In this document: positions 1 through 64,000 of the stretch, one piece after another
Numbering within the stretch: the stretch's first letter is position 1
Layout of the letters: every line of letters starts with the position of its first letter
From: Nesterenkonia sandarakina
Lineage (GTDB): Bacteria > Actinomycetota > Actinomycetes > Actinomycetales > Micrococcaceae
Length of the DNA: 64,000 bases
Direction: 5' to 3'
Assembly (NCBI RefSeq): GCF_013410215.1
Contig: NZ_JACCFQ010000001.1
Coordinates: 2,294,001-2,358,000 of the forward strand
Made by a program: the position numbers and the translations under genes
Notes under the pieces: generated by a model
Databases searched by the model: none
Told to the model about the DNA's origin: nothing
Seen by the model: only the letters and a program-made list of their open reading frames with translations

Positions 1-274
1 CAAGGCACTTGCCGCGCGAGTCGAGCGGGCCCAGCTGAAGAAGGAGTTCGGCAACGGGGGCCTGAGCTTCGATCAGGTCCTGGAACGAGCGAGCAGCTCA
101 GAGGCGGTCGCTCGGCTGAAGACCCTGGAGCTGTTGGAATCCCTTCCCGGTGTGGGCCGGGTCACCGCCACCAAGGCGCTGGAAGACCTGGGGATCTCGG
201 TGAACCGGCGGCTCGGTGGGCTCGGGGTCAAGCAACGGCGAGCACTGAAGGAGTTTCTGGCAGAATTGGGGTGA
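1..274 (+). CDS. mihF: Integration host factor, actinobacterial type (MihF), 3' part
   Basis: Only the C-terminal 90 codons are in the window; the frame starts at base 2 and stops with TGA at 272-274. It encodes a small basic nucleoid protein that binds DNA and supports chromosome compaction and phage integration in mycobacteria and streptomycetes. The visible signature is the helix-two-turn-helix-like segment LLESLPGVGRVTA followed by GLGVKQRRALKEFL, which matches the family C-terminus. The location directly upstream of gmk and rpoZ is the conserved actinobacterial position, which strengthens the call. The missing N-terminus lies outside the window. Confidence 0.93.
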   Translation, partial: KALAARVERAQLKKEFGNGGLSFDQVLERASSSEAVARLKTLELLESLPGVGRVTATKALEDLGISVNRRLGGLGVKQRRALKEFLAELG

Positions 275-299
275 CCATCCATCCCAAGGAGCCAGTGCA

Positions 300-905
300 T
301 TGTCAGCAGTCCCCGGCAGTCCCGCCGTCACCGTGCTCGCCGGACCGACCTCCGTCGGGAAGTCGACGCTGAGCCGATTCATCCGCACCCACTACCCAGA
401 GGTGCACTTCTCGGTCTCCGCGACGACCCGCCCGCCGCGGCCCAGCGAGGTCGACGGTGTCGATTATCACTTCATCGAGCCTGCACGCTTCGATGAGCTC
501 GTCGCGCAGGGGGCGTTCCTGGAATGGGCGACCGTGCACGGCACGCACCGCTACGGCACGCTGCGCTCCACCGTGGACGCCGCTCTCGCCGCAGGGAAGC
601 TGGTCCTGCTCGAGATCGACCTGCAGGGAGCACGCCAGGTCAGAGCCACCATGCCGGAGGCGCAGTTCGTCTTCCTGGCGCCCCCGTCCTGGGAGGACCT
701 GGTGTCCCGACTGGTCGGTCGAGGCACCGAATCCGAGGAGGAACAGCAGCGCAGGCTGGAAACGGCTAAGATAGAGCTTGCTGCCGAGCAGGAATTCGAC
801 GTCTCGATCATCAACGACGAGCTCGACCGGGCCGCAGCCGAACTCGTAGCGCGCATGGGGTTCACCCATGCATCACCCCAATCTGAAGGACAACTCCCCA
901 AGTGA
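300..905 (+). CDS. gmk: Guanylate kinase
   Basis: Cytoplasmic enzyme that phosphorylates GMP (and dGMP) to GDP with ATP. The 201-residue protein has a P-loop GPTSVGKS at residues 15-22, the GMP-binding stretch [21 protein letters not shown], and the [12 protein letters not shown] segment of the lid/core region. Length is normal for the family. The start used is TTG at 300; no closer ATG or GTG keeps the P-loop, so a rare start is accepted with some doubt. The stop overlaps the GTG start of rpoZ (902), indicating translational coupling. Confidence 0.95.
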
Positions 906-1165
906 CTGAGCAGACCGAAGGCATCATCTACCCGTCGATCGACTCCCTCCTGGAGAAGAGCGACTCGAAGTACTCGCTGGTCCTCTTCGCCTCGAAGCGC
1001 GCTCGCCAGATCAACGCGTACTACGCTCAGCTGCACGAGGGACTCTTCGAATACGTCGGGCCGCTGGTGGACACCAAGCTCAACGAGAAGTCGATGTCCA
1101 TCGCGCTGCGCGAGATCAACGAAGACCTGCTGGTCAACCACCCCGCGGTCAACCCCGCCTCCTGA
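902..1165 (+). CDS. rpoZ: RNA polymerase omega subunit
   Basis: Encodes the small omega subunit (87 residues) that helps fold and assemble the beta' subunit of RNA polymerase. The conserved core is seen as [20 protein letters not shown], then [12 protein letters not shown], and the actinobacterial C-terminal part with EYVGPLVD and [13 protein letters not shown]. It starts at GTG 902, overlapping the gmk stop by 4 bases (GTGA). Placement between gmk and coaBC is the usual actinobacterial order. Confidence 0.95.
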
Positions 1166-1197
1166 TCCCGCAGCACCCCGCGAGGTAATCTGGCCGG

Positions 1198-2493
1198 ATG
1201 CGCATCGTTCTAGGAGTCAGTGCCGGCATCGCCGCCTATAAGGCGGTCCACCTGCTGCGACTCATGCGGGAAGCCGGCCACCAGGTGGACGTGATCCCCA
1301 CTCCCGCGTCGGAGAAGTTCGTCGGGCGCGCCACCTGGGAGGCGATCAGCGGTCGGCCGGTCACCACCTCGGTCTTCTCCGGAGTCGATGAGGTCCGCCA
1401 TGTCCGGCTCGGTCAGGAGGCCGACCTGATCGTCGTCGCCCCCGCCACCGCCGACCTGCTGGCCAGGGCCCGTGCCGGCATGGCTGATGACCTCCTCACC
1501 ACCACGTTGCTGGCCACCGAGGCGCCGGTGCTGCTGGTGCCCGCCATGCACACCGAGATGTGGAACAGCGTGGCCACCGCCGAGAACGTCGAGGTCCTGC
1601 GCGGCCGAGGAACAGAGGTCATGGAGCCCGCGACAGGCAGGCTCACCGGCAAGGACACCGGGCCCGGTCGACTGCCCGAACCCGAGCAGATCTTCGAACG
1701 GGTCAGCGAGCTGATCGCCGAGATCCAAGGCCCGACCTACGCCTACGCCCCCCGTGCCGGGATCTTCTACGCCCCGGACCCCCAGGCGCAGCCCGCGCTG
1801 CAGGGTCGCAGCGTGGTGGTCACCGCCGGCGGCACCCGGGAGCCCCTGGACCCGGTGCGCTACCTGGGCAACCGATCCTCCGGCAAGCAAGGGATCGCCC
1901 TGGCCGAATCCGCCGCCGCCGCCGGGGCGCAGGTGCATCTGATCGCCGGCATCATGGACGTCGAAGCACCGGAGCACGTCGCGAACATCACCGTGGAGCG
2001 CATCGAGACGGCCGAGCAGCTGCAGGCCGCCGTCGGACGCCGCGCGCCGGAGGCCGACCTGCTGATCATGGCCGCCGCCGTCGCCGACTTCCGCCCCACC
2101 TCCTACGCGGCGCAGAAGATCAAGAAGACCGAGGACGGCGAGAACCCGGTGATCACCCTGGAGCGCAACCCCGACATCCTCGCCGAGACAGTCCAGAACC
2201 GGCGGTCCGCGGGCACCGGGCCAGGCGTCGTCGTCGGCTTCGCCGCAGAGACCGGCAGCGCCGAGGCCGATCCGCTCCAGCTTGCCCAGGCCAAGCTGCT
2301 GCGCAAGGGCTGTGACCTGCTGGTGCTCAACCAGGTGGGGGAGACACTGGTCTTCGGTCAGGATGAGACCGAGATCCACATCCTCACCTCGCCGACGCTC
2401 GCCGAGTCTTCCGCGCCGGTGACCACCCTGCGCGGAACCAAGCACCAGGCGGCCGAGGCGATCATCTCCGCGGCCGCCGCTTACCTCGTGTGA
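1198..2493 (+). CDS. coaBC: Bifunctional phosphopantothenoylcysteine decarboxylase / phosphopantothenate-cysteine ligase
   Basis: Performs two steps of coenzyme A synthesis: ligation of cysteine to 4'-phosphopantothenate (CoaB) and FMN-dependent decarboxylation (CoaC). The N-terminal flavoprotein domain (1 to about 175) has GVSAGIAAYKA, the likely catalytic His68 in HVRLG, PAMHTEMW at 114-121 and a GRLTGKDTGPGRLPEP loop. The loop lacks the cysteine found in the E. coli enzyme; from memory mycobacterial CoaBC has the same replacement. The C-terminal CoaB domain has TAGGTREPLDPVR, RSSGKQG, AAVADFRP and KIKK. 431 residues is normal. It sits 32 bases after rpoZ. Confidence 0.95.
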   Translation: MRIVLGVSAGIAAYKAVHLLRLMREAGHQVDVIPTPASEKFVGRATWEAISGRPVTTSVFSGVDEVRHVRLGQEADLIVVAPATADLLARARAGMADDLLTTTLLATEAPVLLVPAMHTEMWNSVATAENVEVLRGRGTEVMEPATGRLTGKDTGPGRLPEPEQIFERVSELIAEIQGPTYAYAPRAGIFYAPDPQAQPALQGRSVVVTAGGTREPLDPVRYLGNRSSGKQGIALAESAAAAGAQVHLIAGIMDVEAPEHVANITVERIETAEQLQAAVGRRAPEADLLIMAAAVADFRPTSYAAQKIKKTEDGENPVITLERNPDILAETVQNRRSAGTGPGVVVGFAAETGSAEADPLQLAQAKLLRKGCDLLVLNQVGETLVFGQDETEIHILTSPTLAESSAPVTTLRGTKHQAAEAIISAAAAYLV

Positions 2494-2537
2494 AGCAGGC
2501 TTCTCAGGTGCCGATCGGCCTGCCGTAGGATGACCGG

Positions 2538-3755
2538 GTGACGAATTCCAACACCCCCGCGGCTGGGTCCTCGCTGCGCCTGTTCAGCTCCGAATCTGTG
2601 ACCATCGGGCACCCGGACAAGATCTGTGACCAGATCTCCGATGCGATCCTCGACGCGATGCTCGCCGAGGACAAGAACTCCCGGGTGGCGGTGGAGACGC
2701 TGACCACCACCGGACTGGTGCATGTGGCCGGTGAGGTCACCACCTCCGGCTACGTGGAGATCCCGCAGATCGTGCGCAACACGCTGCTCGACATCGGCTA
2801 CGACTCCTCGGCCAACGGGTTCGACGGCGCCCGCTGCGGCGTCTCGATCTCGATCGGCCAGCAGTCCCCGGAGATCTTCGCCGGAGTGTTCAACTCCATG
2901 GAGGCCCGCGGCGGGGCAGAGGACCGCCGCGACGCCCAGGGCGCCGGTGACCAGGGCATCATGTTCGGCTACGCCACCAACGAGACCCCCAGCTACATGC
3001 CCAGCGCCATCTCGCTGGCCCACCAGCTCTCCGCCCAGCTGACTAAGGTCCGGCAGGACGGCCAGCTGGCCTATCTGCGGCCCGACGGCAAGACCCAGGT
3101 CACCATCGGCTACGACGGCGACCGCCCGGTCAGCCTCGACACCGTGGTGGTCTCCACACAGCACACCGCAGAGACCTCCCAGGAGCAGCTTCAGGCCGAG
3201 ATCAGCGATCAGGTCATCGCGCCGGTGCTGGAGCACACCGGGCTGGACCTGGGCGCGCTTTCGGAAATCATCAACCCCTCGGGTCCGTTCGTGGTCGGCG
3301 GCCCTGTGGGCGACGCCGGACTGACCGGACGCAAGATCATCGTGGACACCTATGGCGGATTCTCCCGCCACGGCGGCGGTGCCTTCTCCGGCAAGGATCC
3401 CTCGAAGGTGGACCGCTCCGCCGCCTACGCCATGCGCTGGGTCGCGAAGAACGTGGTCGCCGCCGGACTGGCCGACCGCGCCGAGATCCAGATCGCCTAC
3501 GCGATCGGACGCGCCCACCCGGTGGGCATCTACGTGGAGACCTTCGGCACCGAGAAGGTGGATCCGACGCAGATCTCGGCCGCGATCGACGCCGTCTTCG
3601 ACCTGCGCCCACTGGGCATCATCGAAGACCTGGACCTGCTGCGTCCGATCTACCGTGAGACCTCCAGGAACGGCCACTTCGGCCGCGACGGCGAGAACTT
3701 CCCCTGGGAGCGCCTAGACCGGGTCGAGGCGCTGAAGTCCTTCTTCAACGCCTGA
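2538..3755 (+). CDS. metK: S-adenosylmethionine synthetase
   Basis: Makes S-adenosylmethionine from methionine and ATP in the cytoplasm. The 405-residue protein shows [17 protein letters not shown] near the N-terminus (methionine and metal binding), [16 protein letters not shown] in the centre (family signature 1) and [19 protein letters not shown] (signature 2, P-loop-like). Starts at GTG 2538, 44 bases after coaBC. There is no room for a SAM riboswitch in that gap, so expression probably depends on the upstream operon. Confidence 0.96.
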
Positions 3756-3792
3756 CCCGGCTGAGTCCGCCCCGGGATCACTCAGCGCTGAC

Positions 3793-3817
3793 CTGACTCA
3801 GTGAAGATCTCAGTCAG
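3793..3817. terminator. Candidate terminator hairpin between metK and the VTT-domain gene
   Basis: Between the converging genes metK and the VTT-domain gene, CTGACTCAG at 3793-3801 can pair with CTCAGTCAG at 3809-3817 with one mismatch around a 7-base loop. There is no clear T tract, so this is only a candidate for a shared terminator. Confidence 0.3.
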
Positions 3818-3863
3818 CAGGCGCTGCAGCGCCGCTTCCCGGGGGCCACGACGGACCAGCCAC

Positions 3864-4559
3864 TCAGTCAGCGGTTGATTCAGCGCCCGGCAGGCGGTGG
3901 TTGGAGCTGCCGCGCCAGCTGCGGTAGGCCCAGATGGTCATAGCGATCACCACGGCCCAGGACACGCCGATCACCACGCCGTTGACGATGGTGCGATCAG
4001 CGATGAACGCTCCCAGCGCCACGAGCGAGACCTGTCCCGGCACGGTGGAGATCATGCTGGCCACCACGAAGTCGCGCTGGGAGACGCCGAAGGCACCGCT
4101 GCCGTAGTTCACCGGCCAATAGGGGACCCCCGGGGTGAGCCGCAGAGCGAAGACGGCCTCGAACCCGGCGTCGTGAAGATGGGACTCCACCTTCTCGCCA
4201 TGGGAGCCCAGCAACTTCCGCACGGCCTGGGTGCCAAGGAGTCGGGCCAGGTGGTACGCGGCGAAGCAGCCGATGAGCACTCCGATCACCGAGAGCAGGC
4301 TTCCTTCCAGCGTGCCGAAGATCAGTCCGCCGCTGACCGCCATGACGGTGACCGGGATCGGCGTCATCGCCACCACGGCGTAGAGCGCGATGAACACCAT
4401 CCAACCGGCCCAGCCGTAGTCCTCGATGCGCTGCTGGAGCTCATCCAAGGGAGGCAGTCGCAGGTTGAAGGCGGCATAGATCATGCCTGCCAGCACTGCC
4501 ACGAGCAGCGCGTTGCGGATGAAGGAGCCCCAGGCGGGACCGAGGGCTTTCTGACTCAT
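3864..4559 (-). CDS. VTT-domain (TVP38/TMEM64, DedA-like) membrane protein
   Basis: Multi-pass inner-membrane protein of about 231 residues in the SNARE-associated/VTT family; family members are implicated in lipid scrambling or transport, but the substrate here is unknown. Visible are several hydrophobic segments, the family-like GGLIFGTLEGSLLSVIG re-entrant region, and the FALRLTPGVPYWPVNYGSGA segment, which corresponds to the conserved R-x-x-P-x-x-P motif zone. ATG 4559 is preferred over ATG 4577 because an AGAG lies about 8 bases before it; the choice is uncertain. It converges on metK. Confidence 0.8.
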   Translation of the reverse strand: MSQKALGPAWGSFIRNALLVAVLAGMIYAAFNLRLPPLDELQQRIEDYGWAGWMVFIALYAVVAMTPIPVTVMAVSGGLIFGTLEGSLLSVIGVLIGCFAAYHLARLLGTQAVRKLLGSHGEKVESHLHDAGFEAVFALRLTPGVPYWPVNYGSGAFGVSQRDFVVASMISTVPGQVSLVALGAFIADRTIVNGVVIGVSWAVVIAMTIWAYRSWRGSSNHRLPGAESTAD

Positions 4560-4657
4560 TAGCGCAACTCTACGCATCTGTGCGTGTCCGTGCCGAGCGA
4601 TACGATCGCAAGGCAGCAGAAATCTCGTGAAGATCTCGGTGAAAGGGGTGGATCAGC

Positions 4658-6676
4658 GTGGGTCAGGAGCCGGCATCCCAGGCAGGGCAGCCGTCGAACC
4701 AACCTGCCCTGCTGGACTCGCTGGCGCCCCAGCCGGCTCCGCAGCTGCCCGCCGGGGCCACGGAGGACCTGCCCGTGGCCGAAGTCCTGCTGGAATCCGC
4801 CGTTCCGCACCTCGACCGTCCCTTCGACTACGTGGTGCCCATCGATCTGGCGGAGAAGATCGTGCCCGGGTCCCGGGTCAAGCTGCGGTTCTCCGGACGG
4901 GAGATGACCGGTTACGTCCTGCGCCGGAAGCAGGAGCCCTCCACCGCCTCCCGGCTCTCGCTGATCACCAAGCTCGTCACCGCCCTGCCGGTGCTCTCCG
5001 AGGACATTCTCCAGCTCTCGCAGCAGGTCGCGGAACGTGGAGCCGGGGTCACCGCAGACGTGCTGCGCGCAGCCATCCCGCCACGGGCAGCGCGGGTGGA
5101 GAAGGACTTCGCCGGCCTGCGCGTCCCCGAGGTCCAGCTTGACCCGGGAAACCCGCGACCCCGCAGCGCCGCACTGGCGCTGAAGTCCTACGGCGAGCAG
5201 TCCTGGACGGCGCAGGTCTTGGACCGGGTGCGGGAGTGTGTTGCGGGGGAGGGGGACGCCGTCGTCGTCGTTCCGGACCAGCGCGACGTCGAAGCCCTCA
5301 TGGAGGTGCTCACCGGCTCACTGGGCAGCGGGGTCGCGGTCCAGCTGACCGCAGAGATGGGCCCTTCGGCGCGCTACCGGTCCTTCCTGCAGCTGCGCTA
5401 TGGACAAGCCCGGGTGGCAGTGGGCACCCGGTCCGCCGTCTTCGCTCCGGTGGCTCGGCTCCGGCTGCTGATGGTCTTCGAAGACGCCGAGCAGACCCAC
5501 GCCGCGCCCCGGGCTCCCTACCACCATGTCCGCGAGGTGGCGCTGCTGCGCACCGTGCAGACCGGTGCGGAGCTGGTGTTCCTCTCCACCTCCCGGAGCC
5601 TGGAGGTGCAGCGACTCGTCGAACGCGGCTGGCTGACCGAGGTGGCACCCGAGCGTGAGGAGCGCCGCGGCGTCGCGCCCCGGATGATCGCCACGGCAGA
5701 CTCCTATGAGCAGGAGCGCGAACCGGCCTTCCGGCAGGCCCGACTCCCCGCTGCCGCGTATAAGGCCGCCAGGGACGGTCTGCAGCACGGGCCGGTGCTG
5801 GTGCAGGTCGCGCGCAGCGGGTTCATCCCAGCGGTGCTCTGTGAGCGGTGCCGCAGCCGCCAGCAGTGCCCGCAGTGCCATGGACCGTTGAGCCTGCCGG
5901 CCCACCACGGGCAGTCCCGGACGCTGAAATGCCGCTGGTGCGGGCTGCACCATCGGGATCACCGCTGCACCGAGTGCGGGTCCACCACCTTCCGTGCCGG
6001 CACTCGCGGGGCCGATCGCACCGCCCAGGAGCTGGGCCGCGCCTTCCCGAACACCCCGGTGATCTCCTCCACCTCTGATCACCCGATCGCCGAGGTCGGC
6101 CAGGAGCCGGCCCTGGTGGTCAGCACCCCGGGGGTGGAGCCGGTGGCGCAGACCGGCTATGCCACAGCCCTGCTGCTCGACGGAGACACCCAGCTCAGCC
6201 GCGAGGGTCTGGACGTGCCGCGCCGGGTGCTCTCCCGCTGGTTCCGCGCCGCCTCCCTGGTGCGCCCGCACAAGACTCACGGTGGCACCGTGGTGATCAC
6301 CGCCGAGGCGGAGGACCTCACTGCCGCACTGGTGCGCTGGGACCCCGTGGGCTATGCCCGCAGAGAGCTCTACAACCGTCTGGAGCTCGGGCTGCCCCCG
6401 GCGCAACGGATGCTCAGCCTCACCGGTGACCCCGCAGAGGCCGAGGCGTTCCTGGTCCAGGTGCAGCTGCCGGAGGGACGTTCCTGGATCGGCCCGGCCC
6501 CGCTGGAGGATGGTCGGCACCGGTATCTGTTGTTCTTCGGCTATGCCGAGGCCGCCAACGTGGTCACCGAGATCCGAAGGATCCGGCGCACACACAGCGC
6601 CGCACCCCCCGGCGCGGCGCGCGGCGGCCGGGGCCTGCGGATCGCGCTGGATGACATCGAGAGTCTCCAGTTCTGA
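4658..6676 (+). CDS. priA: Primosomal protein N' (PriA), actinobacterial type without a P-loop
   Basis: Replication-restart protein related to the PriA helicase. The N-terminal 3'-DNA-binding domain is clear (AEVLLESAVPHLDRPFDYVV, GSRVKLRFSGREMTGYV). The zinc-binding cluster lies mid-protein with paired cysteines in CERCRSRQQCPQC and CRWCG...CTECG. The region where Walker A should be reads CVAGEGDAVVVVPDQ and has no GxGKT/S motif, so ATP-driven unwinding is doubtful; from family knowledge this is usual in actinobacteria. GTG 4658 follows an AAAGGGG at 4642-4648. 672 residues is normal. The following gene is not fmt, which often comes next. Confidence 0.92.
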   Translation: MGQEPASQAGQPSNQPALLDSLAPQPAPQLPAGATEDLPVAEVLLESAVPHLDRPFDYVVPIDLAEKIVPGSRVKLRFSGREMTGYVLRRKQEPSTASRLSLITKLVTALPVLSEDILQLSQQVAERGAGVTADVLRAAIPPRAARVEKDFAGLRVPEVQLDPGNPRPRSAALALKSYGEQSWTAQVLDRVRECVAGEGDAVVVVPDQRDVEALMEVLTGSLGSGVAVQLTAEMGPSARYRSFLQLRYGQARVAVGTRSAVFAPVARLRLLMVFEDAEQTHAAPRAPYHHVREVALLRTVQTGAELVFLSTSRSLEVQRLVERGWLTEVAPEREERRGVAPRMIATADSYEQEREPAFRQARLPAAAYKAARDGLQHGPVLVQVARSGFIPAVLCERCRSRQQCPQCHGPLSLPAHHGQSRTLKCRWCGLHHRDHRCTECGSTTFRAGTRGADRTAQELGRAFPNTPVISSTSDHPIAEVGQEPALVVSTPGVEPVAQTGYATALLLDGDTQLSREGLDVPRRVLSRWFRAASLVRPHKTHGGTVVITAEAEDLTAALVRWDPVGYARRELYNRLELGLPPAQRMLSLTGDPAEAEAFLVQVQLPEGRSWIGPAPLEDGRHRYLLFFGYAEAANVVTEIRRIRRTHSAAPPGAARGGRGLRIALDDIESLQF

Positions 6677-6715
6677 TCGGCACATCAGTGCGGCAGCAAC
6701 GGATCTTGCCGGCGC

Positions 6716-7759
6716 TCAGTCCAACCCGGCGACGAAGCGGCGCAGCGCCCGGCCCGCCTGGGCCGGCTTCTCGTAGTGCAGCAGATGACCGGTGCCGCGC
6801 AGCACCTCGGAGGAAGCCTGCGGCAGCATCCGGCGCAGACGCCGCTGCCCAGCGGGAGTGCTCAACTGATCCTGTGCGCCCGGCACCAAGAGCACCGGCA
6901 GATCCAGACTGGGCGCGAACTCCGTGACGGTGTGCCTGCTGGAGGCTCGATACGCCTGCAGCAGGGTGCCGGGATCCGAATAGCCGCTGAAGTACCGCCG
7001 GTGCTGGTCCTTGATGTAGGCCACCTGTTCCGGGGCGCGGGCGAGAATCATCGACGCGTTGGTGACCGCCTGCGCCGCCGAGGATCGCAGCAGGACCTGC
7101 GCCCACGGTGCAGGCAGCCTGCCGCTGGCGCGGTAGTAGAGGTCCACTGCGGCCGCCCCCGGCAGCAGGGAGCCGGTGAAGATGTCATTGCTGATCGGGG
7201 CGAAGAGGACCAGACCCGCCCAGCGTCGGGACTGCGATGACCCTGGCGCCGGATCGGCCGGCAGGGTCTGCGCAGCGTGCGCCGCTGGGTTGGTCTGCGC
7301 AGCGTGCGCCGCGACGATGATCGAGCCGAAGGAGTGGCCGACCAGCACATCGCTGGGTCCCAGGTCCAGCGCCTGGGCCAGCGCCTCCACGCAGGCGGCG
7401 TAGGCTCCGAGGGTATGCTCCGCGAGGTCCCCCGCGCCGCGTCGCAGCGGCGGCGTCGCGCCGAAGCCCGGCAGATCTGGGACGAAGATCTCGAACTCGG
7501 GCAGCGCGTCGACGATCAGCGCCATCCCATGATGATCCCCGCGGAACCCGTGGATCAGCAGCAGCCGCCGGGCGGGTCGCGCCGAGTTTACCGGTGCGGA
7601 CACCTGGGCGGGGTAGTGCCAGACTGCCGCGGCGGTGCTCAGCCGGGCCGCGCCGTCGTCCTCGGGGGCCTGGCCGTCAGACTGGGGGCAGGCAAAGTCC
7701 AGCGCGACGTCTCGTCTGATGCCACTTCGGGCTGGGTGCTCGGTCCAGGTGCGGATCAC
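6716..7759 (-). CDS. Alpha/beta hydrolase
   Basis: 347-residue cytoplasmic hydrolase of the alpha/beta fold; substrate unknown. The oxyanion-hole region is LLIHGFRGDHHG, the nucleophile elbow is GHSFG with the serine in the centre, the acid is in VPGAQDQLSTPAGQ and the histidine is in GTGHLLHYEKP, so the triad looks intact. A short internal duplication (AAHAAQTNPAAHAAQTLP) lies in the cap region. Divergent from leuS with 77 bases between the starts, so the two promoters must share that space. Confidence 0.85.
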   Translation of the reverse strand: MIRTWTEHPARSGIRRDVALDFACPQSDGQAPEDDGAARLSTAAAVWHYPAQVSAPVNSARPARRLLLIHGFRGDHHGMALIVDALPEFEIFVPDLPGFGATPPLRRGAGDLAEHTLGAYAACVEALAQALDLGPSDVLVGHSFGSIIVAAHAAQTNPAAHAAQTLPADPAPGSSQSRRWAGLVLFAPISNDIFTGSLLPGAAAVDLYYRASGRLPAPWAQVLLRSSAAQAVTNASMILARAPEQVAYIKDQHRRYFSGYSDPGTLLQAYRASSRHTVTEFAPSLDLPVLLVPGAQDQLSTPAGQRRLRRMLPQASSEVLRGTGHLLHYEKPAQAGRALRRFVAGLD

Positions 7760-7836
7760 TGGCCCAGCCTAGCGGGGAACTCAATTAGACTGGCGGGGTC
7801 CAAGATACGACCCGACGACGACGAGGTGCCCCCCAG

Positions 7837-10388
<2,552 letters not shown>

Positions 10389-10389
<1 letters not shown>

Positions 10390-11390
10390 TGAACCCCCGG
10401 CCGGCAGAACGCTGCCAGCAGAGTCTGGCCCGATGGCGCAGCGCCCTCGAGGCCGACCTGCTGGCACGGCGGGCTGCCGTGCCGGGGCGCAGACCCCACC
10501 TGCGCCGCAGGAAGGGGCGCATCGCGGTGGTCACGGACTCCTCCTCCTCACTTCCGGTGGATCGCGGCACCCAGGAGGTGCTGCTGGGTCCCGTCGGGAC
10601 GAACATCATCTCGGTGCCGATCCCGGTGATGATCGGGGACCAGATCTACCCGGAGACCAGCCCTGACCTGGACCGGGATCTTCCGATGGCGTTGGCCGTG
10701 GGCAGTCCGGTGCGCACGTCTCGGCCGTCCCCGGGACGATTGATGCAGGCCTATCAGGCCTTGCAGGCTCAGGGCTACGCCGGGGTCGTGTCGATCCACC
10801 TCTCGGCGAAGCTCTCGGGCACCGTGGAGGCGGCTCGGCTCGCTGCGGGTCAGCTGGACTTCCCGGTCACCGTGATCGATTCCGGACAGGCAGGTCTGGG
10901 ACTAGGACACGCGGTGATCGACGCGGCGATCACCGCCCAGCTCGGCGGGTCCCCGGCGTCGGTGGCGGAGGCCGCCACGCGCAGCGCCGAGCAGGCCGAG
11001 TCGCTCTTCGTGCTGCCGAACCTGGACCAGCTGCGCCGCGGCGGCCGGATCAATGCGATGTCCACGCTGATCGGCGGGCTGCTCTGGGTCAAGCCGCTGC
11101 TGCAGCTCGTCGAGGGGGAGATCCACCCTGTCGAGCGACCCCGCACCATGCCACGGGCGCTGGAGCGGCTCCAGGACCGGGTCGCGCAGCAGGCCCACGG
11201 CATGACCGCCCCGCGCCTCGCCGTGCACGGGTTCGGCAACCAGGCCCAGGCCTTGGAGCTTGCCGAGGCGCTGGGTCCGCTCTCGGCCAGCCCGATACCA
11301 GTGGTGGACCTTCCCCCCGTGCTCGCCGCCCATCTCGGTCTGGGTGCTCTCGCGGTGTCACTGAACCCGGAACTTCCCGGCACCCGCTGA
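10389..11390 (+). CDS. DegV family protein (fatty-acid-binding type)
   Basis: 333-residue protein of the DegV/FakB family, which binds a fatty acid and in firmicutes presents it to a fatty-acid kinase. The N-terminal domain carries IAVVTDSSSSLPVD and the lipid-headgroup motif area VRTSRPSPGRLMQAYQ; VSIHLSAKLSGTVEAARLA and VIDSGQAGLGLGHAV are also conserved. The start is ATG 10389, sharing its A with the leuS stop. A longer frame running back into leuS is not needed. The N-terminal 40 residues are Arg-rich and could be shorter in vivo. It precedes the comEA-comEC pair. Confidence 0.87.
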
Positions 11391-11412
11391 CTCACCCATA
11401 GGCCCGGCTGTT

Positions 11413-11431
11413 GGCCCGGTGGCGCCGGGCC
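11413..11431. terminator. GC-rich hairpin after the DegV gene
   Basis: GGCCCGG at 11413-11419 pairs perfectly with CCGGGCC at 11425-11431 around a 5-base loop, 23 bases after the DegV stop. No T tract follows, so attenuation or termination is only possible, not shown. Confidence 0.3.
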
Positions 11432-11548
11432 GGCTTGGCGCCCAGCGGGGCCCGGGGGTTTGCCCCAGCCATCCGCCGACGACCCCGTGGCCCTCCGCTG
11501 CGCACAGCAGAGGTCCTTCCGGGCCGCCCAGCGGTGAAGGCTTCTAGC

Positions 11549-12508
11549 GTGTCCGTCATGGAGGTCTGGCCTGAGGATCAGTTGACGAGGCGCGAGCGGC
11601 TGCGCGCGGACCGGGAGCGTGAGCACTCCGCTCCGGCGCGCATCCGGTTGAGACTTGCCGGAGTGCTCGTGATCGTCATCGGTCTGCTGACCTGGCTGGC
11701 GGTCTCCTGGCTCGCGGGTCTCTCGGAGCACTCAGCTGTGCCGGATCCACCACAGCCAGGGCAGGGCCAGCCCGGCCTCGGCGCATCTGAGAATCCCGCG
11801 CAGGCCAGCGGGCCCCGGCAGCCGCAGGGCGCAGGGGTCGCTGACCCGGGTCAGGGCGCTGGGTTGTCGCAGACACCGGATGCGCCCGGGAACGCTCGGA
11901 CCCCGCTGGGAGCACCTGAGGCGCAGGACGCGAGCCCGGTAGTGGTCCACGTCGGCGGAGCCGTCGAGTCCCCGGGTGTGGTGGAGCTCAGCGCCGGTGC
12001 GCGAGTACATGAGGCGATCGAGGCTGCCGGCGGGATGACCTCCAAGGCAGACCCCGGTGGTTTGAACCTCGCCACGCCGGTCCAGGACGGTGCGCTGATC
12101 TGGGTGCCCACACCGGAGGAGCTCAAGGCGGGGACAGGGCCACCGGCGGCTGGAGCGACAGGTGCTCCCGGGCCGAACGTGGGAGCAGGTGATGGGGCCG
12201 GTCAGGGGACCGGGCCGGAGGTCGGGCAAGGGGCGCCGCCCGGGTCTGGGCAAGGGGCTGGAGATGGCTCGGGGAAAGGTTCTGGAGAAGGGGCAGCGGT
12301 CGGGGCGGGGGCTGGGGAGCTGATCAACCTCAATACGGCCGATGCGGCGACCTTGGATGAGCTGCCGGGGATCGGCCCCGCGCTCTCGCAGCGGATCATC
12401 GACCACCGCGAGACCAACGGGGCCTTCGGCTCCTTGGAGGAGCTCGCGGGGGTCAGCGGGATCGGGCCGGTGATCTTGGCAGATGTGGAGGGTCTGGTGA
12501 CCTGGTGA
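11549..12508 (+). CDS. comEA: Competence protein ComEA, membrane-anchored DNA receptor
   Basis: Binds incoming double-stranded DNA outside the membrane during natural transformation. Domains in order: a basic cytoplasmic N-terminus, one membrane segment (LAGVLVIVIGLLTWLAVSWL), a Pro/Gly/Gln-rich spacer, an SLBB domain (VVVHVGGAVESPGVVELS to GALIWVPTPEE), a Gly-rich low-complexity linker, and a C-terminal helix-hairpin-helix pair (LINLNTADAATLDELPGIG and ELAGVSGIGPVILADV). GTG 11549 has GAAGG 8 bases upstream; ATG 11558 is the alternative. The frame is open further upstream to 11411 but lacks family similarity. The stop overlaps comEC. Confidence 0.88.
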   Translation: MSVMEVWPEDQLTRRERLRADREREHSAPARIRLRLAGVLVIVIGLLTWLAVSWLAGLSEHSAVPDPPQPGQGQPGLGASENPAQASGPRQPQGAGVADPGQGAGLSQTPDAPGNARTPLGAPEAQDASPVVVHVGGAVESPGVVELSAGARVHEAIEAAGGMTSKADPGGLNLATPVQDGALIWVPTPEELKAGTGPPAAGATGAPGPNVGAGDGAGQGTGPEVGQGAPPGSGQGAGDGSGKGSGEGAAVGAGAGELINLNTADAATLDELPGIGPALSQRIIDHRETNGAFGSLEELAGVSGIGPVILADVEGLVTW

Positions 12509-15018
12509 CCGCGGGGAAACCCTTGGATCTGCGGCTGCTTCCGGCCGCTCTGTCCTCTTGGGCGGCAGCACTGGCGGCGGTGCATCTTCCCTGGCAGCAC
12601 GCGCTGCACCTGGGGTGGACCCTGCTGGGTGTTGGGGCGCTGGCCACCCTGGGGGCCTGGCTCCTGCACCGCCTGAGCACTGCGGCCGCGCCGCTGCATA
12701 TCTTGCTCTGCTGCGTCCTGGCCGGCGCCGTGGCGTTCCAGGCCGGGACCGAAGCCCGAGAGCATCACAGCAGCGGGTGGGTCTCGGCGGTGGAGAGTGA
12801 CGTCCCGGTCATGGTCACGCTGCGGGTCTCGGCCCAGCCGGAGGTGCTCAGCACCCCGGGGTTCGACGGCCAGACTCGAATCGCGGCTGCGGCGACGGTG
12901 GAGACCGCGGTCCTCTCCGGCGAGGACCGCCCACGGCCCCTCGACGCTTTCGTGGTGATCATCCAAGACTCCGCTGCGGCGCCGACTGGCCACCCCTCCG
13001 CGGAGCCGACTGGTCAGCCTCCCGGCGGGCCTGCCGGGGAGCATATCGGTCAGCCCGAGGGTCACCCTTCGGCGGCGTCCAGGGTGGGCACGCTGTCATT
13101 GGTCACCGGCCATCGGTACCAGGGGCTGGTGAAGCTCAGCCCGACGGGCCCGGGCCAGCGGGAGACCGCCCTGGTCTTCCCCTTCGGCGAGCCCCTGCAG
13201 CGGCTGCCCGCCGATCCGCGCACCGAATTCACCGAGGTCTTCAACGGCCTCCGCTCGGCCACCGCGGCGGCCTCTGCTCCCGCGGTCGGTGATGCCCCGG
13301 CGCTGCTGCCGGGTCTGATCCTGGGGGACCGCACACACCAGGACCAGGAGCTCAGCGAGGCGATGCGCGCTGCGGGTTTGAGCCATCTGACCGCGGTGAG
13401 CGGCGCCAACTGCGCCCTGGTCATGGGGGCGCTGATCGGTCTGGTGCGGCTGTCGCGCGCTCCGCGCTGGACGAGCGTCCCGGTCTCACTGATCGGTCTG
13501 CTGCTCTTCGTGCTGCTGGTCCACCCGGAGCCCAGCGTGATCCGTGCCGGTGTGATGGGCAGCATCGCCGCGGTCTCCCTCTTCGCCGGTCGCGGACGGT
13601 CTGCCTTCGCGCTGCTGTGTCTCTGTGTGTTGGGCCTGTTGGTGTTTGACCCGTTCTACGCGATGGAACCGGCGTTCCAGCTGAGTGCGGCTGCCACCGC
13701 GGGGATCGTGGTGCTGGGAACCAGGATCCGTGAGCGGCTCGAAGGCTTCCTGCCGATGGTGCTGGCGGCTCCGCTGGCTCTGGCGTTCTCGGCGCAGCTC
13801 TTCGTCACTCCGGTGCTGCTGCCGCTCTCGGCGTCGATGAGCACCTACGCCATTCCTGCCAACGTGTTGGCCGCCCCGTTCGTGCCGTTCATCACCGTCC
13901 CGGGCACCTTCGCGGCAGTCATCTCCACGACGCTGCCCTGGTTGGCGGTGCCGATCCTCTGGTGCTGCGGCTGGGCGGCAGCCTGCCTCGGGCTGATCGG
14001 GCGGGTGGCCTCGGGGCTGCCGCAGGCCACCGCCCCATGGCCCGAGGGGTGGCTGGGCTGGGCGCTGGTGGTGCTCTACGTCTTCGCGGCAGTGGTCCTG
14101 GCCTGGGGCCTGGTGGAGCGTTTCCGTCTGTGGCAGGTGCTTCTGCTCGCCGGCATGGCGGGTGCTGTGCTCGCGCTGGTGCTGCCGGTGACCGCGCTGA
14201 CGCCCACCCGGGGTATCGATCAGTGGCAGGTGGCGCTGTGTGATGTGGGCCAGGGAGACATGCTGGTGGTGCGAACCCAAGAGGCCGCCGGGGTCATCGT
14301 GGACACCGGAGAGGACCCGCTGCTCGCGGACCGATGTCTTGAGAAGCTCGGAGTGGACACTGTCGAGGCGCTGCTGCTCACCCATGAACACCGCGACCAC
14401 TATGGCGGGACTCCGGGGGTCCTCCAAGATCGGGAAGCGGGGTTGGTCCTGCATGCCGGCAGCGCAGACTGGGACGTGGGCACCGAGGTGGAGTCCGTCG
14501 CGGAGCTGCCGGTGGATGTGCCGGTGCACCGCCCGGAGGCTGGGGAGACCTTCGAGTTCCTGGGCGGGGTCCAGGTCCGCCTGACCGTGTGGGCCGCCGA
14601 GGCCCATCACGCCGAGGCCAATGACAATTCATTGGTGGCGCTCTTCGAGATCGCCGATTCCCGCCTGGAGCCGGGAGTCATCGGCTCCGCGGAGCAGCCG
14701 CTGCGGCTGCTCGCCATGGGCGATATGGAACAGGAGGTCGCTGCGTCGCTGCTGCGTCGGGTGGGTCCACCAGAGGGGGTTCATCTGCTGAAGGTCTCTC
14801 ATCACGGGGCGTCCAACGGGGGCACGCAGGTGCTGGAGGCGACCCGGCCGGCGGCGGCCCTGATCGGGGTGGGGGAGGAGAACTCCTATGGGCACCCTTC
14901 AGCGGAGATCATCGGCACCTTGGAGGGACTAGGCGCCGCGGTCTACCGCACTGATCTGCACGGCACAGTGGTGTTCACTGTGGATGCAGATGGTCTGGAG
15001 GCGGACGCTGTTCCCTGA
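12505..15018 (+). CDS. comEC: ComEC/Rec2 DNA-uptake channel with metallo-beta-lactamase domain
   Basis: Polytopic membrane channel that brings single-stranded DNA into the cytoplasm. The 837 residues comprise N-terminal membrane helices with an OB-like extracellular part, the central competence domain (LSHLTAVSGANCALVMGAL is the family hallmark) with many hydrophobic helices, and a C-terminal metallo-beta-lactamase domain with H627-E-H629-R-D631-H632 and VSHHGASNGG, a possible nuclease. GTG 12505 overlaps the comEA stop by 4 bases. holA, which often follows in actinobacteria, is absent here. Uptake ability cannot be inferred from these two genes alone. Confidence 0.9.
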   Translation: MTAGKPLDLRLLPAALSSWAAALAAVHLPWQHALHLGWTLLGVGALATLGAWLLHRLSTAAAPLHILLCCVLAGAVAFQAGTEAREHHSSGWVSAVESDVPVMVTLRVSAQPEVLSTPGFDGQTRIAAAATVETAVLSGEDRPRPLDAFVVIIQDSAAAPTGHPSAEPTGQPPGGPAGEHIGQPEGHPSAASRVGTLSLVTGHRYQGLVKLSPTGPGQRETALVFPFGEPLQRLPADPRTEFTEVFNGLRSATAAASAPAVGDAPALLPGLILGDRTHQDQELSEAMRAAGLSHLTAVSGANCALVMGALIGLVRLSRAPRWTSVPVSLIGLLLFVLLVHPEPSVIRAGVMGSIAAVSLFAGRGRSAFALLCLCVLGLLVFDPFYAMEPAFQLSAAATAGIVVLGTRIRERLEGFLPMVLAAPLALAFSAQLFVTPVLLPLSASMSTYAIPANVLAAPFVPFITVPGTFAAVISTTLPWLAVPILWCCGWAAACLGLIGRVASGLPQATAPWPEGWLGWALVVLYVFAAVVLAWGLVERFRLWQVLLLAGMAGAVLALVLPVTALTPTRGIDQWQVALCDVGQGDMLVVRTQEAAGVIVDTGEDPLLADRCLEKLGVDTVEALLLTHEHRDHYGGTPGVLQDREAGLVLHAGSADWDVGTEVESVAELPVDVPVHRPEAGETFEFLGGVQVRLTVWAAEAHHAEANDNSLVALFEIADSRLEPGVIGSAEQPLRLLAMGDMEQEVAASLLRRVGPPEGVHLLKVSHHGASNGGTQVLEATRPAAALIGVGEENSYGHPSAEIIGTLEGLGAAVYRTDLHGTVVFTVDADGLEADAVP

Positions 15019-15448
15019 CTCGAGCCGATCCCGGCGACCCGCACGTTCGAAGTCCTCGAGGAGCCGGGGGACCAGGTCTGGCCCACAGCGTCGCACTGCG
15101 CTGGCGGCCACCGGATGACCTCCCGTGGCTTCCATTCTGCGCTCCGCCTGGACCCCACCCGGCCGCACCGGAGCCCTGGCGATAACACCAGCAGATCCTG
15201 GCCCCGCGTTATAGCAGCCCCGCATCAGCAGGACGTACGTTGTGCACGCGGCGTGTGGCCGAGCCCTCAGAGCCTCCATCGGTGAGACGTGCTGGTCCGG
15301 CAGACCCGTTCCTTGAACAACTTCAGCACCAGGGCTCGGCATCCACAGGCGCAGCCCGTCATCACACTGGGAAGACATCATGAGAATGCAGAGACAGCAC
15401 AGCACCAGGCGCGGTGCGCCACGCGCTACACCGCAGGAGAAGCCCACG
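15019..15448. other. 430-base intergenic stretch after comEC
   Basis: No gene is recognised on either strand; short frames here lack family features. It holds the palindrome TCCTCGAGGA at 15053-15062 and a 10-base inverted repeat, GCCGAGCCCT at 15258-15267 with AGGGCTCGGC at 15331-15340. It must contain the comEC terminator and the promoter of the downstream reductase, neither of which can be placed with confidence. Confidence 0.5.
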
Positions 15449-16438
15449 ATGCAGGCGATCGTGCAGGCCGGGTACGGCTCCAGCAGCGTCTTCGGTCTCG
15501 CCAGGATCCCCCGACCCGTGATCGCCGAGAACGAAGTGCTGGTGCAGGTTCGCGCGGCTGGCCTGGACCGCGGAACGTGGCACATGATGGTTGGCCGACC
15601 CTATCTCTTGCGGGTCATCGGCTTCGGCTTCCGAGGCCCGAAGAATCTGGTGCCGGGAATCGATGTCGCCGGAACGGTCGCGGAGGTTGGTTCTGCGGTG
15701 ACCAGGTTCGCCGTGGGCGAGCCGGTCTACGGGATGTCCCGAGGCTCCTTCGCCGAGTACGCCGCGGTCTCAGAGACCAAACTGGCCCAGAAGCCGGGGG
15801 ACCTCAGCTTCGAGCAGGCCGCAGTCGTCCCCATCTCCGCCGGAACAGCCCTGCAGGCGTTGCGTGACGTGGGTGAACTGCAAGCGGGGCAGAAGGTCTT
15901 GATCCTCGGTGCCTCCGGCGGTGTGGGCAGCTTCGCAGTGCAGCTGGCCAAGGAGCTTGGAGCGGAGGTGACAGGCGTCTGCAGTACTGGCAAGCAGGAC
16001 TTCGTCCGATCCCTCGGCGCGGATCATGTCATGGACTACACCCGGGAGGACTTCGCTGACGGAAGCTCCCACTACGATCTGATCCTCGATATTGCAGGCA
16101 ACCCCACGCTTGCCCGGCTGCGGCGCGCACTGACACCGAAGGGGACCGCCGTCATCGTCGGCGGTGAGGGAGGCGGTGACTTCACCGGAGGGTTCGGCAG
16201 AAACCTGCGAGCGCCGCTGCTGTCTCGGTTCGTGAGCCAGCGGCTGAGCATGCTCGCGGCCAAGGAACGCGGGAGTGACCTGGATCGACTCGCCGGCTAT
16301 CTCCAGAGCGGGCGGATCGTGCCCAGCCTGGAGAGGACCTTCTCGCTGGGGGAGGTCCCAGACGCGATGCGGCATCTCGAAGCCGGGGAGGTGCGCGGGA
16401 AGGTCGCGATCACGATTGCCCCCGATGCAGAAGGTTGA
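15449..16438 (+). CDS. Zinc-free MDR-family NAD(P)-dependent alcohol dehydrogenase / quinone reductase
   Basis: 329-residue cytoplasmic oxidoreductase of the medium-chain family. The GroES-like N-terminal domain lacks the catalytic zinc ligands of true alcohol dehydrogenases, which points to a quinone reductase or enoyl reductase type. The Rossmann motif is seen in VLILGASGGVGSFAVQLA, followed by LGADHVMDYTREDF. ATG 15449 was chosen because AGGAGA at 15435-15440 is ideally spaced and homology begins at MQAIVQAGYG; the frame opens 23 codons earlier. A strong hairpin at 16516-16550 ends the unit. The physiological substrate is unknown. Confidence 0.85.
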   Translation: MQAIVQAGYGSSSVFGLARIPRPVIAENEVLVQVRAAGLDRGTWHMMVGRPYLLRVIGFGFRGPKNLVPGIDVAGTVAEVGSAVTRFAVGEPVYGMSRGSFAEYAAVSETKLAQKPGDLSFEQAAVVPISAGTALQALRDVGELQAGQKVLILGASGGVGSFAVQLAKELGAEVTGVCSTGKQDFVRSLGADHVMDYTREDFADGSSHYDLILDIAGNPTLARLRRALTPKGTAVIVGGEGGGDFTGGFGRNLRAPLLSRFVSQRLSMLAAKERGSDLDRLAGYLQSGRIVPSLERTFSLGEVPDAMRHLEAGEVRGKVAITIAPDAEG

Positions 16439-16515
16439 GGGCTGCTCACGGCAGCGATCCCGGGCAGGGCGGGCCCGGTCCATCGCGCTGGCGCTGAACC
16501 CGGATGATCAGACAG

Positions 16516-16550
16516 CTTGGGGGCGTCAGCTCTGCGCTGACGCCCCCAAG
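16516..16550. terminator. Perfect 15-bp hairpin, bidirectional terminator
   Basis: CTTGGGGGCGTCAGC at 16516-16530 and GCTGACGCCCCCAAG at 16536-16550 form a perfect 15-bp stem with a 5-base loop. It sits between the converging MDR reductase and Rpf-like genes, so it probably ends transcription from both sides, although T runs are weak. Confidence 0.8.
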
Positions 16551-16577
16551 TGATGTGCCTGACGGCACCGCGTTGAA

Positions 16578-17321
16578 TCAGCCTGCGACGGGCAGCTTCA
16601 GCTGGTCGCCGACGAAGATCAGGTTGGGATCCTGGACGGTGTCGGTGTTGGCGTTCCAGATGTCCTTCCAGTCGAGACCCAGAGCGTTGGCGATCTTGGA
16701 GAGCGAATCGCCGGACTGCACGGTGTAGGTCTCGCCCGAGGTCTGCACCTGGGTCTGCTGCGGTGCCTGCTCGACGGGCGCCTGCTCCACAGGTGCCTGC
16801 TCGACCGGTGCGGGCTCGGGGGCCGGAGCAGGAGCGGGTGCTGGCTCAGGGGCTGGCTCGGGAGCGGGTGCTGGCTCAGGGGCCGGCTGAGGAGCCGGAG
16901 CAGGAGCTTCCTGCTGCGGAGCGGACTGCTCGGAGGTCGAGCCGCTCTGAGCAGCGCTGGTGGAGCCGCCGCCGCCGGGGTTGCCGGAGAGGCCGAGCTG
17001 GGAGGAGCAGGAGGGCCATGCGCCCCAGCCCTGGATCTCCCAGAGTGCGTGCGCGCGGCTGATCTGCTCGGACTTGCTGGCCTCGCTGGGCAGACCGGAG
17101 CCGCCCACTGCCTGCCAGGACTGCTGGGAGAACTGCAGGCCGCCGTAGTAGCCGTTGCCGGTGTTGATCGACCAGTTGCCACCGGACTCGCACTGCGCGA
17201 GCTGGTCCCACTGGCCCGAGGCGCTTGCAGCAGGAGCCTGAGCCACAACGGCTGCACCGGCCAGCGTGGCAGCAGCAAGTCCGCCGCCGAGAACCTTCTT
17301 GAAAGTCTGCTTGGTCTGCAT
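16578..17321 (-). CDS. Secreted resuscitation-promoting-factor-like transglycosylase with LysM domain
   Basis: Exported peptidoglycan hydrolase expected to cut glycan strands and stimulate regrowth of resting cells. The 247-residue precursor has an N-terminal signal peptide (cleavage probably after ASA near residue 34). The Rpf domain follows (SGQWDQLAQCESGGNWSI) with the catalytic Glu at residue 45 and a Cys pair, ending at AWPSC. A long Ala/Pro/Glu/Gln repeat linker leads to a C-terminal LysM cell-wall-binding domain (TYTVQSGDSLSKIANAL to DQLKLPVAG). ATG 17321 begins the signal peptide; the frame continues 29 codons upstream without family features. A structured leader precedes it. Confidence 0.93.
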   Translation of the reverse strand: MQTKQTFKKVLGGGLAAATLAGAAVVAQAPAASASGQWDQLAQCESGGNWSINTGNGYYGGLQFSQQSWQAVGGSGLPSEASKSEQISRAHALWEIQGWGAWPSCSSQLGLSGNPGGGGSTSAAQSGSTSEQSAPQQEAPAPAPQPAPEPAPAPEPAPEPAPAPAPAPEPAPVEQAPVEQAPVEQAPQQTQVQTSGETYTVQSGDSLSKIANALGLDWKDIWNANTDTVQDPNLIFVGDQLKLPVAG

Positions 17322-17375
17322 GAGAGTTGAGTCCCGAAGTCCCTGCACTCGTGACCCTCCCGGGCCGTCCTCGTG

Positions 17376-17450
17376 CCACCGTCCGCCTTCATGATGTGTA
17401 GCGGTCAAGTTTCACCTGAGTCGGCATGGACGGTGGTGGGCAGCCGACTC
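17376..17450 (-). promoter_or_regulatory. Interleaved inverted repeats in the Rpf leader (possible RNA pseudoknot)
   Basis: In the leader of the Rpf gene, 17376-17384 (CCACCGTCC) is the perfect complement of 17428-17436 (GGACGGTGG), and 17418-17425 (GAGTCGGC) is the perfect complement of 17443-17450 (GCCGACTC). The two pairs interleave, so they form either a pseudoknot or two exclusive hairpins in the mRNA. Rpf genes in other actinobacteria often carry a c-di-AMP (ydaO) riboswitch. The AGCTAAC and GTAGGC signatures of that class were not found here. Confidence 0.45.
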
Positions 17451-17720
17451 CGGTGCTTCCGGGACGCCGTGTGCGGGCCTGGGAACGGAGGCCCAGTCGT
17501 CACGGCGGCATCACAGAAGATGTCCGATAACCAGTAAAAGGTCTCGGTTTGATTGCGTCAACCGGGGTTCAGGGACCCTGAGGCCCACAAGAACCCCGGA
17601 ATCACGGGGAACAGGCTTCGTTATCTACCCGTTATCAACGTTTCTGTGAATAACATGTGAGTGACGCGAGTCGGTGGCTCTCCCCGCGCTTCGGTGCTCT
17701 CGCTGCGCGCAGAGCCACTT

Positions 17721-17731
17721 CCACAATGTGG
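17721..17731 (+). promoter_or_regulatory. Small dyad upstream of the Lrp-type gene
   Basis: CCACAATGTGG at 17721-17731 is a perfect dyad around a central A, lying about 55 bases before the start of the Lrp-family gene. Lrp-type regulators bind such dyads and usually control themselves, so this is a candidate autoregulatory site. It is short and could be chance. Confidence 0.3.
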
Positions 17732-17784
17732 GAATTTTGGTGCTGCAGCCGCCATCGCGGCTGATCTGGTGCAAGAATCGGGTG

Positions 17785-18258
17785 ATGGACGGTGTGGATC
17801 GCGCAATCATTTCGGCGCTGCGGGAAGATGGTCGAATCTCCAACGCGGCCCTTGCCCAGAAGGTCGGGCTCACTGCTGGACCCTGCCTGCGGCGGGTGCA
17901 GCGGCTGGAGGCCGAGGGTGTCATCCTTGGCTACACCGCGGACATCAACCCGGAATCGCTGGGGCAGTCCTTCGAAGTCGGACTGGACATCGAGCTCAAG
18001 TGGGGGGACCGGGAGACCGTAGAACGCTTCGAGAACACGATGGCCGGGTACGAGGAGGTCCTGGAGCTGCTGCGACTCTTCGGCTCCCCGGACTACTTCG
18101 TCCGCGTCGCCGTAGCCGACCTCCACGCCTACGAGCGGTTCCTCACCAAGAAGGTGCTCACCATCCCTGGGGTGCAGGGCACAGATTCCGCCTTCCCGAT
18201 GAAGATCATCAAGAGCCAGCGCCCGCATCTGAACACCGGGAAGTCCTTCGACGAGTGA
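17785..18258 (+). CDS. Lrp/AsnC family transcriptional regulator
   Basis: 157-residue DNA-binding regulator that usually senses amino acids. An N-terminal winged helix-turn-helix (MDGVDRAIISALREDGRIS, then LAQKVGLTAGPCLRRVQRLE) is followed by the RAM effector domain (GVILGYTADINPESLG to the C-terminus), with the gate-like GSPDYFVRVAVADLHAYE. ATG 17785 is chosen over GTG 17782 and over the longer open frame to 17674, because homology begins at DGVDRAI. The next gene, a CynX-like exporter or importer, starts 8 bases after the stop and is probably its target. Confidence 0.9.
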   Translation: MDGVDRAIISALREDGRISNAALAQKVGLTAGPCLRRVQRLEAEGVILGYTADINPESLGQSFEVGLDIELKWGDRETVERFENTMAGYEEVLELLRLFGSPDYFVRVAVADLHAYERFLTKKVLTIPGVQGTDSAFPMKIIKSQRPHLNTGKSFDE

Positions 18259-18265
18259 GCCGGGG

Positions 18266-19627
18266 GTGAGCGCAGCCGAGCCGTCCCCGCCCACGCGACT
18301 GCCGCACCTGCTGATGGTGGTCACGGTGCTGATCGTGGCGGCGAACCTGCGTCCTGCCATCACGGTGGTGGGCCCGCTGATCGAACGGATCGGTGAAGAC
18401 ACCGGTCTTGGTCCGGCGGCGCTGGGGCTCTTGGGCGCGATTCCCGCCCTGGGCTTCGGCGTGGTCGCGCTCTTCGTGGCAGCGCTCGGGCGCCGCTGGG
18501 GACTGGAGCGGACGATCTTCGTCTCGTTGCTGCTGCTGGGGGTGGGCACGGCACTGCGGTCGCTGCCGCTGGGCGGGTTCTCCCTCTTTGCGGGAACGGT
18601 GATCCTCAGCGCAGCCATCGGGGTGGGCAACGTGCTGGTCCCGGCAGTGGTCAAGCGAGACTTCCCCGCTCGGGTCCCGGTGATGACCGGGCTCTATACG
18701 GCGGTGCTGGTCGGATGTGCGGCCATCGCGTCGGGCAGCGCGGTCCCGGTCGCAGCGGCCACCGGGTGGGAGTTCACCTTGGGGGTCTCCGCGATCTTCG
18801 CACTGATCTCTGCAGCGCTGTGGGGAGTCCGGCTCGGAGCCCCTCGCCGCCGCGGCGCATCACCGCGACCAGCGGCTGGCGCAGCGTCCAGGCCGGAGCT
18901 GGGTTCCACTGACGCTCCGGAGCACCATGATGCGAGCCCGGCAGCTCCCGACGCCGGGGCAGCACCTGCCGCACCCGAATCCACCGAGGGCCTCGACCCT
19001 GCCCCCAGGGACGACGTCGGCTCGCTCCCCGAGGCCCCTGCCCCGGGCACCCCAGGCCGATCCATGTGGCGCTCCGCCGTGGCCTGGCAGGTCACCGCCT
19101 ACTTCGCCCTGCAGTCCGGGATCTTCTACCTGATGCTGACCTGGTTCCCGGCCATCCAGACCTCCCACGGAGTCACCGACGCCGCGGCAGGGTTCTGGCT
19201 CGGCGCGTATCAGGCCATCGGGATCCTCGCGAGCCTGGTGACGGGGCCGATCATGCAGCGTGCCGCGGATCAACGTGCGGTGATCGTGGCGCTGGCGGGC
19301 ATCATGTTCTTCGGCGTGCTGGGAATCATCCTGCTCCCCGCGGCGATGCCGGTCTGGGCGCTGGTGGTCGGCTTCGCCTCGGGTGGGAACCTGCTGGCCG
19401 GGCTGACCCTGATCAGCATGCGCGCCCGGACTGCGGGGGAGGCCGGTCGCCTCTCCGGGATGGCGCAGGGGGTGGGGTACCTGCTCGCCGCGGTGGGTCC
19501 GCTGCTCGCCGGCAGCCTGTTCGAGCTCTCCGGGTCCTGGTCGCTGGTGCTGTGGATCATTGCCGGCGCCGTCGTCGTGATGGCGCTGGTGGGACTGCTC
19601 GCCGGTCGCCGGGTCGACGTGCTCTGA
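18266..19627 (+). CDS. MFS transporter, CynX/NimT type
   Basis: 453-residue major-facilitator protein with about 12 membrane helices. The first helix region (VLIVAANLRPAITVVGPLIERI) is typical of the cyanate/2-nitroimidazole (CynX/NimT) group. A long polar loop of about 80 residues (around 190-275, rich in Ala, Pro and Asp) joins the two halves. GTG 18266 follows a GGGGG run and lies 8 bases after the Lrp-type gene, indicating an operon. The substrate is unknown; an amino acid derivative would fit the regulator but is inference. Confidence 0.82.
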   Translation: MSAAEPSPPTRLPHLLMVVTVLIVAANLRPAITVVGPLIERIGEDTGLGPAALGLLGAIPALGFGVVALFVAALGRRWGLERTIFVSLLLLGVGTALRSLPLGGFSLFAGTVILSAAIGVGNVLVPAVVKRDFPARVPVMTGLYTAVLVGCAAIASGSAVPVAAATGWEFTLGVSAIFALISAALWGVRLGAPRRRGASPRPAAGAASRPELGSTDAPEHHDASPAAPDAGAAPAAPESTEGLDPAPRDDVGSLPEAPAPGTPGRSMWRSAVAWQVTAYFALQSGIFYLMLTWFPAIQTSHGVTDAAAGFWLGAYQAIGILASLVTGPIMQRAADQRAVIVALAGIMFFGVLGIILLPAAMPVWALVVGFASGGNLLAGLTLISMRARTAGEAGRLSGMAQGVGYLLAAVGPLLAGSLFELSGSWSLVLWIIAGAVVVMALVGLLAGRRVDVL

Positions 19628-19649
19628 ACTGCGCGCATCAGGGCCGAAC

Positions 19650-19683
19650 GCGCTGACCCGGCGAGTGCGCTGACCCGGTGAGT
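19650..19683. repeat. 17-bp tandem duplication between converging genes
   Basis: GCGCTGACCCGGCGAGT at 19650-19666 is followed directly by a copy with one change at 19667-19683, and a third partial copy begins at 19684. A second small duplication, CAGCACCTCCGCACC, occurs at 19720-19734 and 19736-19750. Together these fill most of the gap between the transporter and citrate-carrier stops. Confidence 0.7.
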
Positions 19684-19750
19684 GCGCTGGCATGGCCGTG
19701 TAGTGAACAGCTCAACGGTCAGCACCTCCGCACCCCAGCACCTCCGCACC

Positions 19751-21289
19751 TCAGCTCCAGGGGATCAGGCCCAGCGCCAGTGCGAGCACCAGGGCGACCA
19801 CCGAGAAGATCCACATCGGCACGAAGGAGTACCGGATGTGTTTGCCGATGTCACAGCCGGCCAGGCCCAGCGCCAGCCACAATGCTGCGGAGAACGGGCT
19901 GATGAAGGTGCCGATGATGTTTCCGACCAGCACGGCGTAGACCACTGCGAGGGTGCTCACGCCGGCCTGCGTGGAGACTCCCTCCACCACTGGAAGCAGC
20001 GCGAAGTAGTGGGCATCGGTGCTCAGCAGCAGTTCCAGGGGCAGGCCGAACACTCCGACGATCAGGTGCAGGTAGGGGATCAGCGCACCAGGGAGGATCG
20101 CCACGGCGTCGGTGGCGAGCGACTCCAGCATCCCGGACTCCTCCAGGATGCCCAGGAAGCAGCCTGCGGCCAGCACGATCGCGCCGGTGGTGATGGCAGC
20201 GCCGCCGTTGATCTTCAACGTCTCCATCTGGTCGCTGACCTTGGGATGGTTGATCACCAGGGCCGCGCTGAGGCCCAGCATGAACGCCAGCGGGGCTGGC
20301 AGGATGTCCGAGATCAGCAGCGCCAGCATCCCGAAGACCAGCAGCGTGTTCACGATCATCCGCCACCGCGGGGTCGCCGCGGCGTTCTCGGTCCCGCCCC
20401 AGAGGTCATCGGCCTCGCCGGTGAATTCGTGAGTCCGGGCGCTGTGAGTGGTCTCCGCAATCTCGCCAGAGCCTCCCGCGCTGCCCTTGTCCCCTGAGTC
20501 GCCCGAGCCTCCGGTGCTGCCAAATCTTCCGGTGCTGCCGCGGCTCTCGGCGCCGGGTGTCGAGCCCTGGGCTGAGCCGAGGGTCGAGGCGGAGACGAGC
20601 TCGTGCTCCTCGATCCGCTCCTGCGTCTGGTCACCGGACAGGGTCTCAGCGTGCACCGGGGACCCGGCGCGGGCGGCGATGCGGCGCTGCTCGCGCAGCC
20701 CCAGCAGGACCGCGGTGACCACCAGCATCACCAGGCAGAGGACCTGTACCGGGATCAGTCCACGCCACAGCTCGATCGGGTCCATGCCCACGACGGCGGC
20801 GGAGCGCGCCACGGGTCCGCCCCAGGGGAGCATGTTCAACACCCCCATGCTCATGCCGGCCAGCAGCAGCAGCAGGTAGGGGCTCATCCCGAGGTGCCGG
20901 TAGAGCGGCAGCAGGGCCGGGATCACGATCAGGAACGTGGAGGCCCCGGCGCCGTCGAGGTGGCACACCGCCGCCAGGAGCACCGTGCCCACGCAGACCG
21001 CGATCACGTTTCCGCGGGTCAGTCTCACGGTGAGCCGCACCAGGGGTTCGAAGAGCCCGGCCTGGTTCATGATCCCGAAGAACAGGATGGCGAAGATCAG
21101 CATCACCGCGACGTCGAGGACCGCGCCGATGCCCTCTCCGAAGAAGTCGCCGATCTCCGTGAAGCTGAAGCCGGCCAGCAGCGCGCCGGCGAACGGGATC
21201 ACGGTCAGTCCGACGATCGGCGCGATGCGCCCCATGATCAGCAGCGTCGTCATGGTGACGATCACCGCCAGGCCGATTAGGCTGAGCAT
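19751..21289 (-). CDS. CitMHS-type citrate:metal symporter
   Basis: 512-residue polytopic carrier of the CitM/CitH family, which takes up citrate as a complex with a divalent metal ion. Family-like segments are the N-terminal MGRIAPIVGLTVIPFAGALL, the HLDGAGASTFLIVIPALLPL stretch and MGVLNMLPWGGPVARSA. A polar insertion (Ser/Gly/Glu-rich, residues about 225-295) separates the two membrane halves. ATG 21289 is preceded on its own strand by a good GAGGAG. It is divergent from a CitA/CitB-like sensor pair, which is the usual control partner of such carriers. Confidence 0.9.
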   Translation of the reverse strand: MLSLIGLAVIVTMTTLLIMGRIAPIVGLTVIPFAGALLAGFSFTEIGDFFGEGIGAVLDVAVMLIFAILFFGIMNQAGLFEPLVRLTVRLTRGNVIAVCVGTVLLAAVCHLDGAGASTFLIVIPALLPLYRHLGMSPYLLLLLAGMSMGVLNMLPWGGPVARSAAVVGMDPIELWRGLIPVQVLCLVMLVVTAVLLGLREQRRIAARAGSPVHAETLSGDQTQERIEEHELVSASTLGSAQGSTPGAESRGSTGRFGSTGGSGDSGDKGSAGGSGEIAETTHSARTHEFTGEADDLWGGTENAAATPRWRMIVNTLLVFGMLALLISDILPAPLAFMLGLSAALVINHPKVSDQMETLKINGGAAITTGAIVLAAGCFLGILEESGMLESLATDAVAILPGALIPYLHLIVGVFGLPLELLLSTDAHYFALLPVVEGVSTQAGVSTLAVVYAVLVGNIIGTFISPFSAALWLALGLAGCDIGKHIRYSFVPMWIFSVVALVLALALGLIPWS

Positions 21290-21399
21290 GATTTTTTCTC
21301 CTCGATGCGCGTGGGGGATCGATCAGCGGCACGAATGTGAGCCAGATGACAGCATGGAACGGCTGTGATCGGGCCCACAGTTTTGTGCAGGTCCACGCA

Positions 21400-21417
21400 A
21401 TATTGGTCATATTGGTC
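21400..21417. promoter_or_regulatory. Tandem 9-bp repeat, candidate response-regulator operator
   Basis: ATATTGGTC occurs twice head to tail at 21400-21408 and 21409-21417, in the AT-richer centre of the 241-base region between the citrate carrier and its divergent two-component genes. Response regulators commonly bind direct repeats about one helical turn apart, so this is the best operator candidate for the CitB-like regulator. No experimental support is available. Confidence 0.45.
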
Positions 21418-21530
21418 TCAGTGTCGGCGGAGACCGGCTCTCCCGGGCCAGACAAAGTCTCAGGCCCAGACCATGATCCAATTCCGGATCCCGATTCAGA
21501 CCCACACCCGCATCCGAAGGAGCAGCAGCC

Positions 21531-23153
21531 GTGCCCGTGGCCTCATCCGGAGCCTCAGCCGCCCCAGGCGAGGTCTCGCTGGTCCGCCGGCTCTTCCGAT
21601 GGAACATCGGGCTGCTGGTCGGGGCGGTGACTCTGGTGAGCCTGCTGTGGGGAGTGAATCAATACCTGGAGGTCCGCGCCCAGTACCAGGAGCGAGTGCT
21701 CACCATGGCGGAGTCTGTCGCGGTGATGTCCACCGTCCAGGACGCGCTGGAGACCGAGGACCCAGCCGAGATCCTGGCCCCGTGGGCCGAGACGCTGCGT
21801 CAGGCCAGCGGCTACGAATACATCATGATCGCCGACGCCGACGGGCTGCGACAGTCCCACCCGGACCCCGACGCGATCGGTGGCTCGCCCGAGCTGGACC
21901 CGGCGCCGGTGCTGGCGGGGGAGAGCTGGACCGGCGTGGAGCACGGGCACGCGGGTCTGACGATGCGCGCCAGGGTGCCGATCGCCAATGAGGCCGAGGA
22001 GATCATCGGATTCGTCTCGGTCGGCGTGCAGGCCTCCGAGGTCCGGCTGGCCTCGGTGCGTGAGCTCCCGCTGATCCTGGCCGCCGCGGCGCTCGCCGTG
22101 GGCATCGGCGCGCTGGGAGCCCGGATGCTGGCCCGTCGGCTGCGCGCAGACACCCACGGTCTGGAACCGCGGGAGATCACCGCACTGCTCGATGACCGTG
22201 AGGCGCTGCTGCATGCCATCGGCGAAGGGGTGATCGGCCTGGACCGCGACGGGCGCGTCGTACTGGCCAACACCCCGGCCCGCGAACTGCTGCGTCTGCC
22301 GGCCGACCACCTGGGACGCACCCCCGCGCAGCTGGGCCTCAGCCGGGACGCTCAGAAGGTGCTCACCGGACCAGAGCCGGGGGAGGATCTGCTGCTCAGC
22401 GTGGACGGGCTGATCCTGGTCTGCAACCGCAGGCCGGTGCGCATGCGCCAGGCCGACGGCGGCGTCGTCGTCACGCTGCGCGATCGCACCGAGCTCACCC
22501 GGCTCAGCGACCAGCTCGACGGGGCGCGCACCGTCACCGACGGGCTGCGCGCACAGCGCCACGAGTTCGCCAACCGGCTGCACACGGTCTCCGGGATGCT
22601 GGAGCTTGGCGGTGTGGACCAGGCCCAGGACTACCTCTGCGAGCTCTCACTGGCCACCTCCGGGGCCGATGCCGAGATCGCCGCCCGGATCGAGGACCTC
22701 ACCGTCGCTGCCCTGGTCCTCGCCAAGTCGGTCCAGGCCGCCGAGCGCGGCGTGGAGTTCAGCCTCTCCGAGCTCTCGGCGCTGCCCGCCGGCAGCCCCC
22801 ACGACCTGCGCGATGATCTGTTGCTGGTGATCGGGAACCTGGTGGACAACGCCATGGACGCGGCAGGCGTGGACGGGGCGGTGGAGCTGATGGTCAGACA
22901 GCACGGCGAGGTCACCGAGGGTCTCGTCGAGGTCCGCGTCATCGACTCAGGCCCAGGTCTGGACCCCGGGATCGCCCAGGAGATCTTCAGCATCGGGCGC
23001 TCCACCAAGGACTCCGCAGGTCGGCGCGGCCTGGGCCTGGCCCTGGTGCACCAGGCCTGCCGCAGACGCGGCGGCTCGGTCACCGTGGAGCAGGACCCAG
23101 AGACCAGCTTCTGCGCCTACCTGCCGATCCGAGCTGAGGTGCGCACGCCATGA
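21531..23153 (+). CDS. CitA/DcuS-type sensor histidine kinase
   Basis: 540-residue membrane sensor kinase for di- or tricarboxylates. An N-terminal membrane helix (WNIGLLVGAVTLVSLLW) is followed by a periplasmic-type PAS sensor domain (about 60-180), a second helix (LPLILAAAALAVGIGALG), a cytoplasmic PAS, and a SpoOB-like dimerisation helix with phosphoacceptor His344 in QRHEFANRLHTV. The ATPase has NLVDNAMDAAG and GRRGLGLALVHQ. GTG 21531 has GAAGGAG 8 bases upstream. The stop overlaps the response-regulator start by 4 bases (ATGA). Divergence from the citrate carrier suggests citrate sensing. Confidence 0.9.
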   Translation: MPVASSGASAAPGEVSLVRRLFRWNIGLLVGAVTLVSLLWGVNQYLEVRAQYQERVLTMAESVAVMSTVQDALETEDPAEILAPWAETLRQASGYEYIMIADADGLRQSHPDPDAIGGSPELDPAPVLAGESWTGVEHGHAGLTMRARVPIANEAEEIIGFVSVGVQASEVRLASVRELPLILAAAALAVGIGALGARMLARRLRADTHGLEPREITALLDDREALLHAIGEGVIGLDRDGRVVLANTPARELLRLPADHLGRTPAQLGLSRDAQKVLTGPEPGEDLLLSVDGLILVCNRRPVRMRQADGGVVVTLRDRTELTRLSDQLDGARTVTDGLRAQRHEFANRLHTVSGMLELGGVDQAQDYLCELSLATSGADAEIAARIEDLTVAALVLAKSVQAAERGVEFSLSELSALPAGSPHDLRDDLLLVIGNLVDNAMDAAGVDGAVELMVRQHGEVTEGLVEVRVIDSGPGLDPGIAQEIFSIGRSTKDSAGRRGLGLALVHQACRRRGGSVTVEQDPETSFCAYLPIRAEVRTP

Positions 23154-23884
23154 CCCGCTCGCCAGCCCCGAGCTCCCGCGGACCGGCGGGCGCCGCCCAG
23201 GTTCCCGTGCTGATCGTCGACGACGACGTCCGCGTGGCCCGGAATCACCAGGAGCTGGTCGACTCGATGCCCGGCTTCACGGTGGTGGCCACCGCCCACA
23301 CTGCCGCCGAGGCCCTCGAGGCGGTCCGCCGCCACCGTCCAGGCCTGGTGCTGCTGGATCTCTTCCTGCCCGACCGCACCGGGCTGGCGGTGCTTGAGGA
23401 GCTCCGGAGCTCCACCTGGCTGCGCGAGGTCGGTGTGGTCGACGTCCTGCTGATCACTGCGCTGCGCGATGTCGAGCATGTGCGCACAGCCATGGCGATG
23501 GGTGCGCTGCACTATCTGATCAAGCCTTTCCCGCTGCGCCAGCTGCGCGATCAGCTGGAGCGCTATGCGGCGGCCCGCCAGCGAATGTCCGGACTGGCCA
23601 CCGTCACCCAGAACGACGTCGACGCGCTCTTCGGGATGATGCGACCGATGGCGTCGCGCTCCATGGCCAAGGGTCTCACCGCGGCCACTGCCGAACGGGT
23701 CGCCCGTGAGCTGCGCTCGCGGCAGGGCGATGTCTCCGCCGTCGAGGTCTCGGAGAGCACCGGGATCGCCCGGGTCACCGCCCGCCGCTATCTCGAGCAC
23801 CTGTGCGCGGAAGGTCGCGCTGAGCTCACGCTGCGCTACGGCCAGGCGGGACGACCAGAACACCGCTACCGCTGGGTGCCCTGA
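23150..23884 (+). CDS. CitB/DpiA-type response regulator
   Basis: 244-residue DNA-binding partner of the kinase upstream. The receiver domain has the acidic pair in VLIVDDDVRVA, the phosphoacceptor Asp70 in LVLLDLFLPDRTG and the conserved Lys in HYLIKPFPL. The C-terminal helix-turn-helix region (DVSAVEVSESTGIARVTARR, then YLEHLCAEGRAEL) is of the CitT/DcuR type. Coupled to the kinase by an ATGA overlap. Its likely target is the citrate carrier promoter, where a tandem 9-bp repeat is found at 21400-21417. Confidence 0.9.
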   Translation: MTRSPAPSSRGPAGAAQVPVLIVDDDVRVARNHQELVDSMPGFTVVATAHTAAEALEAVRRHRPGLVLLDLFLPDRTGLAVLEELRSSTWLREVGVVDVLLITALRDVEHVRTAMAMGALHYLIKPFPLRQLRDQLERYAAARQRMSGLATVTQNDVDALFGMMRPMASRSMAKGLTAATAERVARELRSRQGDVSAVEVSESTGIARVTARRYLEHLCAEGRAELTLRYGQAGRPEHRYRWVP

Positions 23885-23944
23885 GCCGAGGCCGCAGGGC
23901 AGGCCGTGCTCCGCCGTCGGTGCCGCATTGACTAGGCTCATGCC

Positions 23945-24838
23945 ATGAGCAGGCGCACCTGGACCGCAGCAAACCTCCCGGACCTCCACGGCCGCACCGC
24001 CGTGGTGACCGGGGCCAACAGCGGGGTCGGTTTCGCGACGGCGAGCGCGCTGGCCCGTGCCGGGGCGCATGTGGTGCTCGCGGTGCGAGATGAACAGCGC
24101 GGGCACACCGCCGCGGCGGCCATGTCCGGGCGCACCGAGGTGCGTCGGCTGGACCTGGCGGATCTGGGCTCGGTCCGGGACTTCGCGGCCGCCTGGAGTG
24201 GGCCGCTGGATCTGCTGATCAACAATGCCGGGGTCGCCGGAGGCCGAGGGTCCCTCACCAAGGACGGTTTCGACCTCCAGTTCGGCACCAACCACCTGGG
24301 GCATTTCGCGCTGACGAATCTGCTCCTGCCGCAGGTGTGCGATCGGGTGATCACCCTGGCCTCGGGGGCGCACCGCGCCGGAGACATCTACTTCGAGGAC
24401 CTGGCGCTGCGCACCCGCCGGTACTCCCTGGCAGAGGCCTATGGTCAGTCCAAGCTCGCCAACCTGCTGTTCACCCTGGAGCTCGAGCGCCGACTGCGCC
24501 GCGGCGGATCCCGGGTGCAGTCCTTCGCCGCCCACCCCGGGTACTCCGCGACGAATCTCGGCACGCAGGGTCGCAGCAAGCCGCTCATCGCCACCGTCGA
24601 TCTCGCCGGACGGCTGCTGGCGCAGACCAGTGAGCAGGGTGCGCTGCCGAGCCTGTTCGCCGCCACCCATGAGCTGCCGGGCGCCAGCTATGTCGGTCCG
24701 GACGGGCGCTGGGAGCTGCACGGCAGCCCGTCCCTGGTCGGTCGCTCAGCAAGGGCCAGCGATCCCGACCTTGCCCGGCGACTCTGGGAGGTCTCGGAGG
24801 AGCTCACCGGGATTCGCTTCGGCCTCGGGTCCGAGTAG
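23945..24838 (+). CDS. Short-chain dehydrogenase/reductase
   Basis: 297-residue SDR enzyme using NAD(P)H; substrate unknown. The cofactor-binding TGANSGVGFATA is at the N-terminus, NNAG follows in LLINNAGVAGG, and the active-site YxxxK is in AYGQSKLANLL, with the serine in LASGAHRAG. The sequence resembles the retinol dehydrogenase/protochlorophyllide-reductase-like branch (AAHPGYSATNL), a loosely defined group. It starts 60 bases after the response regulator on the same strand, but there is no functional tie. Confidence 0.87.
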   Translation: MSRRTWTAANLPDLHGRTAVVTGANSGVGFATASALARAGAHVVLAVRDEQRGHTAAAAMSGRTEVRRLDLADLGSVRDFAAAWSGPLDLLINNAGVAGGRGSLTKDGFDLQFGTNHLGHFALTNLLLPQVCDRVITLASGAHRAGDIYFEDLALRTRRYSLAEAYGQSKLANLLFTLELERRLRRGGSRVQSFAAHPGYSATNLGTQGRSKPLIATVDLAGRLLAQTSEQGALPSLFAATHELPGASYVGPDGRWELHGSPSLVGRSARASDPDLARRLWEVSEELTGIRFGLGSE

Positions 24839-24936
24839 CCGCCCCAGCTGCCTCGGATCTGTGGCGGGCTTCGGCACTGGTCGTGGGCGGCTGCCAAAGG
24901 GTGCGCGCTGCGACTGGAGGGTGCGGGCGGCGGCCC

Positions 24937-25242
24937 TCAGCCCGCTGCCCCGGCGATCTCCTGCAGCGCTTGGACATGAGCGGCGAAGGCGGAGCGCCCG
25001 GTGCGGGTGAGGCGAAGCCAGGTGATCTGCCGGGAGTCTCCGCGACCGGCCGAGGCGGCTTTGCTCGAGGACACATAGCCGGCGGCGGAGAGGGTCTTCA
25101 GGTGCTTCGAGAGCGTGGCGTCCGAGACCTGGAGCGTGTCACGCAGCACCGCGAAGTCCAGGTGATCCACCGGTCGCAGGAGACCGCAGATGCGCAGCCG
25201 TACCGGCGCGTGGATGGTCTCGTCGAATCGGGCCTCAGTCAC
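24937..25242 (-). CDS. Winged-helix (ArsR/MarR-like) transcriptional regulator
   Basis: 101-residue DNA-binding protein. The winged helix is seen from FDETIHAPVRLRICGLL through FAVLRDTLQVSDATLSKHLK to TLSAAGYV, with a wing (RGDSRQITWLRLT) and a C-terminal helix. GTG 25242 overlaps the stop of the membrane-protein gene upstream by 8 bases, so the two are translationally coupled. Membrane protein plus small winged-helix gene is a recurrent actinobacterial pair. A decayed relative of this regulator lies at 41362-41496. Confidence 0.83.
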   Translation of the reverse strand: MTEARFDETIHAPVRLRICGLLRPVDHLDFAVLRDTLQVSDATLSKHLKTLSAAGYVSSSKAASAGRGDSRQITWLRLTRTGRSAFAAHVQALQEIAGAAG

Positions 25243-25702
25243 GCCGCAGCTCCTCCAGGGCGCTGCGGTAGGCGAGTCCGGCAAGCCACGTCGTCGTCAC
25301 GAAGGCGACCAGGGCAGTCAGCGCCACCGCCCAGGGAAGACCGAGGGAGACCAGGCCCAGGGAGACGCTGAAGAGCGCCAGACATGCCGCCAGGATCCCG
25401 GCGAGGGCCCAGCCCGCGCGGGCTCCCACGCTGCGCAGCCGCAGGCCGGTCTCGCGCTGGAGGAGGTGGGTGATGATCAGTGCGCCGACCAGGGCCAGCC
25501 ACCCCGAGGTTGGGGGTTCATAGTGCTCCCCGGGAGAGATGCTCGCCGCGGAGGCCACCCACCACGCCGCCACACCTCCGAAGGTGGCCATGAGCGTCCG
25601 CGGGACTGCGGTCCGGGACGCCAGGCGTGCTCGGTCCTCGGTGAGCGTGTCCAGGGCAGAGGCGGCCTCGGTGGGAGAGACGCCCGAAGAGTTCTTTTCC
25701 AT
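25235..25702 (-). CDS. Small multi-pass membrane protein paired with a winged-helix regulator
   Basis: 155-residue protein with about four hydrophobic segments: TLMATFGGVAAWWVASAA, WLALVGALIITHLL, AGILAACLALFSVSLGLVSLG and AVALTALVAFVTTTWLAGLAY. The N-terminal 40 residues are polar (predicted inside). No enzyme motif is seen. ATG 25702 begins MEKNSSG; the frame is open to 25738. The 3' end overlaps the downstream regulator start by 8 bases. The function is unknown; regulation of, or sensing by, the paired protein is the natural inference. Confidence 0.7.
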   Translation of the reverse strand: MEKNSSGVSPTEAASALDTLTEDRARLASRTAVPRTLMATFGGVAAWWVASAASISPGEHYEPPTSGWLALVGALIITHLLQRETGLRLRSVGARAGWALAGILAACLALFSVSLGLVSLGLPWAVALTALVAFVTTTWLAGLAYRSALEELRRD

Positions 25703-25790
25703 GCCGGAAAGTCTAAGTGTGGTTTTCCATAGCGGCAAGTGAAATCTGGTGCCGGTGTTCCGGACGGACTGGGCGAGGGGGAAGGGGTGC

Positions 25791-27059
25791 TCAGAGCACC
25801 GGCCGGAACGGGATCAGCGCCCACTCGGTCAGCCGCGCCATGGGGCGCCGTTCGCGCCACCTGTCGGTGCTGACGATCTCGCAGTGCTCCCGGTCGCTGA
25901 GAAAGACCTTCTCCATCTCTGCGGCGAACCCCGGGTCGATGACCTCCACGTTGGATTCGTAGTTGAAGGACAGCGACAGCCGGTCGATGTTGGCCGTGCC
26001 GATCGTGGACCATTCACCGTCGATCGTGGCGGTCTTGGAGTGCATCATGCTGCTGGCATAGAGCAGGATCGAGATCCCTGAGTCCAGCATCTCCCCGAAG
26101 AACCCGCGGGAGACCCAGTCGGCGAGGACGTGGTTGGAATCCTTGGGCACCATGACCTGCACGTCGACCCCGCGTTCCGCGGCGAGCTTCAGGGCGCGCA
26201 GGATCTGCTGGTCCGGGATGAAGTACGGGGTCGAGATCCAGATTCGGTCCTTGGCCCGCTCGATGGCCTTCAGATACATGTTCCGGATCGGGTAGACCAG
26301 GTCCACGGGAAGATTCGCGACCACGCGGACCGCGGGGTTCCAGTTATCCGGTGCGATCCAGGGGATCTGCTGGTCCGCGGGGCGGTCCTCGTTCCAGAGC
26401 CGGGCGATCGTCTGGCGCAGGCCCCAGACCGCGGGGCCGACTTCGCGCAGGTGGGTGTCGCGCCACTTCTGCGCGTAGAGCGATCCGATGTTGTATCCCC
26501 CGACGAAGCCGACGGTGTCATCGGCGACCAGGATCTTGGAGTGGTTGAACCCGGTGGACCGGATAGGGGCCTTCCAGAAGCTGCGACCGGCTGCGGGCAT
26601 GCGATAGACCTGGACCTCGTCCGAGAGCTGGGCGTAGAAGCTGCGCGGCACGACCAGGTTCGCGAAGCCGTCGTAGATGATGAAGACCCTGACCCCGCGA
26701 CGAGCCGCCGCGTTGAAGGCGTCGATGAACTTCTGACCTACCTCATCGTTCTTCCAGATGTAGGTCTTCATCAGGATCGTGTCCTGGGCGGTGTTGATCG
26801 CCTCGAGCATGTCCCCGTAGAGCGCTCCACCGTCGGTGTAGATGTCCATCGGCGTCTCGTCGATCCGGGCGGTGAACGTCCCGGGGCGCTGCGCGTCACG
26901 ATCCTTCCGGCCGCGGTGCTTGATCAGATCCAGCGCCACCACCGAGACCGCGGTGAGCGTGGGCACGGCCAGCGCCGAACCGGCGACGACGAGCGGAAGA
27001 GTCCGCCGCGGAGGCCGCAGGCTGATCAGGCGGGTCTGGCGGGTCGTGAAGAGGCTCAT
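25791..27059 (-). CDS. Cardiolipin synthase-like phospholipase D family protein
   Basis: 422-residue membrane-anchored enzyme expected to make cardiolipin from phosphatidylglycerol or to transfer phosphatidyl groups. One N-terminal hydrophobic segment (LPLVVAGSALAVPTLTAV) precedes two PLD catalytic HKD motifs: His173/Lys175/Asp180 in NHSKILVADD and His340/Lys342/Asp347 in MHSKTATIDG. Both are intact, as are the trailing GGYN and GTANID. Whether it is a true synthase or another PLD-type phospholipid enzyme cannot be told from sequence alone. Confidence 0.87.
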   Translation of the reverse strand: MSLFTTRQTRLISLRPPRRTLPLVVAGSALAVPTLTAVSVVALDLIKHRGRKDRDAQRPGTFTARIDETPMDIYTDGGALYGDMLEAINTAQDTILMKTYIWKNDEVGQKFIDAFNAAARRGVRVFIIYDGFANLVVPRSFYAQLSDEVQVYRMPAAGRSFWKAPIRSTGFNHSKILVADDTVGFVGGYNIGSLYAQKWRDTHLREVGPAVWGLRQTIARLWNEDRPADQQIPWIAPDNWNPAVRVVANLPVDLVYPIRNMYLKAIERAKDRIWISTPYFIPDQQILRALKLAAERGVDVQVMVPKDSNHVLADWVSRGFFGEMLDSGISILLYASSMMHSKTATIDGEWSTIGTANIDRLSLSFNYESNVEVIDPGFAAEMEKVFLSDREHCEIVSTDRWRERRPMARLTEWALIPFRPVL

Positions 27060-27209
27060 GGAGTCACTCTAATCGGGTGAAGCCCCCATCTCTTGACCCC
27101 CGGTGTCTCGAGGATTCTCATGGAGGTACCGGATGCATCTCGTCCATCTCAACACGCTGGCGCTGGCCGGTGATCGCCGGTCAGCGAAGCTCCTGGAAGA
27201 GGGATCGCC

Positions 27210-27623
27210 ATGATTCGCATGTTGCTTCAAGCCGCCATCAACGTGGCGATGGCCTCCCTGGGGCTGTTGCTCGCTCAGACCCTGGTCGATGGGGTCACGC
27301 TGCAGGCCTCGGGGTTCATCACCGCCGTCCTGGTCTTCGTCCTGGCGCAGGCCGTGCTGGGGCCGTTCGTGTTCAACATGGCACGGCAGTACGCCTCCGC
27401 CATCCTCGGAGGCGTGGGTCTGATATCAACCTTCCTGGCACTCTGGATCGCGACCCTGGTGCCGGACGGGCTGACCATCTCGGGGGTCACCGCGTGGGTC
27501 TTCGCCCCGCTCCTGGTCTGGATCGTCACCGCACTGGGAACCTGGATCCTGGGATATCTCGTGCTCAAACGCTGGTGGGACAAGCGCAAAGAGGAGAAGA
27601 ACATCCGGCAGGCCATCGCCTGA
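27210..27623 (+). CDS. Phage-holin-family (4TMS) membrane protein
   Basis: 137-residue protein with four hydrophobic segments and a positively charged tail (KRWWDKRKEEKN). It fits the actinobacterial four-helix family annotated as phage holin family protein in many chromosomes, where no lysis role is established. ATG 27210 has GAAGAGGG about 8 bases upstream. No phage genes surround it. It is followed after 58 bases by the ClC channel gene on the same strand. Confidence 0.72.
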   Translation: MIRMLLQAAINVAMASLGLLLAQTLVDGVTLQASGFITAVLVFVLAQAVLGPFVFNMARQYASAILGGVGLISTFLALWIATLVPDGLTISGVTAWVFAPLLVWIVTALGTWILGYLVLKRWWDKRKEEKNIRQAIA

Positions 27624-27681
27624 GCCTGGGTGCGCCCGACCACGTCGTGCACGGTGATCCAGGACAGAGGCTCTGACGCCC

Positions 27682-28956
27682 ATGCCATCCGGACAGGCAC
27701 AGGAAGCACCCACGGCTGGCACACTTCTGCGGCTCTGCGTCCCCGCGATCCTCGTGGGCGTGGTCTCCGCCCTGGGACTTCTCCTCGTGGAGGGCGCAGC
27801 TCACCTGCTGGAGCAGCTCCTCTGGGAGAGGCTGCCTGAGGCCTGGGATGTGGATCCCGGCTCGGGCTGGTGGATCTTCGGGGTGCTGACTGCCGTGGGG
27901 CTGGGCGTCGCACTGATCGTCTCGTTCTTTCCAGGCGGTGCCGGGGAGGACTCCGCCACCGTGGAGCTGATGGGGCCCCCGCTGGCCCTGACGGCGCTGC
28001 CGGGACTGGTGCTGGTGAGCGTGCTGGTCCTGGCTGGTGGGGTGAGCCTCGGCCCCGAATCGCCGGTGATCGCGATCAACACCGCGATCCTGGTGGCGCT
28101 GCTCGCGCGGTTCCGGCCCGCACTCGAGGTGCGGCTGATCGTGATGCTGGCGGCCGCGGGCACCATCGGTGCATTGTTCGGCACTCCGGTGGCCGCGGCG
28201 CTGGTGCTCACCGGTGTGGTGGCGAAGGCCCCCGGCGCTGGCGCACTGTGGGACCGGCTGTTCCTGCCGCTGCTCGCCGCCGCCTCGGGGTCGCTGACCA
28301 TGAGGCTGCTCCACGGACCGCAGCTGGGACTCACGGACGTGCCGCCGCTGGGCGTGCCAGAACCCTCGGATCTCCTGATCGGGGGCCTCGTCGCCTGCGC
28401 CGCGGCACTGGTGATCCTCGCCGGGGCCTCCGTGTTCGGACGGTTGCATGGGCTCTTCCGCCGGCTTCGCCACCCGCTGCTCTACACGACTCTGGGAGGC
28501 GTCATCCTGGGCGCCCTCGGGGCGCTGGGTGGTCCGATCACGTTGTTCAAGGGAGGTCAGCAGATGGCCGAGCTGGTCGCTCATGCGGAGGACTACACCA
28601 CCTCTGAGCTGCTGCTGATCGTGGCCGTGAAGCTCACCGCACTGCTCATCGCGGCCACAGCAGGCTTCCGCGGCGGCCGGATCTTCCCGGCGGTGTTCAT
28701 CGGGGCAGCGGTGGGCCTCCTCGTTCAGACGGTGCTCCCCGGGACACCACTGGGCCTTGCCCTGGCCTGTGGAGTGCTCGGCGCCGTCCTGGCCGAGTGT
28801 CGGGACGGGTGGATCGCCCTGTTCATCGCGGTCCTGGTGGCGGGGGACATCTCCCTGCTCTCCCTGCTCTGCGTGGTGGTGCTTCCGGTCTGGCTCCTGG
28901 TCATGCGGGCTCCGAAGATGCTGGTGCGCAAGGAGCAGGAGCAGCTCCCAGCGTGA
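27682..28956 (+). CDS. ClC-family chloride channel or proton/chloride antiporter
   Basis: 424-residue polytopic protein of the ClC family. The gating-glutamate motif appears in GGVSLGPESPV (Glu in GPE), a GALFGTPVAAALVL segment follows, and the later anion-binding loop is GFRGGRIFPAVFIGAAVG. These are the signature features of the bacterial ClC-like ion channel group. Length is a little short compared with E. coli ClcA, and no cytoplasmic CBS domain is present. Ion selectivity (chloride versus fluoride) is not determined by eye. Confidence 0.85.
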   Translation: MPSGQAQEAPTAGTLLRLCVPAILVGVVSALGLLLVEGAAHLLEQLLWERLPEAWDVDPGSGWWIFGVLTAVGLGVALIVSFFPGGAGEDSATVELMGPPLALTALPGLVLVSVLVLAGGVSLGPESPVIAINTAILVALLARFRPALEVRLIVMLAAAGTIGALFGTPVAAALVLTGVVAKAPGAGALWDRLFLPLLAAASGSLTMRLLHGPQLGLTDVPPLGVPEPSDLLIGGLVACAAALVILAGASVFGRLHGLFRRLRHPLLYTTLGGVILGALGALGGPITLFKGGQQMAELVAHAEDYTTSELLLIVAVKLTALLIAATAGFRGGRIFPAVFIGAAVGLLVQTVLPGTPLGLALACGVLGAVLAECRDGWIALFIAVLVAGDISLLSLLCVVVLPVWLLVMRAPKMLVRKEQEQLPA

Positions 28957-29020
28957 CCCCGGTCTCCTCGGGTGAATTCCGTTGGTCGGAACTCCTTGCG
29001 GGGCCATAAGGTAGTGCTCC

Positions 29021-30511
29021 GTGAGCACTCAGAGCCCCGCCTCCCAGACCTCCGCGCCCCAGCAGCTCGGCTTCCTCGACCGGTATTTCCACATCACGGC
29101 CCGCGGATCCAGCCTTGGCCGCGAGGTGCGTGGTGGTCTGGCGACCTTCTTCGCGATGTCCTACATCATCGTGCTGAACCCGCTGATCATCGGCGCCTCA
29201 GCCGACTCCACCGGCAACTTCCTGGGCGGCGGCTCGGAGCCGAACCTGCCCGCCGTCGCCGCGGCGACCTCGCTGATCTCCGGTCTGATGACCATCCTGA
29301 TGGGGGTCATCGGCAAGTTCCCGATGGCGGTCTCCTCCTCCCTGGGGCTCTCGGCCTTCATCACCTACGGCATCGTGGTGCTTCCCGGGATGACCTGGGC
29401 TGATGCCATGGGTCTGGTGGTCATCGAAGGTGTCATCCTGCTGCTCCTGGTGCTCACCGGCTTTCGCTCCGCGATCTTCAACGCCGTTCCGGGGGCGCTG
29501 AAGATCGCGATCAGCGTGGGCATCGGACTCTTCATCGCGCTGATCGGCATGGTCAATGCCGGCTTCATCCAGAACAACGGCAGCACCGGACTGGAGCTCG
29601 GCGTCGGGGGATCCCTCTATGGCTGGCCGATCTTGATCTTCCTGATCGCCATGTTCGCCCTGTTCGCCATGTGGGCCGCGAAGGTCCGGGGCGCGATCCT
29701 GTACTCGATCGTCGGGGCCACAGTGCTCGCCATCACCCTGGAGTCGGTCTTCCGGATCGGCCCGCAGGTCGCCCAGGACGGTACCGAGAACCCCTACGGC
29801 TGGGGCCTGACGGTGCCGACCCTGGACCAGGACTGGCTGACCATGCCGGACCTGAGCCTGATCGGTGACTTCAACCTGCTGGGCTCCTGGGAGAGCATCG
29901 GCGTGGTCGCTGCGACCCTGGCGATCTTCACCTTGCTGCTGGCGAACTTCTTCGACCTGCTGGGCACCATGGTGGGCGTCTCCAACGCCGGGGGGATCAA
30001 GGACGACGACGGCGAGATCCCGCACTCCCGCCGGATCATGGTCGCCGACGCGGTGGGCACCATCGGTGGCGGCGTGGGTTCGACCTCGGTGAACTCCGGG
30101 TTCATCGAGTCCACCGTGGGTGTGGGCGACGGCGCGCGGACCGGTCTGGCCAACGTGGTCACCGGAGTGCTCTTCCTGGCCACCATCGTGCTGGCTCCGC
30201 TGGCAGCCGTGATCCCCACCGAGGCCGCCTCCGCCACTCTGGTGCTCGTCGGGTTCCTGATGATGCAGCAGATCGTGCGGATCGACTGGACCGATGTGGA
30301 GATGGCGATCCCGGCCTTCATGACCATCGTGGTCATGCCCTTCTCCTACTCGATCACTAACGGGATCGGGGCCGGCTTCATCAGCTACGTGGCGATCAGG
30401 GTCTTCCGCGGAAAATGGCGTGAGGTGCACCCGCTGATGTACATCACCGCGGCGCTGTTCGTGCTCTACTTCGTCTCCGGTCCCATCCAGGAGGCCCTGG
30501 GGGTCGGCTGA
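29021..30511 (+). CDS. NCS2-family purine permease (AzgA-like)
   Basis: 496-residue transporter of the nucleobase-cation symporter 2 family, AzgA-like branch that imports hypoxanthine, guanine or adenine. Visible motifs are GLATFFAMSYIIVLNPLII near the N-terminus, SSSLGLSAFITYGIVV, LANFFDLLGTMVGVSNAGG, and the NSGFIESTVGVGDGARTGLA signature, which holds the conserved E-S/T pair for substrate binding. Starts at GTG 29021, 64 bases after the ClC gene. No regulator is adjacent and no purine riboswitch was recognised in the short leader. Confidence 0.88.
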   Translation: MSTQSPASQTSAPQQLGFLDRYFHITARGSSLGREVRGGLATFFAMSYIIVLNPLIIGASADSTGNFLGGGSEPNLPAVAAATSLISGLMTILMGVIGKFPMAVSSSLGLSAFITYGIVVLPGMTWADAMGLVVIEGVILLLLVLTGFRSAIFNAVPGALKIAISVGIGLFIALIGMVNAGFIQNNGSTGLELGVGGSLYGWPILIFLIAMFALFAMWAAKVRGAILYSIVGATVLAITLESVFRIGPQVAQDGTENPYGWGLTVPTLDQDWLTMPDLSLIGDFNLLGSWESIGVVAATLAIFTLLLANFFDLLGTMVGVSNAGGIKDDDGEIPHSRRIMVADAVGTIGGGVGSTSVNSGFIESTVGVGDGARTGLANVVTGVLFLATIVLAPLAAVIPTEAASATLVLVGFLMMQQIVRIDWTDVEMAIPAFMTIVVMPFSYSITNGIGAGFISYVAIRVFRGKWREVHPLMYITAALFVLYFVSGPIQEALGVG

Positions 30512-30591
30512 TCGACACCTGTGGGACCTAAGGTCCTGGTGTGCTGCTGAGCGGCGGCGAGACGATGGTGCCTCGAGAGGAGGACGACACC

Positions 30592-31104
30592 ATGGATGCT
30601 GTGATCGTCTACGAGTCCGCGTGGGGAAACACCAAGATCATCGCCGAGGCGGTCGCCGAAGGTCTGGCCGCCACCGTCGATGTCGGCAAGATCCTCGACG
30701 TCGGCTCCGCCGCCCCCTTCGAGAGGCGTGAGGCTGACCTCCTCGTTCTGGGCGCCCCGACCCATGCCTTCGGACTGAGCCGGCCGCAGACCCGTGAAGA
30801 GGCCGCCCGGCGTGGCGGGCACCCCGGGGATCTCGGAGTGCGGGAGTGGATCGGCGCCGTCGGCGAGCTGAACCTCCCGGTCGCGGTGTTCGACACCCAT
30901 GTCCGCCGTCCGGACCTCCCCGGGACGGCCAGCAAGAAGGCCGCCAAGCTGCTGCGCAGTCATGGCGCCCGGCTGCTGGTGAAGCCGGAGAGCTTCTATG
31001 TGGCGGGATACGAGGGCCCGGTTCTGCCCGGAGAGATCGATCGCGCCACGAAGTGGGGCGCCGAACTTGCGCGACTGCTGCCAGAGCGTTCCCGCGCTGC
31101 CTGA
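30592..31104 (+). CDS. Flavodoxin-domain protein
   Basis: 170-residue FMN-binding protein. The phosphate-binding loop is in VYESAWGNTKIIAEAV at the N-terminus and the second flavin loop is LVLGAPTHAFGLSRP. The family seems to be the actinobacterial flavodoxin-like type found near stress genes; the redox partner is unknown. ATG 30592 was chosen because GAGAGGAGG lies upstream at good spacing. An upstream frame to 30541 is open but unconvincing. Confidence 0.82.
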   Translation: MDAVIVYESAWGNTKIIAEAVAEGLAATVDVGKILDVGSAAPFERREADLLVLGAPTHAFGLSRPQTREEAARRGGHPGDLGVREWIGAVGELNLPVAVFDTHVRRPDLPGTASKKAAKLLRSHGARLLVKPESFYVAGYEGPVLPGEIDRATKWGAELARLLPERSRAA

Positions 31105-31127
31105 GGGCGCAGCCGGGTATCCGGGGC

Positions 31128-31637
31128 TCAGTACCAGGCGGCCGAGAACTCCGGACGGTGCTTCTGAGGGGCGGAGGGTCGTGCGAGGAGAAGAAGCAGC
31201 ACCAGCCATCCCACCAGGGGGATGAGTCCCAGGAGAGACATCGACCCGGGAAGTCCAGAATCGTGGAGCCGGCGCCAGGTGAGCGCGAGCAGCGGGATGA
31301 CGGTGAGCGCCGCGATGAGCAGATGCAGACCGAGGATCGCCGCGGCGAACACGGCGCCGAAGCCTTCGAGCCAGATGCCGGGGGAGAACCCAGCGACTCC
31401 GAAGAGGTCCTGCGCGTCGGTGACCATATCTTCGGCGAAGAGCGTGCTGATGGTGATGATCGCTGTCACGCCGATGGCGGTGTGCACGAGGATCAGGAAC
31501 AGGAAGGGCCACCAGAACTCCGGACGGGTGGAGTAGCCCCGGAACTGGATGTAGTTCTCCAAGAAGGAGGAGAGCGTGGCGTCTGGTCCGGAAGCATCGA
31601 TCATCGGCGAGGTGATCTCGCCGGCGTAGAGCTGCAT
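31128..31637 (-). CDS. DUF805 membrane protein
   Basis: 169-residue membrane protein of the DUF805 family, whose role is unknown. The family signature is visible: an N-terminal YIQFRGYSTRPEFWWPFLF segment, and near the C-terminus LTWRRLHDSGLPGSMSLLGL followed by another hydrophobic stretch. A second DUF805 gene lies at 51997-52509. It converges with the flavodoxin gene and is divergent from the SOS-controlled dnaE2 unit. Confidence 0.83.
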   Translation of the reverse strand: MQLYAGEITSPMIDASGPDATLSSFLENYIQFRGYSTRPEFWWPFLFLILVHTAIGVTAIITISTLFAEDMVTDAQDLFGVAGFSPGIWLEGFGAVFAAAILGLHLLIAALTVIPLLALTWRRLHDSGLPGSMSLLGLIPLVGWLVLLLLLARPSAPQKHRPEFSAAWY

Positions 31638-31823
31638 GAGATATCCCCGTTCTGATCGCGCGGAGGCGGTTCAAAGACCGCATCGATCAAGCACACTCTG
31701 GTCGTGTTTCGTCATGGCATGAAGGGGCCTTGGTCCTATCGGATTCCGGCCCGCGCTCCTGTACGTTCCTCGGCGTGCAGTCAGTCGTGTCCGTGCCCAG
31801 CCCTAAGCTCACCTCTGTTGCTA

Positions 31824-31839
31824 TCGAATGTATGTTCGA
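31824..31839. promoter_or_regulatory. LexA-binding SOS box
   Basis: TCGAATGTATGTTCGA at 31824-31839 matches the actinobacterial LexA site TCGAAC-N4-GTTCGA with one change in the left half. It lies 71 bases before the DUF6504 gene and its dnaE2 partner, so these genes should be induced by DNA damage. The divergent DUF805 gene at 31637 is also in reach but is not expected to be SOS-controlled. Confidence 0.85.
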
Positions 31840-31910
31840 ATACGATGAGGCTCCCGGGCTTCCCATCGGCTTCGTCATACCTCTTAGAGACACGAAAGAG
31901 GAGCCTGCCC

Positions 31911-32261
31911 ATGTCCACCGTTATTCGTCCCGAAGCCGACCGAGCACCCCGCCGCGGAGCGGTGACGCTCACCGAATCCATCGATATTGAATGCGACGAG
32001 CAGTTCCTGCCCCATCGGGTGATCTGGAAAGAGCGGAGGCACCTCGTGGTCGAAGCACCGGTCCGCTGGTACCAGCGGCGCAGCTGGTGGGTGGAGGAGC
32101 CTCGCGCAGAGCGCGGTCGCCCTGGACTGGTGGCCCATGAGATGTGGCGGCTGCAGGTCCAGCTCGAAGCCACCTCCCGCACCGAGGTCCCCGAGGTGCA
32201 GACCATCGATGTCAGCCGGCATCTGGCCTCCGGGCGCTGGCGTCTGGTCCGGGTCCATTGA
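31911..32261 (+). CDS. DUF6504 family protein, dnaE2 partner
   Basis: 116-residue protein of unknown function in a family that typically lies in actinobacterial mutagenesis cassettes. The core shows FLPHRVIWKERRHLVVEA, RWYQRRSWW, then MWRLQVQL and a terminal RWRLVRVH. ATG 31911 follows AAAGAGGAG. The gene sits 71 bases downstream of an SOS box and its TGA overlaps the TTG start of dnaE2. Usually imuB is found beside this gene; here no Y-family-like gene is present in the neighbourhood. The biochemical role (probably in mutasome assembly) is inference. Confidence 0.75.
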   Translation: MSTVIRPEADRAPRRGAVTLTESIDIECDEQFLPHRVIWKERRHLVVEAPVRWYQRRSWWVEEPRAERGRPGLVAHEMWRLQVQLEATSRTEVPEVQTIDVSRHLASGRWRLVRVH

Positions 32262-35200
32262 CCTTCACCCACCTGAACGTGGCCAGCTCCTTCAGCAGCC
32301 ACTACGGCACCAATCGCCCCCAGGAGCTGGTCGCGGCCGCTGCGGCAGATCAGATGACGGCGCTGGCCCTCACCGATCGGGACGGCCTCTACGGGGCGGT
32401 CAAGCACATCGGTGCCTGCATCGACTTGGGCATCGCACCGATCCTCGGGGTCAGTCTTGTGGTGGAGGACCGCGGCCGTGCCGTGGTCCTGGCCAGCAAC
32501 GCCTCCGGCGGGTATGCGGCACTGTGTCGGCTGATCTCCCGGGCTCATGAACGCCCGCAGGGTGAGGCGGCCCGGGTGAGCCTGCAGGACCTGGCCGAGT
32601 GTGCTGCCCCCGGGGAGGGTGAGGTGCGCCGTCGTCTGTTCGTCCTGGCCGGACCGGAGAGTGAGGTCGGCGCTGCGGCGGCCTCTCGGGACTACCGCAG
32701 CACGCGGGCGCTGCTGCGCCAGTGGCGTGAGGTGCTCGGCGAGGCGCTGCGGGTGGAGGTCGTCTCGCATCTGGCGCCGCCGGGGGAGGCGCTCTCCACT
32801 GCGCACGCCGTGCGGATGCTCAGCGCGGCTCAGGTCAGCCGGGTCACCCCGGTGCTGACCAATGCGGTGCGGCTGCTGAGCACCGATGAGGCGGCCACCG
32901 CCGATGTGCTCGACGCCGTGCGGGTGCTCTCCGACCTGCACAGCACCTCCGCGCTGCAGCCCACCGATCAGGGCTGGCTCAAGCCCGCCGCCGCGATGAA
33001 GGCGCTGGCCGCGGAGATCTGCGCGGCGAGCACCACTCCGATCTCGGCTGAGGAGCTGCTGGCCCACACCGAGGCGCTGGGCCGGCAGTGTCAGCTGGAT
33101 CCGGTCCAGGACATGGGCTGGGGTCAGCCCAAGGTGCCCGAGACCTCCGTCATCGGGATCGAAGGTGATCCGGATCAGGAGCTGCGTGCCCGCTGTGAAG
33201 CCGGTCTGGCTGAGATGCTCGCCCAGGAGGAGATCGAGCGGCAGGCCGAAGAGAGCCGCGCCCCTGGAAGCGCGGGAAGCTCAGAAGGCCCGGTGAACCC
33301 GTCGGGCGCGGGGAGCCCGGGAAGCTCAGAAGGCCTGGGAGGCCCAGAAAACCCCGCGGGCAGGGGAGTCGCCCGGGCGCGCCTGGAGCATGAGCTGAGC
33401 ATCATCGCCGATCTCGGCTTCGCCCCCTATTTCCTGACCGTGGCCGAGGTGGCCCGGCTGATCCGCGAGATGGGGGTCCGTGCCGCGGCGCGCGGCTCGG
33501 CGGTCTCCTCGCTGGTGGTCCACGCGCTGGGGATCAGCCCCATCGATCCGTTGCAGCACGGCCTGATCTTCGAGCGTTTCCTCTCTCGGAGGCGCTCCAC
33601 CCTGCCCGATATCGACATCGATGTGGAGTCCTCTGAGCGGCACCGGATCTACCGGGCCGTGTTCAAACGCTTCGGTGCCCATCGGGTCACCTTGATGAGC
33701 ATGCAGAACGCGTACCGGATCCGCGGCGCGGTCCGGGATGCCGGGCTCGCACTGGGACTCCCTGAGGAGGAGATCGATCAGCTTGCGGAGATCATGTGGC
33801 GTTTTCCCGCCCGGGAGTTCCGCCGCGCGCTCGAGGAGAAGCCCGAGCTGCAGAGCCTGGCCGAGCGGATCGAGACCGAGCGCAGCTCCGGGCGTCAGCA
33901 GCTGGACCTGCTGGTGGATCTCTCAGAGCGGTTGGACCGGCTGCCCCGGCACATCTCCACCCATCCCTGCGGGGTGATCCTGGGCAACAACGATCTGCTC
34001 AAGCTCACCCCGGTGGAACGCTCCGGGGTCAACGGGCTGCCGATGAGCCAGTTCGACAAGGACGACATGGACCCGATGGGGTTCATCAAGCTTGATGTCC
34101 TGGGGGTGCGGATGCAGTCGGCGATCGCATACGCCCTGACCGAGCTCGAACGCACCACCGGGGAGGTCATCGACATGGTCAAGGACGTGGACTATGCCGA
34201 TCCTGCGACCTTCGCGATGATCCAATCCACCCATACTCTGGGCTGTTTCCAGATCGAGAGCCCGGGGCAGCGCGAGCTGATCGGGAAGCTGGTGCCCAAG
34301 ACGCTCAACGACCTGGTGGTGGACATCTCGCTGTTCCGTCCCGGACCTATGGGATCGGGCATGGTCAAGCCCTATCTGGAACGCCGTCACGGCTATGAGG
34401 CGGTGAGCTACCCGCACCCTGATCTGGCGCCGATCCTCGATGAGACCTACGGGGTGGTGGTCTTCCACGAACAGGTGCTGCGGATGTTCGACACGATGAC
34501 CGGGTGTGGTCTGGACGTCGCCGATGAGCTGCGCCGGGCGATGAGCAAGGACAAGTCCGGGCCGGTGGAGATCTTCTTCCGCGAGGAGGCGGCCAAGCGT
34601 GACTACTCCGCTGCGGTGATCGATCGCGTCTGGGAGATTCTGCTCAGTTTCGGCAGCTTCGGCTTCTGCAAGGCCCATGGGGCGGCGTTCGCGGTGCCCA
34701 CCTACCAGTCGGCGTGGCTGAAGACCCACCACCCGGCCCACTTCCTGTGCGGTCTGTTCGAACACGACCCGGGCATGTACCCGCTGCGGCTGCTGGTCTC
34801 CGAGGCCCGCCGGCTGAAGATCCCGCTGCTGCCGATGGACGTCAACCGTTCCACCAGCAGCTATCACGTGGAGGCGACCTCGGTGGCGGGGCTGCCGGTA
34901 TGGGGGATCCGGATGTCGCTGGTCGGGCTGAAGGGGATCTCGAAGGCCGAGCTGCGCCGGATCGAGGCGGAGCAGCCCTTCGCCTCCCTGGCGGATCTGC
35001 GCGACCGGGCCCGGTTGAAGCGCTCCACGCTGCGAGATCTGGCCAAGGTGGGGGCCCTGGACGCGCTGCTGCCGGAAGGGCGGAAGCACCGGAAGGACCT
35101 CATCCAATGGGTGGAGTCCACCAACCTGGAATACGCCAAGAAGCTGCCGGCCCGCCAGGTCCAGGGCCAGCTGCCCCTGCCCATCGGGGATGTGGAGATC

Positions 35201-35662
35201 GCGAACCTGCCCACCGGAGCAGGGGAGCTCGCGGTCCAGGAGATCGTCACCACTGAGCTGGACCTGACCTCGCTGGACACCAGCGGGCATGTGATGGATA
35301 TCCACCACCCGGTGCTTCAGGGGGCCGGGGTCAGCTTCGCTGAAGACCTGCTCTCCCTGCGCAACGGCGCCACCGTCCGGGTGGCCGGCATCCGGGTGGC
35401 CACCCAGACCCCGCCGATGGCTTCGGGCAGGCGGGTCGTGTTCATCACTCTCGACGACGGCACCGGCTGCGTGGATCTGAGCTTCTTCGAAGAGGCGCAG
35501 CGCAACACCGGGGAGTGCCTCTTCGCGGCGAAGATGTTGATGGCCGAAGGCACCATCCGGCGCACCGGCCCCCGGGCGGTCACCGTGCAGGCGACTCGAG
35601 CCTGGGATCTGCGAGGGGAGACGGTGCCGGGGCGGCTTCCCGCCGCAGCAGGCTCTCTTTGA
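32258..35662 (+). CDS. dnaE2: Error-prone DNA polymerase III alpha subunit DnaE2
   Basis: C-family polymerase for damage-induced translesion synthesis, 1134 residues from the TTG at 32258, which overlaps the DUF6504 stop. The PHP domain at the N-terminus looks metal-poor: the first motif reads THLNVASSFS where HxH is expected, and TDHDG reads TDRDG. The catalytic palm is intact: PDIDID with Asp451 and Asp453, and the third Asp in DPMGFIKLDVLG. A Ser/Gly-rich insertion (repeats of GSSEG) interrupts the region around residue 350. A C-terminal OB fold (VRVAGIRVATQTPP) and HhH are present. An upstream frame to 32144 is open but overlaps DUF6504 fully. Confidence 0.9.
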   Translation: MTFTHLNVASSFSSHYGTNRPQELVAAAAADQMTALALTDRDGLYGAVKHIGACIDLGIAPILGVSLVVEDRGRAVVLASNASGGYAALCRLISRAHERPQGEAARVSLQDLAECAAPGEGEVRRRLFVLAGPESEVGAAAASRDYRSTRALLRQWREVLGEALRVEVVSHLAPPGEALSTAHAVRMLSAAQVSRVTPVLTNAVRLLSTDEAATADVLDAVRVLSDLHSTSALQPTDQGWLKPAAAMKALAAEICAASTTPISAEELLAHTEALGRQCQLDPVQDMGWGQPKVPETSVIGIEGDPDQELRARCEAGLAEMLAQEEIERQAEESRAPGSAGSSEGPVNPSGAGSPGSSEGLGGPENPAGRGVARARLEHELSIIADLGFAPYFLTVAEVARLIREMGVRAAARGSAVSSLVVHALGISPIDPLQHGLIFERFLSRRRSTLPDIDIDVESSERHRIYRAVFKRFGAHRVTLMSMQNAYRIRGAVRDAGLALGLPEEEIDQLAEIMWRFPAREFRRALEEKPELQSLAERIETERSSGRQQLDLLVDLSERLDRLPRHISTHPCGVILGNNDLLKLTPVERSGVNGLPMSQFDKDDMDPMGFIKLDVLGVRMQSAIAYALTELERTTGEVIDMVKDVDYADPATFAMIQSTHTLGCFQIESPGQRELIGKLVPKTLNDLVVDISLFRPGPMGSGMVKPYLERRHGYEAVSYPHPDLAPILDETYGVVVFHEQVLRMFDTMTGCGLDVADELRRAMSKDKSGPVEIFFREEAAKRDYSAAVIDRVWEILLSFGSFGFCKAHGAAFAVPTYQSAWLKTHHPAHFLCGLFEHDPGMYPLRLLVSEARRLKIPLLPMDVNRSTSSYHVEATSVAGLPVWGIRMSLVGLKGISKAELRRIEAEQPFASLADLRDRARLKRSTLRDLAKVGALDALLPEGRKHRKDLIQWVESTNLEYAKKLPARQVQGQLPLPIGDVEIANLPTGAGELAVQEIVTTELDLTSLDTSGHVMDIHHPVLQGAGVSFAEDLLSLRNGATVRVAGIRVATQTPPMASGRRVVFITLDDGTGCVDLSFFEEAQRNTGECLFAAKMLMAEGTIRRTGPRAVTVQATRAWDLRGETVPGRLPAAAGSL

Positions 35663-36164
35663 TCTGAACCCCGTAACGGAAGCCACCGAGCCCGCCGTCG
35701 GTGCGGATGACCCGATGACAAGGCACGAAGAGCGCCGCTGCGTTCATCGCACAGGCCCCGGCCGCTGCGCGGACGGCCGCCGGGCGTCCCGCGCGCTGCG
35801 CGTAGCTGGCGTAGGTCAGCGGGGCGCCCGGTGCCACCTGGCGCAGCACTTCCCAGGCCTGTTCCCGGAACGGACCGGAGCGCTGTGCCACCGGCACGCT
35901 GTCCAACGCCGCGGTGTCCCCGGCGTAATAGTCCGCCACCGCCTCAGCGGCATGGGTGAGCACCGACCCTTGCCCCGGCACGGCAGCCTGGTCGCCCGGT
36001 GCAGGGTCTGCCGCGCGCAGCGTCGGGTGGATCAACTCGATCAGGGACGCGATGTCCCAGGTCCAACCCGAGGCCAGGACATGGCTGTCATTGGCCACCA
36101 CGCTGAAAGGTCCATCGGGTGTGCTGAAGCTGGCGTAGTGCAGGGAGTTCTGTGGGGGTGTCAT
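35580..36164 (-). CDS. ogt: Methylated-DNA--protein-cysteine methyltransferase
   Basis: 194-residue suicide enzyme that removes O6-alkyl groups from guanine onto its own Cys149 in FVPCHRVI. The DNA-binding helix region QAWEVLRQVAPGAPLTYASYA and the following AGRPAAVRAAAGACAMN are typical. ATG 36164 overlaps the stop of the Ada-AlkA gene (ATGA), so the two are coupled. The last 20 or so residues read into the 3' end of dnaE2 on the opposite strand: the two genes overlap tail to tail by 83 bases. Confidence 0.92.
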   Translation of the reverse strand: MTPPQNSLHYASFSTPDGPFSVVANDSHVLASGWTWDIASLIELIHPTLRAADPAPGDQAAVPGQGSVLTHAAEAVADYYAGDTAALDSVPVAQRSGPFREQAWEVLRQVAPGAPLTYASYAQRAGRPAAVRAAAGACAMNAAALFVPCHRVIRTDGGLGGFRYGVQIKESLLRREAAPAPSPLADPRLESPAR

Positions 36165-37906
36165 GGAGCGGTGTCCTTTCGGGTATGTCCTGGCTGGCGC
36201 TCGGCTGCAGTGGCTGCGGCGTGCCAGAGGTGCATTGCGGCGTAGGAGCGCCACGGGGACCAGCGTTGGGCATGGATCTGGAGCCTGCGGTGCGCGGCGG
36301 TCTTCTTCAGCTCCGGGTCCAACAGACCGAGCATCTTCGCGCTGCTCAGCAGGACGACGTCGCCGCTCATCCAGACATCGGGGTCACCGAGCACGCGCAG
36401 CATCAGGTAGGACGCGGTCCAGGGTCCGATGCCGGGCATGGCGGTCAGTGCCTCGTGGAGCTGCCGGGTGTCTGCCCCCTGGTGCAGATTGAGTTCACCG
36501 CTGGCCGCCGCGGCCGCGGCGCGGCGGACAGTGGCGATGGAACGAGCGGGAAGCCGCAGCGGTCGCTGCGGATCCAGCGCGACCGGGTGTGTCGAGTCGG
36601 TGCGCGAGGGCGGCGCCGGGACCCCGGCGAGGATCTCCTCCGGGGTGGGGAAGAGCCGGTACAGGCCGGCGAAGGATGATTCCTGCGCTGTGCCCAGCGC
36701 GTCGACCAGCCGGGTGAGGTGGGAACGGGCCGCCGCCACCGAGATCTGTTGACCTACGATGGCGCGGATCAGGTACTCGGGACCGTCTGCGGTGCCCGGG
36801 ATGCGCAGTCCCGGGGCCCGGGCGACCAGGGGAGCCAGCACGGGGTCAACGGAGAGGGCGTCCTGGACAGCGAGCGGGTCTGCGTCGAGATCGAAGAGCC
36901 GCCGCGCCACGGCGACGGCGACCGGAATGTCCGTCCAGGCGCTGAGCTCGCACTCCAGGTGCAGCTGCCAGTCCAGGCTTCGCGGCGCTGGTTCCTGCCC
37001 GGCGGGGACTGCTGAGGGCACGGTCGCTGGTGCTGGCTCTGGTGAGAGTGCCGGGCCCGGTGACGGTCTGCGCTGAGCCGGGGAGGTCTGGACTGGAGTC
37101 GCGGTGACCTGGATCGCGGCCGGGCCATGGGCCAGCCGCAGGGTCCGCGCGTAGACCAGCGTCTCTTCGTGGAACTGGACGGCCTCCACGCCCGGGATCA
37201 CGCGCTCGGCGAGGAATCTGAAGACTTCGATCGCATTGAACGGGGCCCGCACCGGCAGGTCCAGGCGCAGCGCGAAGGGCTGACCTGGCGAGGACTCCGT
37301 GGTGCCGGGCCCAGGGGGTCCTGCGGGCACGCCAGCGCGATGTGCCCGCCGACGGATCTCACCCGGTGCTGCACCTAAGACGGTGCGGGCGGTGTCGTTG
37401 AACTGGCGGACCGAGGAGAACCCGGAGGCGAAGGCGATCTCGGTGATCGGCAGAGACGTGCTGACCAACAGACTCCGCGCCAGGTGGACCCGGTGGGCAC
37501 GGGCAAGGGCCAGCGGACCGGCGCCTAGTTCAGCACGCAGCGTCCGGTGCAGGTGCCGGCTGCTGTAGCCCAATGTCGCACTCAGGGCGGCCACGCCGCC
37601 GTCGTTCATGGTGCCTTCCCGGATCAGTCGCATGGCCCGCCCGGCCAGGTCCTGTCGGATGTTCCACTCCGGGGTGCCTGGGGCTGCCTCGGGGAGGCAG
37701 CGTTTGCAGGCCCGGTATCCGTTCTCATGTGCGGCGGCGGAGGTGGAGTAGAAGGTGACATTCTGCGGCTGAGGGGTCTGCGCCGGGCAGGATGGGCGGC
37801 AGTAGATCATCGTGGAGGACACAGCGGTGAAGAACTGCCCGTCGAAGCGGCGATCCCGAGACATCACGGCCCGGTAGCGGCGCTGAAACTCGTCCTCCTG
37901 GTCCAT
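36161..37906 (-). CDS. Ada-AlkA fusion: methyl-phosphotriester sensor, AraC regulator and 3-methyladenine glycosylase
   Basis: 581-residue adaptive-response protein. Residues 1-80 form the Ada zinc/methyl-acceptor domain with Cys36, Cys40, Cys67 and Cys70 (MIYCRPSCPAQ and ACKRC). An AraC-type DNA-binding domain follows (LSATLGYSSRHLHRTLRAEL). The C-terminal half is an AlkA-type DNA glycosylase with a helix-hairpin-helix (ALTAMPGIGPWTASYLML) and an Asp in WMSGDVV at the catalytic position. ATG 37906 begins MDQEDEFQRRY; the frame is open to 37987. It should sense methylation damage and activate repair genes, including the coupled ogt. Confidence 0.92.
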   Translation of the reverse strand: MDQEDEFQRRYRAVMSRDRRFDGQFFTAVSSTMIYCRPSCPAQTPQPQNVTFYSTSAAAHENGYRACKRCLPEAAPGTPEWNIRQDLAGRAMRLIREGTMNDGGVAALSATLGYSSRHLHRTLRAELGAGPLALARAHRVHLARSLLVSTSLPITEIAFASGFSSVRQFNDTARTVLGAAPGEIRRRAHRAGVPAGPPGPGTTESSPGQPFALRLDLPVRAPFNAIEVFRFLAERVIPGVEAVQFHEETLVYARTLRLAHGPAAIQVTATPVQTSPAQRRPSPGPALSPEPAPATVPSAVPAGQEPAPRSLDWQLHLECELSAWTDIPVAVAVARRLFDLDADPLAVQDALSVDPVLAPLVARAPGLRIPGTADGPEYLIRAIVGQQISVAAARSHLTRLVDALGTAQESSFAGLYRLFPTPEEILAGVPAPPSRTDSTHPVALDPQRPLRLPARSIATVRRAAAAAASGELNLHQGADTRQLHEALTAMPGIGPWTASYLMLRVLGDPDVWMSGDVVLLSSAKMLGLLDPELKKTAAHRRLQIHAQRWSPWRSYAAMHLWHAAATAAERQPGHTRKDTAP

Positions 37907-38114
37907 GCCTCTATTCCACCTTTCACCGGGGCGGAAAGCTAGCGGGAATCGGACGTGGCGGTCACCCGGGGGAGGAACCCCCGGCATCCCACGCCGCTCA
38001 GCATCCGGTACGCCTGAGAACCGGTGAGGCCCGAGAGATGGTAGACCGTGCCGTCGCGGGTCCTAGACTCGCAGCTACCAGGTGCAGGACCCTACAAGCT
38101 CGGAGATCAGGCAC

Positions 38115-38957
38115 ATGAGCGAGGAACGTCGTCGAGAACTCGGTGAGAATGACACCCCGGTGGAAGAGGCCCTGCAGCATTCCTTCGACAACACGGTGAC
38201 CGAGGGTGCAGAGCGTCTCCACCGCACCTTCCGGGCCATGTTGATCACGGGGTTCTTCGGCGGCATGGAAGTCGGGCTCGGCGTGATGGCCTACCTGGCC
38301 GTGCTGCATGAGACCGACAATCACCTGTTGGCAGGTCTCGCGTTCAGCGTCGGGCTGATCGCGATCCTGTTGGCGCACAGTGAACTATTCACCGAGGACT
38401 TTCTGATGCCGGTCGCAGCCGTGGTCTCGCGGGAGGGCAGCATCGGCCAACTGGGCAAGCTCTGGGGCGGGACCCTGGTGGCGAACCTGGCCGGTGGGTG
38501 GCTGTTCATGTGGCTGGTGATGCAGGCCTTCCCGGAGTGGGAGTCCACAGTGCGCGAGTCCGCCGCACACTTCATCGACGCGCCGTTCTCCCTGCAGACG
38601 ATCTGCCTGGCCATCCTCGGTGGCAGCACCATCACGCTGATGACGCGGATGCAGCAGGGCACGGATGCCGATATCGCCCGGATCATGGCGGCCGTCGTCG
38701 GAGGCTTCCTGCTCGCAGGTCTGCAGCTGTTCCACTCGGTCTTGGATTCGCTGCTGATCTTCGGCGCGATCCAGACGGGTGCGGACATCTCGTTCCTGGA
38801 GTGGCTGGGCTGGTTCAGCTATACCCTGCTGTTCAACATCCTCGGTGGGATTGCGCTGGTGACGGTGCTGCGGCTGCTGCGGACCAAGGAGCTCGTCCAG
38901 CAACGGCGCCGTGAATCTCCTGCTGATCCTGATGCGCCGCGAGGGCGGAAGGCCTGA
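38115..38957 (+). CDS. Formate/nitrite transporter (FNT) family protein
   Basis: 280-residue channel-like protein of the FNT family, with six membrane segments: AMLITGFFGGMEVGLGVMA starts the first and TLVANLAGGWLFMWLVMQ is typical. Substrate could be formate, nitrite, hydrosulfide or another small anion; the family does not settle this. ATG 38115 has GGAGATC about 9 bases upstream and is preferred to GTG 38082. A Glu/Arg-rich N-terminus lies in the cytoplasm. It ends at a hairpin shared with the converging gene. Confidence 0.85.
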   Translation: MSEERRRELGENDTPVEEALQHSFDNTVTEGAERLHRTFRAMLITGFFGGMEVGLGVMAYLAVLHETDNHLLAGLAFSVGLIAILLAHSELFTEDFLMPVAAVVSREGSIGQLGKLWGGTLVANLAGGWLFMWLVMQAFPEWESTVRESAAHFIDAPFSLQTICLAILGGSTITLMTRMQQGTDADIARIMAAVVGGFLLAGLQLFHSVLDSLLIFGAIQTGADISFLEWLGWFSYTLLFNILGGIALVTVLRLLRTKELVQQRRRESPADPDAPRGRKA

Positions 38958-38992
38958 GGCGCTGGACTCACCGGGGAGTCGCCCTCAGGGCC
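38951..38992. terminator. Compound hairpin between converging genes
   Basis: GGCCTGAGGC at 38951-38960 pairs, with two single-base bulges, with GCCCTCAGGGCC at 38981-38992, and inside it GACTC at 38965-38969 pairs with GAGTC at 38976-38980. This long stem overlaps the 3' ends of both the FNT gene and the converging PH-like gene. A shared terminator is likely. Confidence 0.6.
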
Positions 38993-39446
38993 TCGCATCC
39001 GAGAGGTGCCGGCGAATCTGCTGCACGGCCTGCTGTGAATCGCTGACGCTGAGCAGATAGGTCTTGCGTGCATCACGGACCTCGACGCTTGGACCACCGA
39101 CCAGGAGGCCCACTTTTCCACCGGGGAGAATCCGATAACCGGCCCCTTCCAGGACCCCGGTATCGGGGCCCTCCTCGACCGAGAGGATCTCATCCCAGGC
39201 GAAGCTCACATGGAAGATTCCCATGCACCGGGCGCTCAGGTCCGTATCACTGGCGATGATCCTGACCCGAGAGAACGCGACGGCGGCGCCGATCACCGCC
39301 ACCAGAGCGAGCACGCTGATGCCGACCCCGATGGGGGCGAAGAGGAGTGCCGGCAGCGCGCCGAAGACCAGGAGCACGAACAGCGGGATCCACACGCGCC
39401 GGCTCAGGCCGACCTCGGAGATCGTCTGTGCTGTGGAATGTGTCAT
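38985..39446 (-). CDS. Membrane protein with a PH-like domain
   Basis: 153-residue protein. Two hydrophobic helices (VWIPLFVLLVFGALPALLF and ISVLALVAVIGAAVAF) are followed by a soluble domain containing DEILSVEE and VEVRDARKTYLLSV, a pattern like the bacterial PH (bPH) domain. The ligand and function are unknown. The start at 39446 is ATG; an 8-bp inverted repeat lies in the 5' region at 39479-39505. It converges on the FNT gene. Confidence 0.65.
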   Translation of the reverse strand: MTHSTAQTISEVGLSRRVWIPLFVLLVFGALPALLFAPIGVGISVLALVAVIGAAVAFSRVRIIASDTDLSARCMGIFHVSFAWDEILSVEEGPDTGVLEGAGYRILPGGKVGLLVGGPSVEVRDARKTYLLSVSDSQQAVQQIRRHLSDARP

Positions 39447-39478
39447 TGTTCCAACCCTATAGATCTCCCTGGTGTGAA

Positions 39479-39505
39479 GATATGCCTCGACGAGATCGGC
39501 ATATC
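39479..39505. promoter_or_regulatory. 8-bp inverted repeat GATATGCC-N11-GGCATATC
   Basis: GATATGCC at 39479-39486 and GGCATATC at 39498-39505 are perfect complements with an 11-base spacer. The site lies upstream of the PH-like gene and just downstream of the TupA-like gene stop (both minus strand). It could be an operator for the former or a terminator of the latter; the AT-rich arms without a T tract fit an operator better. Confidence 0.4.
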
Positions 39506-39536
39506 CTCTCCGGGGTGCGGCCGGAGCTGCTATCGA

Positions 39537-40685
39537 CTATCTGCGGAGCCTTCTCTTGACTCGCCGCGTGACCTTGTACAGAGCGGAAGGGATCTGAGGT
39601 CGTCGAGCCAAAGCCCGGCGTCCTGCTGACTTATGCGCCTGGGCAAGGTACTCATTGACCGCAGCATCTCCGCCCTCTTCCAGCAGCTTCTCCTGAGCGC
39701 GCGCCAGTTGAAATCCGCCGAAACTGCCACGGGTATAGAGGAAGTCGGCGATGCGCTGATAGCGCGCGCGACTGATCCGGGGGTGTGAGGCCAGCACCTC
39801 AGCGTCGGTGGACTGCAGCAAGGTGCTCCAGTTCTGCGGTGGTTCCACGACCTCCCCCCGAAGGGTCTTCTCCGCGTCGGCGAACAAGGCATCGAAGTAG
39901 TCGAGCACCTCGTCGCTGTAGGTGACGGTCTTCTTGAACTCCGCTCCCGAGGAGAACGTGAACTCACCGAAGTAGGGTCCGTCTTCTGTGTCGTAGAGGT
40001 CCACGCGCACGAACGGCGCGTCGGTCATCTTGGCGAGTTCGATCGCCCACCGGGAGAGCATCACCGCCGAGCGCGGGACCACGGGGACGCCGGGCTGGAT
40101 GTCTGAGGGACGGAACTTATAGTCCCGCCCGGGGACGAACGGCTTCAGATCGCCATCGAGTTTCACCATCCGTGGAGGTGAGAAGTTCCGGTCGATCTGG
40201 GCGACCATCCCGATCTGGCCCTGGAACATATAGAACTTGTAGTCGAAGGGCACCGCGCCGGGCTGCATCCCGCGGAGCAGCTCTTCCACGATCCATTCGG
40301 CCTTCTTCCCGGGAAACTTGGCCGCCACCGCGTCCTGCTTCTCGCGGATCCCTTCGAGGGTCCATTCACGCTTGGCCATGTGGTCGTAGTAGCGATCATC
40401 GCCGCGGCGTTCCAGCAGCATCACACCCTTGGCCGACCAGCCATTGGCGAACTTCAGCGCGATGCGCTCACCCAGCAGCTCCGGGGTGATCTCCGCGGTG
40501 GAGCTCAGCACTGCGTACTGCTGAGGCAGTCCAATGCGTTCTCCGCCGAGGGTCTTCTCCGAGAGCAGCCGGTGCACGTAGGTCTTGTTCGACAGGTCGC
40601 GTCGATGCTGGGAGCCGCGTTTACGAAACTCGGCCGCCACGAAATTCAGGAAGGCAGATTTCGTATCGGGTGTGGCGGATGTCAT
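39537..40685 (-). CDS. TupA-like ATP-grasp protein
   Basis: 382-residue ATP-grasp enzyme related to TupA (teichuronopeptide synthesis), a family of peptide or amino-acid ligases acting on cell-surface polymers. The hallmark region is FVRVDLYDTEDGPYFGEFTFSSGAE split over metal and ATP ligands, preceded by ALKFANGWSAKGVMLL and EWIVEELLRG. The C-terminus is very basic. ATG 40685 is the only reasonable start. No glycosyltransferase or wall-polymer genes are adjacent, so the target is unknown. Confidence 0.78.
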   Translation of the reverse strand: MTSATPDTKSAFLNFVAAEFRKRGSQHRRDLSNKTYVHRLLSEKTLGGERIGLPQQYAVLSSTAEITPELLGERIALKFANGWSAKGVMLLERRGDDRYYDHMAKREWTLEGIREKQDAVAAKFPGKKAEWIVEELLRGMQPGAVPFDYKFYMFQGQIGMVAQIDRNFSPPRMVKLDGDLKPFVPGRDYKFRPSDIQPGVPVVPRSAVMLSRWAIELAKMTDAPFVRVDLYDTEDGPYFGEFTFSSGAEFKKTVTYSDEVLDYFDALFADAEKTLRGEVVEPPQNWSTLLQSTDAEVLASHPRISRARYQRIADFLYTRGSFGGFQLARAQEKLLEEGGDAAVNEYLAQAHKSAGRRALARRPQIPSALYKVTRRVKRRLRR

Positions 40686-40930
40686 GTGGGGATACCGGTT
40701 CTTCGCGCGTCGTAATGAGTCAGCTCTGCGGGCTGCTGGTCGATTTCTGCCACTTGCGTGGTGAAAGGGGCCTTGGTCTTGTCCAGGTGTGGTCGAAGCA
40801 TCAGTGCTCAGATGCCCAAAAGCCTCTGGTCTGCGTTTTTCGCAGTTTCAAAGGTATATGGCTGCGAGTGTCTGGGGCGATCTGTGACGCGCAGGTGCGG
40901 CTCCCGGGGACCCGGGCTGGCAGGCGAAGA

Positions 40931-41290
40931 TCAGCTCTCCGAGATGAACGTTCCCTGATGAAACCTCAACACCAGGTCCGGGACCTCCCAGAGGGATGTG
41001 TGGCGGCTGTCGTCTGCGGAGCCGTGGATCCGGTAGTTCACCAGGACGAGCTCGGGGCTGAGTCGGTTGAACAACCACTCTGAGGTCTGCGGGTCCTCCC
41101 GCGGGGCCTCCCGACGCAGACTTTCGGCCAACTCCGCAGCGGTCCAGCGCCTGCCCCAGCGGCCGATCTCCGCGAAATCGGTCGAAAGCAGCCTGGAGAG
41201 CTCGTCGTCGTCCTGTCTCACGGCCGATGACAACAGAGCCAGCTCTGCGGCCTTGACCGGGGCGAATGCCTGCGAATCCGGTTCCCACAT
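40931..41290 (-). CDS. DUF4440/NTF2-like protein
   Basis: 119-residue protein with an NTF2-like fold (DUF4440). AAELALLSSAVRQDDDELSRLLSTDFAEIGRWGRRW and the later ELVLVNYRI, then HTSLWEV fit this small family of hydrolase/isomerase-like or ligand-binding proteins. Function is not known. The gene is isolated: 245 bases without a gene separate it from the TupA-like gene. Confidence 0.7.
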   Translation of the reverse strand: MWEPDSQAFAPVKAAELALLSSAVRQDDDELSRLLSTDFAEIGRWGRRWTAAELAESLRREAPREDPQTSEWLFNRLSPELVLVNYRIHGSADDSRHTSLWEVPDLVLRFHQGTFISES

Positions 41291-41766
41291 AGGGTCACCG
41301 TAACCTGCGCCCAGGCTACGCTCATCCGCGTCACCTTCGCTGTGGGTGGGATCTGTGCGAAAAGGTCTCAGCCAGGCTGGACGCCCGCCGGCTCACCTGG
41401 GTCGGGCTCACTGCAGAGGGCAACAAGGCGCTGGACGCCCATCTGGCTGCTCTCACCGAGATCGCCGAAGGTGCCCCCGGCGTCGTCGGCGAATAGACGC
41501 CCCCGATCTCGACGGGCCGGCTGTTCAGGCTGCCCCGGCTCTTCCGCACACCCCTGCCCGGCTCTGTCGCACCTCTGTGCCAAGTCCCATGGCTATGGAC
41601 GGAAATACGGATGGGACATGGCAAAGCGGTGCGACGAACGGGCCCCCGTCGCCGCCGTGAGGGGCTTGTCCGAGGCTGGTTGACCTCCGATGCCTGTGAC
41701 GGTACTTCCTCCTCAGATGGAGGACGCTCCTTGTGGGACCCGTGGGCTCCGCGCAGAATGGGGCAG
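41291..41766. other. 476-base stretch without an intact gene
   Basis: Apart from the regulator remnant at 41362-41496 no coding sequence is recognised. The stretch 41497-41757 has no clear hairpin or operator and is presumably the promoter region of the small membrane protein at 41767. Confidence 0.5.
41362..41496 (+). pseudogene. Remnant of a winged-helix regulator (C-terminal part only)
   Basis: A frame ending with TAG at 41494-41496 encodes RRLTWVGLTAEGNKALDAH and a following LAALTEIA, resembling the C-terminal third of the winged-helix regulator at 24937-25242 (QITWLRLTRTGRSAFAAHVQ). The DNA-binding helices are missing and a stop occurs upstream at 41290-41292 in the same frame, so this looks like a decayed paralogue rather than an active gene. 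The exact left border cannot be fixed. Confidence 0.5.
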
Positions 41767-41982
41767 ATGAGTGAAAAGACTCCGGCACAGATCGTCATCG
41801 TCGCTGTCATCTTCGGGCTGGCGCTTACGGCTTCGGCCCTGATGTTGCTGATCCCGCAGCTCTTCGACGCCCCATCGTCGGCGCAGATCTGGGCGGCCGT
41901 CATCCTGGGGACTCTGACCGCCGGATTCGCTGGCTGCGCTCTCGCCCTGAGGCGCGCAAACCCCGGCTCCGCTCGGCGTTGA
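41767..41982 (+). CDS. Small two-helix membrane protein
   Basis: 71-residue protein with two hydrophobic segments (AQIVIVAVIFGLALTASAL and IWAAVILGTLTAGFAGCAL) and a basic tail. ATG 41767 is used, with ATG 41758 as an alternative; a GGGG lies just upstream. No family is recognised. It precedes the SRAP gene by 73 bases on the same strand. Confidence 0.6.
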   Translation: MSEKTPAQIVIVAVIFGLALTASALMLLIPQLFDAPSSAQIWAAVILGTLTAGFAGCALALRRANPGSARR

Positions 41983-42055
41983 GACGGCGAGCCTAAGCCA
42001 CCCGAGGGGATCCACGACGATTGCCCTGTGACCCGGCATCTGCCAAGCTCACATC

Positions 42056-42832
42056 ATGTGTGGACGCTACGTCATGGCCAAGGACACCGGGGATCTGGCC
42101 GATGATCTGAACCGGGCGCGCCTTGGCCCCGTCCAGCCCCCGGCCTTCGAGCTGGCACCCAACTGGAACATCGCCCCGACCTCCACGGTGCCGATCCTGG
42201 TGGAACGCTATGACGACGCCGGGGAGCTGCTGCGCGAACTCCACCCCGCCCGCTGGGGCCTGCTGCCGATCTGGGCCAAGGACATGACCTTCAGCTCCCG
42301 GACCTTCAACGCCCGCTCCGAGACGGTGGCCTCTAAACCGAGCTTCCGGTCGGCGGCCAAGGCGCGGCGCTGTGCGGTCCCCGCTGAGGCCTACTACGAG
42401 TGGAAGGCTGGCGGAGCAAAGAAGCGCCCGCACGCCATCCACGCCGCCGACGGGTCCCCGTTGATCTTCGCCGGACTCTACGAATGGTGGAAGGACAAGG
42501 ACGCCGAGGCCCGTGGCGAGCCCGAGCCCTGGATCCTCTCCTGCACCATCCTCACCGGACCCTCGCCGGAGGTCTCCGAGGACGGGGTGCTCAGCGAGCT
42601 CGGCGCGCTGCATGACCGTATCCCGCTGGCGATGACCAAGGATTTCGCGGCCGACTGGATCCACCCGGGAGAGAGAAGCCTTCAGGAGCTTGAAGTCCTG
42701 TTGGAGCGGCTGCGAGGCGAAGTCCCGTCGGTCGCCGCAGGTTGGGAGGTCTATGAGGTGGACCCGGCAGTCGGCAACGTGCGCAACAACGGACCCCAGC
42801 TCCTGGATCCCGCGCCCACCCTCTGGGAATGA
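42056..42832 (+). CDS. SRAP domain protein (YedK/HMCES type abasic-site shield)
   Basis: 258-residue protein that crosslinks to abasic sites in single-stranded DNA. The catalytic Cys2 follows the initiator Met (MCGRYVM). Asn85 in NARSE, Glu111 in PAEAYYEWK and His186 in LHDRIPLAM complete the active site. All key residues are present. Together with the dnaE2, ogt and ada-alkA genes 5-10 kb upstream it adds to the DNA-damage functions of this part of the window. No SOS box was seen in the short leader. Confidence 0.93.
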   Translation: MCGRYVMAKDTGDLADDLNRARLGPVQPPAFELAPNWNIAPTSTVPILVERYDDAGELLRELHPARWGLLPIWAKDMTFSSRTFNARSETVASKPSFRSAAKARRCAVPAEAYYEWKAGGAKKRPHAIHAADGSPLIFAGLYEWWKDKDAEARGEPEPWILSCTILTGPSPEVSEDGVLSELGALHDRIPLAMTKDFAADWIHPGERSLQELEVLLERLRGEVPSVAAGWEVYEVDPAVGNVRNNGPQLLDPAPTLWE

Positions 42833-42904
42833 CCCTTAGCCTTCCGTCCGCGCAGTGGTGGAGCATCGCGCCTGCGCCGGACCCCACCTCCCGTGGAGCC
42901 GACC

Positions 42905-43456
42905 ATGACCATGCAGGATCCATCCGATCTCACCGAGGAGCCGGGGACCGCGGACCAGCTCAACCACCCCGAAGGTATCGCCGAGGGCTTTGCCCGGGCC
43001 TGGAACAACGCCGACGCCGAGGCCCTGGCGGCGCTGTTCGTCGAGGACGCGGACTTCGTGAACGTGGTGGGTCTCTGGTGGAACAGCCGGATCCGGATCC
43101 GCGCCGCGCATGACTACGGGTTCCGTCGGATCTTCGGCGGCTCGCAGATGCAGCTCGAGCAGATCCGGGTCCGCGAGCTGGGGGAGAGCGTCGCCGTCGT
43201 CCACGCGCTGTGGACGCTCACCGGCCAGACCCCGGCCCCCGGGGAAGATGGCGAGACCAGCGCCGGCGCCAGACAGGGAGTCCTGAGCTTCACCGTACAG
43301 CGGCAGCGGAAAGCAGCAGAGAACGACGACGGCGGCTGGCTCGCCGTCAGCGCGCAGAACACGGATCGGGTGCCCGGTGCCGAGACCCTCAGCGCCGACG
43401 GTGAGTCTCTGCAGCCGGCGGCCTACCAGGACCTCAGTGGGAGCGCTCCCCACTGA
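42905..43456 (+). CDS. SgcJ/EcaC-type NTF2-like protein
   Basis: 183-residue protein with an NTF2-like fold of the SgcJ/EcaC family. Residues around 20-90 (EGIAEGFARAWNNADAEALA, LFVEDADFVNVVGLWW and IRAAHDYGFRRIF) are typical. No catalytic function is established for most members. ATG 42905 has GGAG 6 bases upstream; GTG 42893 is an alternative. Its 3' end overlaps the converging channel gene by 23 bases. Confidence 0.82.
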   Translation: MTMQDPSDLTEEPGTADQLNHPEGIAEGFARAWNNADAEALAALFVEDADFVNVVGLWWNSRIRIRAAHDYGFRRIFGGSQMQLEQIRVRELGESVAVVHALWTLTGQTPAPGEDGETSAGARQGVLSFTVQRQRKAAENDDGGWLAVSAQNTDRVPGAETLSADGESLQPAAYQDLSGSAPH

Positions 43457-44240
43457 CCCGGACCGGCTCTGGCCCGCCGGAATGGTCCGAAGTCTGCACC
43501 GGCTCGGGCTGATGGTCCTCTGAGGTGCTGTCCTCCGAGGTGCTGTCCTTCGAGGTGCTGGCCACCGGGTCCGCGCCGCGCAGGAAGAACGCGCCCACGG
43601 ACCCGGCGAGTGTGGCGAAGACGCCCACGGAGTACACCGCCAACACCAGCTGCACGCCCTTTGAGAACGGGTCCTCCGTGGTGATGCCGGTTCCGGTGAC
43701 CGTGGCCAGGGCCGCCTCGTAGAGTGCGGTGGAGTAGTCGGTGTGAGCCTCGAAGGCGTAGAGCAGCTGACTGGCCGCCAGGATCACCACGAGAGTCACT
43801 GCGGCGAGCCACCCGATGCGACTGGAGAGCAGCCTCCCGGCGGAGCGCGAGCCGCGCACCCCTGCGGAGAGGATCCCGCCCACTCGGGCGACCCGCGCCA
43901 CGCGCAGCACCCGCACCGCCTGCAGAGCCCGGACAAACCGCAGGAAGGGCACCAGCAGGAAGATCACCTGCCACCAGTTGCGCCGCCAGAAAGCCCTCTG
44001 GAAGCCGGCGATATACGCGCGGAGCAGGAACTCGGCCACGAAGACGCTCCAGAACACCCAGCCAGCAATGCTCAGCGCGCGGCTCCAACCCGGTTCGGTG
44101 ACCAGCATCTGACCGAGGAAGACGAACAGGAAGGCCACGCCGAGCAGGCCCATGGGACGGTCGAGCCGGGCGGCCAGACGTTCCGCCGCCGCTTCCTGTT
44201 CGGCCTCCAGCGCGGGTGCGTGCGTGGATTCGGTGCTCAC
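43434..44240 (-). CDS. Voltage-gated-channel-like ion channel with a non-canonical filter
   Basis: 268-residue membrane protein with a six-helix voltage-gated channel layout. S4 carries a run of arginines (Arg101, 104, 110, 113, 116, 119; RVLRVARVARVGG). The pore loop reads ALYEAALATVTGTGITTED (filter around 180-188), which lacks the GYGD or GFGD of potassium channels. Ion selectivity is therefore unknown. The C-terminal tail contains a Ser/Thr/Glu/Asp repeat (STSEDSTSEDHQP) encoded by 15-bp tandem repeats. The gene converges on the NTF2-like gene with a 23-base overlap. Confidence 0.75.
   Translation of the reverse strand: MSTESTHAPALEAEQEAAAERLAARLDRPMGLLGVAFLFVFLGQMLVTEPGWSRALSIAGWVFWSVFVAEFLLRAYIAGFQRAFWRRNWWQVIFLLVPFLRFVRALQAVRVLRVARVARVGGILSAGVRGSRSAGRLLSSRIGWLAAVTLVVILAASQLLYAFEAHTDYSTALYEAALATVTGTGITTEDPFSKGVQLVLAVYSVGVFATLAGSVGAFFLRGADPVASTSKDSTSEDSTSEDHQPEPVQTSDHSGGPEPVRVSGERSH
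43522..43560. repeat. 15-bp tandem repeat in the channel-gene tail
   Basis: The + strand shows three head-to-tail copies starting GAGGTGCTG (about 15 bp each, the last diverging) across 43522-43560. They encode the repeated acidic STSED-like segment of the channel C-terminus. A repeat of this type can change copy number by slippage. Confidence 0.6.
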
Positions 44241-44363
44241 GCTCTGTCGACCTCCGAGGCTGAGATGGGGGGGAGTCCTTGGGCCACTCTACGAGGGCCC
44301 AGGGGCGCCACGCTTGTTGTGCGGAAGATTGACGGGAGCACCCCTGGAGGGTGGAATGATCCG

Positions 44364-44672
44364 ATGGAGCTCATCGCGATCGTTCTGTGGGTTGTGGCAG
44401 CAGTGCTGTTCACCGCGTCCTTCGACATGCTCCGGAGTGTGAATCCCGACTCGCGGCTGCCGTTCTTCTTCGGAAAGCCGCCGAACAACCCTCCGCAGGT
44501 CGCGATGGTGCGGCTGCTGGCGTTCATCTTGTTCCTGGTCAGCGCATGGATCTTCAGCGACGCGTACGGCCGCGCCATGGGTCCGCTTGTGATCGTGATC
44601 GGGGCGCTGCCCGGGTGTCTGCGGAACTACCTGCACAACCGTCGGATCGCCGCCGCAGAAGGAACCTCATGA
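44364..44672 (+). CDS. Small membrane protein coupled to map
   Basis: 102-residue protein with membrane segments at the N-terminus (ELIAIVLWVVAAVLFTASF) and in the centre (LLAFILFLVSAWIF, then PLVIVIGALPG). No known family is recognised. ATG 44364; a GGAGG lies 13 bases upstream. The stop overlaps the start of the methionine aminopeptidase gene (ATGA), so the two are co-translated. The longer frame reaching back to 43743 is a shadow of the channel gene. Confidence 0.6.
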   Translation: MELIAIVLWVVAAVLFTASFDMLRSVNPDSRLPFFFGKPPNNPPQVAMVRLLAFILFLVSAWIFSDAYGRAMGPLVIVIGALPGCLRNYLHNRRIAAAEGTS

Positions 44673-45454
44673 TCGAGATCCTCAGCGCTGCGTCACTGGC
44701 CCGGGCCCGCGTCACCGGAGCCTTGGTCGCGGACATCCTGCAGTCCATGAAGCGTCGCGCCACTGTGGGCACCAACCTGCTGGAGATCGATGCCTGGACC
44801 AGGGAGATGATCTTCGAGGCTCGGGCCGCCTCCTGCTACGTCGCCTATGAGCCATCCTTCGGGCGGGGTCCGTTCGGTCACTACATCTGCACCTCGGTGA
44901 ACGACGCCGTCCTGCATGGCAAGCCCCACGACTACACCTTGGCCGACGGCGACCTGCTCACCCTTGACCTCGCCGTGTCCCTGGACGGGGTCGTCGCGGA
45001 CTCAGCGATCAGCTTCCTCATCGGGGACACCGCGCACCCCGAGAGCCTGGCGATGATCCAGACCACCGAGCGGGCGCTGGCGGCGGGGATCGCTGCGGCA
45101 GGCCCAGGTGCCCGCATCGGGGACCTCTCCCACGCGATCGGCTCGGTGCTCAGCGAAGCCGGGTATCCGATCAACACCCAGTTCGGCGGTCACGGGGTGG
45201 GCTCGACCATGCACCAGGACCCGCACATCGTGAACACCGGCCGCGCCGGCCGCGGGTACAAGCTCCAGCCGGGTCTGCTGCTCGCGCTGGAACCGTGGAT
45301 CATGGCAGACACCGATGAGCTGCGCACCGACCCCGATGGATGGACGCTGCGCAGCGCCACCGGAGCCCGAACCGCGCACAGCGAGCACACCATCGCCATC
45401 ACCGAGGACGGGGCCGAGATCCTCACCGTCCCGACTCCCGGGACCGCCGCTTAG
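44669..45454 (+). CDS. map: Type I methionine aminopeptidase, first copy
   Basis: 261-residue enzyme that removes the initiator methionine. The metal ligands are all present: Asp100 (LLTLDLAV), Asp111 (VVADSAISF), His175 (GGHGVGST), Glu208 (LALEPWIM) and Glu239 (HSEHTIAI). His84 in AVLHG is the substrate-side residue. ATG 44669 overlaps the upstream stop. A second map gene (57533-58435) has an N-terminal extension and the house-keeping location; this copy has slightly diverged around VCTSVNDAV. The tail overlaps the converging methyltransferase by 4 bases. Confidence 0.92.
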   Translation: MIEILSAASLARARVTGALVADILQSMKRRATVGTNLLEIDAWTREMIFEARAASCYVAYEPSFGRGPFGHYICTSVNDAVLHGKPHDYTLADGDLLTLDLAVSLDGVVADSAISFLIGDTAHPESLAMIQTTERALAAGIAAAGPGARIGDLSHAIGSVLSEAGYPINTQFGGHGVGSTMHQDPHIVNTGRAGRGYKLQPGLLLALEPWIMADTDELRTDPDGWTLRSATGARTAHSEHTIAITEDGAEILTVPTPGTAA

Positions 45455-46077
45455 CGCAACCTCTGAGCCAGGATGACCAGATCCTCCAGGGTGGCAGCTT
45501 CGCCGTGCGGGCCCGCCGCCGACCGGGTCCGCAGCTGACCGACCGGCACGTCCCACGCCTCCCGGGGAGCCAGGGCGGCCAGGTCGCCGTCGAGGGTGGG
45601 CATCTCCTCGGGTCCGTGCTGATGCGCGGACCAGGGCGGCGGGGCCGCGTGGGAGATCACCAGCAGGTGCCCGCCCACTGCGACCCTCGCTGCCGCTGCC
45701 CGCAGTATCCGTTCCCGATCCAACGCCACGGGGGACTGCAGGAAGGAGGCGGTGATCAGGTCGAAGGGGCCCTCGGGCATTCCATCCGGGAGCTCCGCGG
45801 TGCGGAACTCAGCGCTGCCCTCCGTGAGATCCTGGGTCTGCGCGGCTGCCCGGGCTCGGGCCACGGCCGTGTCCGAGATGTCTACTCCCATCGCGTGCCA
45901 GCCCCGAGCGGCCAGCCAGAGGACATCGCCGCCCTCCCCGCAGCCGAGGTCCAGCGCCCGTCCAGCAGGAAGGTCCGCGACCAGTGAACTCAGCGTCGGA
46001 TTGACCCGACCGGACCAGACGCGGTCGGCGTCGGCGTAACGGGTTTCCCAGAAGTCTCTTGGGTTCTGATCACTCAC
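45451..46077 (-). CDS. Class I SAM-dependent methyltransferase
   Basis: 208-residue methyltransferase. Motif I is ALDLGCGEGGDVLWLAARG, then MGVDISDTAVARARA (motif II) and FDLITASFLQSPV (motif IV). The N-terminal FWETRYADADRVWSG resembles the TehB/thiopurine-type small methyltransferases. The substrate is unknown. GTG 46077 has AGAAAGG close upstream; a frame to 46131 is open and GAGAACC-like repeats lie there. It converges with the first map gene, overlapping by 4 bases. Confidence 0.83.
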   Translation of the reverse strand: MSDQNPRDFWETRYADADRVWSGRVNPTLSSLVADLPAGRALDLGCGEGGDVLWLAARGWHAMGVDISDTAVARARAAAQTQDLTEGSAEFRTAELPDGMPEGPFDLITASFLQSPVALDRERILRAAAARVAVGGHLLVISHAAPPPWSAHQHGPEEMPTLDGDLAALAPREAWDVPVGQLRTRSAAGPHGEAATLEDLVILAQRLR

Positions 46078-46316
46078 AGTGGCACCTTTCTCTGGCCGGT
46101 ATGAGGGTCTCTCATCGAGCGGTTCTCTCATCCGGTGGATGGTTCTCTCGCGTCTAGTCTTCCGCAGAACCCGACCGAGCTCACCTTCTGGGCTAACTGC
46201 TGCATAGCCGGGCGTGTCGCCCCCGGGGCGGGCGGGCAGGGCAGCTCATCGCTGCGGGGAGCCCGCCATGTCATGCTGGGAGTGACGCCGATTGCCGCGA
46301 TCCGAGGGAGCACTCC

Positions 46317-46736
46317 ATGAGCTACACGCACAGCATCACCGTCCCGATGTCCTACGAGCACGCAGTGGAGGCGACCCGGGCGGCGCTCGCCGAGCAGGGC
46401 TTCGGGATCTTGACGGAGATCGATGTCAAAGCCACCTTCACCAAGAAGCTCGGTGCTGAGTCCGGCGAGGCCGTGGGGGACTACATCATCCTTGGCGCCT
46501 GCAACCCGACCTTGGCCAGCAGGGCGCTGGCAGCTGAGCCCGAGCTCGGGGCGCTGCTGCCGTGCAACGTGGTGGTCCGGCGCGGAGCCGACGCGCAGAC
46601 CAGCGTGGTCGACGCGATCGACCCGCAGACCATGGTCCAGCTCAGCGGTGCGCCCGCGGTTCGGGAGGTCGCCGAGGACGCCGAGCGGCGACTGCAGGCG
46701 GCGCTGGCAGCGCTGGGCGAGACCCCTGCGGGGTGA
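46317..46736 (+). CDS. DUF302 family protein
   Basis: 139-residue cytoplasmic protein of the DUF302 family, whose fold is known but function is not. The conserved start (YTHSITVPMSYEHAVEATRA, LAEQGFGILTEIDVKATF), the central YIILGACNPTLA and LLPCNVVVRR match the family well. ATG 46317 follows GGGAGC. The stop overlaps a 22-codon frame made of 15-bp repeats. Confidence 0.88.
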   Translation: MSYTHSITVPMSYEHAVEATRAALAEQGFGILTEIDVKATFTKKLGAESGEAVGDYIILGACNPTLASRALAAEPELGALLPCNVVVRRGADAQTSVVDAIDPQTMVQLSGAPAVREVAEDAERRLQAALAALGETPAG

Positions 46737-46746
46737 GTGAAGCACT

Positions 46747-46791
46747 GGTGACTGCGGCACTGTTGACTGCAGCACTGCTGAGTACGGCCCT
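46747..46791 (+). repeat. Three imperfect 15-bp tandem repeats after DUF302
   Basis: Units of the form GTGACTGCGGCACTG, TTGACTGCAGCACTG, CTGAGTACGGCCCTG lie head to tail just after the DUF302 stop. In the frame of a GTG at 46733 they would encode a 22-residue peptide ending at 46801 with a repeated VTAAL/LTAAL/LSTAL pattern. Expression is unproven. Confidence 0.5.
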
Positions 46792-46849
46792 GCCGCACTG
46801 AGCGGATCCTGCTGCGCCGCGAGTGATCGCGGTCCGCGGGAACGCATAG

Positions 46850-47674
46850 TCACCCCCGGCTGAGCACCGGCCGCGGCGCAGCGCGGGGACGCGTCGCGGA
46901 GTACCAGCCGGCAAAGAGCAGCACCAGCACGGCGAGGTCAACGGCGTCCCCGCCGTAGTACATCAGCTGGGCGCCGGCCTGCCCGTCACCGGTTTCCACC
47001 CCCTGCGGCGGGTGCGCGTAGAGCCACTTGGCCAGGGCCGAATGCGCCGCGATGAAGAGGATCAGCACTGCTGATCGCATCGGCATCGAGGCCCGGTGCG
47101 GGTCAGGGTCCACCCCGACCACTGAAGCGGTGAAGAGGTATCCCGCAGCGAAGATGTGCAGATGGACCACGGCGTAGGCCAGCGGGGAGACGTGCATGAC
47201 CTGGTAGAGGTCCGTGGTGTAGAGCAGCCAGAGCCCACCCGCGTTCAGTGCGCCGGCGGTGATCGGATGGCTGACCACCCGGACCCCAGGGCTGCGCAGA
47301 ACCCGGGTCAGCACCCGAGCGGCGTGGACCGGCAGAGCGCGCAGCGCCAACGTGACCGGTGCGCTGCGGACCAGCAGCACAGGTGCGACCATGCCCAGGA
47401 ACAGATGTCCGAGCATATGCGCGGTGAAGCTGCTGTGCGCCGCGGCTGGTATCGGCCCGAGCAGCCCGGCGGCGGCGCAGATCAGCCCGAGGTAGAAGAG
47501 GAGGCTGCGGTGCCGCGGCCAAGGGCTCCGAGAACGCGCGGCCCACAGCCCGGCCGCGTGAGCGAGCGCAGCGACCAGAAGAAGCAGGACCACGACGACG
47601 TCGAGCCCTGCCCAGATCAGCGGGTCCGCCGCCTGCGGTCCAAGACCCTCCAGGGGTTCTCCGTGATGATCCAT
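46850..47674 (-). CDS. ctaG: CtaG-type cytochrome c oxidase assembly protein
   Basis: 274-residue polytopic membrane protein of the caa3-type CtaG family (the DUF1404-like type, distinct from Cox11), required for assembly of the terminal oxidase. Family features are HSSFTAHMLGHLFLGMVAPVLLVRSAP, with conserved histidines, and HVSPLAYAVVHLHIFAAGYLF. About seven membrane segments are visible. It is followed on the same strand by nothing close; upstream, 31 bases away, is the DUF2243 gene, a frequent partner. Confidence 0.88.
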   Translation of the reverse strand: MDHHGEPLEGLGPQAADPLIWAGLDVVVVLLLLVAALAHAAGLWAARSRSPWPRHRSLLFYLGLICAAAGLLGPIPAAAHSSFTAHMLGHLFLGMVAPVLLVRSAPVTLALRALPVHAARVLTRVLRSPGVRVVSHPITAGALNAGGLWLLYTTDLYQVMHVSPLAYAVVHLHIFAAGYLFTASVVGVDPDPHRASMPMRSAVLILFIAAHSALAKWLYAHPPQGVETGDGQAGAQLMYYGGDAVDLAVLVLLFAGWYSATRPRAAPRPVLSRG

Positions 47675-47705
47675 CAGCCGGTTGGAGGCAGCGCGGGTGT
47701 GGGGC

Positions 47706-48170
47706 TCACGCCGGGACCTGCGCTGGACGGGTGCGGCGCAGGATCAGCAGCCCGATCAGCAGCAGCGCCACGGCTGAGCCGATCCAGGCCAGGTCATAGA
47801 GGAACAGGTCCACCCCGTAGCGGATCTGGTGGATCCCCAGCACCTTATGACTGAGCACCCCGTCGAGGAGCTGGAAGAACCCGACCCCGGTGAGCACCGC
47901 CCCGGTCCAGCGCGTCCACGGGACTGCCGCGCGGCGTCGGATGTCAGCGAGCAGGAACAGACCCCAGATGGTGATGAACCAGCCGAAGGCGTGGAAGAAC
48001 CCGTCCGCGGTGAGCGCGACCTCGGTGGTCGAGAGGTCATAGAAGTGGTGCCACTGCAGCGCCAGGTGAAAGATGAACAGGTCGATCATCGACGCGGCGA
48101 TCCCGCAACCGAACAGCACCCCTGAGAGCACGATTCGCCGGGCCGACGGGGCATCAGAGGGAGTACGCAC
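47706..48170 (-). CDS. DUF2243 membrane protein
   Basis: 154-residue protein with four membrane segments and the DUF2243 signature: GVLFGCGIAASMIDLFIFHL, QWHHFYDL, FFQLLDGVLSHKVLGIHQIR. It forms an operon with ctaG, which starts 31 bases after its stop; DUF2243 and CtaG genes commonly co-occur. The role is unknown, though the conserved histidines suggest metal or haem handling. It is divergent from the heliorhodopsin gene with 79 bases between starts. Confidence 0.87.
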   Translation of the reverse strand: MRTPSDAPSARRIVLSGVLFGCGIAASMIDLFIFHLALQWHHFYDLSTTEVALTADGFFHAFGWFITIWGLFLLADIRRRAAVPWTRWTGAVLTGVGFFQLLDGVLSHKVLGIHQIRYGVDLFLYDLAWIGSAVALLLIGLLILRRTRPAQVPA

Positions 48171-48249
48171 AGGACACAGCGTAGCCCTGCAGGTCGGTGA
48201 GCCGAAGGACCCTGGTCAGCGGCGTAGGGCCGGGAGGACACTGGTGTAC

Positions 48250-49095
48250 ATGAGCGCCTATCCGTTAGAGCTGCACACCGCATCCGTTGACGTGCCGCGC
48301 CGCTCCGCTCGTCGGCTGCGCAGCTTCAATCTCATCATGGGGGTCTTGCATCTCGTCTCGGGATCGGCGATGGTCGCCCTCAGCAACGACTTCAGCCTGC
48401 AGGTCTCGACCTTTGCGCTGAACGGTCCACCCGGGACGCCGGTGTCCCAGGGCTCGGCGAATGTCGTCTTCGACGTCCCGCTGGGATACGCCACGGCCTC
48501 CTTCCTGCTGCTCTCCGCCCTCTTCCACTTCCTGATCGCCTCACCGTGGGGTTTCCGGCGCTACATCGGCGAGCTCTCGAAGGGGCGCAACCGGTTCCGC
48601 TGGGTGGAGTACAGCCTGTCCTCCACCCTGATGATCCTGCTGATCAGCCTGCTGCTGGGCATCTCCGACATTGCCGCGCTGATCGGGCTGGGTCTGGCCA
48701 ACGTGGCCATGATCCTTTTCGGCTGGCTGATGGAGATGAGCAACAACGGACTGATGCATGGCGCCTCCGGAGGGTCGATCCGTGGCGGGAGCGCGTGGTG
48801 GACGCCGTTCTGGTTCGGCTGCATCGCGGGCATCGGCCCGTGGCTGGCCGCGGCGGTCTACCTGATCGTCAACGTCGGCATCGAAGGTGGGGAAGGACCG
48901 CCGGGATTCGTCTACGGCATCATCGTGTCACTGTTCCTGTTCTTCAACAGCTTCGCCGTCAACCAGTGGCTGCAGTACCGGCAGGTCGGCCGGTGGAGGA
49001 ACTACCTGACGGGGGAGCGCACCTACATCGTGCTCAGTCTGATCGCGAAGAGCCTGCTGGCCTGGCAGGTCTTCGCCAATGTTCTGGTGGGCTGA
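48250..49095 (+). CDS. Heliorhodopsin (retinal-binding light sensor)
   Basis: 281-residue seven-helix protein of the heliorhodopsin family, photoreceptors with an inverted membrane orientation and, in most members, no ion-pumping activity. Diagnostic segments are FRWVEYSLSSTLMI (with counter-ion Glu120), MILFGWLMEM, PFWFGCIAGIGPW, GFVYGIIVSLFLFFNSFAVN and ERTYIVLSLIAKSLLAWQVF, where Lys267 is the retinal Schiff-base lysine. From memory it aligns end to end with actinobacterial heliorhodopsin 48C12. ATG 48250 is used; GTG 48244 is better spaced from GGAGG at 48233-48237 and may be the real start. Retinal-making genes are not in the window, so retinal must come from elsewhere. Confidence 0.95.
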   Translation: MSAYPLELHTASVDVPRRSARRLRSFNLIMGVLHLVSGSAMVALSNDFSLQVSTFALNGPPGTPVSQGSANVVFDVPLGYATASFLLLSALFHFLIASPWGFRRYIGELSKGRNRFRWVEYSLSSTLMILLISLLLGISDIAALIGLGLANVAMILFGWLMEMSNNGLMHGASGGSIRGGSAWWTPFWFGCIAGIGPWLAAAVYLIVNVGIEGGEGPPGFVYGIIVSLFLFFNSFAVNQWLQYRQVGRWRNYLTGERTYIVLSLIAKSLLAWQVFANVLVG

Positions 49096-49174
49096 ACACC
49101 GGCGGACGTAAGACTCGTCGATTGGACCCCGGCGGGCCCGGCGCGGTCTGGGTGCGAAGGGAAAGGATCGGAGC

Positions 49175-49459
49175 TCAGCGGTGGCTGTAGGTGAGGCAGT
49201 CTGCGTCGTCGAGTCCGGGCCCGACCCGCACCTCGGAGGCGTTGCACATCAGGTGATCGTTGTGGACGCACTCGCTGCGCTGGCAGGCTCCGACACCGGC
49301 AAGCACCTTGGGCAGTCCGCCGTGGACACCGATGTCGATGAATGTGGCGCAGGAGGCGTGGTCCTCTTGCCCGCCCACCGTGATGGCAGCCGCATTGCAG
49401 TGGGAATGATCATTGAACGAGCAGGCTTCGACGCTGCATTCCGAGACTTGGGTAGTCAT
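49175..49459 (-). CDS. Cys-rich DUF1540 protein, two repeats
   Basis: 94-residue protein with two copies of a Cys-rich motif: ECSVEACSFNDHSHCNAAAI near the start and ACQRSECVHNDHLMCNASEV near the end, each followed by a C (SCATF and DCLTY). This is the DUF1540 pattern, a probable small metal-binding domain. ATG 49459 has AGGAGG 10 bases upstream. The gene converges with the heliorhodopsin gene, 79 bases away. The function is unknown. Confidence 0.85.
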   Translation of the reverse strand: MTTQVSECSVEACSFNDHSHCNAAAITVGGQEDHASCATFIDIGVHGGLPKVLAGVGACQRSECVHNDHLMCNASEVRVGPGLDDADCLTYSHR

Positions 49460-49559
49460 GACCAACAACCTCCTGGGTTCAGCCGCCCGATCGGGCCGCT
49501 CCATGCCTCCACGGTAAGCCCGATCCGTGCAATCAAAAAGGGCCAGACATATGACCTAT

Positions 49560-50234
49560 TCAGGCCCGCGGGGGCACTTCCGGCGGTGCCGCGCCGGGTT
49601 GGAGGCCCCGGGGTTTCGCCTGCCCGACCGGTTGCCGGAGGATGGTGCGCAGCTTCCTCGCCGCGGTCCTGCGAGGGTCGCTGAGATAGATCTCATGATG
49701 CTTGCCGGTGGGCTCCAAGCCGTGGCTCGGTATGAAGTCCCGGTGCATCGGTTCGAGGGTTCTGGCCTCCTCTTCGAAGGGCCCAAGATGCAGAGTCTGC
49801 ACACACCGACCCTCGACGAGGGTCTCCAGGCGCAGGGCATCAAGACGCTGCGGAGAAGACTTCGCCCGAACTGCTGCGATCGCGGCAAAGATGCTCTCGT
49901 CATCGATCCAGTCCGGTACCAAGAGCATGAGTGTCCACTGCCATTTCGAGGTGTCCCGGGAACTGGTGAACACGCTCATGTCCTCGGCCCACCACAATCC
50001 CTCCAAGGGCGGGACCACGTAATCGCGGTCCAGCTCGCGTTTGCTGGCGAACTTCAGCGCGTACGCCACGGGGTACAGGGCTGCCAACGAGGCTGGGTAC
50101 TCCTCGGAGGTGTTCGGATCGCCCTGTCCATCGATCATCAGGTAACGCCGGTCGGGGATGTCCACGATCTGGTATTTCCCGGTCGGGGCCTGGTAGCCGC
50201 GCAGACTCTTCTTGAAGTCGATCTTCTGGCTCAC
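49560..50234 (-). CDS. GyrI-like small-molecule-binding protein
   Basis: 224-residue protein of the GyrI-like family, a fold that binds hydrophobic ligands and is related to BmrR/SbmC effector domains. Family features are YQIVDIPDRRYLMIDGQGDPN, YAVAY-like region PVAYALKFAS, and the late HRDFIPSHGLEPTGKHHEIYLSD. There is no DNA-binding domain. Starts at GTG 50234. A 282-base region with two small dyads separates it from the divergent aldo/keto reductase gene. Confidence 0.83.
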   Translation of the reverse strand: MSQKIDFKKSLRGYQAPTGKYQIVDIPDRRYLMIDGQGDPNTSEEYPASLAALYPVAYALKFASKRELDRDYVVPPLEGLWWAEDMSVFTSSRDTSKWQWTLMLLVPDWIDDESIFAAIAAVRAKSSPQRLDALRLETLVEGRCVQTLHLGPFEEEARTLEPMHRDFIPSHGLEPTGKHHEIYLSDPRRTAARKLRTILRQPVGQAKPRGLQPGAAPPEVPPRA

Positions 50235-50413
50235 ATGCTGCTCGCTTCCCGAGGTGGCGAATAGGCAACAACCTAGGTACCTGGGCCCAGAGTCTCAAGA
50301 GCGGCCCACTCGCCGGGCACGCACAACTCCGTGCACACAGGCCAGCGCCGTAGTCTGCAGGAATCTGAGGTTCCCAGGGTCTGCTCAGGCAACGCTCTGT
50401 CTCTGATCGGGAG

Positions 50414-50444
50414 TGACTGTTGCAGTCAGAGAGTTGCGAAACTC
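50414..50444. promoter_or_regulatory. Two adjacent dyads upstream of the aldo/keto reductase
   Basis: TGACTG-TTG-CAGTCA at 50414-50428 and GAGTT-GCGA-AACTC at 50431-50444 are perfect inverted repeats side by side, about 75 bases before the aldo/keto reductase start and in the region shared with the divergent GyrI-like gene. They could be operators for a regulator encoded elsewhere. Confidence 0.35.
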
Positions 50445-50516
50445 AACTACCGGGTACGCACTCAGCTCGCCGGGCATCTCGGTTCGGCGATACGCACACT
50501 CTTCTAAGGATGTGGC

Positions 50517-51563
50517 ATGACTCAGACCGATCTGACCTACCGAACATTGGGACGCAGCGGTGCAGTGGTCTCTGCTCAGGCGCTGGGCACGATGACCTTC
50601 GGCGCGGAGGCCGACGAGGCGACGTCGCACGCTCTCCTCGATGCCTATGTCGCGGCAGGCGGAAATTTCATCGACACCGCCGACGTCTACACGGCCGGCA
50701 CCAGTGAGGAGATCATCGGGCGGTGGCTGGCCGCACATCCCAGCGAGGCTCAGCAGGTGGTCCTGGCGACCAAGGGCAGGTTCCCCATGGGGCAGGGTCC
50801 CAATGATCTAGGCACCTCACGCCGGCATCTGCGTGCCGCCCTGGATGCTTCCCTGCGGCGGCTCGGAGTCGAGCACATCGACCTGTACCAGCTGCACGCC
50901 TGGGATGCGATCACTCCGCTGGATGAGACGCTGCGCTTCCTCGACGACGCCGTCACCGCAGGGAAGATCGGGTATTACGGATTCTCCAACTTCACGGGGT
51001 GGCAGCTGACGAAGGCGGTCCACCTGGCTGAGCGGCATGGCTGGTCTCTCCCGGTGACCCTGCAGCCGCAGTACAACCTGCTGGTCCGGGGCATCGAACA
51101 GGAGATCGTCCCGGCAGCCCTCGACGCCGGACTCGGCCTCCTGCCGTGGTCACCGCTGGGCGGCGGGTGGCTGAGCGGGAAGTACCGTCGAGACCAAGCA
51201 CCCACCGGAGCGACCCGTCTGGGCGAGAACCCGCAGCGCGGCATGGAGGCGTGGGAGAAGCGCAACGCCGAGGAGCGCACCTGGCGAATTATCGATGCGG
51301 TCTCCGCCGTGGCCCAGGAGCACGGTGCCTCCGCCTCGCAGGTGTCCCTGGCCTGGTTGAAGGCCCAGCCCGCCGTCACATCGGTCATCCTTGGGGTCCG
51401 TACTCTGGAGCAGCTTCAGGACAACCTGGCCGCGGACTCGCTGGAGCTGAGCACCGAGCAGCTGGAGCAGCTGACTGCCGCAAGCGCGCCTGAGATCGAG
51501 GACTATCCCTATGGGACGGCGGGCGTCCAGCAGCGCCATCGCAAGCTCAGCGGCGGACGTTAG
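50517..51563 (+). CDS. Aldo/keto reductase
   Basis: 348-residue NADPH-dependent oxidoreductase with the AKR barrel. Catalytic residues are visible: Asp and Tyr in FIDTADVYTAGTSEEIIGRW, Lys in VLATKGRF and His in LYQLHAWD. The C-terminal LAWLKAQPAVTSVILGVRT is the cofactor-binding stretch. ATG 50517 has TAAGGA upstream. The physiological substrate is unknown; stress-type carbonyl detoxification is typical for this branch. Confidence 0.9.
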   Translation: MTQTDLTYRTLGRSGAVVSAQALGTMTFGAEADEATSHALLDAYVAAGGNFIDTADVYTAGTSEEIIGRWLAAHPSEAQQVVLATKGRFPMGQGPNDLGTSRRHLRAALDASLRRLGVEHIDLYQLHAWDAITPLDETLRFLDDAVTAGKIGYYGFSNFTGWQLTKAVHLAERHGWSLPVTLQPQYNLLVRGIEQEIVPAALDAGLGLLPWSPLGGGWLSGKYRRDQAPTGATRLGENPQRGMEAWEKRNAEERTWRIIDAVSAVAQEHGASASQVSLAWLKAQPAVTSVILGVRTLEQLQDNLAADSLELSTEQLEQLTAASAPEIEDYPYGTAGVQQRHRKLSGGR

Positions 51564-51996
51564 GACCGGGGTGGTGATGGTCTTGAACCGCGGCTACCTG
51601 GCCCGGTTCAGGACCACCACCGCCGTCAGCCCCAGGACCAGCCCGTGGATCAGGTACCCCAGCAAGCTCCACAGGGCTGCCACATCTACAGCGAACACCG
51701 GCATGCCCACCATCAGGGGCATCAGCATCAGGCTCCTCACTGTCCCCAGCAGTGGTAGCTGAAACGGTGCCCGCAGCGCTTGCGCAAGTGTGGACTTCTC
51801 CGATGGGAACCGAGCGGGTGTGTTTGGAATTCCTCAAGCGCTGCGGGGGTGCTTGGGCCCCAATGGTTGCATCGCCGCAGGTCCAGGGGTTGGTGTGGCG
51901 CGTCACGGCGGGTAATGTCTTTGGCATTAGTCGTGAACAATACGATTCGCGCACCGTTAATCAACAATCATCATGTCCAGGACGGGATCGTAGAAG
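51564..51996. other. 433-base intergenic stretch before the second DUF805 gene
   Basis: Only a short minus-strand frame (51594-51740) could be coding. The right third (about 51920-51990) is clearly poorer in GC than its surroundings and probably holds the promoter of the DUF805 gene at 51997. Confidence 0.5.
51594..51740 (-). CDS. Possible small membrane peptide
   Basis: A minus-strand frame from GTG 51740 to TAG at 51594-51596 encodes 48 residues with two hydrophobic stretches (LMVGMPVFAVDVAALWSLL and IHGLVLGLTAVVVL). The same frame stays open upstream to about 51830 without an ATG or GTG start. A GGGGA lies near the GTG. No family is recognised; it could be a small gene, a decayed one or chance. 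Confidence 0.3.
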   Translation of the reverse strand: MRSLMLMPLMVGMPVFAVDVAALWSLLGYLIHGLVLGLTAVVVLNRAR

Positions 51997-52509
51997 ATGA
52001 CATATTCAGACGTCGGGGTGCCCCGTACGGGCCTGAGCCAGCCGCTGTACGGGGCCGGGATGGGCCAAGCGATTTCTCGGTTCTTCAAGAAGTACGCTCG
52101 CTTCAAGGGGTACGCCTCCAGGAGTGAATACTGGTGGGTTGCTCTGGCCCAGTTCGTGCTCTACATGGTGCTCGGCGGGATCTACGGGGTGGTCTTCGCG
52201 AGCCTTATGGAGAACTCACCGAATATGGACACCTACAACACCGGGATGAGTGCTGGATTCGAGGCGGAGGGTGGGGCCGCCGTGGCCCTGATGGCGGTGA
52301 GCCTGGTCAACCTGGCCGTGGCTCTGGCGCTGCTGATTCCCACCTTGGCACTGATCTGGCGGCGCCTCCACGATGCCGGCTTCCCCGGTCCGTTCTACTT
52401 CCTGGGCTTCATCCCGGTCGTCGGCCCGATCCTGCTGCTGGTCCTCCTGGCGATTCCCACCCGACAGGAGAAGCACCAGACGATCTGGGCAGACCCGACC
52501 AACGACTGA
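51997..52509 (+). CDS. DUF805 membrane protein, second copy
   Basis: 170-residue DUF805 family membrane protein. The hallmark N-terminal KKYARFKGYASRSEYWWVAL, and LIWRRLHDAGFPGPFYFLGF near the end match the family and the copy at 31128-31637. Function unknown. ATG 51997 has only a weak ribosome site. It is followed by a small gene after 44 bases and may form a unit with it. Confidence 0.85.
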   Translation: MTYSDVGVPRTGLSQPLYGAGMGQAISRFFKKYARFKGYASRSEYWWVALAQFVLYMVLGGIYGVVFASLMENSPNMDTYNTGMSAGFEAEGGAAVALMAVSLVNLAVALALLIPTLALIWRRLHDAGFPGPFYFLGFIPVVGPILLLVLLAIPTRQEKHQTIWADPTND

Positions 52510-52553
52510 TCCGGCCTCCGTACAGCTTTCCTTTGCTCATAGGGGTAGGTCAC

Positions 52554-52742
52554 ATGGCAGCACCGCAACAACCGACGCGTCGCCAGCGAGGTGCCAGGCC
52601 TTTTGCCTGGTTCCTCGCTCTGTTGAGCGTGGCCGTGACGGTGGGGCTTTATCTCTACCTGATCGGCTCCAATTGCGAATCCACCGGGGTCGGTTCGTTA
52701 CTCCGAGACGTACAAAATTTCCACACCGCCGAGGGTTGTTAG
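52554..52742 (+). CDS. Small single-pass membrane protein
   Basis: 62-residue protein with a basic N-terminus (QQPTRRQRGARP), one membrane segment (FAWFLALLSVAVTVGLYLYL) and a short outer part with two cysteines (SNCEST and the final C). ATG 52554 is preceded by AGGGGTAGG at good spacing. No family is recognised. It follows the DUF805 gene on the same strand. Confidence 0.55.
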   Translation: MAAPQQPTRRQRGARPFAWFLALLSVAVTVGLYLYLIGSNCESTGVGSLLRDVQNFHTAEGC

Positions 52743-52831
52743 ACCCGTGGGAGCTCGGCTGCGTGAACTCGGCCAACTGGCCCATCAGCTGATGAGCCCG
52801 AACAACCCGCTGGTGGCGCTCGGAGGCGATC

Positions 52832-53404
52832 ATGAGGCTTGAACTGCGTCCGTGGCGCGAGGACGACGCTGCCGCTCTCCACGAGGCGTACCGGCACAGC
52901 CCAGACCTCAACCTGCAGCTCGGGGGAGCCGACCTCGCCACGGTCGACCTCGCCCGTGGCCATATCAGCGAGCACCTGCTGTGCACGGAGTCTTCGCGCA
53001 ACTGGGCCGTGGTCGCGGACGGTTCAGCGGTCGGCAATGTTGGACTTGCGGCGATTGAACGGCGTCACGGTACCGCCTGGGTGCATTATTGGCTCGCTGC
53101 CGAAGCACGTGGCTACGGTCATGCCTCCCGCGCGCTCGCTGCTGTCGCGGATGACGCCTTCAAGGACGGTCTCTTCCGACTGGAACTGGGGCATCGGGTG
53201 AACAACCCGGCGTCGTGCGCAGTTGCTCTGCGCGCCGGATTCCTTCGGGAGGGACTCGAGCGGCAGAAGCTGCGGTACGGGCCGGCGCGCTACGACGTGG
53301 AGACTCATGCCCGACTTCGCACTGATCCGCCCCCCGATCTGCGCCCCGTGCGCCTTCTGGCCCGGGTCACCCCAGCGGCTCGCGGGAACACCCCGAGGAC
53401 ATAG
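52832..53404 (+). CDS. GNAT family N-acetyltransferase
   Basis: 190-residue acetyltransferase of the RimJ/RimL-like GNAT branch. LELRPWREDDAAALHEAY opens the fold, and VHYWLAAEARGYGHASRAL is the acetyl-CoA-binding motif A (R-G-x-G/A pattern), followed by RLELGHRVNNPASCAVALR and AGFLREG. ATG 52832 has GGAGG 5 bases upstream. The acceptor could be a ribosomal protein N-terminus, an amine or an antibiotic; it cannot be told here. Confidence 0.85.
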   Translation: MRLELRPWREDDAAALHEAYRHSPDLNLQLGGADLATVDLARGHISEHLLCTESSRNWAVVADGSAVGNVGLAAIERRHGTAWVHYWLAAEARGYGHASRALAAVADDAFKDGLFRLELGHRVNNPASCAVALRAGFLREGLERQKLRYGPARYDVETHARLRTDPPPDLRPVRLLARVTPAARGNTPRT

Positions 53405-53531
53405 AAGAGGACATAGACGCAGAACCGACGCGCGGATCAGACTCTCTTGAGTGAGATTGTGGGCCCTTGCGATGCAAGAAAGGAATCACCAGCGGCGACG
53501 GTGTCCGCCGACCAGACATGCGGGAGGGGCG

Positions 53532-54086
53532 ATGGTCCAAGAGGACCCGGTGGTCCGATCAGAGGGCGGGTTGATGCGCACGGTGGCGGGCACCTTCTTC
53601 CGAGCCGTCCTCCCGGCTCACCGCGAGGCGGCGCTGGCGGGCTCTCGGGCTGCGGGTCGGTATTCACGCCCCGGGGTGCCCACGCTCTACCTCAGCTCGT
53701 CCCCGGCCGGTGTTGCCGCCGCAATGATCTCCCATACGCGCACCGGCGACCCCGATCGCGAAGTGCTGCGATTCCATGTCGAAGCCAGACACATCGCTGA
53801 CCTGCGCGATCACCAGGCCCTCCGGGCGTGCGGCATCGACCCTGCAGAGGCCGCGGCGGAATGGCAGAATGTGGTCGCCGCCGGCGGATCCCCCTCCTCC
53901 TGGAGAGTCCGAGAAGCACTCGAGCGCATGGGCGCCCACGGTCTGATCGACCCGTCACGCAGAGGACCCGGACTCTGGCACCTCGCGCTCTTCACCTGGA
54001 ACACCGACGGCGCCCCCACGGTCCGAGGACTCGATAGGCTGGGACCATGTCGCCCACCCCTACACTTTTGGATCGACCGGCCCTGA
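53532..54086 (+). CDS. RES-domain protein (NAD-degrading toxin-like)
   Basis: 184-residue protein with features of the RES family, whose toxin members destroy NAD+. Seen are TFFRAVLPAHRE, GRYSRPGVPTLYLSSSPAGV (the family's G-R-Y/W...YLS element) and, near the end, SPSSWRVREALERMGAHGLI with LWHLALFTWN. The Xre/DUF2384 antitoxin that normally precedes it is absent. ATG 53532 follows GGGAGGGG; ATG 53574 is possible. The 3' end overlaps the cysteine hydrolase gene by 40 bases. The catalytic state cannot be judged from sequence alone. Confidence 0.65.
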   Translation: MVQEDPVVRSEGGLMRTVAGTFFRAVLPAHREAALAGSRAAGRYSRPGVPTLYLSSSPAGVAAAMISHTRTGDPDREVLRFHVEARHIADLRDHQALRACGIDPAEAAAEWQNVVAAGGSPSSWRVREALERMGAHGLIDPSRRGPGLWHLALFTWNTDGAPTVRGLDRLGPCRPPLHFWIDRP

Positions 54087-54616
54087 TCGTCATCGACGTC
54101 CAACGAGGCTTCGACGCCTCCACGTTCTGGGGCCCACGCGATAACCCCGCCTGCGAGGCCAACATCTCCACCCTTGTGGAGCATTGGCAGAACAACCACT
54201 GGCCTCTCGTGTTCGTCCAGCACGAGTCCGAGAACCCGGAGTCTCCACTCGCCTCAGCAAGCCCTGGTGCTGACTTCAAAGACTGCCTCTCCGGCGCCCC
54301 AGACCTCTTGGTGCGCAAGAGCGTGAACTCGAGCTTCTATGGCAGCCCGGATCTGGATGCCTGGCTGCGCGCGCAGGATATCGATCAGGTGGTGATCTGC
54401 GGCATCACCACCAACCACTGCTGTGAGACCACCGCGCGAATGGCTGGGAACCTCGGCTACGACACCTACTTCGTCATCGACGCCACGCATACCTTCGACC
54501 GCACAGCTCCCGACGGGAGCACCGTGCCCGCCGAAACGCTGTCGATGGTCACGGCGACCAACCTCCACGGTGAGTTCGCGACCGTGCTAGACACCGCTTC
54601 CCTGCTGAGCTGCTGA
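54047..54616 (+). CDS. Isochorismatase-fold cysteine hydrolase
   Basis: 189-residue hydrolase of the isochorismatase/nicotinamidase fold. The catalytic Asp is in ALIVIDVQRGF, the Lys in LVRKSVNSSFYG, and the nucleophilic Cys in VVICGITTNHCCETTARMAG. The substrate may be nicotinamide, a ureido compound or isochorismate; the last is least likely without siderophore genes. Overlaps the RES-domain gene upstream by 40 bases, and converges on a flavin-type oxidase gene downstream. Confidence 0.87.
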   Translation: MSPTPTLLDRPALIVIDVQRGFDASTFWGPRDNPACEANISTLVEHWQNNHWPLVFVQHESENPESPLASASPGADFKDCLSGAPDLLVRKSVNSSFYGSPDLDAWLRAQDIDQVVICGITTNHCCETTARMAGNLGYDTYFVIDATHTFDRTAPDGSTVPAETLSMVTATNLHGEFATVLDTASLLSC

Positions 54617-54666
54617 TCCACGCGCACATCGCGTCCCAGCGATTGCCTCCGCCTCCACGGGTGGCC

Positions 54667-55125
54667 CTAGCGCTGATAGGACTGGTCCCGGACCACCCCA
54701 GTTTCAGGGTGGAACCGCAGCAGGACCCAGCTCGGGTCACCAGGGACTGCCGAGAAGCGCGGATCCCAGGCTGATTCCTCTGGACCCAGGTAGCGACGGA
54801 GCAGACGCCGGGCCCGCGCCGCATCGTGTGCGGTGAGCGACGCCGTCCCGCGGAATCCCACATGGAGCACACGACCCTTGGCCACGTCGAAATCCACGAC
54901 TCCGACCGCGCAGCGATCATCGGCCTCGACCCGTCGAGGGAAAGAGTCCGCTTCGTAATTGCCGAGCATCCAGAGCGCCTCGTCTTCCCAAAGGAACCAC
55001 ACCGGTGAGTCCCGCGGACCGTCTCCGGAGGCTGTGGCAAGGTGCGCAAATAATGGGCGCTGCAAAACCTTCTGAGCCAGATCCGCTGAGCCCGGATCCT
55101 GGCTTTCCCAACGCAGTGCATGCAC
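54667..55125 (-). CDS. Pyridoxamine 5'-phosphate oxidase family protein
   Basis: 152-residue split-barrel flavin- or F420-binding protein. FAHLATASGDGPRDSPVWFLWEDEALW is the family core, and RRVEADDRCAVGVVDFD and the HVGFRGTASL strand follow. Members range from PNPOx to F420-dependent reductases, so the cofactor is open. ATG 55125 has AGGAG 9 bases upstream. It converges on the cysteine hydrolase gene. Confidence 0.85.
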   Translation of the reverse strand: MHALRWESQDPGSADLAQKVLQRPLFAHLATASGDGPRDSPVWFLWEDEALWMLGNYEADSFPRRVEADDRCAVGVVDFDVAKGRVLHVGFRGTASLTAHDAARARRLLRRYLGPEESAWDPRFSAVPGDPSWVLLRFHPETGVVRDQSYQR

Positions 55126-55276
55126 CGTCGATCTCCTCGCCTAGCTGCCCCTGGAAAGAGCCCTGTCACTGGACTTGCCCACCACGCTGGCGAGTGGTGA
55201 AGCCTCTCGCCCAATTTCCTGAGGGTGCTCGTCCAGTCGTCTCACCAGACTAGAAGATATGCCAGGAAACTGCAGG

Positions 55277-55678
55277 TCAGAGGGTGATCTGCGGGTTTCC
55301 CCGGCGGGTGGACCATACCGCCAGGCCGATCAGTGCCGGCTGGAAGAACAGCCGCACCAGCCGCTTGCGATCAGTGTCCAGGCCGAACCCGTCTCGCTGG
55401 TGCAGGTACTGCGCAATGTTGCCGGGGAACACCGCGGCGAAGAATACCCCGGTGGCGTTGCCGACCAGCGGCCGGTGCCTCCGCGAGAACAACAGCGCGG
55501 TGCCCAGCCCGATCTCGGCCACTCCCGAGGCCAGCACGGTGGTGTCGGGATCCAGCGGGACGAATTCCGGCACCTGGGCGCGGAACTCCTTGCGAGCCCA
55601 GGCCAGATGCGAGACCCCGGCGAAGGTCAGAGCGGAGCCGAGAAAGATCCGGCCGGTGGTGCGTGCATGCGAAGACAT
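55277..55678 (-). CDS. DoxX-like membrane protein
   Basis: 133-residue membrane protein with about four helices. Family features are IFLGSALTFAGVSHLAW, the PLDPDTTVLASGVAEIGLGTALL segment and NATGVFFAAVFPGNIAQYLH. DoxX/MauE relatives serve in redox or stress responses, but the role here is unknown. ATG 55678 is assumed. Confidence 0.83.
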   Translation of the reverse strand: MSSHARTTGRIFLGSALTFAGVSHLAWARKEFRAQVPEFVPLDPDTTVLASGVAEIGLGTALLFSRRHRPLVGNATGVFFAAVFPGNIAQYLHQRDGFGLDTDRKRLVRLFFQPALIGLAVWSTRRGNPQITL

Positions 55679-55713
55679 AGGAACAGGGTAGCTTCAGCAC
55701 GCGCACTCGCTGC

Positions 55714-56367
55714 TCACGGCTCAGACCTGGCGTCAGCGCCAGGTCGGCTCTCCGAGTCGGAGAGCGCCGCGACGACGCCGCTTCGCCATCCCGGCGCATC
55801 CCCGCGTCCCGGTGGCAGGAGCCGGCGGGCGTCGATTCCATTCGATTGCAGGACCCAGGCGATCAGCGAGTTGGAGTTCCACATGTCTGCGATTCCGAAG
55901 GCATCCCGGCCCCAGGTGAGCCGCGGAACCAAAGGGACCCGCGTGATCAGCGCGTGGACCTCGGAAGAGGTGAGCGGGAATCTCACGGGCGGGCCGACCG
56001 CCCAGTCTCGGTCAGGGATGCTGCCACCCGCCCAGCACCGAACCTCGTACTGGAAGAACCGGGAAGCACCGAGCCACCTCAGCCCCACAGGCCCACGGAC
56101 GATGACCCCGCGCGGTCCGGGCGGCTGCCCCCACACGGGAGTCATCTCCAGCACATACTGGAGGTCGCCGTCCGAGACCTCCAGCGCGGCATGGAACAGG
56201 GGCCGGGGGCGCCTGTGTGCTCGCAGCGCCAGCAGCCATTCCCAGCACCTGCTGGTATGCACGACGACGTGCCCGCCTGCTCCCACCGGGATCCACCAGA
56301 GGATCACGGCGGGACTGCTGTTGCCAGCGGGGGACGGGTCATCCGGGCTCTCCGACGAGGACGCCAT
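55714..56367 (-). CDS. Hypothetical protein, weakly papain-like
   Basis: 217-residue protein of unknown family. The N-terminal core WWIPVGAGGHVVVHTSRCWE has adjacent histidines and a Cys, and the later DMWNSNSLIAWVLQ resembles the N-x-N-S motif of some circularly permuted papain-like hydrolases, but in the usual catalytic-Cys position there is no obvious cysteine. No signal peptide or membrane segment is clear. The frame is well preserved (no internal stops), and it is located between the DoxX and tRNA-Val genes. The function is left open. Confidence 0.6.
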   Translation of the reverse strand: MASSSESPDDPSPAGNSSPAVILWWIPVGAGGHVVVHTSRCWEWLLALRAHRRPRPLFHAALEVSDGDLQYVLEMTPVWGQPPGPRGVIVRGPVGLRWLGASRFFQYEVRCWAGGSIPDRDWAVGPPVRFPLTSSEVHALITRVPLVPRLTWGRDAFGIADMWNSNSLIAWVLQSNGIDARRLLPPGRGDAPGWRSGVVAALSDSESRPGADARSEP

Positions 56368-56484
56368 GATGGCAGGATAGACCGGCTGCCGAGCGAGCTC
56401 CAGGACCCGATCACCGGGTGACGGCCCGCCCGTTTGTTAGCGGCGCAGGGCTCCGATCGAGGCTCTGGTCAGGTGTGCTGAGAA

Positions 56485-56560
56485 TGGTGGGCCCTGCCGG
56501 GATCGAACCGACGACAACCGCGGTGTAAACGCGGTGCTCTACCAGCTGAGCTAAAGGCCC
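56485..56560 (-). tRNA. tRNA-Val (anticodon UAC)
   Basis: On the minus strand the 76-base sequence folds into a cloverleaf: 7-bp acceptor stem (GGGCCTT with AGGGCCC), D arm with AGCTCAGCTGGTAGAGC, an anticodon stem CCGCG/CGCGG with loop TTTACAC (anticodon UAC), and a T arm with GGTTCGATCCC. The 3' CCA is encoded (56485-56487 on the complement). This reads GUA/GUG codons for valine. Confidence 0.96.
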
Positions 56561-56627
56561 GTGCCCAGACCCAGCCGTGATGGCGCGATCTGGTGCAGCA
56601 AGAAGTGTAGCAACCCGGCGGGGACGC

Positions 56628-57491
56628 TCAGGACCGCCCGCGCGCCTGGTTCAGCCTGGTCTGCTCGGCCGCGTACAGCGCCGCGCCGACGATTCCGGCG
56701 TTGTTCTGCAGCGCCGCAACCTCCACTTTCGCCCGGAGGTCCTTGACCTCGGGGAGGAAGTCCTCGCTGCGCTTGGAGATCCCTCCGCCGATGATGAACA
56801 GCTCCGGGGACTGCAGCCGCTCCACGTGCTTCAGGAATCGGTTCAGCAGCTGACCGTACTCATCCCATGGCATGTCTGCGCGCTCCCGGGCAGCGGCAGA
56901 GGCCTTCTTCTCCGCCACTTCGCCCTCGAACTCCAGGTGGCCCATCTCGCTGTTGGGGACCAGCACGCCGTCGTGGACCAGGGCGGAGCCGATCCCGGTG
57001 CCCAAAGTAATCGTCATGACTGTGCCCTCCAGGCCCTTGCCCGCGCCGTAGCGAGCCTCGGCCAGGCCGGCGCCGTCAGCGTCGTTGAGGGTGTGGATCT
57101 GACCTGGCAGGTGGCGCAGCAGCTTCGCGGCGTCGGTGTTGATCCAGGACTCATCGATGTTCGCCGCCGAGAGCACGATGTTCTTGTCCACGATCGCGGG
57201 GAAGAGCACCCCCACGGAGAGCTCCTCCAACGCGGGGGCCTTCTCCCGGCTGAGCAGCTCGTCGAGGATCTCTCCGATCACGTCGGCAACCGCCTCCGGC
57301 GTCGCCGGCTTCGGGGTGGGGATCCGAAAGCGGTCACCGCTCAAGCTGCCCTTGTGCAGGTTGACGATCCCGCCCTTGATCCCGGTGCCGCCGACGTCGA
57401 TGCCGATGGCCCGCTTGGGGAGATCGCCGATGGTCTCGCTGGCGGAACCGATGGCCTGGGCAGCCAGCGGCTGCTCGTGAGAAGAGCTCAT
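56628..57491 (-). CDS. ppgK: Polyphosphate glucokinase (ROK family)
   Basis: 287-residue enzyme that phosphorylates glucose with polyphosphate or ATP, feeding glycolysis. The phosphate-binding motif is AIGIDVGGTGIKGGIVN, the glucose-binding DAD occurs in TLNDADGAGLAEARYG, and TLGTGIGSALVHDG with EMGHLEFEG follow, as expected for the actinobacterial ROK enzymes. Starts at ATG 57491. It is located 41 bases after the stop of the second map gene on the same strand, the order seen in many relatives. Confidence 0.93.
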   Translation of the reverse strand: MSSSHEQPLAAQAIGSASETIGDLPKRAIGIDVGGTGIKGGIVNLHKGSLSGDRFRIPTPKPATPEAVADVIGEILDELLSREKAPALEELSVGVLFPAIVDKNIVLSAANIDESWINTDAAKLLRHLPGQIHTLNDADGAGLAEARYGAGKGLEGTVMTITLGTGIGSALVHDGVLVPNSEMGHLEFEGEVAEKKASAAARERADMPWDEYGQLLNRFLKHVERLQSPELFIIGGGISKRSEDFLPEVKDLRAKVEVAALQNNAGIVGAALYAAEQTRLNQARGRS

Positions 57492-57532
57492 AGTGGTGCA
57501 GTATCTCCGTGCTGTGGGGGAGGGGACCGGAC

Positions 57533-58435
57533 TCAGGCGCCTGAGGGCAGCGTGAGGATCTCGGCGCCGTCATCGGTGACGACCAGAGTGTGCTCGAACT
57601 GCGCGGTGCGCTTGCGGTCGCGGGTCACGGCTGTCCAGCCGTCTTCCCACATGTCCCAGTGGCGCGTGCCCAGGGTGAGCATCGGTTCGATCGTGAACAC
57701 CATTCCCGGCTCCAGCAGGCGCGCATGGTCCGGTGCCGCGTCGAAGTGCGGGATCACCAGGCCGGTGTGAAATGCCTTGCCCACGCCGTGGCCGATGAAC
57801 TCGCGTACCACACCATAGCCGAAGCGCTTCGCGTAGGACTCGATGGCGCGGCCGATCACGTTGATCGGACGGCCCGGCTTCACTGCCCGGATCCCGCGCA
57901 TCATGGCTTCCTCGGTGCGCTCCACCAGCAGCCGCGACTCCTCGTCGACCTCGCCGACGAAGAACGTCCGGTTGTGGTCTCCGTGCACCCCGTCGATGTA
58001 GGCGGTGATGTCGAGGTTCACGATGTCACCCTCGGCGAGCACGGTGGAATCCGGGATTCCGTGGCAGATGACCTCGTTGACCGAGGTGCAGATGGCCTTG
58101 GGGAACCCGCGGTAGGACAGGCAGGACGGGTAGGCGCCGCGCTCGGTCAGGTACTGGTGAGCGTAGGCGTCGAGCTCCTCGGTGGTGACCCCGGGCCGGA
58201 TCAGCTCAGAGGTCGCGACCATCGCGTCCGCTGCGAGCTGGGCTGCCCGGCGGATCTTCTGCACCGTGGCCGCGTCGTAGACGTCCTCACCGGTGTACTC
58301 CGGCGGCGCTTCGAGTCCCACATAGTTGGGGCGTTCGATGTGGCCCGGGACCGGACGCTCGGGAGAGACCCGGCCCTTGGTGAGCGTGCCCACGGGGGCG
58401 CGGGAGGACAGGGGAGCGGACTGCGGGGTAGGCAT
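57533..58435 (-). CDS. map: Type I methionine aminopeptidase, second copy (house-keeping type)
   Basis: 300-residue enzyme removing the initiator methionine. An N-terminal extension (about 55 residues, VPGHIERPNYVG) precedes the catalytic domain with YRGFPKAICTSVNEVICHG, ligand Asp residues in IVNLDITAYIDGVHGDHNRTF, His in FIGHGVGKAFH, and Glu residues in FTIEPMLT and QFEHTLVV. ATG 58435 has AGGATG about 7 bases upstream; TTG 58474 or ATG 58444 are alternatives. It follows an MFS gene by 35 bases and precedes ppgK. Confidence 0.94.
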   Translation of the reverse strand: MPTPQSAPLSSRAPVGTLTKGRVSPERPVPGHIERPNYVGLEAPPEYTGEDVYDAATVQKIRRAAQLAADAMVATSELIRPGVTTEELDAYAHQYLTERGAYPSCLSYRGFPKAICTSVNEVICHGIPDSTVLAEGDIVNLDITAYIDGVHGDHNRTFFVGEVDEESRLLVERTEEAMMRGIRAVKPGRPINVIGRAIESYAKRFGYGVVREFIGHGVGKAFHTGLVIPHFDAAPDHARLLEPGMVFTIEPMLTLGTRHWDMWEDGWTAVTRDRKRTAQFEHTLVVTDDGAEILTLPSGA

Positions 58436-58470
58436 GGCAGTCATCCTATCGGTCAGTCGCCGGGGCAGTC

Positions 58471-59706
58471 TCAACCCGGTCTCGACGCCGGGCGCGGCCG
58501 CAGCTGCAGCGCCAGCGCCACCACCGCGATGCCCACGATCACGCTGATCGCCACCGGCAGCGAGGAGCCCTGGGTCATCACGCCGATGGCGGGGGAGAGG
58601 CTCAGCATCACCGCGCGCATCGCCCAGCTGATCCAGGTCACCCCGCTGTGCGCCGGCAGCCCGGGCACCCGGTCGGCCCGGGCGAAGGCGAGCGGGACGG
58701 TCACTGCGCAGCCCAGTCCGGCCAGCGCCAGGCCGATGAGTGTCAGCGTGACCCCGGGGGCCCAGGCAGCCCCGAGCAGGCCCAGGATCACCAGGGTCAG
58801 GCTCAGGATCAGCGCGGTGCGCTCGCCGAGCCGGTCGATCACCCGATCACCAAGCATCCGCCCGATGAACTGTGCGGTGAGCAGCACGGTCAGGCCGACC
58901 CCGGCCGAGGCCGGGTCCATTCCGCGCTCGGTGGAGAGCAGCACGGCGGACCAGTTGTTCCCGACATCCTCCACCGATATTCCGGCCAGCGCGATCAGCG
59001 CCAGCGGGAGCAGGATCCTCGCCGTGGACCACCCTGAGGGCCTCGCCGGGGTCTCAGCATCCACCGGCTCGGCCTCGGGTTCGGGCAGGAAGGCCCGCGC
59101 TGAGCAGGTCATCGCCAGCACGCAGAGCGCTGCCCAGACCGCCATATGGGTCACCAGGGGCACTCCGAGCACCGCGGCGAGGGTACCGACGGCGCCGCCC
59201 AGGGCCGCGCCGATGCTCCACCCGGCGTGCATCGAGTTCAACAGCGAACGTCGATACGCCGCCTGGACCCGCAGCCCCTGAGAATTCTGCGCCACGTCCA
59301 CCGCGGCATCGCCGAACCCGGTGAGCAGCAGTCCAGCGACGACCAGCCACGGACTGCCCAGGGCGACGCCTGCCGCGGCCAGGGTCAGTGCGGCACCCAT
59401 CCAGAGCGTGCCCAGGCTCGCGGTGCGCGCCACCCCCAGCCACCGGTTGAGGACTCCGGGCATGTGCAGCGCCAGTGCCCCACCCAGACCGAAGCCCACC
59501 ACGACCAGGCCGAAGACCGCTGGACTCAGGCCCAGCGCGTCCTTGACCTCCGCATAGCGGGCCAGCAGCGAGGCGGGAAGGGCCCCGTTGGTGGCGAAGG
59601 CGGCCATGGTGGCCAATCGGCTGCGCCGCAGCGACGGAGCCTCGCGCCGTCGTCCCCGACCCGGGGCAGCTCCAGGTGAGGGCGAGGGTGATCCGCTTGA
59701 GTGCAT
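58471..59706 (-). CDS. Major facilitator superfamily transporter
   Basis: 411-residue transporter with about 12 hydrophobic segments. The N-terminus is cytoplasmic and basic (APGRGRRREAPSLRRSRLAT), followed by LGLSPAVFGLVVVGFGLGGALAL. The conserved GDRVIDRLGERTAL loop sits between the middle helices. It belongs to the broad sugar/drug-like MFS; no substrate can be named. The stop lies 35 bases before the second map gene on the same strand. Confidence 0.85.
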   Translation of the reverse strand: MHSSGSPSPSPGAAPGRGRRREAPSLRRSRLATMAAFATNGALPASLLARYAEVKDALGLSPAVFGLVVVGFGLGGALALHMPGVLNRWLGVARTASLGTLWMGAALTLAAAGVALGSPWLVVAGLLLTGFGDAAVDVAQNSQGLRVQAAYRRSLLNSMHAGWSIGAALGGAVGTLAAVLGVPLVTHMAVWAALCVLAMTCSARAFLPEPEAEPVDAETPARPSGWSTARILLPLALIALAGISVEDVGNNWSAVLLSTERGMDPASAGVGLTVLLTAQFIGRMLGDRVIDRLGERTALILSLTLVILGLLGAAWAPGVTLTLIGLALAGLGCAVTVPLAFARADRVPGLPAHSGVTWISWAMRAVMLSLSPAIGVMTQGSSLPVAISVIVGIAVVALALQLRPRPASRPG

Positions 59707-59766
59707 GGCTAGCAGTTTCCCACGGCGAGACTGACCTGAGGACGGCCCGGGGCGTATTCTGAGGCC

Positions 59767-59979
59767 ATGAGCACCGAATATTGGTTCAACGTTCGCACCG
59801 GGCAGGTCGAGGAGGGCGCCCAGTCCTCCTGGAGTCAGCTGCTGGGCCCGTACCCCACCCGCGAAGCCGCCTCAGAGGCGCTCAAGCGGGTCAAGGAGAA
59901 CAACGAGGCCTGGGAGGATGAGGACTCCAGCGAGCATTGGGACGACGACGGCGGACACGCGCGCAAGCCCACCCGCTGA
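59767..59979 (+). CDS. Small SPOR-like protein
   Basis: 70-residue protein (YWFNVRTGQVEEG, then LLGPYPTREAASEALKRV and an acidic tail). From memory, short proteins of this type are annotated as SPOR domain-containing in relatives, but no membrane anchor is present. ATG 59767. It is divergent from the MFS gene and converges on panB. Confidence 0.78.
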   Translation: MSTEYWFNVRTGQVEEGAQSSWSQLLGPYPTREAASEALKRVKENNEAWEDEDSSEHWDDDGGHARKPTR

Positions 59980-59997
59980 TCCTGGCGCAGCGCCGCG

Positions 59998-60816
59998 CTA
60001 ACCTTCGAAGGTGTGCTCCGGTGCCGGGAAGCTCCCGGCGCTGACATCGCTGCGGTACTGCGCAGCCGCCTGCGAGACCACCTCCCGCAGGTTCGCGTAC
60101 TGCTTCACGAAGCGCGGCACCCGCCCGGAGCCCAGACCCAGCATGTCCTGCCAGACCAGCACCTGACCGGTGGTGCCGTTGCCGGCGCCGATGCCGATGG
60201 TCGGCACACGCAGCGCCCGGTCCACCTGGGTGGCCAGCTCTGCGGGGACCATCTCCATCAGCACGCAGAACGCCCCCGCCGCCTCCAGGGCCAAGGCGTC
60301 ATCGATCAGCGCCTGCGCGCTCTCACCGCGTCCCTGCACCCGGTAACCGCCGAGGGCGTGCTCGGCCTGCGGGGTGAAGCCGATATGGGCGATCACCGGA
60401 ATGCCGGCGGAGACCAGGGCGTGGACGTGATCGGCCATCGCCGCGCCACCTTCGATCTTCACCGCCTGGGCGCCGGCCTCCTTCATGAAGCGCACCCCGG
60501 TGGCCACGGCCTGGGCAGGGGAGCCCTCGTAGCTTCCGAAGGGAAGATCCGCGACCACCAGTGCACGGTTGGCACCGTTGACCACCGACTTGGTGAAGAC
60601 CAGCATCTCTTCGGTGGTGATCGGCAGCGTGGAGGAGTGGCCCATCATCACGCTGGAGGCGGAGTCGCCCACCAGCAGCAGCTCAATCCCGGCTTCGTCG
60701 AAGATGGACGCGATCTCGGCGTCGTAGGCGGTCAACATGGAGAATTTCTGGCCGGCATCCTTGAACTGCTGAAGGTGCACGGTGCGGACCCGTTTCGGGC
60801 TGATCGGCTCTGACAT
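59998..60816 (-). CDS. panB: 3-methyl-2-oxobutanoate hydroxymethyltransferase
   Basis: 272-residue enzyme of pantothenate synthesis; it transfers a hydroxymethyl group from methylene-THF to 2-oxoisovalerate. Metal and substrate residues are in LLVGDSASSVMMGHSST (Asp), VADLPFGSYEG (Asp) and VKIEGGAAMADHVHALV (Glu), and PVIAHIGFTPQ. 272 residues is the usual length. Divergent from glnA2, as in mycobacteria, where panB lies close to glnA2/glnE. Confidence 0.95.
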   Translation of the reverse strand: MSEPISPKRVRTVHLQQFKDAGQKFSMLTAYDAEIASIFDEAGIELLLVGDSASSVMMGHSSTLPITTEEMLVFTKSVVNGANRALVVADLPFGSYEGSPAQAVATGVRFMKEAGAQAVKIEGGAAMADHVHALVSAGIPVIAHIGFTPQAEHALGGYRVQGRGESAQALIDDALALEAAGAFCVLMEMVPAELATQVDRALRVPTIGIGAGNGTTGQVLVWQDMLGLGSGRVPRFVKQYANLREVVSQAAAQYRSDVSAGSFPAPEHTFEG

Positions 60817-60956
60817 GTGATCAGGCTACCCAATCGCGGACCGACCCTGCCCCCCAGCTGGCTGCGTCCCGGACCTGACAGCGGCACTATGGGCTGGAAG
60901 GGAGTTGGGTAGAGTGGTCCCGGCGACACCCACTGCATTTCAGGAGGCTTCAACGC

Positions 60957-62297
60957 ATGGATCGACAGCAGGAATTCGTACTGCGCACCATCGAGGAGCG
61001 CGACGTCCGCTTCGTGCGCCTGTGGTTCACCGATGTGGTGGGCTCATTGAAGTCTGTCGCCCTGGCTCCGGCTGAGGTCGAAGGGGTCTTCAACGAGGGC
61101 CTGGGCTTCGACGGATCCTCGATCGAAGGACTCTCCCGGGTCTTCGAATCAGACATGCTCCTGAAGCCGGACCCGTCCTCCTTCCAGATCCTGCCCTGGC
61201 GCGGGGAGGAGGAACCCACCTCCCGGATGTTCTGCGACATCCTGACCCCGGACCAGGAACCGGCTGCCGGGGACCCGCGCAACGTGCTGCGCCGGCAGCT
61301 CGATGTGGCCGGGGAGATGGGCTTCACCTGCTACACCCACCCGGAGATCGAGTTCTATGTGCTCGAATCTCAGGACCTCGACGCCGACGGCGCCCCGATC
61401 CCGGTGGACCGGGCCGGATACTTCGATCACGTCACCGGAAGCGTCAGCCAGGACTTCCGCCGCCACACGGTGAACATGCTCGAAGCGGTGGGGATCTCCG
61501 TAGAGTTCAGCCACCATGAGGCCGGGCCGGGCCAGAACGAGATCGACCTGCGCTATGCCGACGCGCTGACCACTGCGGACAACATCATGACCTTCCGCAC
61601 CGTGATCAAAGAGGTCGCGATCATGCAGGGCAAGTACGCCAGCTTCATGCCCAAGCCGTTCTCCGAGCACCCCGGCTCAGGCATGCACACCCACTTCGGG
61701 CTCTTCGAGGGGGACACCAACGCCTTCTTCGCGCCGAACACCGAATACAACCTCTCCACCACCGCCCGGCAGTTCATCGCCGGAGTGCTGCGCCACGCCC
61801 CCGAGTTCACCGCGGTGACCAACCAGTTCGTCAACTCCTATAAGCGGCTCTGGGGCGGGGGAGAGGCTCCCTCGCATGTCTCCTGGGGCCACAACAACCG
61901 CTCCGCGCTGGTCCGGGTGCCGCTGTACAAGCCGACCAAGGGCGGCTCTGCACGGGTGGAGTTCCGCGGCATCGACTCCGGGGCGAACCCCTACCTGGCC
62001 TACGCCGCGGTGCTCGGGGCTGGCCTGAAGGGCATCCGCGAGGGCTACGAGCTGATGGAGCCGGTCGGCGAGGACGTCTGGTCGCTGACCACCTCCGAGC
62101 GCAAGGCCCTGGGCATCAAACCGCTGCCGGGGACCCTGCACGAGGCGCTGCGCCAGATGGAGGACTCCGAGCTGATGGCCGAGATCCTCGGCGAGCAGGT
62201 CCTGGAGAACTTCCTGCGCAATAAGCAGCAGGAATGGGACGAGTACCGGGTCAACGTCTCGCCCTTCGAGATCAAACGGTACCTCGGCCTGATCTGA
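60957..62297 (+). CDS. glnA2: Glutamine synthetase, GlnA2 type
   Basis: 446-residue type I synthetase. The N-terminal RFVRLWFTDVVGSLKSVAL, FDGSSIEGLSRVFESDM and the metal site HPEIEFYVLE are seen, with the ATP/ammonia region MPKPFSEHPGSGMHTHFGLF and RVEFRGIDSGANPYL. The adenylylation loop has no tyrosine at the NLYxLP position: the text there is KPLPGTLHEALRQME. So this enzyme is not expected to be a GlnE target, as in other actinobacterial GlnA2. An excellent AGGAGG lies at 60942-60947. glnE starts 2 bases after the stop. Confidence 0.94.
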   Translation: MDRQQEFVLRTIEERDVRFVRLWFTDVVGSLKSVALAPAEVEGVFNEGLGFDGSSIEGLSRVFESDMLLKPDPSSFQILPWRGEEEPTSRMFCDILTPDQEPAAGDPRNVLRRQLDVAGEMGFTCYTHPEIEFYVLESQDLDADGAPIPVDRAGYFDHVTGSVSQDFRRHTVNMLEAVGISVEFSHHEAGPGQNEIDLRYADALTTADNIMTFRTVIKEVAIMQGKYASFMPKPFSEHPGSGMHTHFGLFEGDTNAFFAPNTEYNLSTTARQFIAGVLRHAPEFTAVTNQFVNSYKRLWGGGEAPSHVSWGHNNRSALVRVPLYKPTKGGSARVEFRGIDSGANPYLAYAAVLGAGLKGIREGYELMEPVGEDVWSLTTSERKALGIKPLPGTLHEALRQMEDSELMAEILGEQVLENFLRNKQQEWDEYRVNVSPFEIKRYLGLI

Positions 62298-62299
62298 TC

Positions 62300-64000
62300 G
62301 TGGACGCCGTCGCACCGACCCGCCGAGAACTGATCTCCGCTGGCTTCCAGGAGCTGGATCGGGCATCGGGTTTCCTCGCCGACGAGCAGCTCGCCGGCCT
62401 GGACCCGGCGGTCCTGCTGCGGACCCTGCACTACGCGCCGAATCCGGATCAGGCGCTGCTGCTGCTCATCCGGCTGGTGGAACGTGCCGGGGAGGTCTGT
62501 GACCTCTTCCAGGTGGTCACCGACGGGGTCTATCTGCGCGCGGTCCCGCTGCTGAGGCTGCTCGGGGCGTCCCAGGCGCTGGGCGAATTCCTGGTCCGGC
62601 GCCCGGAGAACTGCGATCTGGTGTTCTCCGTGGCCGACGCTTTGGAGTCCGAGCGGGATCAGCACCAGCACAACCACGCCCCCGATGACGCCGCAGCCCT
62701 CGACGCCCCGGAGGTCACCGAACCCGAGGTGCTGCGATCCCGACTGATGCAGGCGGTGCACGCCGACGCCGCGGCGGAACCGCCCACTGCGGCACTGGGC
62801 CCGGAGTTCACGGCTAAGGACGCCGGCGTCGCGCTGCGCCGGGCCTACCGGCGCGAACTGGCCGCCCTCGCCCTGCGCGACCTCAGCGCGGCAGACCCCG
62901 CGAACTACCAGCCGCTGGTCTCCCGGCAGCTCTCGGACCTCGCCGCCGCAGCCATCGATGCCGCGCTGGCGGTCAGCCGCGCCGAGCTCACCGAACGCAA
63001 CGGGCGCACCGCAGAGACCGTGGAGCTCGCCGTGATCGGGATGGGCAAATGCGGTGCCCGCGAGCTGAACTACATCTCCGACGTGGACGTGATCTTCGTG
63101 CACCGCGCCGGCGCAGAGGTGGATTCCGCCGCCGCGCGAAACACCGCGGTGGCGATGGCCTCCGGGATCTCCAAGGTCATCAATGGTGCAGGTCCGGAGC
63201 CCGGACTCTGGGAGGTGGACGCGAACCTGCGCCCCGAGGGCCGCGACGGAGACCTCTCCCGCACCCTGGAATCCCACCTGGAGTACTACAAGCGCTGGGC
63301 CCACGGCTGGGAGTTCCAGGCGCTGCTCAAGGCCCGCCCCATCGCAGGCAGCCGCAGCCTGGGTGCGGACTACATCCAGGCGATCTGGCCGCAGGTCTGG
63401 ACCTCCTCGGCGCAGGAGAACTTCGTCGAGAATGTGCAGCGGATGCGCCGGAGGGTCTTCGAGAACATTCCCGCTGACGAAGTGGACCGAGAGATCAAGC
63501 TCGGGCGCGGCGGGCTGCGAGACATCGAGTTCACCGTGCAGCTGCTGCAGCTGGTCCACGGACGGGTCGACGAGTCCCTGCGGGTGCGCGACTCACTCTC
63601 GGCCATCGAGATGCTCGAGGCCGGGGAGTACGTGGCACGCGCGGACCGCGACGCGATGTCCCGGTGCTACCGGCTGCTGCGCCTCTACGAGCACCGGATC
63701 CAGATGAGCAGCATGCGACGGACCCACCTGATGCCGGTGAAGACCGATGAGATCCGCGCGCTGGCCCACGCCGTGAAGCCACCGAACCGGCGTCGTCGTC
63801 CGGCGGGGGACGAGGTGCTCAGCCAGTGGCGAGAGGTCGCCCGGGAGGTCGCGAGCTTCCACGAACGGATCTTCTACCGCCCGCTGCTCTCCACCACCGC
63901 GGTGCTCTCCGACGACGAGGTCCGGCTCACCGCGAAGGCGGCGCAGGATCGCCTGGCCGCGCTGGGCTACCACGACCCGGCCGGCGCCATGCGGCACATC
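62300..64000 (+). CDS. glnE: Glutamine-synthetase adenylyltransferase/deadenylase, 5' part
   Basis: Controls glutamine synthetase by adding or removing AMP. The first 567 codons are in the window; the gene runs off the right end. The nucleotidyltransferase signature lies at GMGKCGARELNYISDVDVIF (G-x-G-K-x-G...S-D-x-D), a second region at GLRDIEFTVQLLQLVHG, and the sequence continues open to base 64000. GTG 62300 begins 2 bases after glnA2 in the usual actinobacterial order. Its likely target, a GlnA1-type enzyme with an adenylylation tyrosine, is expected outside this window. Confidence 0.94.
   Translation, partial: MDAVAPTRRELISAGFQELDRASGFLADEQLAGLDPAVLLRTLHYAPNPDQALLLLIRLVERAGEVCDLFQVVTDGVYLRAVPLLRLLGASQALGEFLVRRPENCDLVFSVADALESERDQHQHNHAPDDAAALDAPEVTEPEVLRSRLMQAVHADAAAEPPTAALGPEFTAKDAGVALRRAYRRELAALALRDLSAADPANYQPLVSRQLSDLAAAAIDAALAVSRAELTERNGRTAETVELAVIGMGKCGARELNYISDVDVIFVHRAGAEVDSAAARNTAVAMASGISKVINGAGPEPGLWEVDANLRPEGRDGDLSRTLESHLEYYKRWAHGWEFQALLKARPIAGSRSLGADYIQAIWPQVWTSSAQENFVENVQRMRRRVFENIPADEVDREIKLGRGGLRDIEFTVQLLQLVHGRVDESLRVRDSLSAIEMLEAGEYVARADRDAMSRCYRLLRLYEHRIQMSSMRRTHLMPVKTDEIRALAHAVKPPNRRRRPAGDEVLSQWREVAREVASFHERIFYRPLLSTTAVLSDDEVRLTAKAAQDRLAALGYHDPAGAMRHI

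Follow-up and report, generated by a model that had tools for sequence, protein, structure and literature searches.

A LexA-boxed ImuB-C-like gene and dnaE2 in Nesterenkonia sandarakina: a likely minimal translesion polymerase unit of the DnaE2B-[ImuB-C] type

The window, i.e., the whole stretch of 64,000 nucleotides of Nesterenkonia sandarakina DNA that was analyzed, harbors a two-gene unit on its plus strand. The first gene (31911-32261) has an ATG start and encodes a DUF6504-like protein of 116 aa. The second gene, dnaE2 (32258-35662), starts with TTG and encodes an intact DnaE2 of 1134 aa. The stop codon of the small gene (TGA, 32259-32261) and the start codon of dnaE2 (TTG, 32258-32260) overlap in the sequence TTGA (32258-32261, plus strand), which confirmed the stop/start coupling of the two genes proposed in the initial annotation. 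Upstream lies a DUF805 gene on the opposite strand (31128-31637), and no imuB was found beside the unit, both in agreement with that annotation.

The small gene is preceded by the LexA/SOS box TCGAATGTATGTTCGA (31824-31839; C1:2325824; no strand assigned), which matches TCGAACNNNNGTTCGA at 11 of 12 positions. With only five exact TCGAAYNNNNRTTCGA sites across the 3.0 Mb genome, this one among them, the strong LexA site initially noted ahead of the DUF6504 gene was borne out. When one mismatch was tolerated, 33 sites were found genome-wide, as compared to 15 for the reversed control pattern. Sites of the TCGAAYNNNNRTTCGA-type pattern also precede recA, uvrA, ruvA, a radical SAM gene and umuDC, and the 16-mer ahead of umuDC on contig C2 is identical to the box in the window. 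Among relatives, a near-perfect box (11 or 12 of 12 positions) was present in 71 of 78 DnaE2B/ImuB-C loci, a score attained by none of 1560 shuffles and by two of 312 in-gene windows. Judged from the sequence, the unit has a LexA operator upstream and is predicted to belong to the SOS regulon, in which case it would be induced by DNA damage.

The small protein matched Pfam DUF6504 with 18.8 bits (E 0.0019), under the cut-off of 24.2; 56 of its 57 aligned homologues matched DUF6504 at E ≤ 0.01. DUF6504 also matched five of seven plasmid ImuB1 proteins at E ≤ 10 (best 7.9e-5), falling at the C-terminus in the one match shown, and none of 12 ImuB2 proteins. Using hhalign, the small-protein family was aligned to the ImuB1 C-terminus with an E of 3.6e-5 over a short stretch of 38 columns (probability 71.5). 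The probability fell to 48 with a larger alignment, and the match to actinobacterial ImuB2 was not significant. On the basis of these ImuB1 matches, which are short or weak, the 116-aa protein most likely represents the ImuB tail domain, ImuB-C, in standalone form, and DUF6504 itself is probably this domain, a point missed by the initial annotation. The structure model of the small protein (pLDDT 80.6) shows seven strands. A Foldseek search with this model yielded no match at E ≤ 0.001 and no clear relative, and the best VIA-align result had a Z of 5.8 and an rmsd of 3.3 with 61 aligned. A clamp-binding motif, proposed as something to look for in DUF6504, was not seen in the small protein on inspection by eye; a clamp-like motif was found in DnaE2.

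The domains of DnaE2 assigned by Pfam are PHP, alpha, finger, HHH and OB. Its catalytic residues are intact, with the motif PDIDID at residues 450-455 (33605-33622) and the third catalytic Asp at residue 613 within IKLDVLG (34094-34096). Upon alignment with E. coli DnaE (5fku_A), QGQLPLPI of DnaE2 was placed on GQLDLF, the clamp-binding site of that protein. DnaE2 thus carries a predicted clamp-binding motif, QLPLPI (residues 971-976; 35168-35185), at the position known from DnaE1. A strict motif expression was fitted by 56 of the 83 DnaE2B sequences and missed by 27. Since a motif at the same position was also found in three of seven proteobacterial DnaE2A proteins (PLPLF) and in one of ten actinobacterial DnaE2A proteins, it was rejected as a clean divider between DnaE2A and DnaE2B. 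The SRDF-type C-terminal tail, reported on about 77% of DnaE2 proteins (PMC3919608), was present in none of the 83 DnaE2B sequences, that of the window included. By this lack, and by its resemblance to DnaE2 of Arthrobacter, where the genes are arranged alike, the window protein fits the DnaE2B type.

The initial annotation had considered that imuB may lie elsewhere in the genome, or that DUF6504 and DnaE2 may work as a reduced mutasome. The genome, which is 99.92% complete, was searched with the PF00817, ImuB1 and ImuB2 profiles, and no ImuB was found; only dinB and the plasmid umuC were recovered. The ImuB2 profile is able to detect ImuB, since full-length ImuB was recovered in 26 of 149 family genomes at E ≤ 7.3e-139. 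The first alternative was therefore left unsupported, and the second gained support.

The family survey comprised 149 genomes, which are related and hence not independent samples. DnaE2B was encoded in 110 of them, all with an ImuB-C match. ImuB2 was found in none of these 110 genomes as compared to 26 of the 39 without DnaE2B, and DnaE2B and ImuB2 never occurred together in any family genome. DnaE2B and ImuB-C were close together in 99 of 107 placed pairs, and the small gene was located directly upstream of dnaE2 in 76 of 80 named loci. Longer gaps between the two genes were inspected in loci L231, L232 and L235 (3.2 kb in the latter); the frames in these gaps did not look like repair genes. 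In three Sinomonas loci, DnaE2B lacks an adjoining ImuB-C; one of these genomes is without any ImuB-C match, and in the other two only a weaker match was obtained, at a different place. Therefore, ImuB-C may be dispensable. DUF6504 matches were also obtained in further families of the class, beyond the Micrococcales loci, and more distant standalone ImuB-C-like genes were found with no polymerase nearby.

In three genomes of one genus, ImuB-C lies beside a catalytically dead DnaE2B, and an intact ImuB-DnaE2A pair is encoded in addition. The dead DnaE2B retains its PHP domain under selection (omega of 0.16-0.17), and the ImuB-C gene beside it has an SOS box. The catalytic aspartates have been reported as absolutely conserved throughout the C family (PMC3919608), and a DnaE2B that has lost its catalytic function but conserved its PHP domain looks new. 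It may be a C-family pseudo-polymerase acting as a regulatory or decoy subunit.

As a rule, DnaE2 is portrayed as ImuB-dependent, and the initial annotation had assumed the same. This holds for the DnaE2A type; the protein studied here fits DnaE2B (PMC12926913). The unit is most likely a DnaE2B-[ImuB-C] module, a kind already published in 2026, and DnaE2B was reported from genomes without ImuA and ImuB (PMC12926913). As in the Arthrobacter alpinus type of that study, an actinobacterial genome without ImuB encodes a DnaE2 whose sole linked partner is a standalone ImuB-C; no difference between the two was established. The Tessaracoccus type, DnaE2B-[ImuB-C]-PolY-RecA (PMC12926913), likewise combines DnaE2B with a standalone ImuB-C, whereas the window unit has no adjoining Y-family gene. 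The ImuA-ImuB-DnaE2 mutasome of M. tuberculosis and the window unit have an SOS-controlled DnaE2 and an ImuB-C-like domain in common, but the latter lacks the Y-family body of ImuB, and its DnaE2 is without the SRDF tail. In the window unit, the clamp-like motif resides in DnaE2, whereas the ImuB2 alignment revealed a QLGLWG-type stretch in ImuB, which would be the clamp motif there.

In the likely reading, the two genes form one operon under LexA control and encode a minimal translesion polymerase of the DnaE2B-[ImuB-C] type, with its own clamp access and with ImuB-C on the PHP domain. We infer induction, clamp binding, PHP docking and lesion bypass as its steps. Upon damage, LexA would leave the box, and both proteins would be made in a translationally coupled manner. 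DnaE2B would be active as an error-prone polymerase of the C family and would gain access to the beta clamp itself by means of QLPLPI between its HhH and OB domains. ImuB-C, as a small beta domain, would dock on the PHP domain and help direct or license the polymerase; its role would be that of the ImuB tail in the ImuA-ImuB-DnaE2 mutasome, minus the Y-family body of ImuB. PHP docking is proposed because published AlphaFold models of the M. tuberculosis complex place ImuB-C on PHP (PMC12926913) and because the dead DnaE2B occurs with ImuB-C and a selected PHP domain.

Alternatively, the pair may work together with RecA and a Y-family protein provided in trans, chromosomal DinB or plasmid UmuC, similar to the Tessaracoccus group described in PMC12926913. 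The genome does encode both dinB and the identically boxed umuDC, and in several more distant genomes of the class (e.g., G177, G189 and G195) DUF6504 and a Y-family match share a contig and are separated by a few kb. However, dinB is about 320 kb from the unit, with no listed box of this pattern in its vicinity, umuDC is located on a 103-kb contig, and the Arthrobacter-type group is described in PMC12926913 as linked to ImuB-C only, which renders this explanation unlikely, although it keeps some weight. For the ImuB-C superfamily, Aravind et al. (PMC3765255) put forward a role in sensing DNA damage or as a DNA-binding subunit; it is rather improbable that ImuB-C has this role here instead of that of a polymerase-docking adaptor. 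The distant standalone genes without a polymerase nearby fit such a role, but the close pairing with DnaE2B, the PHP domain retained in the dead DnaE2B beside ImuB-C and the published models with ImuB-C on PHP (PMC12926913) argue against it. The small protein resembles only the C-terminus of ImuB, as would be expected if a local imuB had recently decayed; this very improbable origin was rejected, since the same short gene, mostly boxed, recurs across Micrococcales in the 76 loci mentioned above and DUF6504 extends to further families, a wide and conserved standalone occurrence that already contradicts it. Least probable is that the unit belongs to an ordinary split cassette whose imuB and imuA' lie at another locus; split cassettes are known from mycobacteria (PMC6511836). 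Within the sequenced genome, this reading is refuted by the three negative ImuB searches with their working positive control and by the lack of ImuB2 in all DnaE2B genomes of the family, and it would regain weight only through an ImuB encoded on a replicon that was not sequenced.

With respect to the preferred reading, a minimal DnaE2B-[ImuB-C] polymerase, the box, the clamp-like motif and the mutual exclusion of DnaE2B and ImuB2 are newly documented for this lineage. Tentatively, two further properties may be proposed jointly: the two-protein mutasome could be self-sufficient and need no Y-family subunit, because the polymerase has a proposed clamp anchor of its own, and the contact between ImuB-C and PHP could have a function separable from DNA synthesis, because one genus with ImuB-DnaE2A retains an SOS-boxed ImuB-C and a dead DnaE2B. 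In the latter, nature has uncoupled the PHP/ImuB-C contact from catalysis. The DnaE2B genomes of the family, all without ImuB2 yet with an ImuB-C match, provide a two-gene system to probe the role of the ImuB tail, and the same lineage may serve as a testbed for whether a mutagenic polymerase is able to access the clamp without a partner.

The unit opens with a LexA-type box, TCGAATGTATGTTCGA (31824-31839), followed by a small DUF6504-like gene encoding 116 aa (ATG at 31911) and by dnaE2 (TTG start at 32258, end at 35662). As the initial annotation had stated, the two genes are stop/start coupled, with the TGA of the first (32259-32261) overlapping the TTG of the second, and the upstream DUF805 gene (31128-31637) is divergent. 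Downstream, an O6-methylguanine methyltransferase gene (35580-36254, minus strand), which overlaps the 3' end of dnaE2 by about 80 bases, and an Ada-AlkA type gene (36161-37987, minus strand) are convergent to dnaE2. The genome totals 3,017,448 bases and is assembled as a 2.91-Mb chromosome plus a second contig of 103 kb, which bears umuDC and a ParA-like frame. The closest named relatives of dnaE2 are all from Nesterenkonia (L003-L008; 90-93% identity in the best segment). DnaE2 has been classified into types A, B and X, and the DnaE2B-[ImuB-C] module described in the same paper (PMC12926913) fits the unit; standalone ImuB-C was described earlier (PMC6511836, PMC3765255). The locus clearly belongs to this module, published in 2026, and is in itself ordinary.

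The LexA-type box ahead of the unit is real. The survey covered 78 loci at which a DUF6504-type gene is present, namely the window, one Arthrobacter plasmid and 76 of the 80 named loci; at each, up to 330 bases ahead of the matched domain were scanned and the best box was taken. The score was 12 of 12 at 40 loci, 11 at 31, 10 at four, 9 at two and 7 at one; with 71 of 78 loci scoring 11 or 12, the strong site noticed initially was confirmed. Scores of at least 11 occurred in 0/1560 shuffled upstream stretches, which preserved base composition only, and in 2/312 windows inside dnaE2. The exact pattern TCGAAYNNNNRTTCGA occurs at five sites in the genome: ahead of uvrA, of a radical SAM gene and of umuDC, at the DUF6504-dnaE2 operon, and in a lipoprotein gene region. 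The 16-mer at umuDC on the second contig (G000:C2:84957-84972; L002, L176) is identical to the box of the operon. The radical SAM gene (L206, 1038-2588, minus strand) has intein-like matches and lies directly behind its box (G000:C1:2772096-2772111). Sites with one mismatch include one ahead of recA and one ahead of ruvA; since 33 sites were found with one mismatch allowed versus 15 for the reversed control pattern, many of the others, of which a subset was inspected, are probably due to chance. In Nesterenkonia sp. PF2B19 (L075, 5992-9433), the dnaE2 frame is interrupted, leaving two pieces, and its upstream region yielded no good LexA box.

The genome contains no ImuB. The initial annotation had noted that imuB is missing beside the unit, which holds for the whole genome, and had considered an imuB elsewhere, i.e., an ordinary split cassette. 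PF00817 identified dinB on the chromosome and umuC on a plasmid as its two Y-family genes, and profiles of seven plasmid-encoded ImuB1 and twelve actinobacterial ImuB2 proteins each retrieved only dinB, so that the split cassette was not borne out. This negative result is informative because PF00817 matched 7/7 ImuB1 and 12/12 ImuB2 proteins, and the ImuB2 profile detected full-length ImuB in 26 of 149 family genomes (E <= 7.3e-139).

The DUF6504-like protein itself is likely to be ImuB-C, and the sequence support comes from ImuB1. The match of Pfam DUF6504 to the window protein is weak and falls below the cut-off (E 0.0019). The same model matched 56 of 57 aligned homologues and five of seven ImuB1 proteins (best 7.9e-5; C-terminal in the one displayed), but 0/12 ImuB2 proteins. 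Profile comparison with ImuB1 likewise placed it at the ImuB1 C-terminus (E 3.6e-5 over 38 columns, probability 71.5; E 1.8e-4, probability 48 after enlargement to 57 sequences), while comparison with ImuB2 gave no significant match. The structure model of the DUF6504-like protein comprises seven strands (mean pLDDT 80.6, pTM 0.67), and a PDB search with it revealed no clear relative, in agreement with the description of ImuB-C as a beta-barrel without close PDB structures (PMC12926913). Since a literature search for 'DUF6504' returned no paper, the link between DUF6504 and ImuB-C is made here.

Of the 149 family genomes, 110 matched DnaE2B strongly, with a best E below 1e-100, and 39 did not. 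ImuB2 occurred in 0/110 DnaE2B genomes versus 26/39 others (Fisher p 1e-19, kinship ignored), the 39 including G148, a 430-contig, possibly misclassified assembly with an ImuB-C match, and three genomes carrying a dead DnaE2B form (G019, G047, G091). In genus g7, DnaE2B was found in one genome and ImuB2 in five. All 110 DnaE2B genomes had an ImuB-C match. Positions were listed for both genes in 107 of them (all but G004, G022 and G036). In 99, the two shared a contig and a strand and lay no more than 2.7 kb apart, from ImuB-C start to first listed DnaE2 segment; in eight, they were further apart. Exceptions were three Sinomonas loci (L028, L030, L032) with DnaE2B lacking an upstream ImuB-C gene: the L030 genome gave no ImuB-C match at E <= 0.01, and in the L028 and L032 genomes the sole match was weaker and lay elsewhere. 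The genome of L059 had a good match, but away from dnaE2. In more distant genomes, a SAV_6107-like HEPN gene (Pfam match; L106, 1825-2283, plus strand) or a similar frame (L108) lies between DUF6504 and dnaE2. On the plasmid of Arthrobacter sp. YA7-1 (L104, NZ_CP110115.1), typed as conjugative, DUF6504-dnaE2 has an SOS response-associated peptidase gene as its neighbor. Standalone ImuB-C-like genes that are more distant (L218, L220, L221, L222, L227, L228) had no recognized dnaE nearby; a ParA-like frame lies close to that of L221.

The window DnaE2 has an intact catalytic PDIDID and Asp613. Between HhH and OB domains it carries QLPLPI (residues 971-976), which phmmer aligned with GQLDLF of E. 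coli DnaE in 5fku_A. QLPLx or QLPLxL motifs in some actinobacterial DnaE2 have been likened to the Hda motif, and an SRDF tail of DnaE2 has been described (PMC3919608). Of the DnaE2B rows, 83 in all from the window, 80 named loci and two plasmid loci, 56 fitted the clamp-motif expression; many of the remaining 27 had near variants, and L075 ends before the motif region. In DnaE2A, the ImuB-linked type, the expression fitted 3/7 proteobacterial and 1/10 actinobacterial sequences. The SRDF tail was present in 0/83 DnaE2B, 6/7 proteobacterial and 7/10 actinobacterial DnaE2A sequences, at least two actinobacterial sequences without it being cut by the locus end. DnaE2B may therefore bear a clamp anchor of its own, for which this motif is the candidate.

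In G019, G047 and G091, which belong to one genus, ImuB2 adjoins a DnaE2A that contains PDIDVD and ends in an SRDFR tail. Elsewhere in these genomes, ImuB-C precedes a DnaE2B-like frame (941, 952 and 918 aa, respectively; L187, 5955-8778, plus strand, with matching frames in L188 and L217), with upstream boxes scoring 11, 10 and 11 of 12. These frames still have the PHP part, HhH and a GQxxLPL motif, but they lack the OB domain, most of the fingers and the catalytic aspartates, which are reported to be absolutely conserved across the C family (PMC3919608). Omega was 0.16-0.17 for the PHP part, 0.43-0.46 for the palm remnant, 0.32-0.57 for the HhH-clamp part, 0.66-0.83 for the tail and 0.05-0.09 for the adjoining ImuB-C, compared with 0.11 between the window and L006, whose DnaE2B proteins are live. 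Because omega is low in the PHP part and 0/500 simulated copies with 30% random substitution kept an open frame, the dead DnaE2B does not have the appearance of a recent pseudogene. None of the titles and abstracts listed by literature searches on inactive DnaE, inactive DnaE2 or pseudopolymerase concerned such a protein. Three features make the mechanism of the module testable: DnaE2B and ImuB2 exclude each other, DnaE2 carries the clamp-like motif, and a dead DnaE2B exists in one genus.

Follow-up and report, generated by a model that had tools for sequence, protein, structure and literature searches.

The window analyzed here is a 64,000-nucleotide stretch of the Nesterenkonia sandarakina genome (contig NZ_JACCFQ010000001.1). 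On its plus strand, positions 48250 to 49095 hold a heliorhodopsin (HeR) gene that runs from an ATG at 48250 to a TGA at 49093-49095 without an internal stop and encodes 281 amino acids. It is the only HeR copy in the host genome (3.02 Mb, 99.9% complete). The product matched the Pfam Heliorhodopsin profile (PF18761) over positions 1-242 of 242 (E=1.5e-94), scored 299.9 bits against the NCBIfam model "heliorhodopsin HeR" (NF038020; cut-off, 100), and matched the sequence of the solved 48C12 heliorhodopsin structure at E=1.6e-73. The host protein shares its fold with 48C12 of a freshwater actinobacterium (PDB 6su3 and 6uh3), with 54.5% identity over 246 residues. The 48C12 residues H23, S76, H80, R104, W105, E107, Y108, D127, N138, E149, S237, K241, and W246 are all retained. 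In the alignment, Glu120 (codon at 48607-48609, plus strand) corresponds to the Schiff-base counter-ion E107 and Lys267 (codon at 49048-49050, plus strand) to the retinal Schiff-base lysine K241; both were invariant in 37 HeRs. The motifs by which heliorhodopsins are defined, SxxxK in helix 7 and E-S-L in helix 3 (PMC9601134), were present in the translation as S263-xxx-K267 and as E120, S124, and L131.

The AlphaFold model of the protein (mean pLDDT, 85.8) contained seven helices and an A-B beta hairpin with strands at residues 49-56 and 69-77, and its best structural match was 48C12 (6su3_A; TM 0.91, target-normalized). The dN/dS values against six relatives were 0.06-0.11, a mark of strong purifying selection, which means that the protein is in use. 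These results indicate that the gene encodes an intact heliorhodopsin (type 3 rhodopsin), a further member of the known family. The preliminary description had reported a complete HeR gene with seven helices, Glu120, and Lys267 and had expected the protein to bind retinal; the former was borne out, and the latter is probable given the intact key residues. By homology to 48C12, an inverted topology with a cytoplasmic N terminus is expected.

Genes and putative promoters around HeR

The neighboring genes lie on the minus strand in the order GyrI-like, DUF1540, the HeR gene (on the opposite strand), DUF2243, CtaG-like, and DUF302. The upstream neighbor encodes a DUF2243 membrane protein (47706-48170, minus strand; PF10002, E=7.4e-41), and its GTG is separated from the HeR ATG by exactly 79 bases (48171-48249) in divergent orientation. 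Downstream, a gene for a Cys-rich DUF1540 protein (49175-49504, minus strand; PF07561) converges on HeR. These coordinates agree with the arrangement first described for the locus. HeR has no same-strand partner in an operon here, its upstream neighbor being divergent and its downstream neighbor convergent. The DUF2243 gene, which also occurs in HeR-less congeners, and the CtaG-like membrane protein gene beyond it (46850-47674, minus strand; PF09678) were judged to lie outside the HeR unit.

The CtaG-like protein had been tied to respiratory oxidase assembly. Its membership of the Pfam family Caa3_CtaG was clear (E=1.1e-59), but it failed the NCBIfam test for caa3 CtaG (TIGR02737), scoring 28.9 bits against a cut-off of 279.35; because of this shortfall, a role in oxidase assembly is not established. 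The glutamine synthetase gene about 12 kb away, also mentioned in the preliminary description, is real (60957-62297; 11.9 kb from HeR). A link between the two genes by position was rejected, with many genes lying in between.

Within the 79-base gap, putative -10 hexamers of leaderless promoters were found for both genes. For HeR, GACACT (48237-48242, plus strand) lies 7 nt before the ATG, and similar hexamers were found in relatives: in 15 of 19 loci of the HeR clade to which the window gene belongs, set in unrelated gene contexts, the HeR ATG follows 6-7 nt after the end of an nAnA(C/A)T hexamer. In shuffled upstream sequences, this hexamer occurred in a mean of 0.23 loci (maximum, 3), for a pattern that was defined after seeing the sequences and for loci that are related. 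With such spacing, the transcription start would fall at the ATG, which suggests that HeR has its own leaderless promoter. For DUF2243, TACGCT (48178-48183, minus strand) lies 7 nt before the GTG, and congeners with HeR, as well as most of those without it, have TAGGCT or TACGCT close before the GTG. Since HeR and DUF2243 each have a -10-like hexamer, the gap probably holds two separate leaderless promoters. A sigma-70 consensus scan of the region gave no promoter; leaderless promoters, when assessed by their -10 element alone, fall outside the reach of such a scan.

Occurrence of HeR within and beyond the genus

HeR was present in 6 of 30 genomes of the genus, and the remaining 24 were without any HeR. 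DUF2243 was found in 11 of the 30 genomes and adjoins HeR in three, where ORF calls in the high-GC relatives were heuristic and some neighbor assignments may be incomplete. The gene order of the window with HeR was seen only in N. sandarakina, Nesterenkonia aurantiaca, and Nesterenkonia sp. E16_10, which are sister species. The HeRs of the latter two are 93% identical to the host HeR and occupy the orthologous locus, with DUF2243-CtaG and DUF1540 beside them. In three HeR-less genomes (G009, G023, and G026), DUF1540 lies directly upstream of DUF2243 at a distance of about 65 bp, with CtaG beyond. The flanks match the surroundings of the window locus: all three genomes have CtaG, a methyltransferase gene, and an aminopeptidase gene there, and two of them (G009 and G023) also have the aldo-keto reductase gene. 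The DUF1540-DUF2243 junction in these species is thus the empty site for HeR.

The rpoB gene of the host was 98.6% identical to those of the HeR-less G009 and G019, 98.3% to that of G024, which lacks HeR at this position, and 98.2-98.4% to those of the HeR-bearing sisters. The host is thus no more distant from species that lack HeR here than from those that carry it, which places the gain or loss of HeR in the recent past. In a GTDB-style rpoB tree, the host grouped with G004 (taken to be N. aurantiaca) and G022 (taken to be E16_10), with moderate support (73/88). In two congeners, taken to be N. salmonea (G018) and N. pannonica (G015), HeR was present and DUF2243 absent, and G024 carries DUF2243 and, on another contig, a divergent HeR. 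These results indicate that the HeR-DUF2243-CtaG neighborhood is conserved through recent common descent only.

Three further observations were made in these genomes. The slot upstream of DUF2243 varies among close Nesterenkonia species, being occupied by DUF1540, HeR, an alpha/beta hydrolase gene (G019), or a GyrI-like gene (G024) (loci L100-L106). The DUF1540-DUF2243 gap of G009 (L101, 5900-5965) is bounded by an inverted repeat (TGATGCG...CGCATCA) that lies immediately upstream of the -10 hexamer of DUF2243 and is a possible operator. The rpoB gene of N. pannonica (L108/L142) is split among many frames in an assembly that is 62% complete, and many frame errors are likely in this genome.

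Outside the genus, 15 contigs (from Tessaracoccus, other Propionibacteriaceae, Dietzia, Arthrobacter, Humibacillus, Terrabacter, Phycicoccus, and Ornithinimicrobium) carry HeRs with 69-85% identity to the host HeR, set among unrelated neighbors. Apart from one contig with a distant match to the aldo-keto reductase, they contained none of the window's neighbors. The conservation among relatives of the neighborhood with HeR in it, raised in the preliminary description, thus held for N. aurantiaca and E16_10 and failed in the other genomes of the genus and in all 15 contigs. Gene families shared between HeR loci were confined to small sets of related genera. In Propionibacteriaceae, the genes next to HeR included those for an amino-acid kinase and a GntR regulator; elsewhere they included genes for CorA, a P-type ATPase, a transporter of the MFS type, a disulfide oxidoreductase, enolase-like and luciferase-like enzymes, and HipA-like and phospholipase-D-like proteins. 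The occurrence of HeR in the family Micrococcaceae was patchy (14 of 295 genomes, in 6 of 32 genera), and the family HeRs fell into two sequence classes with 81-100% and 44-55% identity to the host HeR.

In the HeR tree, Dietzia, which belongs to another order, grouped with Arthrobacter (99/88). The dS between the host HeR and those of Dietzia and Arthrobacter was 0.90-0.93, compared with 1.12-1.17 to N. salmonea and N. pannonica, a difference to which base composition may contribute. The patchy occurrence and the grouping of Dietzia with Arthrobacter make HeR look like a self-contained mobile gene, and horizontal transfer fits the data best. A search for a mobile vehicle of this HeR clade found no element, repeat, plasmid, phage, or viral-contig copy, and the plasmid-borne HeRs that were found are distant ones in Chloroflexota and Lactococcus petauri. 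The L. petauri copy (L163, NZ_CP141705.1), at 4998-5774 of a 10.5-kb mobilizable plasmid and near an IS6 transposase, demonstrates that plasmid transport of HeR genes does occur.

Alternatively, HeR may have been ancestral to the genus and then lost and moved many times, with no gain by transfer. The five clade-A Nesterenkonia HeRs do form one group (100/98) of two subgroups, which speaks for such a history. However, it has to accommodate the 24 HeR-less genomes, the different contexts of the two subgroups, the tight DUF1540-DUF2243 junction in HeR-less sister species, and the placement of Dietzia with Arthrobacter among related HeRs, and we regard it as rather unlikely. An ancestral HeR would equally leave the neighborhood uninformative, and on either history the position of HeR says little about its function.

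Retinal supply

The preliminary description had noted no retinal-making gene nearby, which holds, and no known one was found in the whole genome. Searches of the host genome for PF15461 (Blh), TIGR03753, and PF03055 (carotenoid oxygenases, RPE65-type) gave no match; as a control, the PF15461 search detected Tessaracoccus antarcticus at E=2.8e-69. The proposed genome-wide search for carotenoid genes did yield a crt cluster. The host's sole phytoene synthase sits in an idi-crtB-crtI-crtYe/Yf-crtEb-like cluster, the only carotenoid cluster found, and this layout is that of C50 carotenoid synthesis, as in Corynebacterium and Micrococcus. Because the cluster is C50-type, beta-carotene is not expected in the host. 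A known retinal route, in which Blh/BCD or a carotenoid oxygenase is combined with beta-carotene synthesis, was therefore not found in this genome. Blh (PF15461) was also absent from 28 of the 29 other HeR-bearing genomes (those behind loci L002-L079), Tessaracoccus antarcticus being the sole positive. RPE65-type oxygenases were detected in 11 of the 29, some with up to eight matches, and may be the retinal makers in those hosts. A search of the host genome for type-1 rhodopsins gave no match, and neither did its positive control.

These absences, together with a carotenoid cluster that is not expected to give beta-carotene, would be consistent with a cell that is unable to make retinal and a HeR that works without it, as the apoprotein or with another chromophore. 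We consider this improbable, since the pocket and Schiff-base residues have been retained under strong purifying selection and retinal may be obtainable by other means. Aurantimicrobium minutum has retinal and a working rhodopsin without known retinal genes (PMC7734400), and HeR-bearing aquatic actinobacteria have been inferred to take up retinal from their neighbors (PMC12422013). We therefore retain the reading in which the host HeR binds retinal, which would be taken up from other organisms or synthesized by some unrecognized route.

Candidate partner and mode of action

Thirteen HeRs absorb at 530-556 nm (PMC7807009). Heliorhodopsins have been shown to regulate partner proteins by contact, namely glutamine synthetase, photolyase, and the OmrDE transporter (PMC9529153, PMC11109279, and PMC9769723), and two-component, redox, nitrogen, and transport genes have been tied to HeRs in gene-context surveys (PMC8612252 and PMC11109279). 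The HeRs of Ornithinimicrobium cerasi (OcHeR) and Actinobacteria bacterium IMCC26103 belong to the same family as the host HeR, and a like mode of action is proposed here. The partner gene (OmrDE and glutamine synthetase, respectively) is adjacent in the same operon in those two organisms, whereas the host HeR has no such partner.

The preliminary description had raised a link between light sensing and respiration or redox state, by which HeR would tune oxidase assembly via DUF2243-CtaG from a shared regulatory region. The 79-bp spacing of the divergent starts, kept in three species, the membrane location of both products, and the regulation of partners encoded next door by other HeRs (PMC11109279) lend this idea some appeal, but we consider it very improbable, given that the three species are close sisters, that HeR-less relatives keep DUF2243-CtaG with DUF1540 directly upstream in three of them, that HeR occurs without DUF2243 in G018 and G015 and DUF2243 with a different HeR on another contig in G024, that DUF2243 retains its own -10 hexamer in species with HeR and in most of those without it, and that DUF2243 is mentioned together with HeR nowhere in the heliorhodopsin literature examined. 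Likewise, neither DUF2243 nor CtaG was met as a HeR neighbor in the parts available of the gene-context surveys (PMC8612252 and PMC11109279). A neighbor product may still interact with HeR despite the lack of conserved adjacency.

A different candidate for partner contact lies in the protein itself. The D-E loop (residues 163-183; 48736-48798, plus strand) carries an 11-residue insertion, NNGLMH...RG, which is lacking in 48C12. The insertion defines a clade of 20 members from several actinobacterial families, consisting of the window HeR and those of loci L002-L020. In all 20, the segment from E162 to W184 is 23 residues long, and NNGLM and RG are invariant. The corresponding segment measures 10-17 residues, mostly 12, in 62 other actinobacterial HeRs, all of which lack the insertion. 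HeRs of Arthrobacter, Dietzia, Tessaracoccus, Terrabacter, Humibacillus, Phycicoccus, and Ornithinimicrobium in this clade share the insertion with the host HeR, whereas their gene neighbors differ. In OcHeR, the spacing between Glu118 and Lys252 is 134 residues (PMC11109279) compared with 147 in the host HeR, which suggests that OcHeR is without the insertion. In the AlphaFold model, the insertion falls in the loop that joins helices D and E, which is modeled with low confidence (pLDDT about 51). Given the N terminus inside, a topology taken from the heliorhodopsin literature, the loop would be cytoplasmic. We found no description of the insertion in the heliorhodopsin literature consulted, and one may exist elsewhere.

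Binding of OcHeR to OmrDE requires the first and second intracellular loops (PMC11109279), and it is plausible that the D-E insertion is a partner-binding element. Because the cytoplasmic insertion is conserved and fixed in length while the gene has no conserved neighbor, a partner common to all hosts is suggested. A more specific version, which we offer tentatively and consider unlikely as it stands, is that in this spreading subfamily without an adjacent partner gene the insertion docks on a core actinobacterial protein, so that the mobile gene brings light control via scavenged retinal to each new recipient.

Taken together, we consider it probable that the gene encodes a typical bacterial HeR, a mobile single-gene unit with its own promoter, that exerts light-driven control over a non-neighbor partner by contact. 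Such a gene would move among actinobacteria as a single-gene unit and would have arrived between DUF1540 and DUF2243-CtaG in the common ancestor of the three Nesterenkonia-type species. There, its own leaderless promoter would probably keep it outside any operon with its neighbors. The apoprotein would bind all-trans retinal at Lys267, and green light near 550 nm would then cause isomerization and a slow photocycle that shifts the cytoplasmic loops. This movement would change the activity of the partner through direct contact, for which the D-E insertion is the candidate surface; the CtaG or DUF2243 neighbor is improbable as the partner, and a protein common to all these hosts is more likely. 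By analogy with the studied members of the family, the host HeR most likely senses green light and modulates a partner through contact.

The functions of heliorhodopsins are still mostly guessed from gene neighbors, and the window locus shows that a neighbor can mislead: the empty-site comparison confines the HeR-DUF2243-CtaG adjacency to one small lineage. The comparison also exposes a HeR subfamily that has no conserved gene neighbor and whose hosts are, as a rule, without Blh. Two questions, the origin of the retinal and what the D-E insertion binds, become testable, and culturable hosts such as Nesterenkonia, Arthrobacter, and Terrabacter make both accessible.
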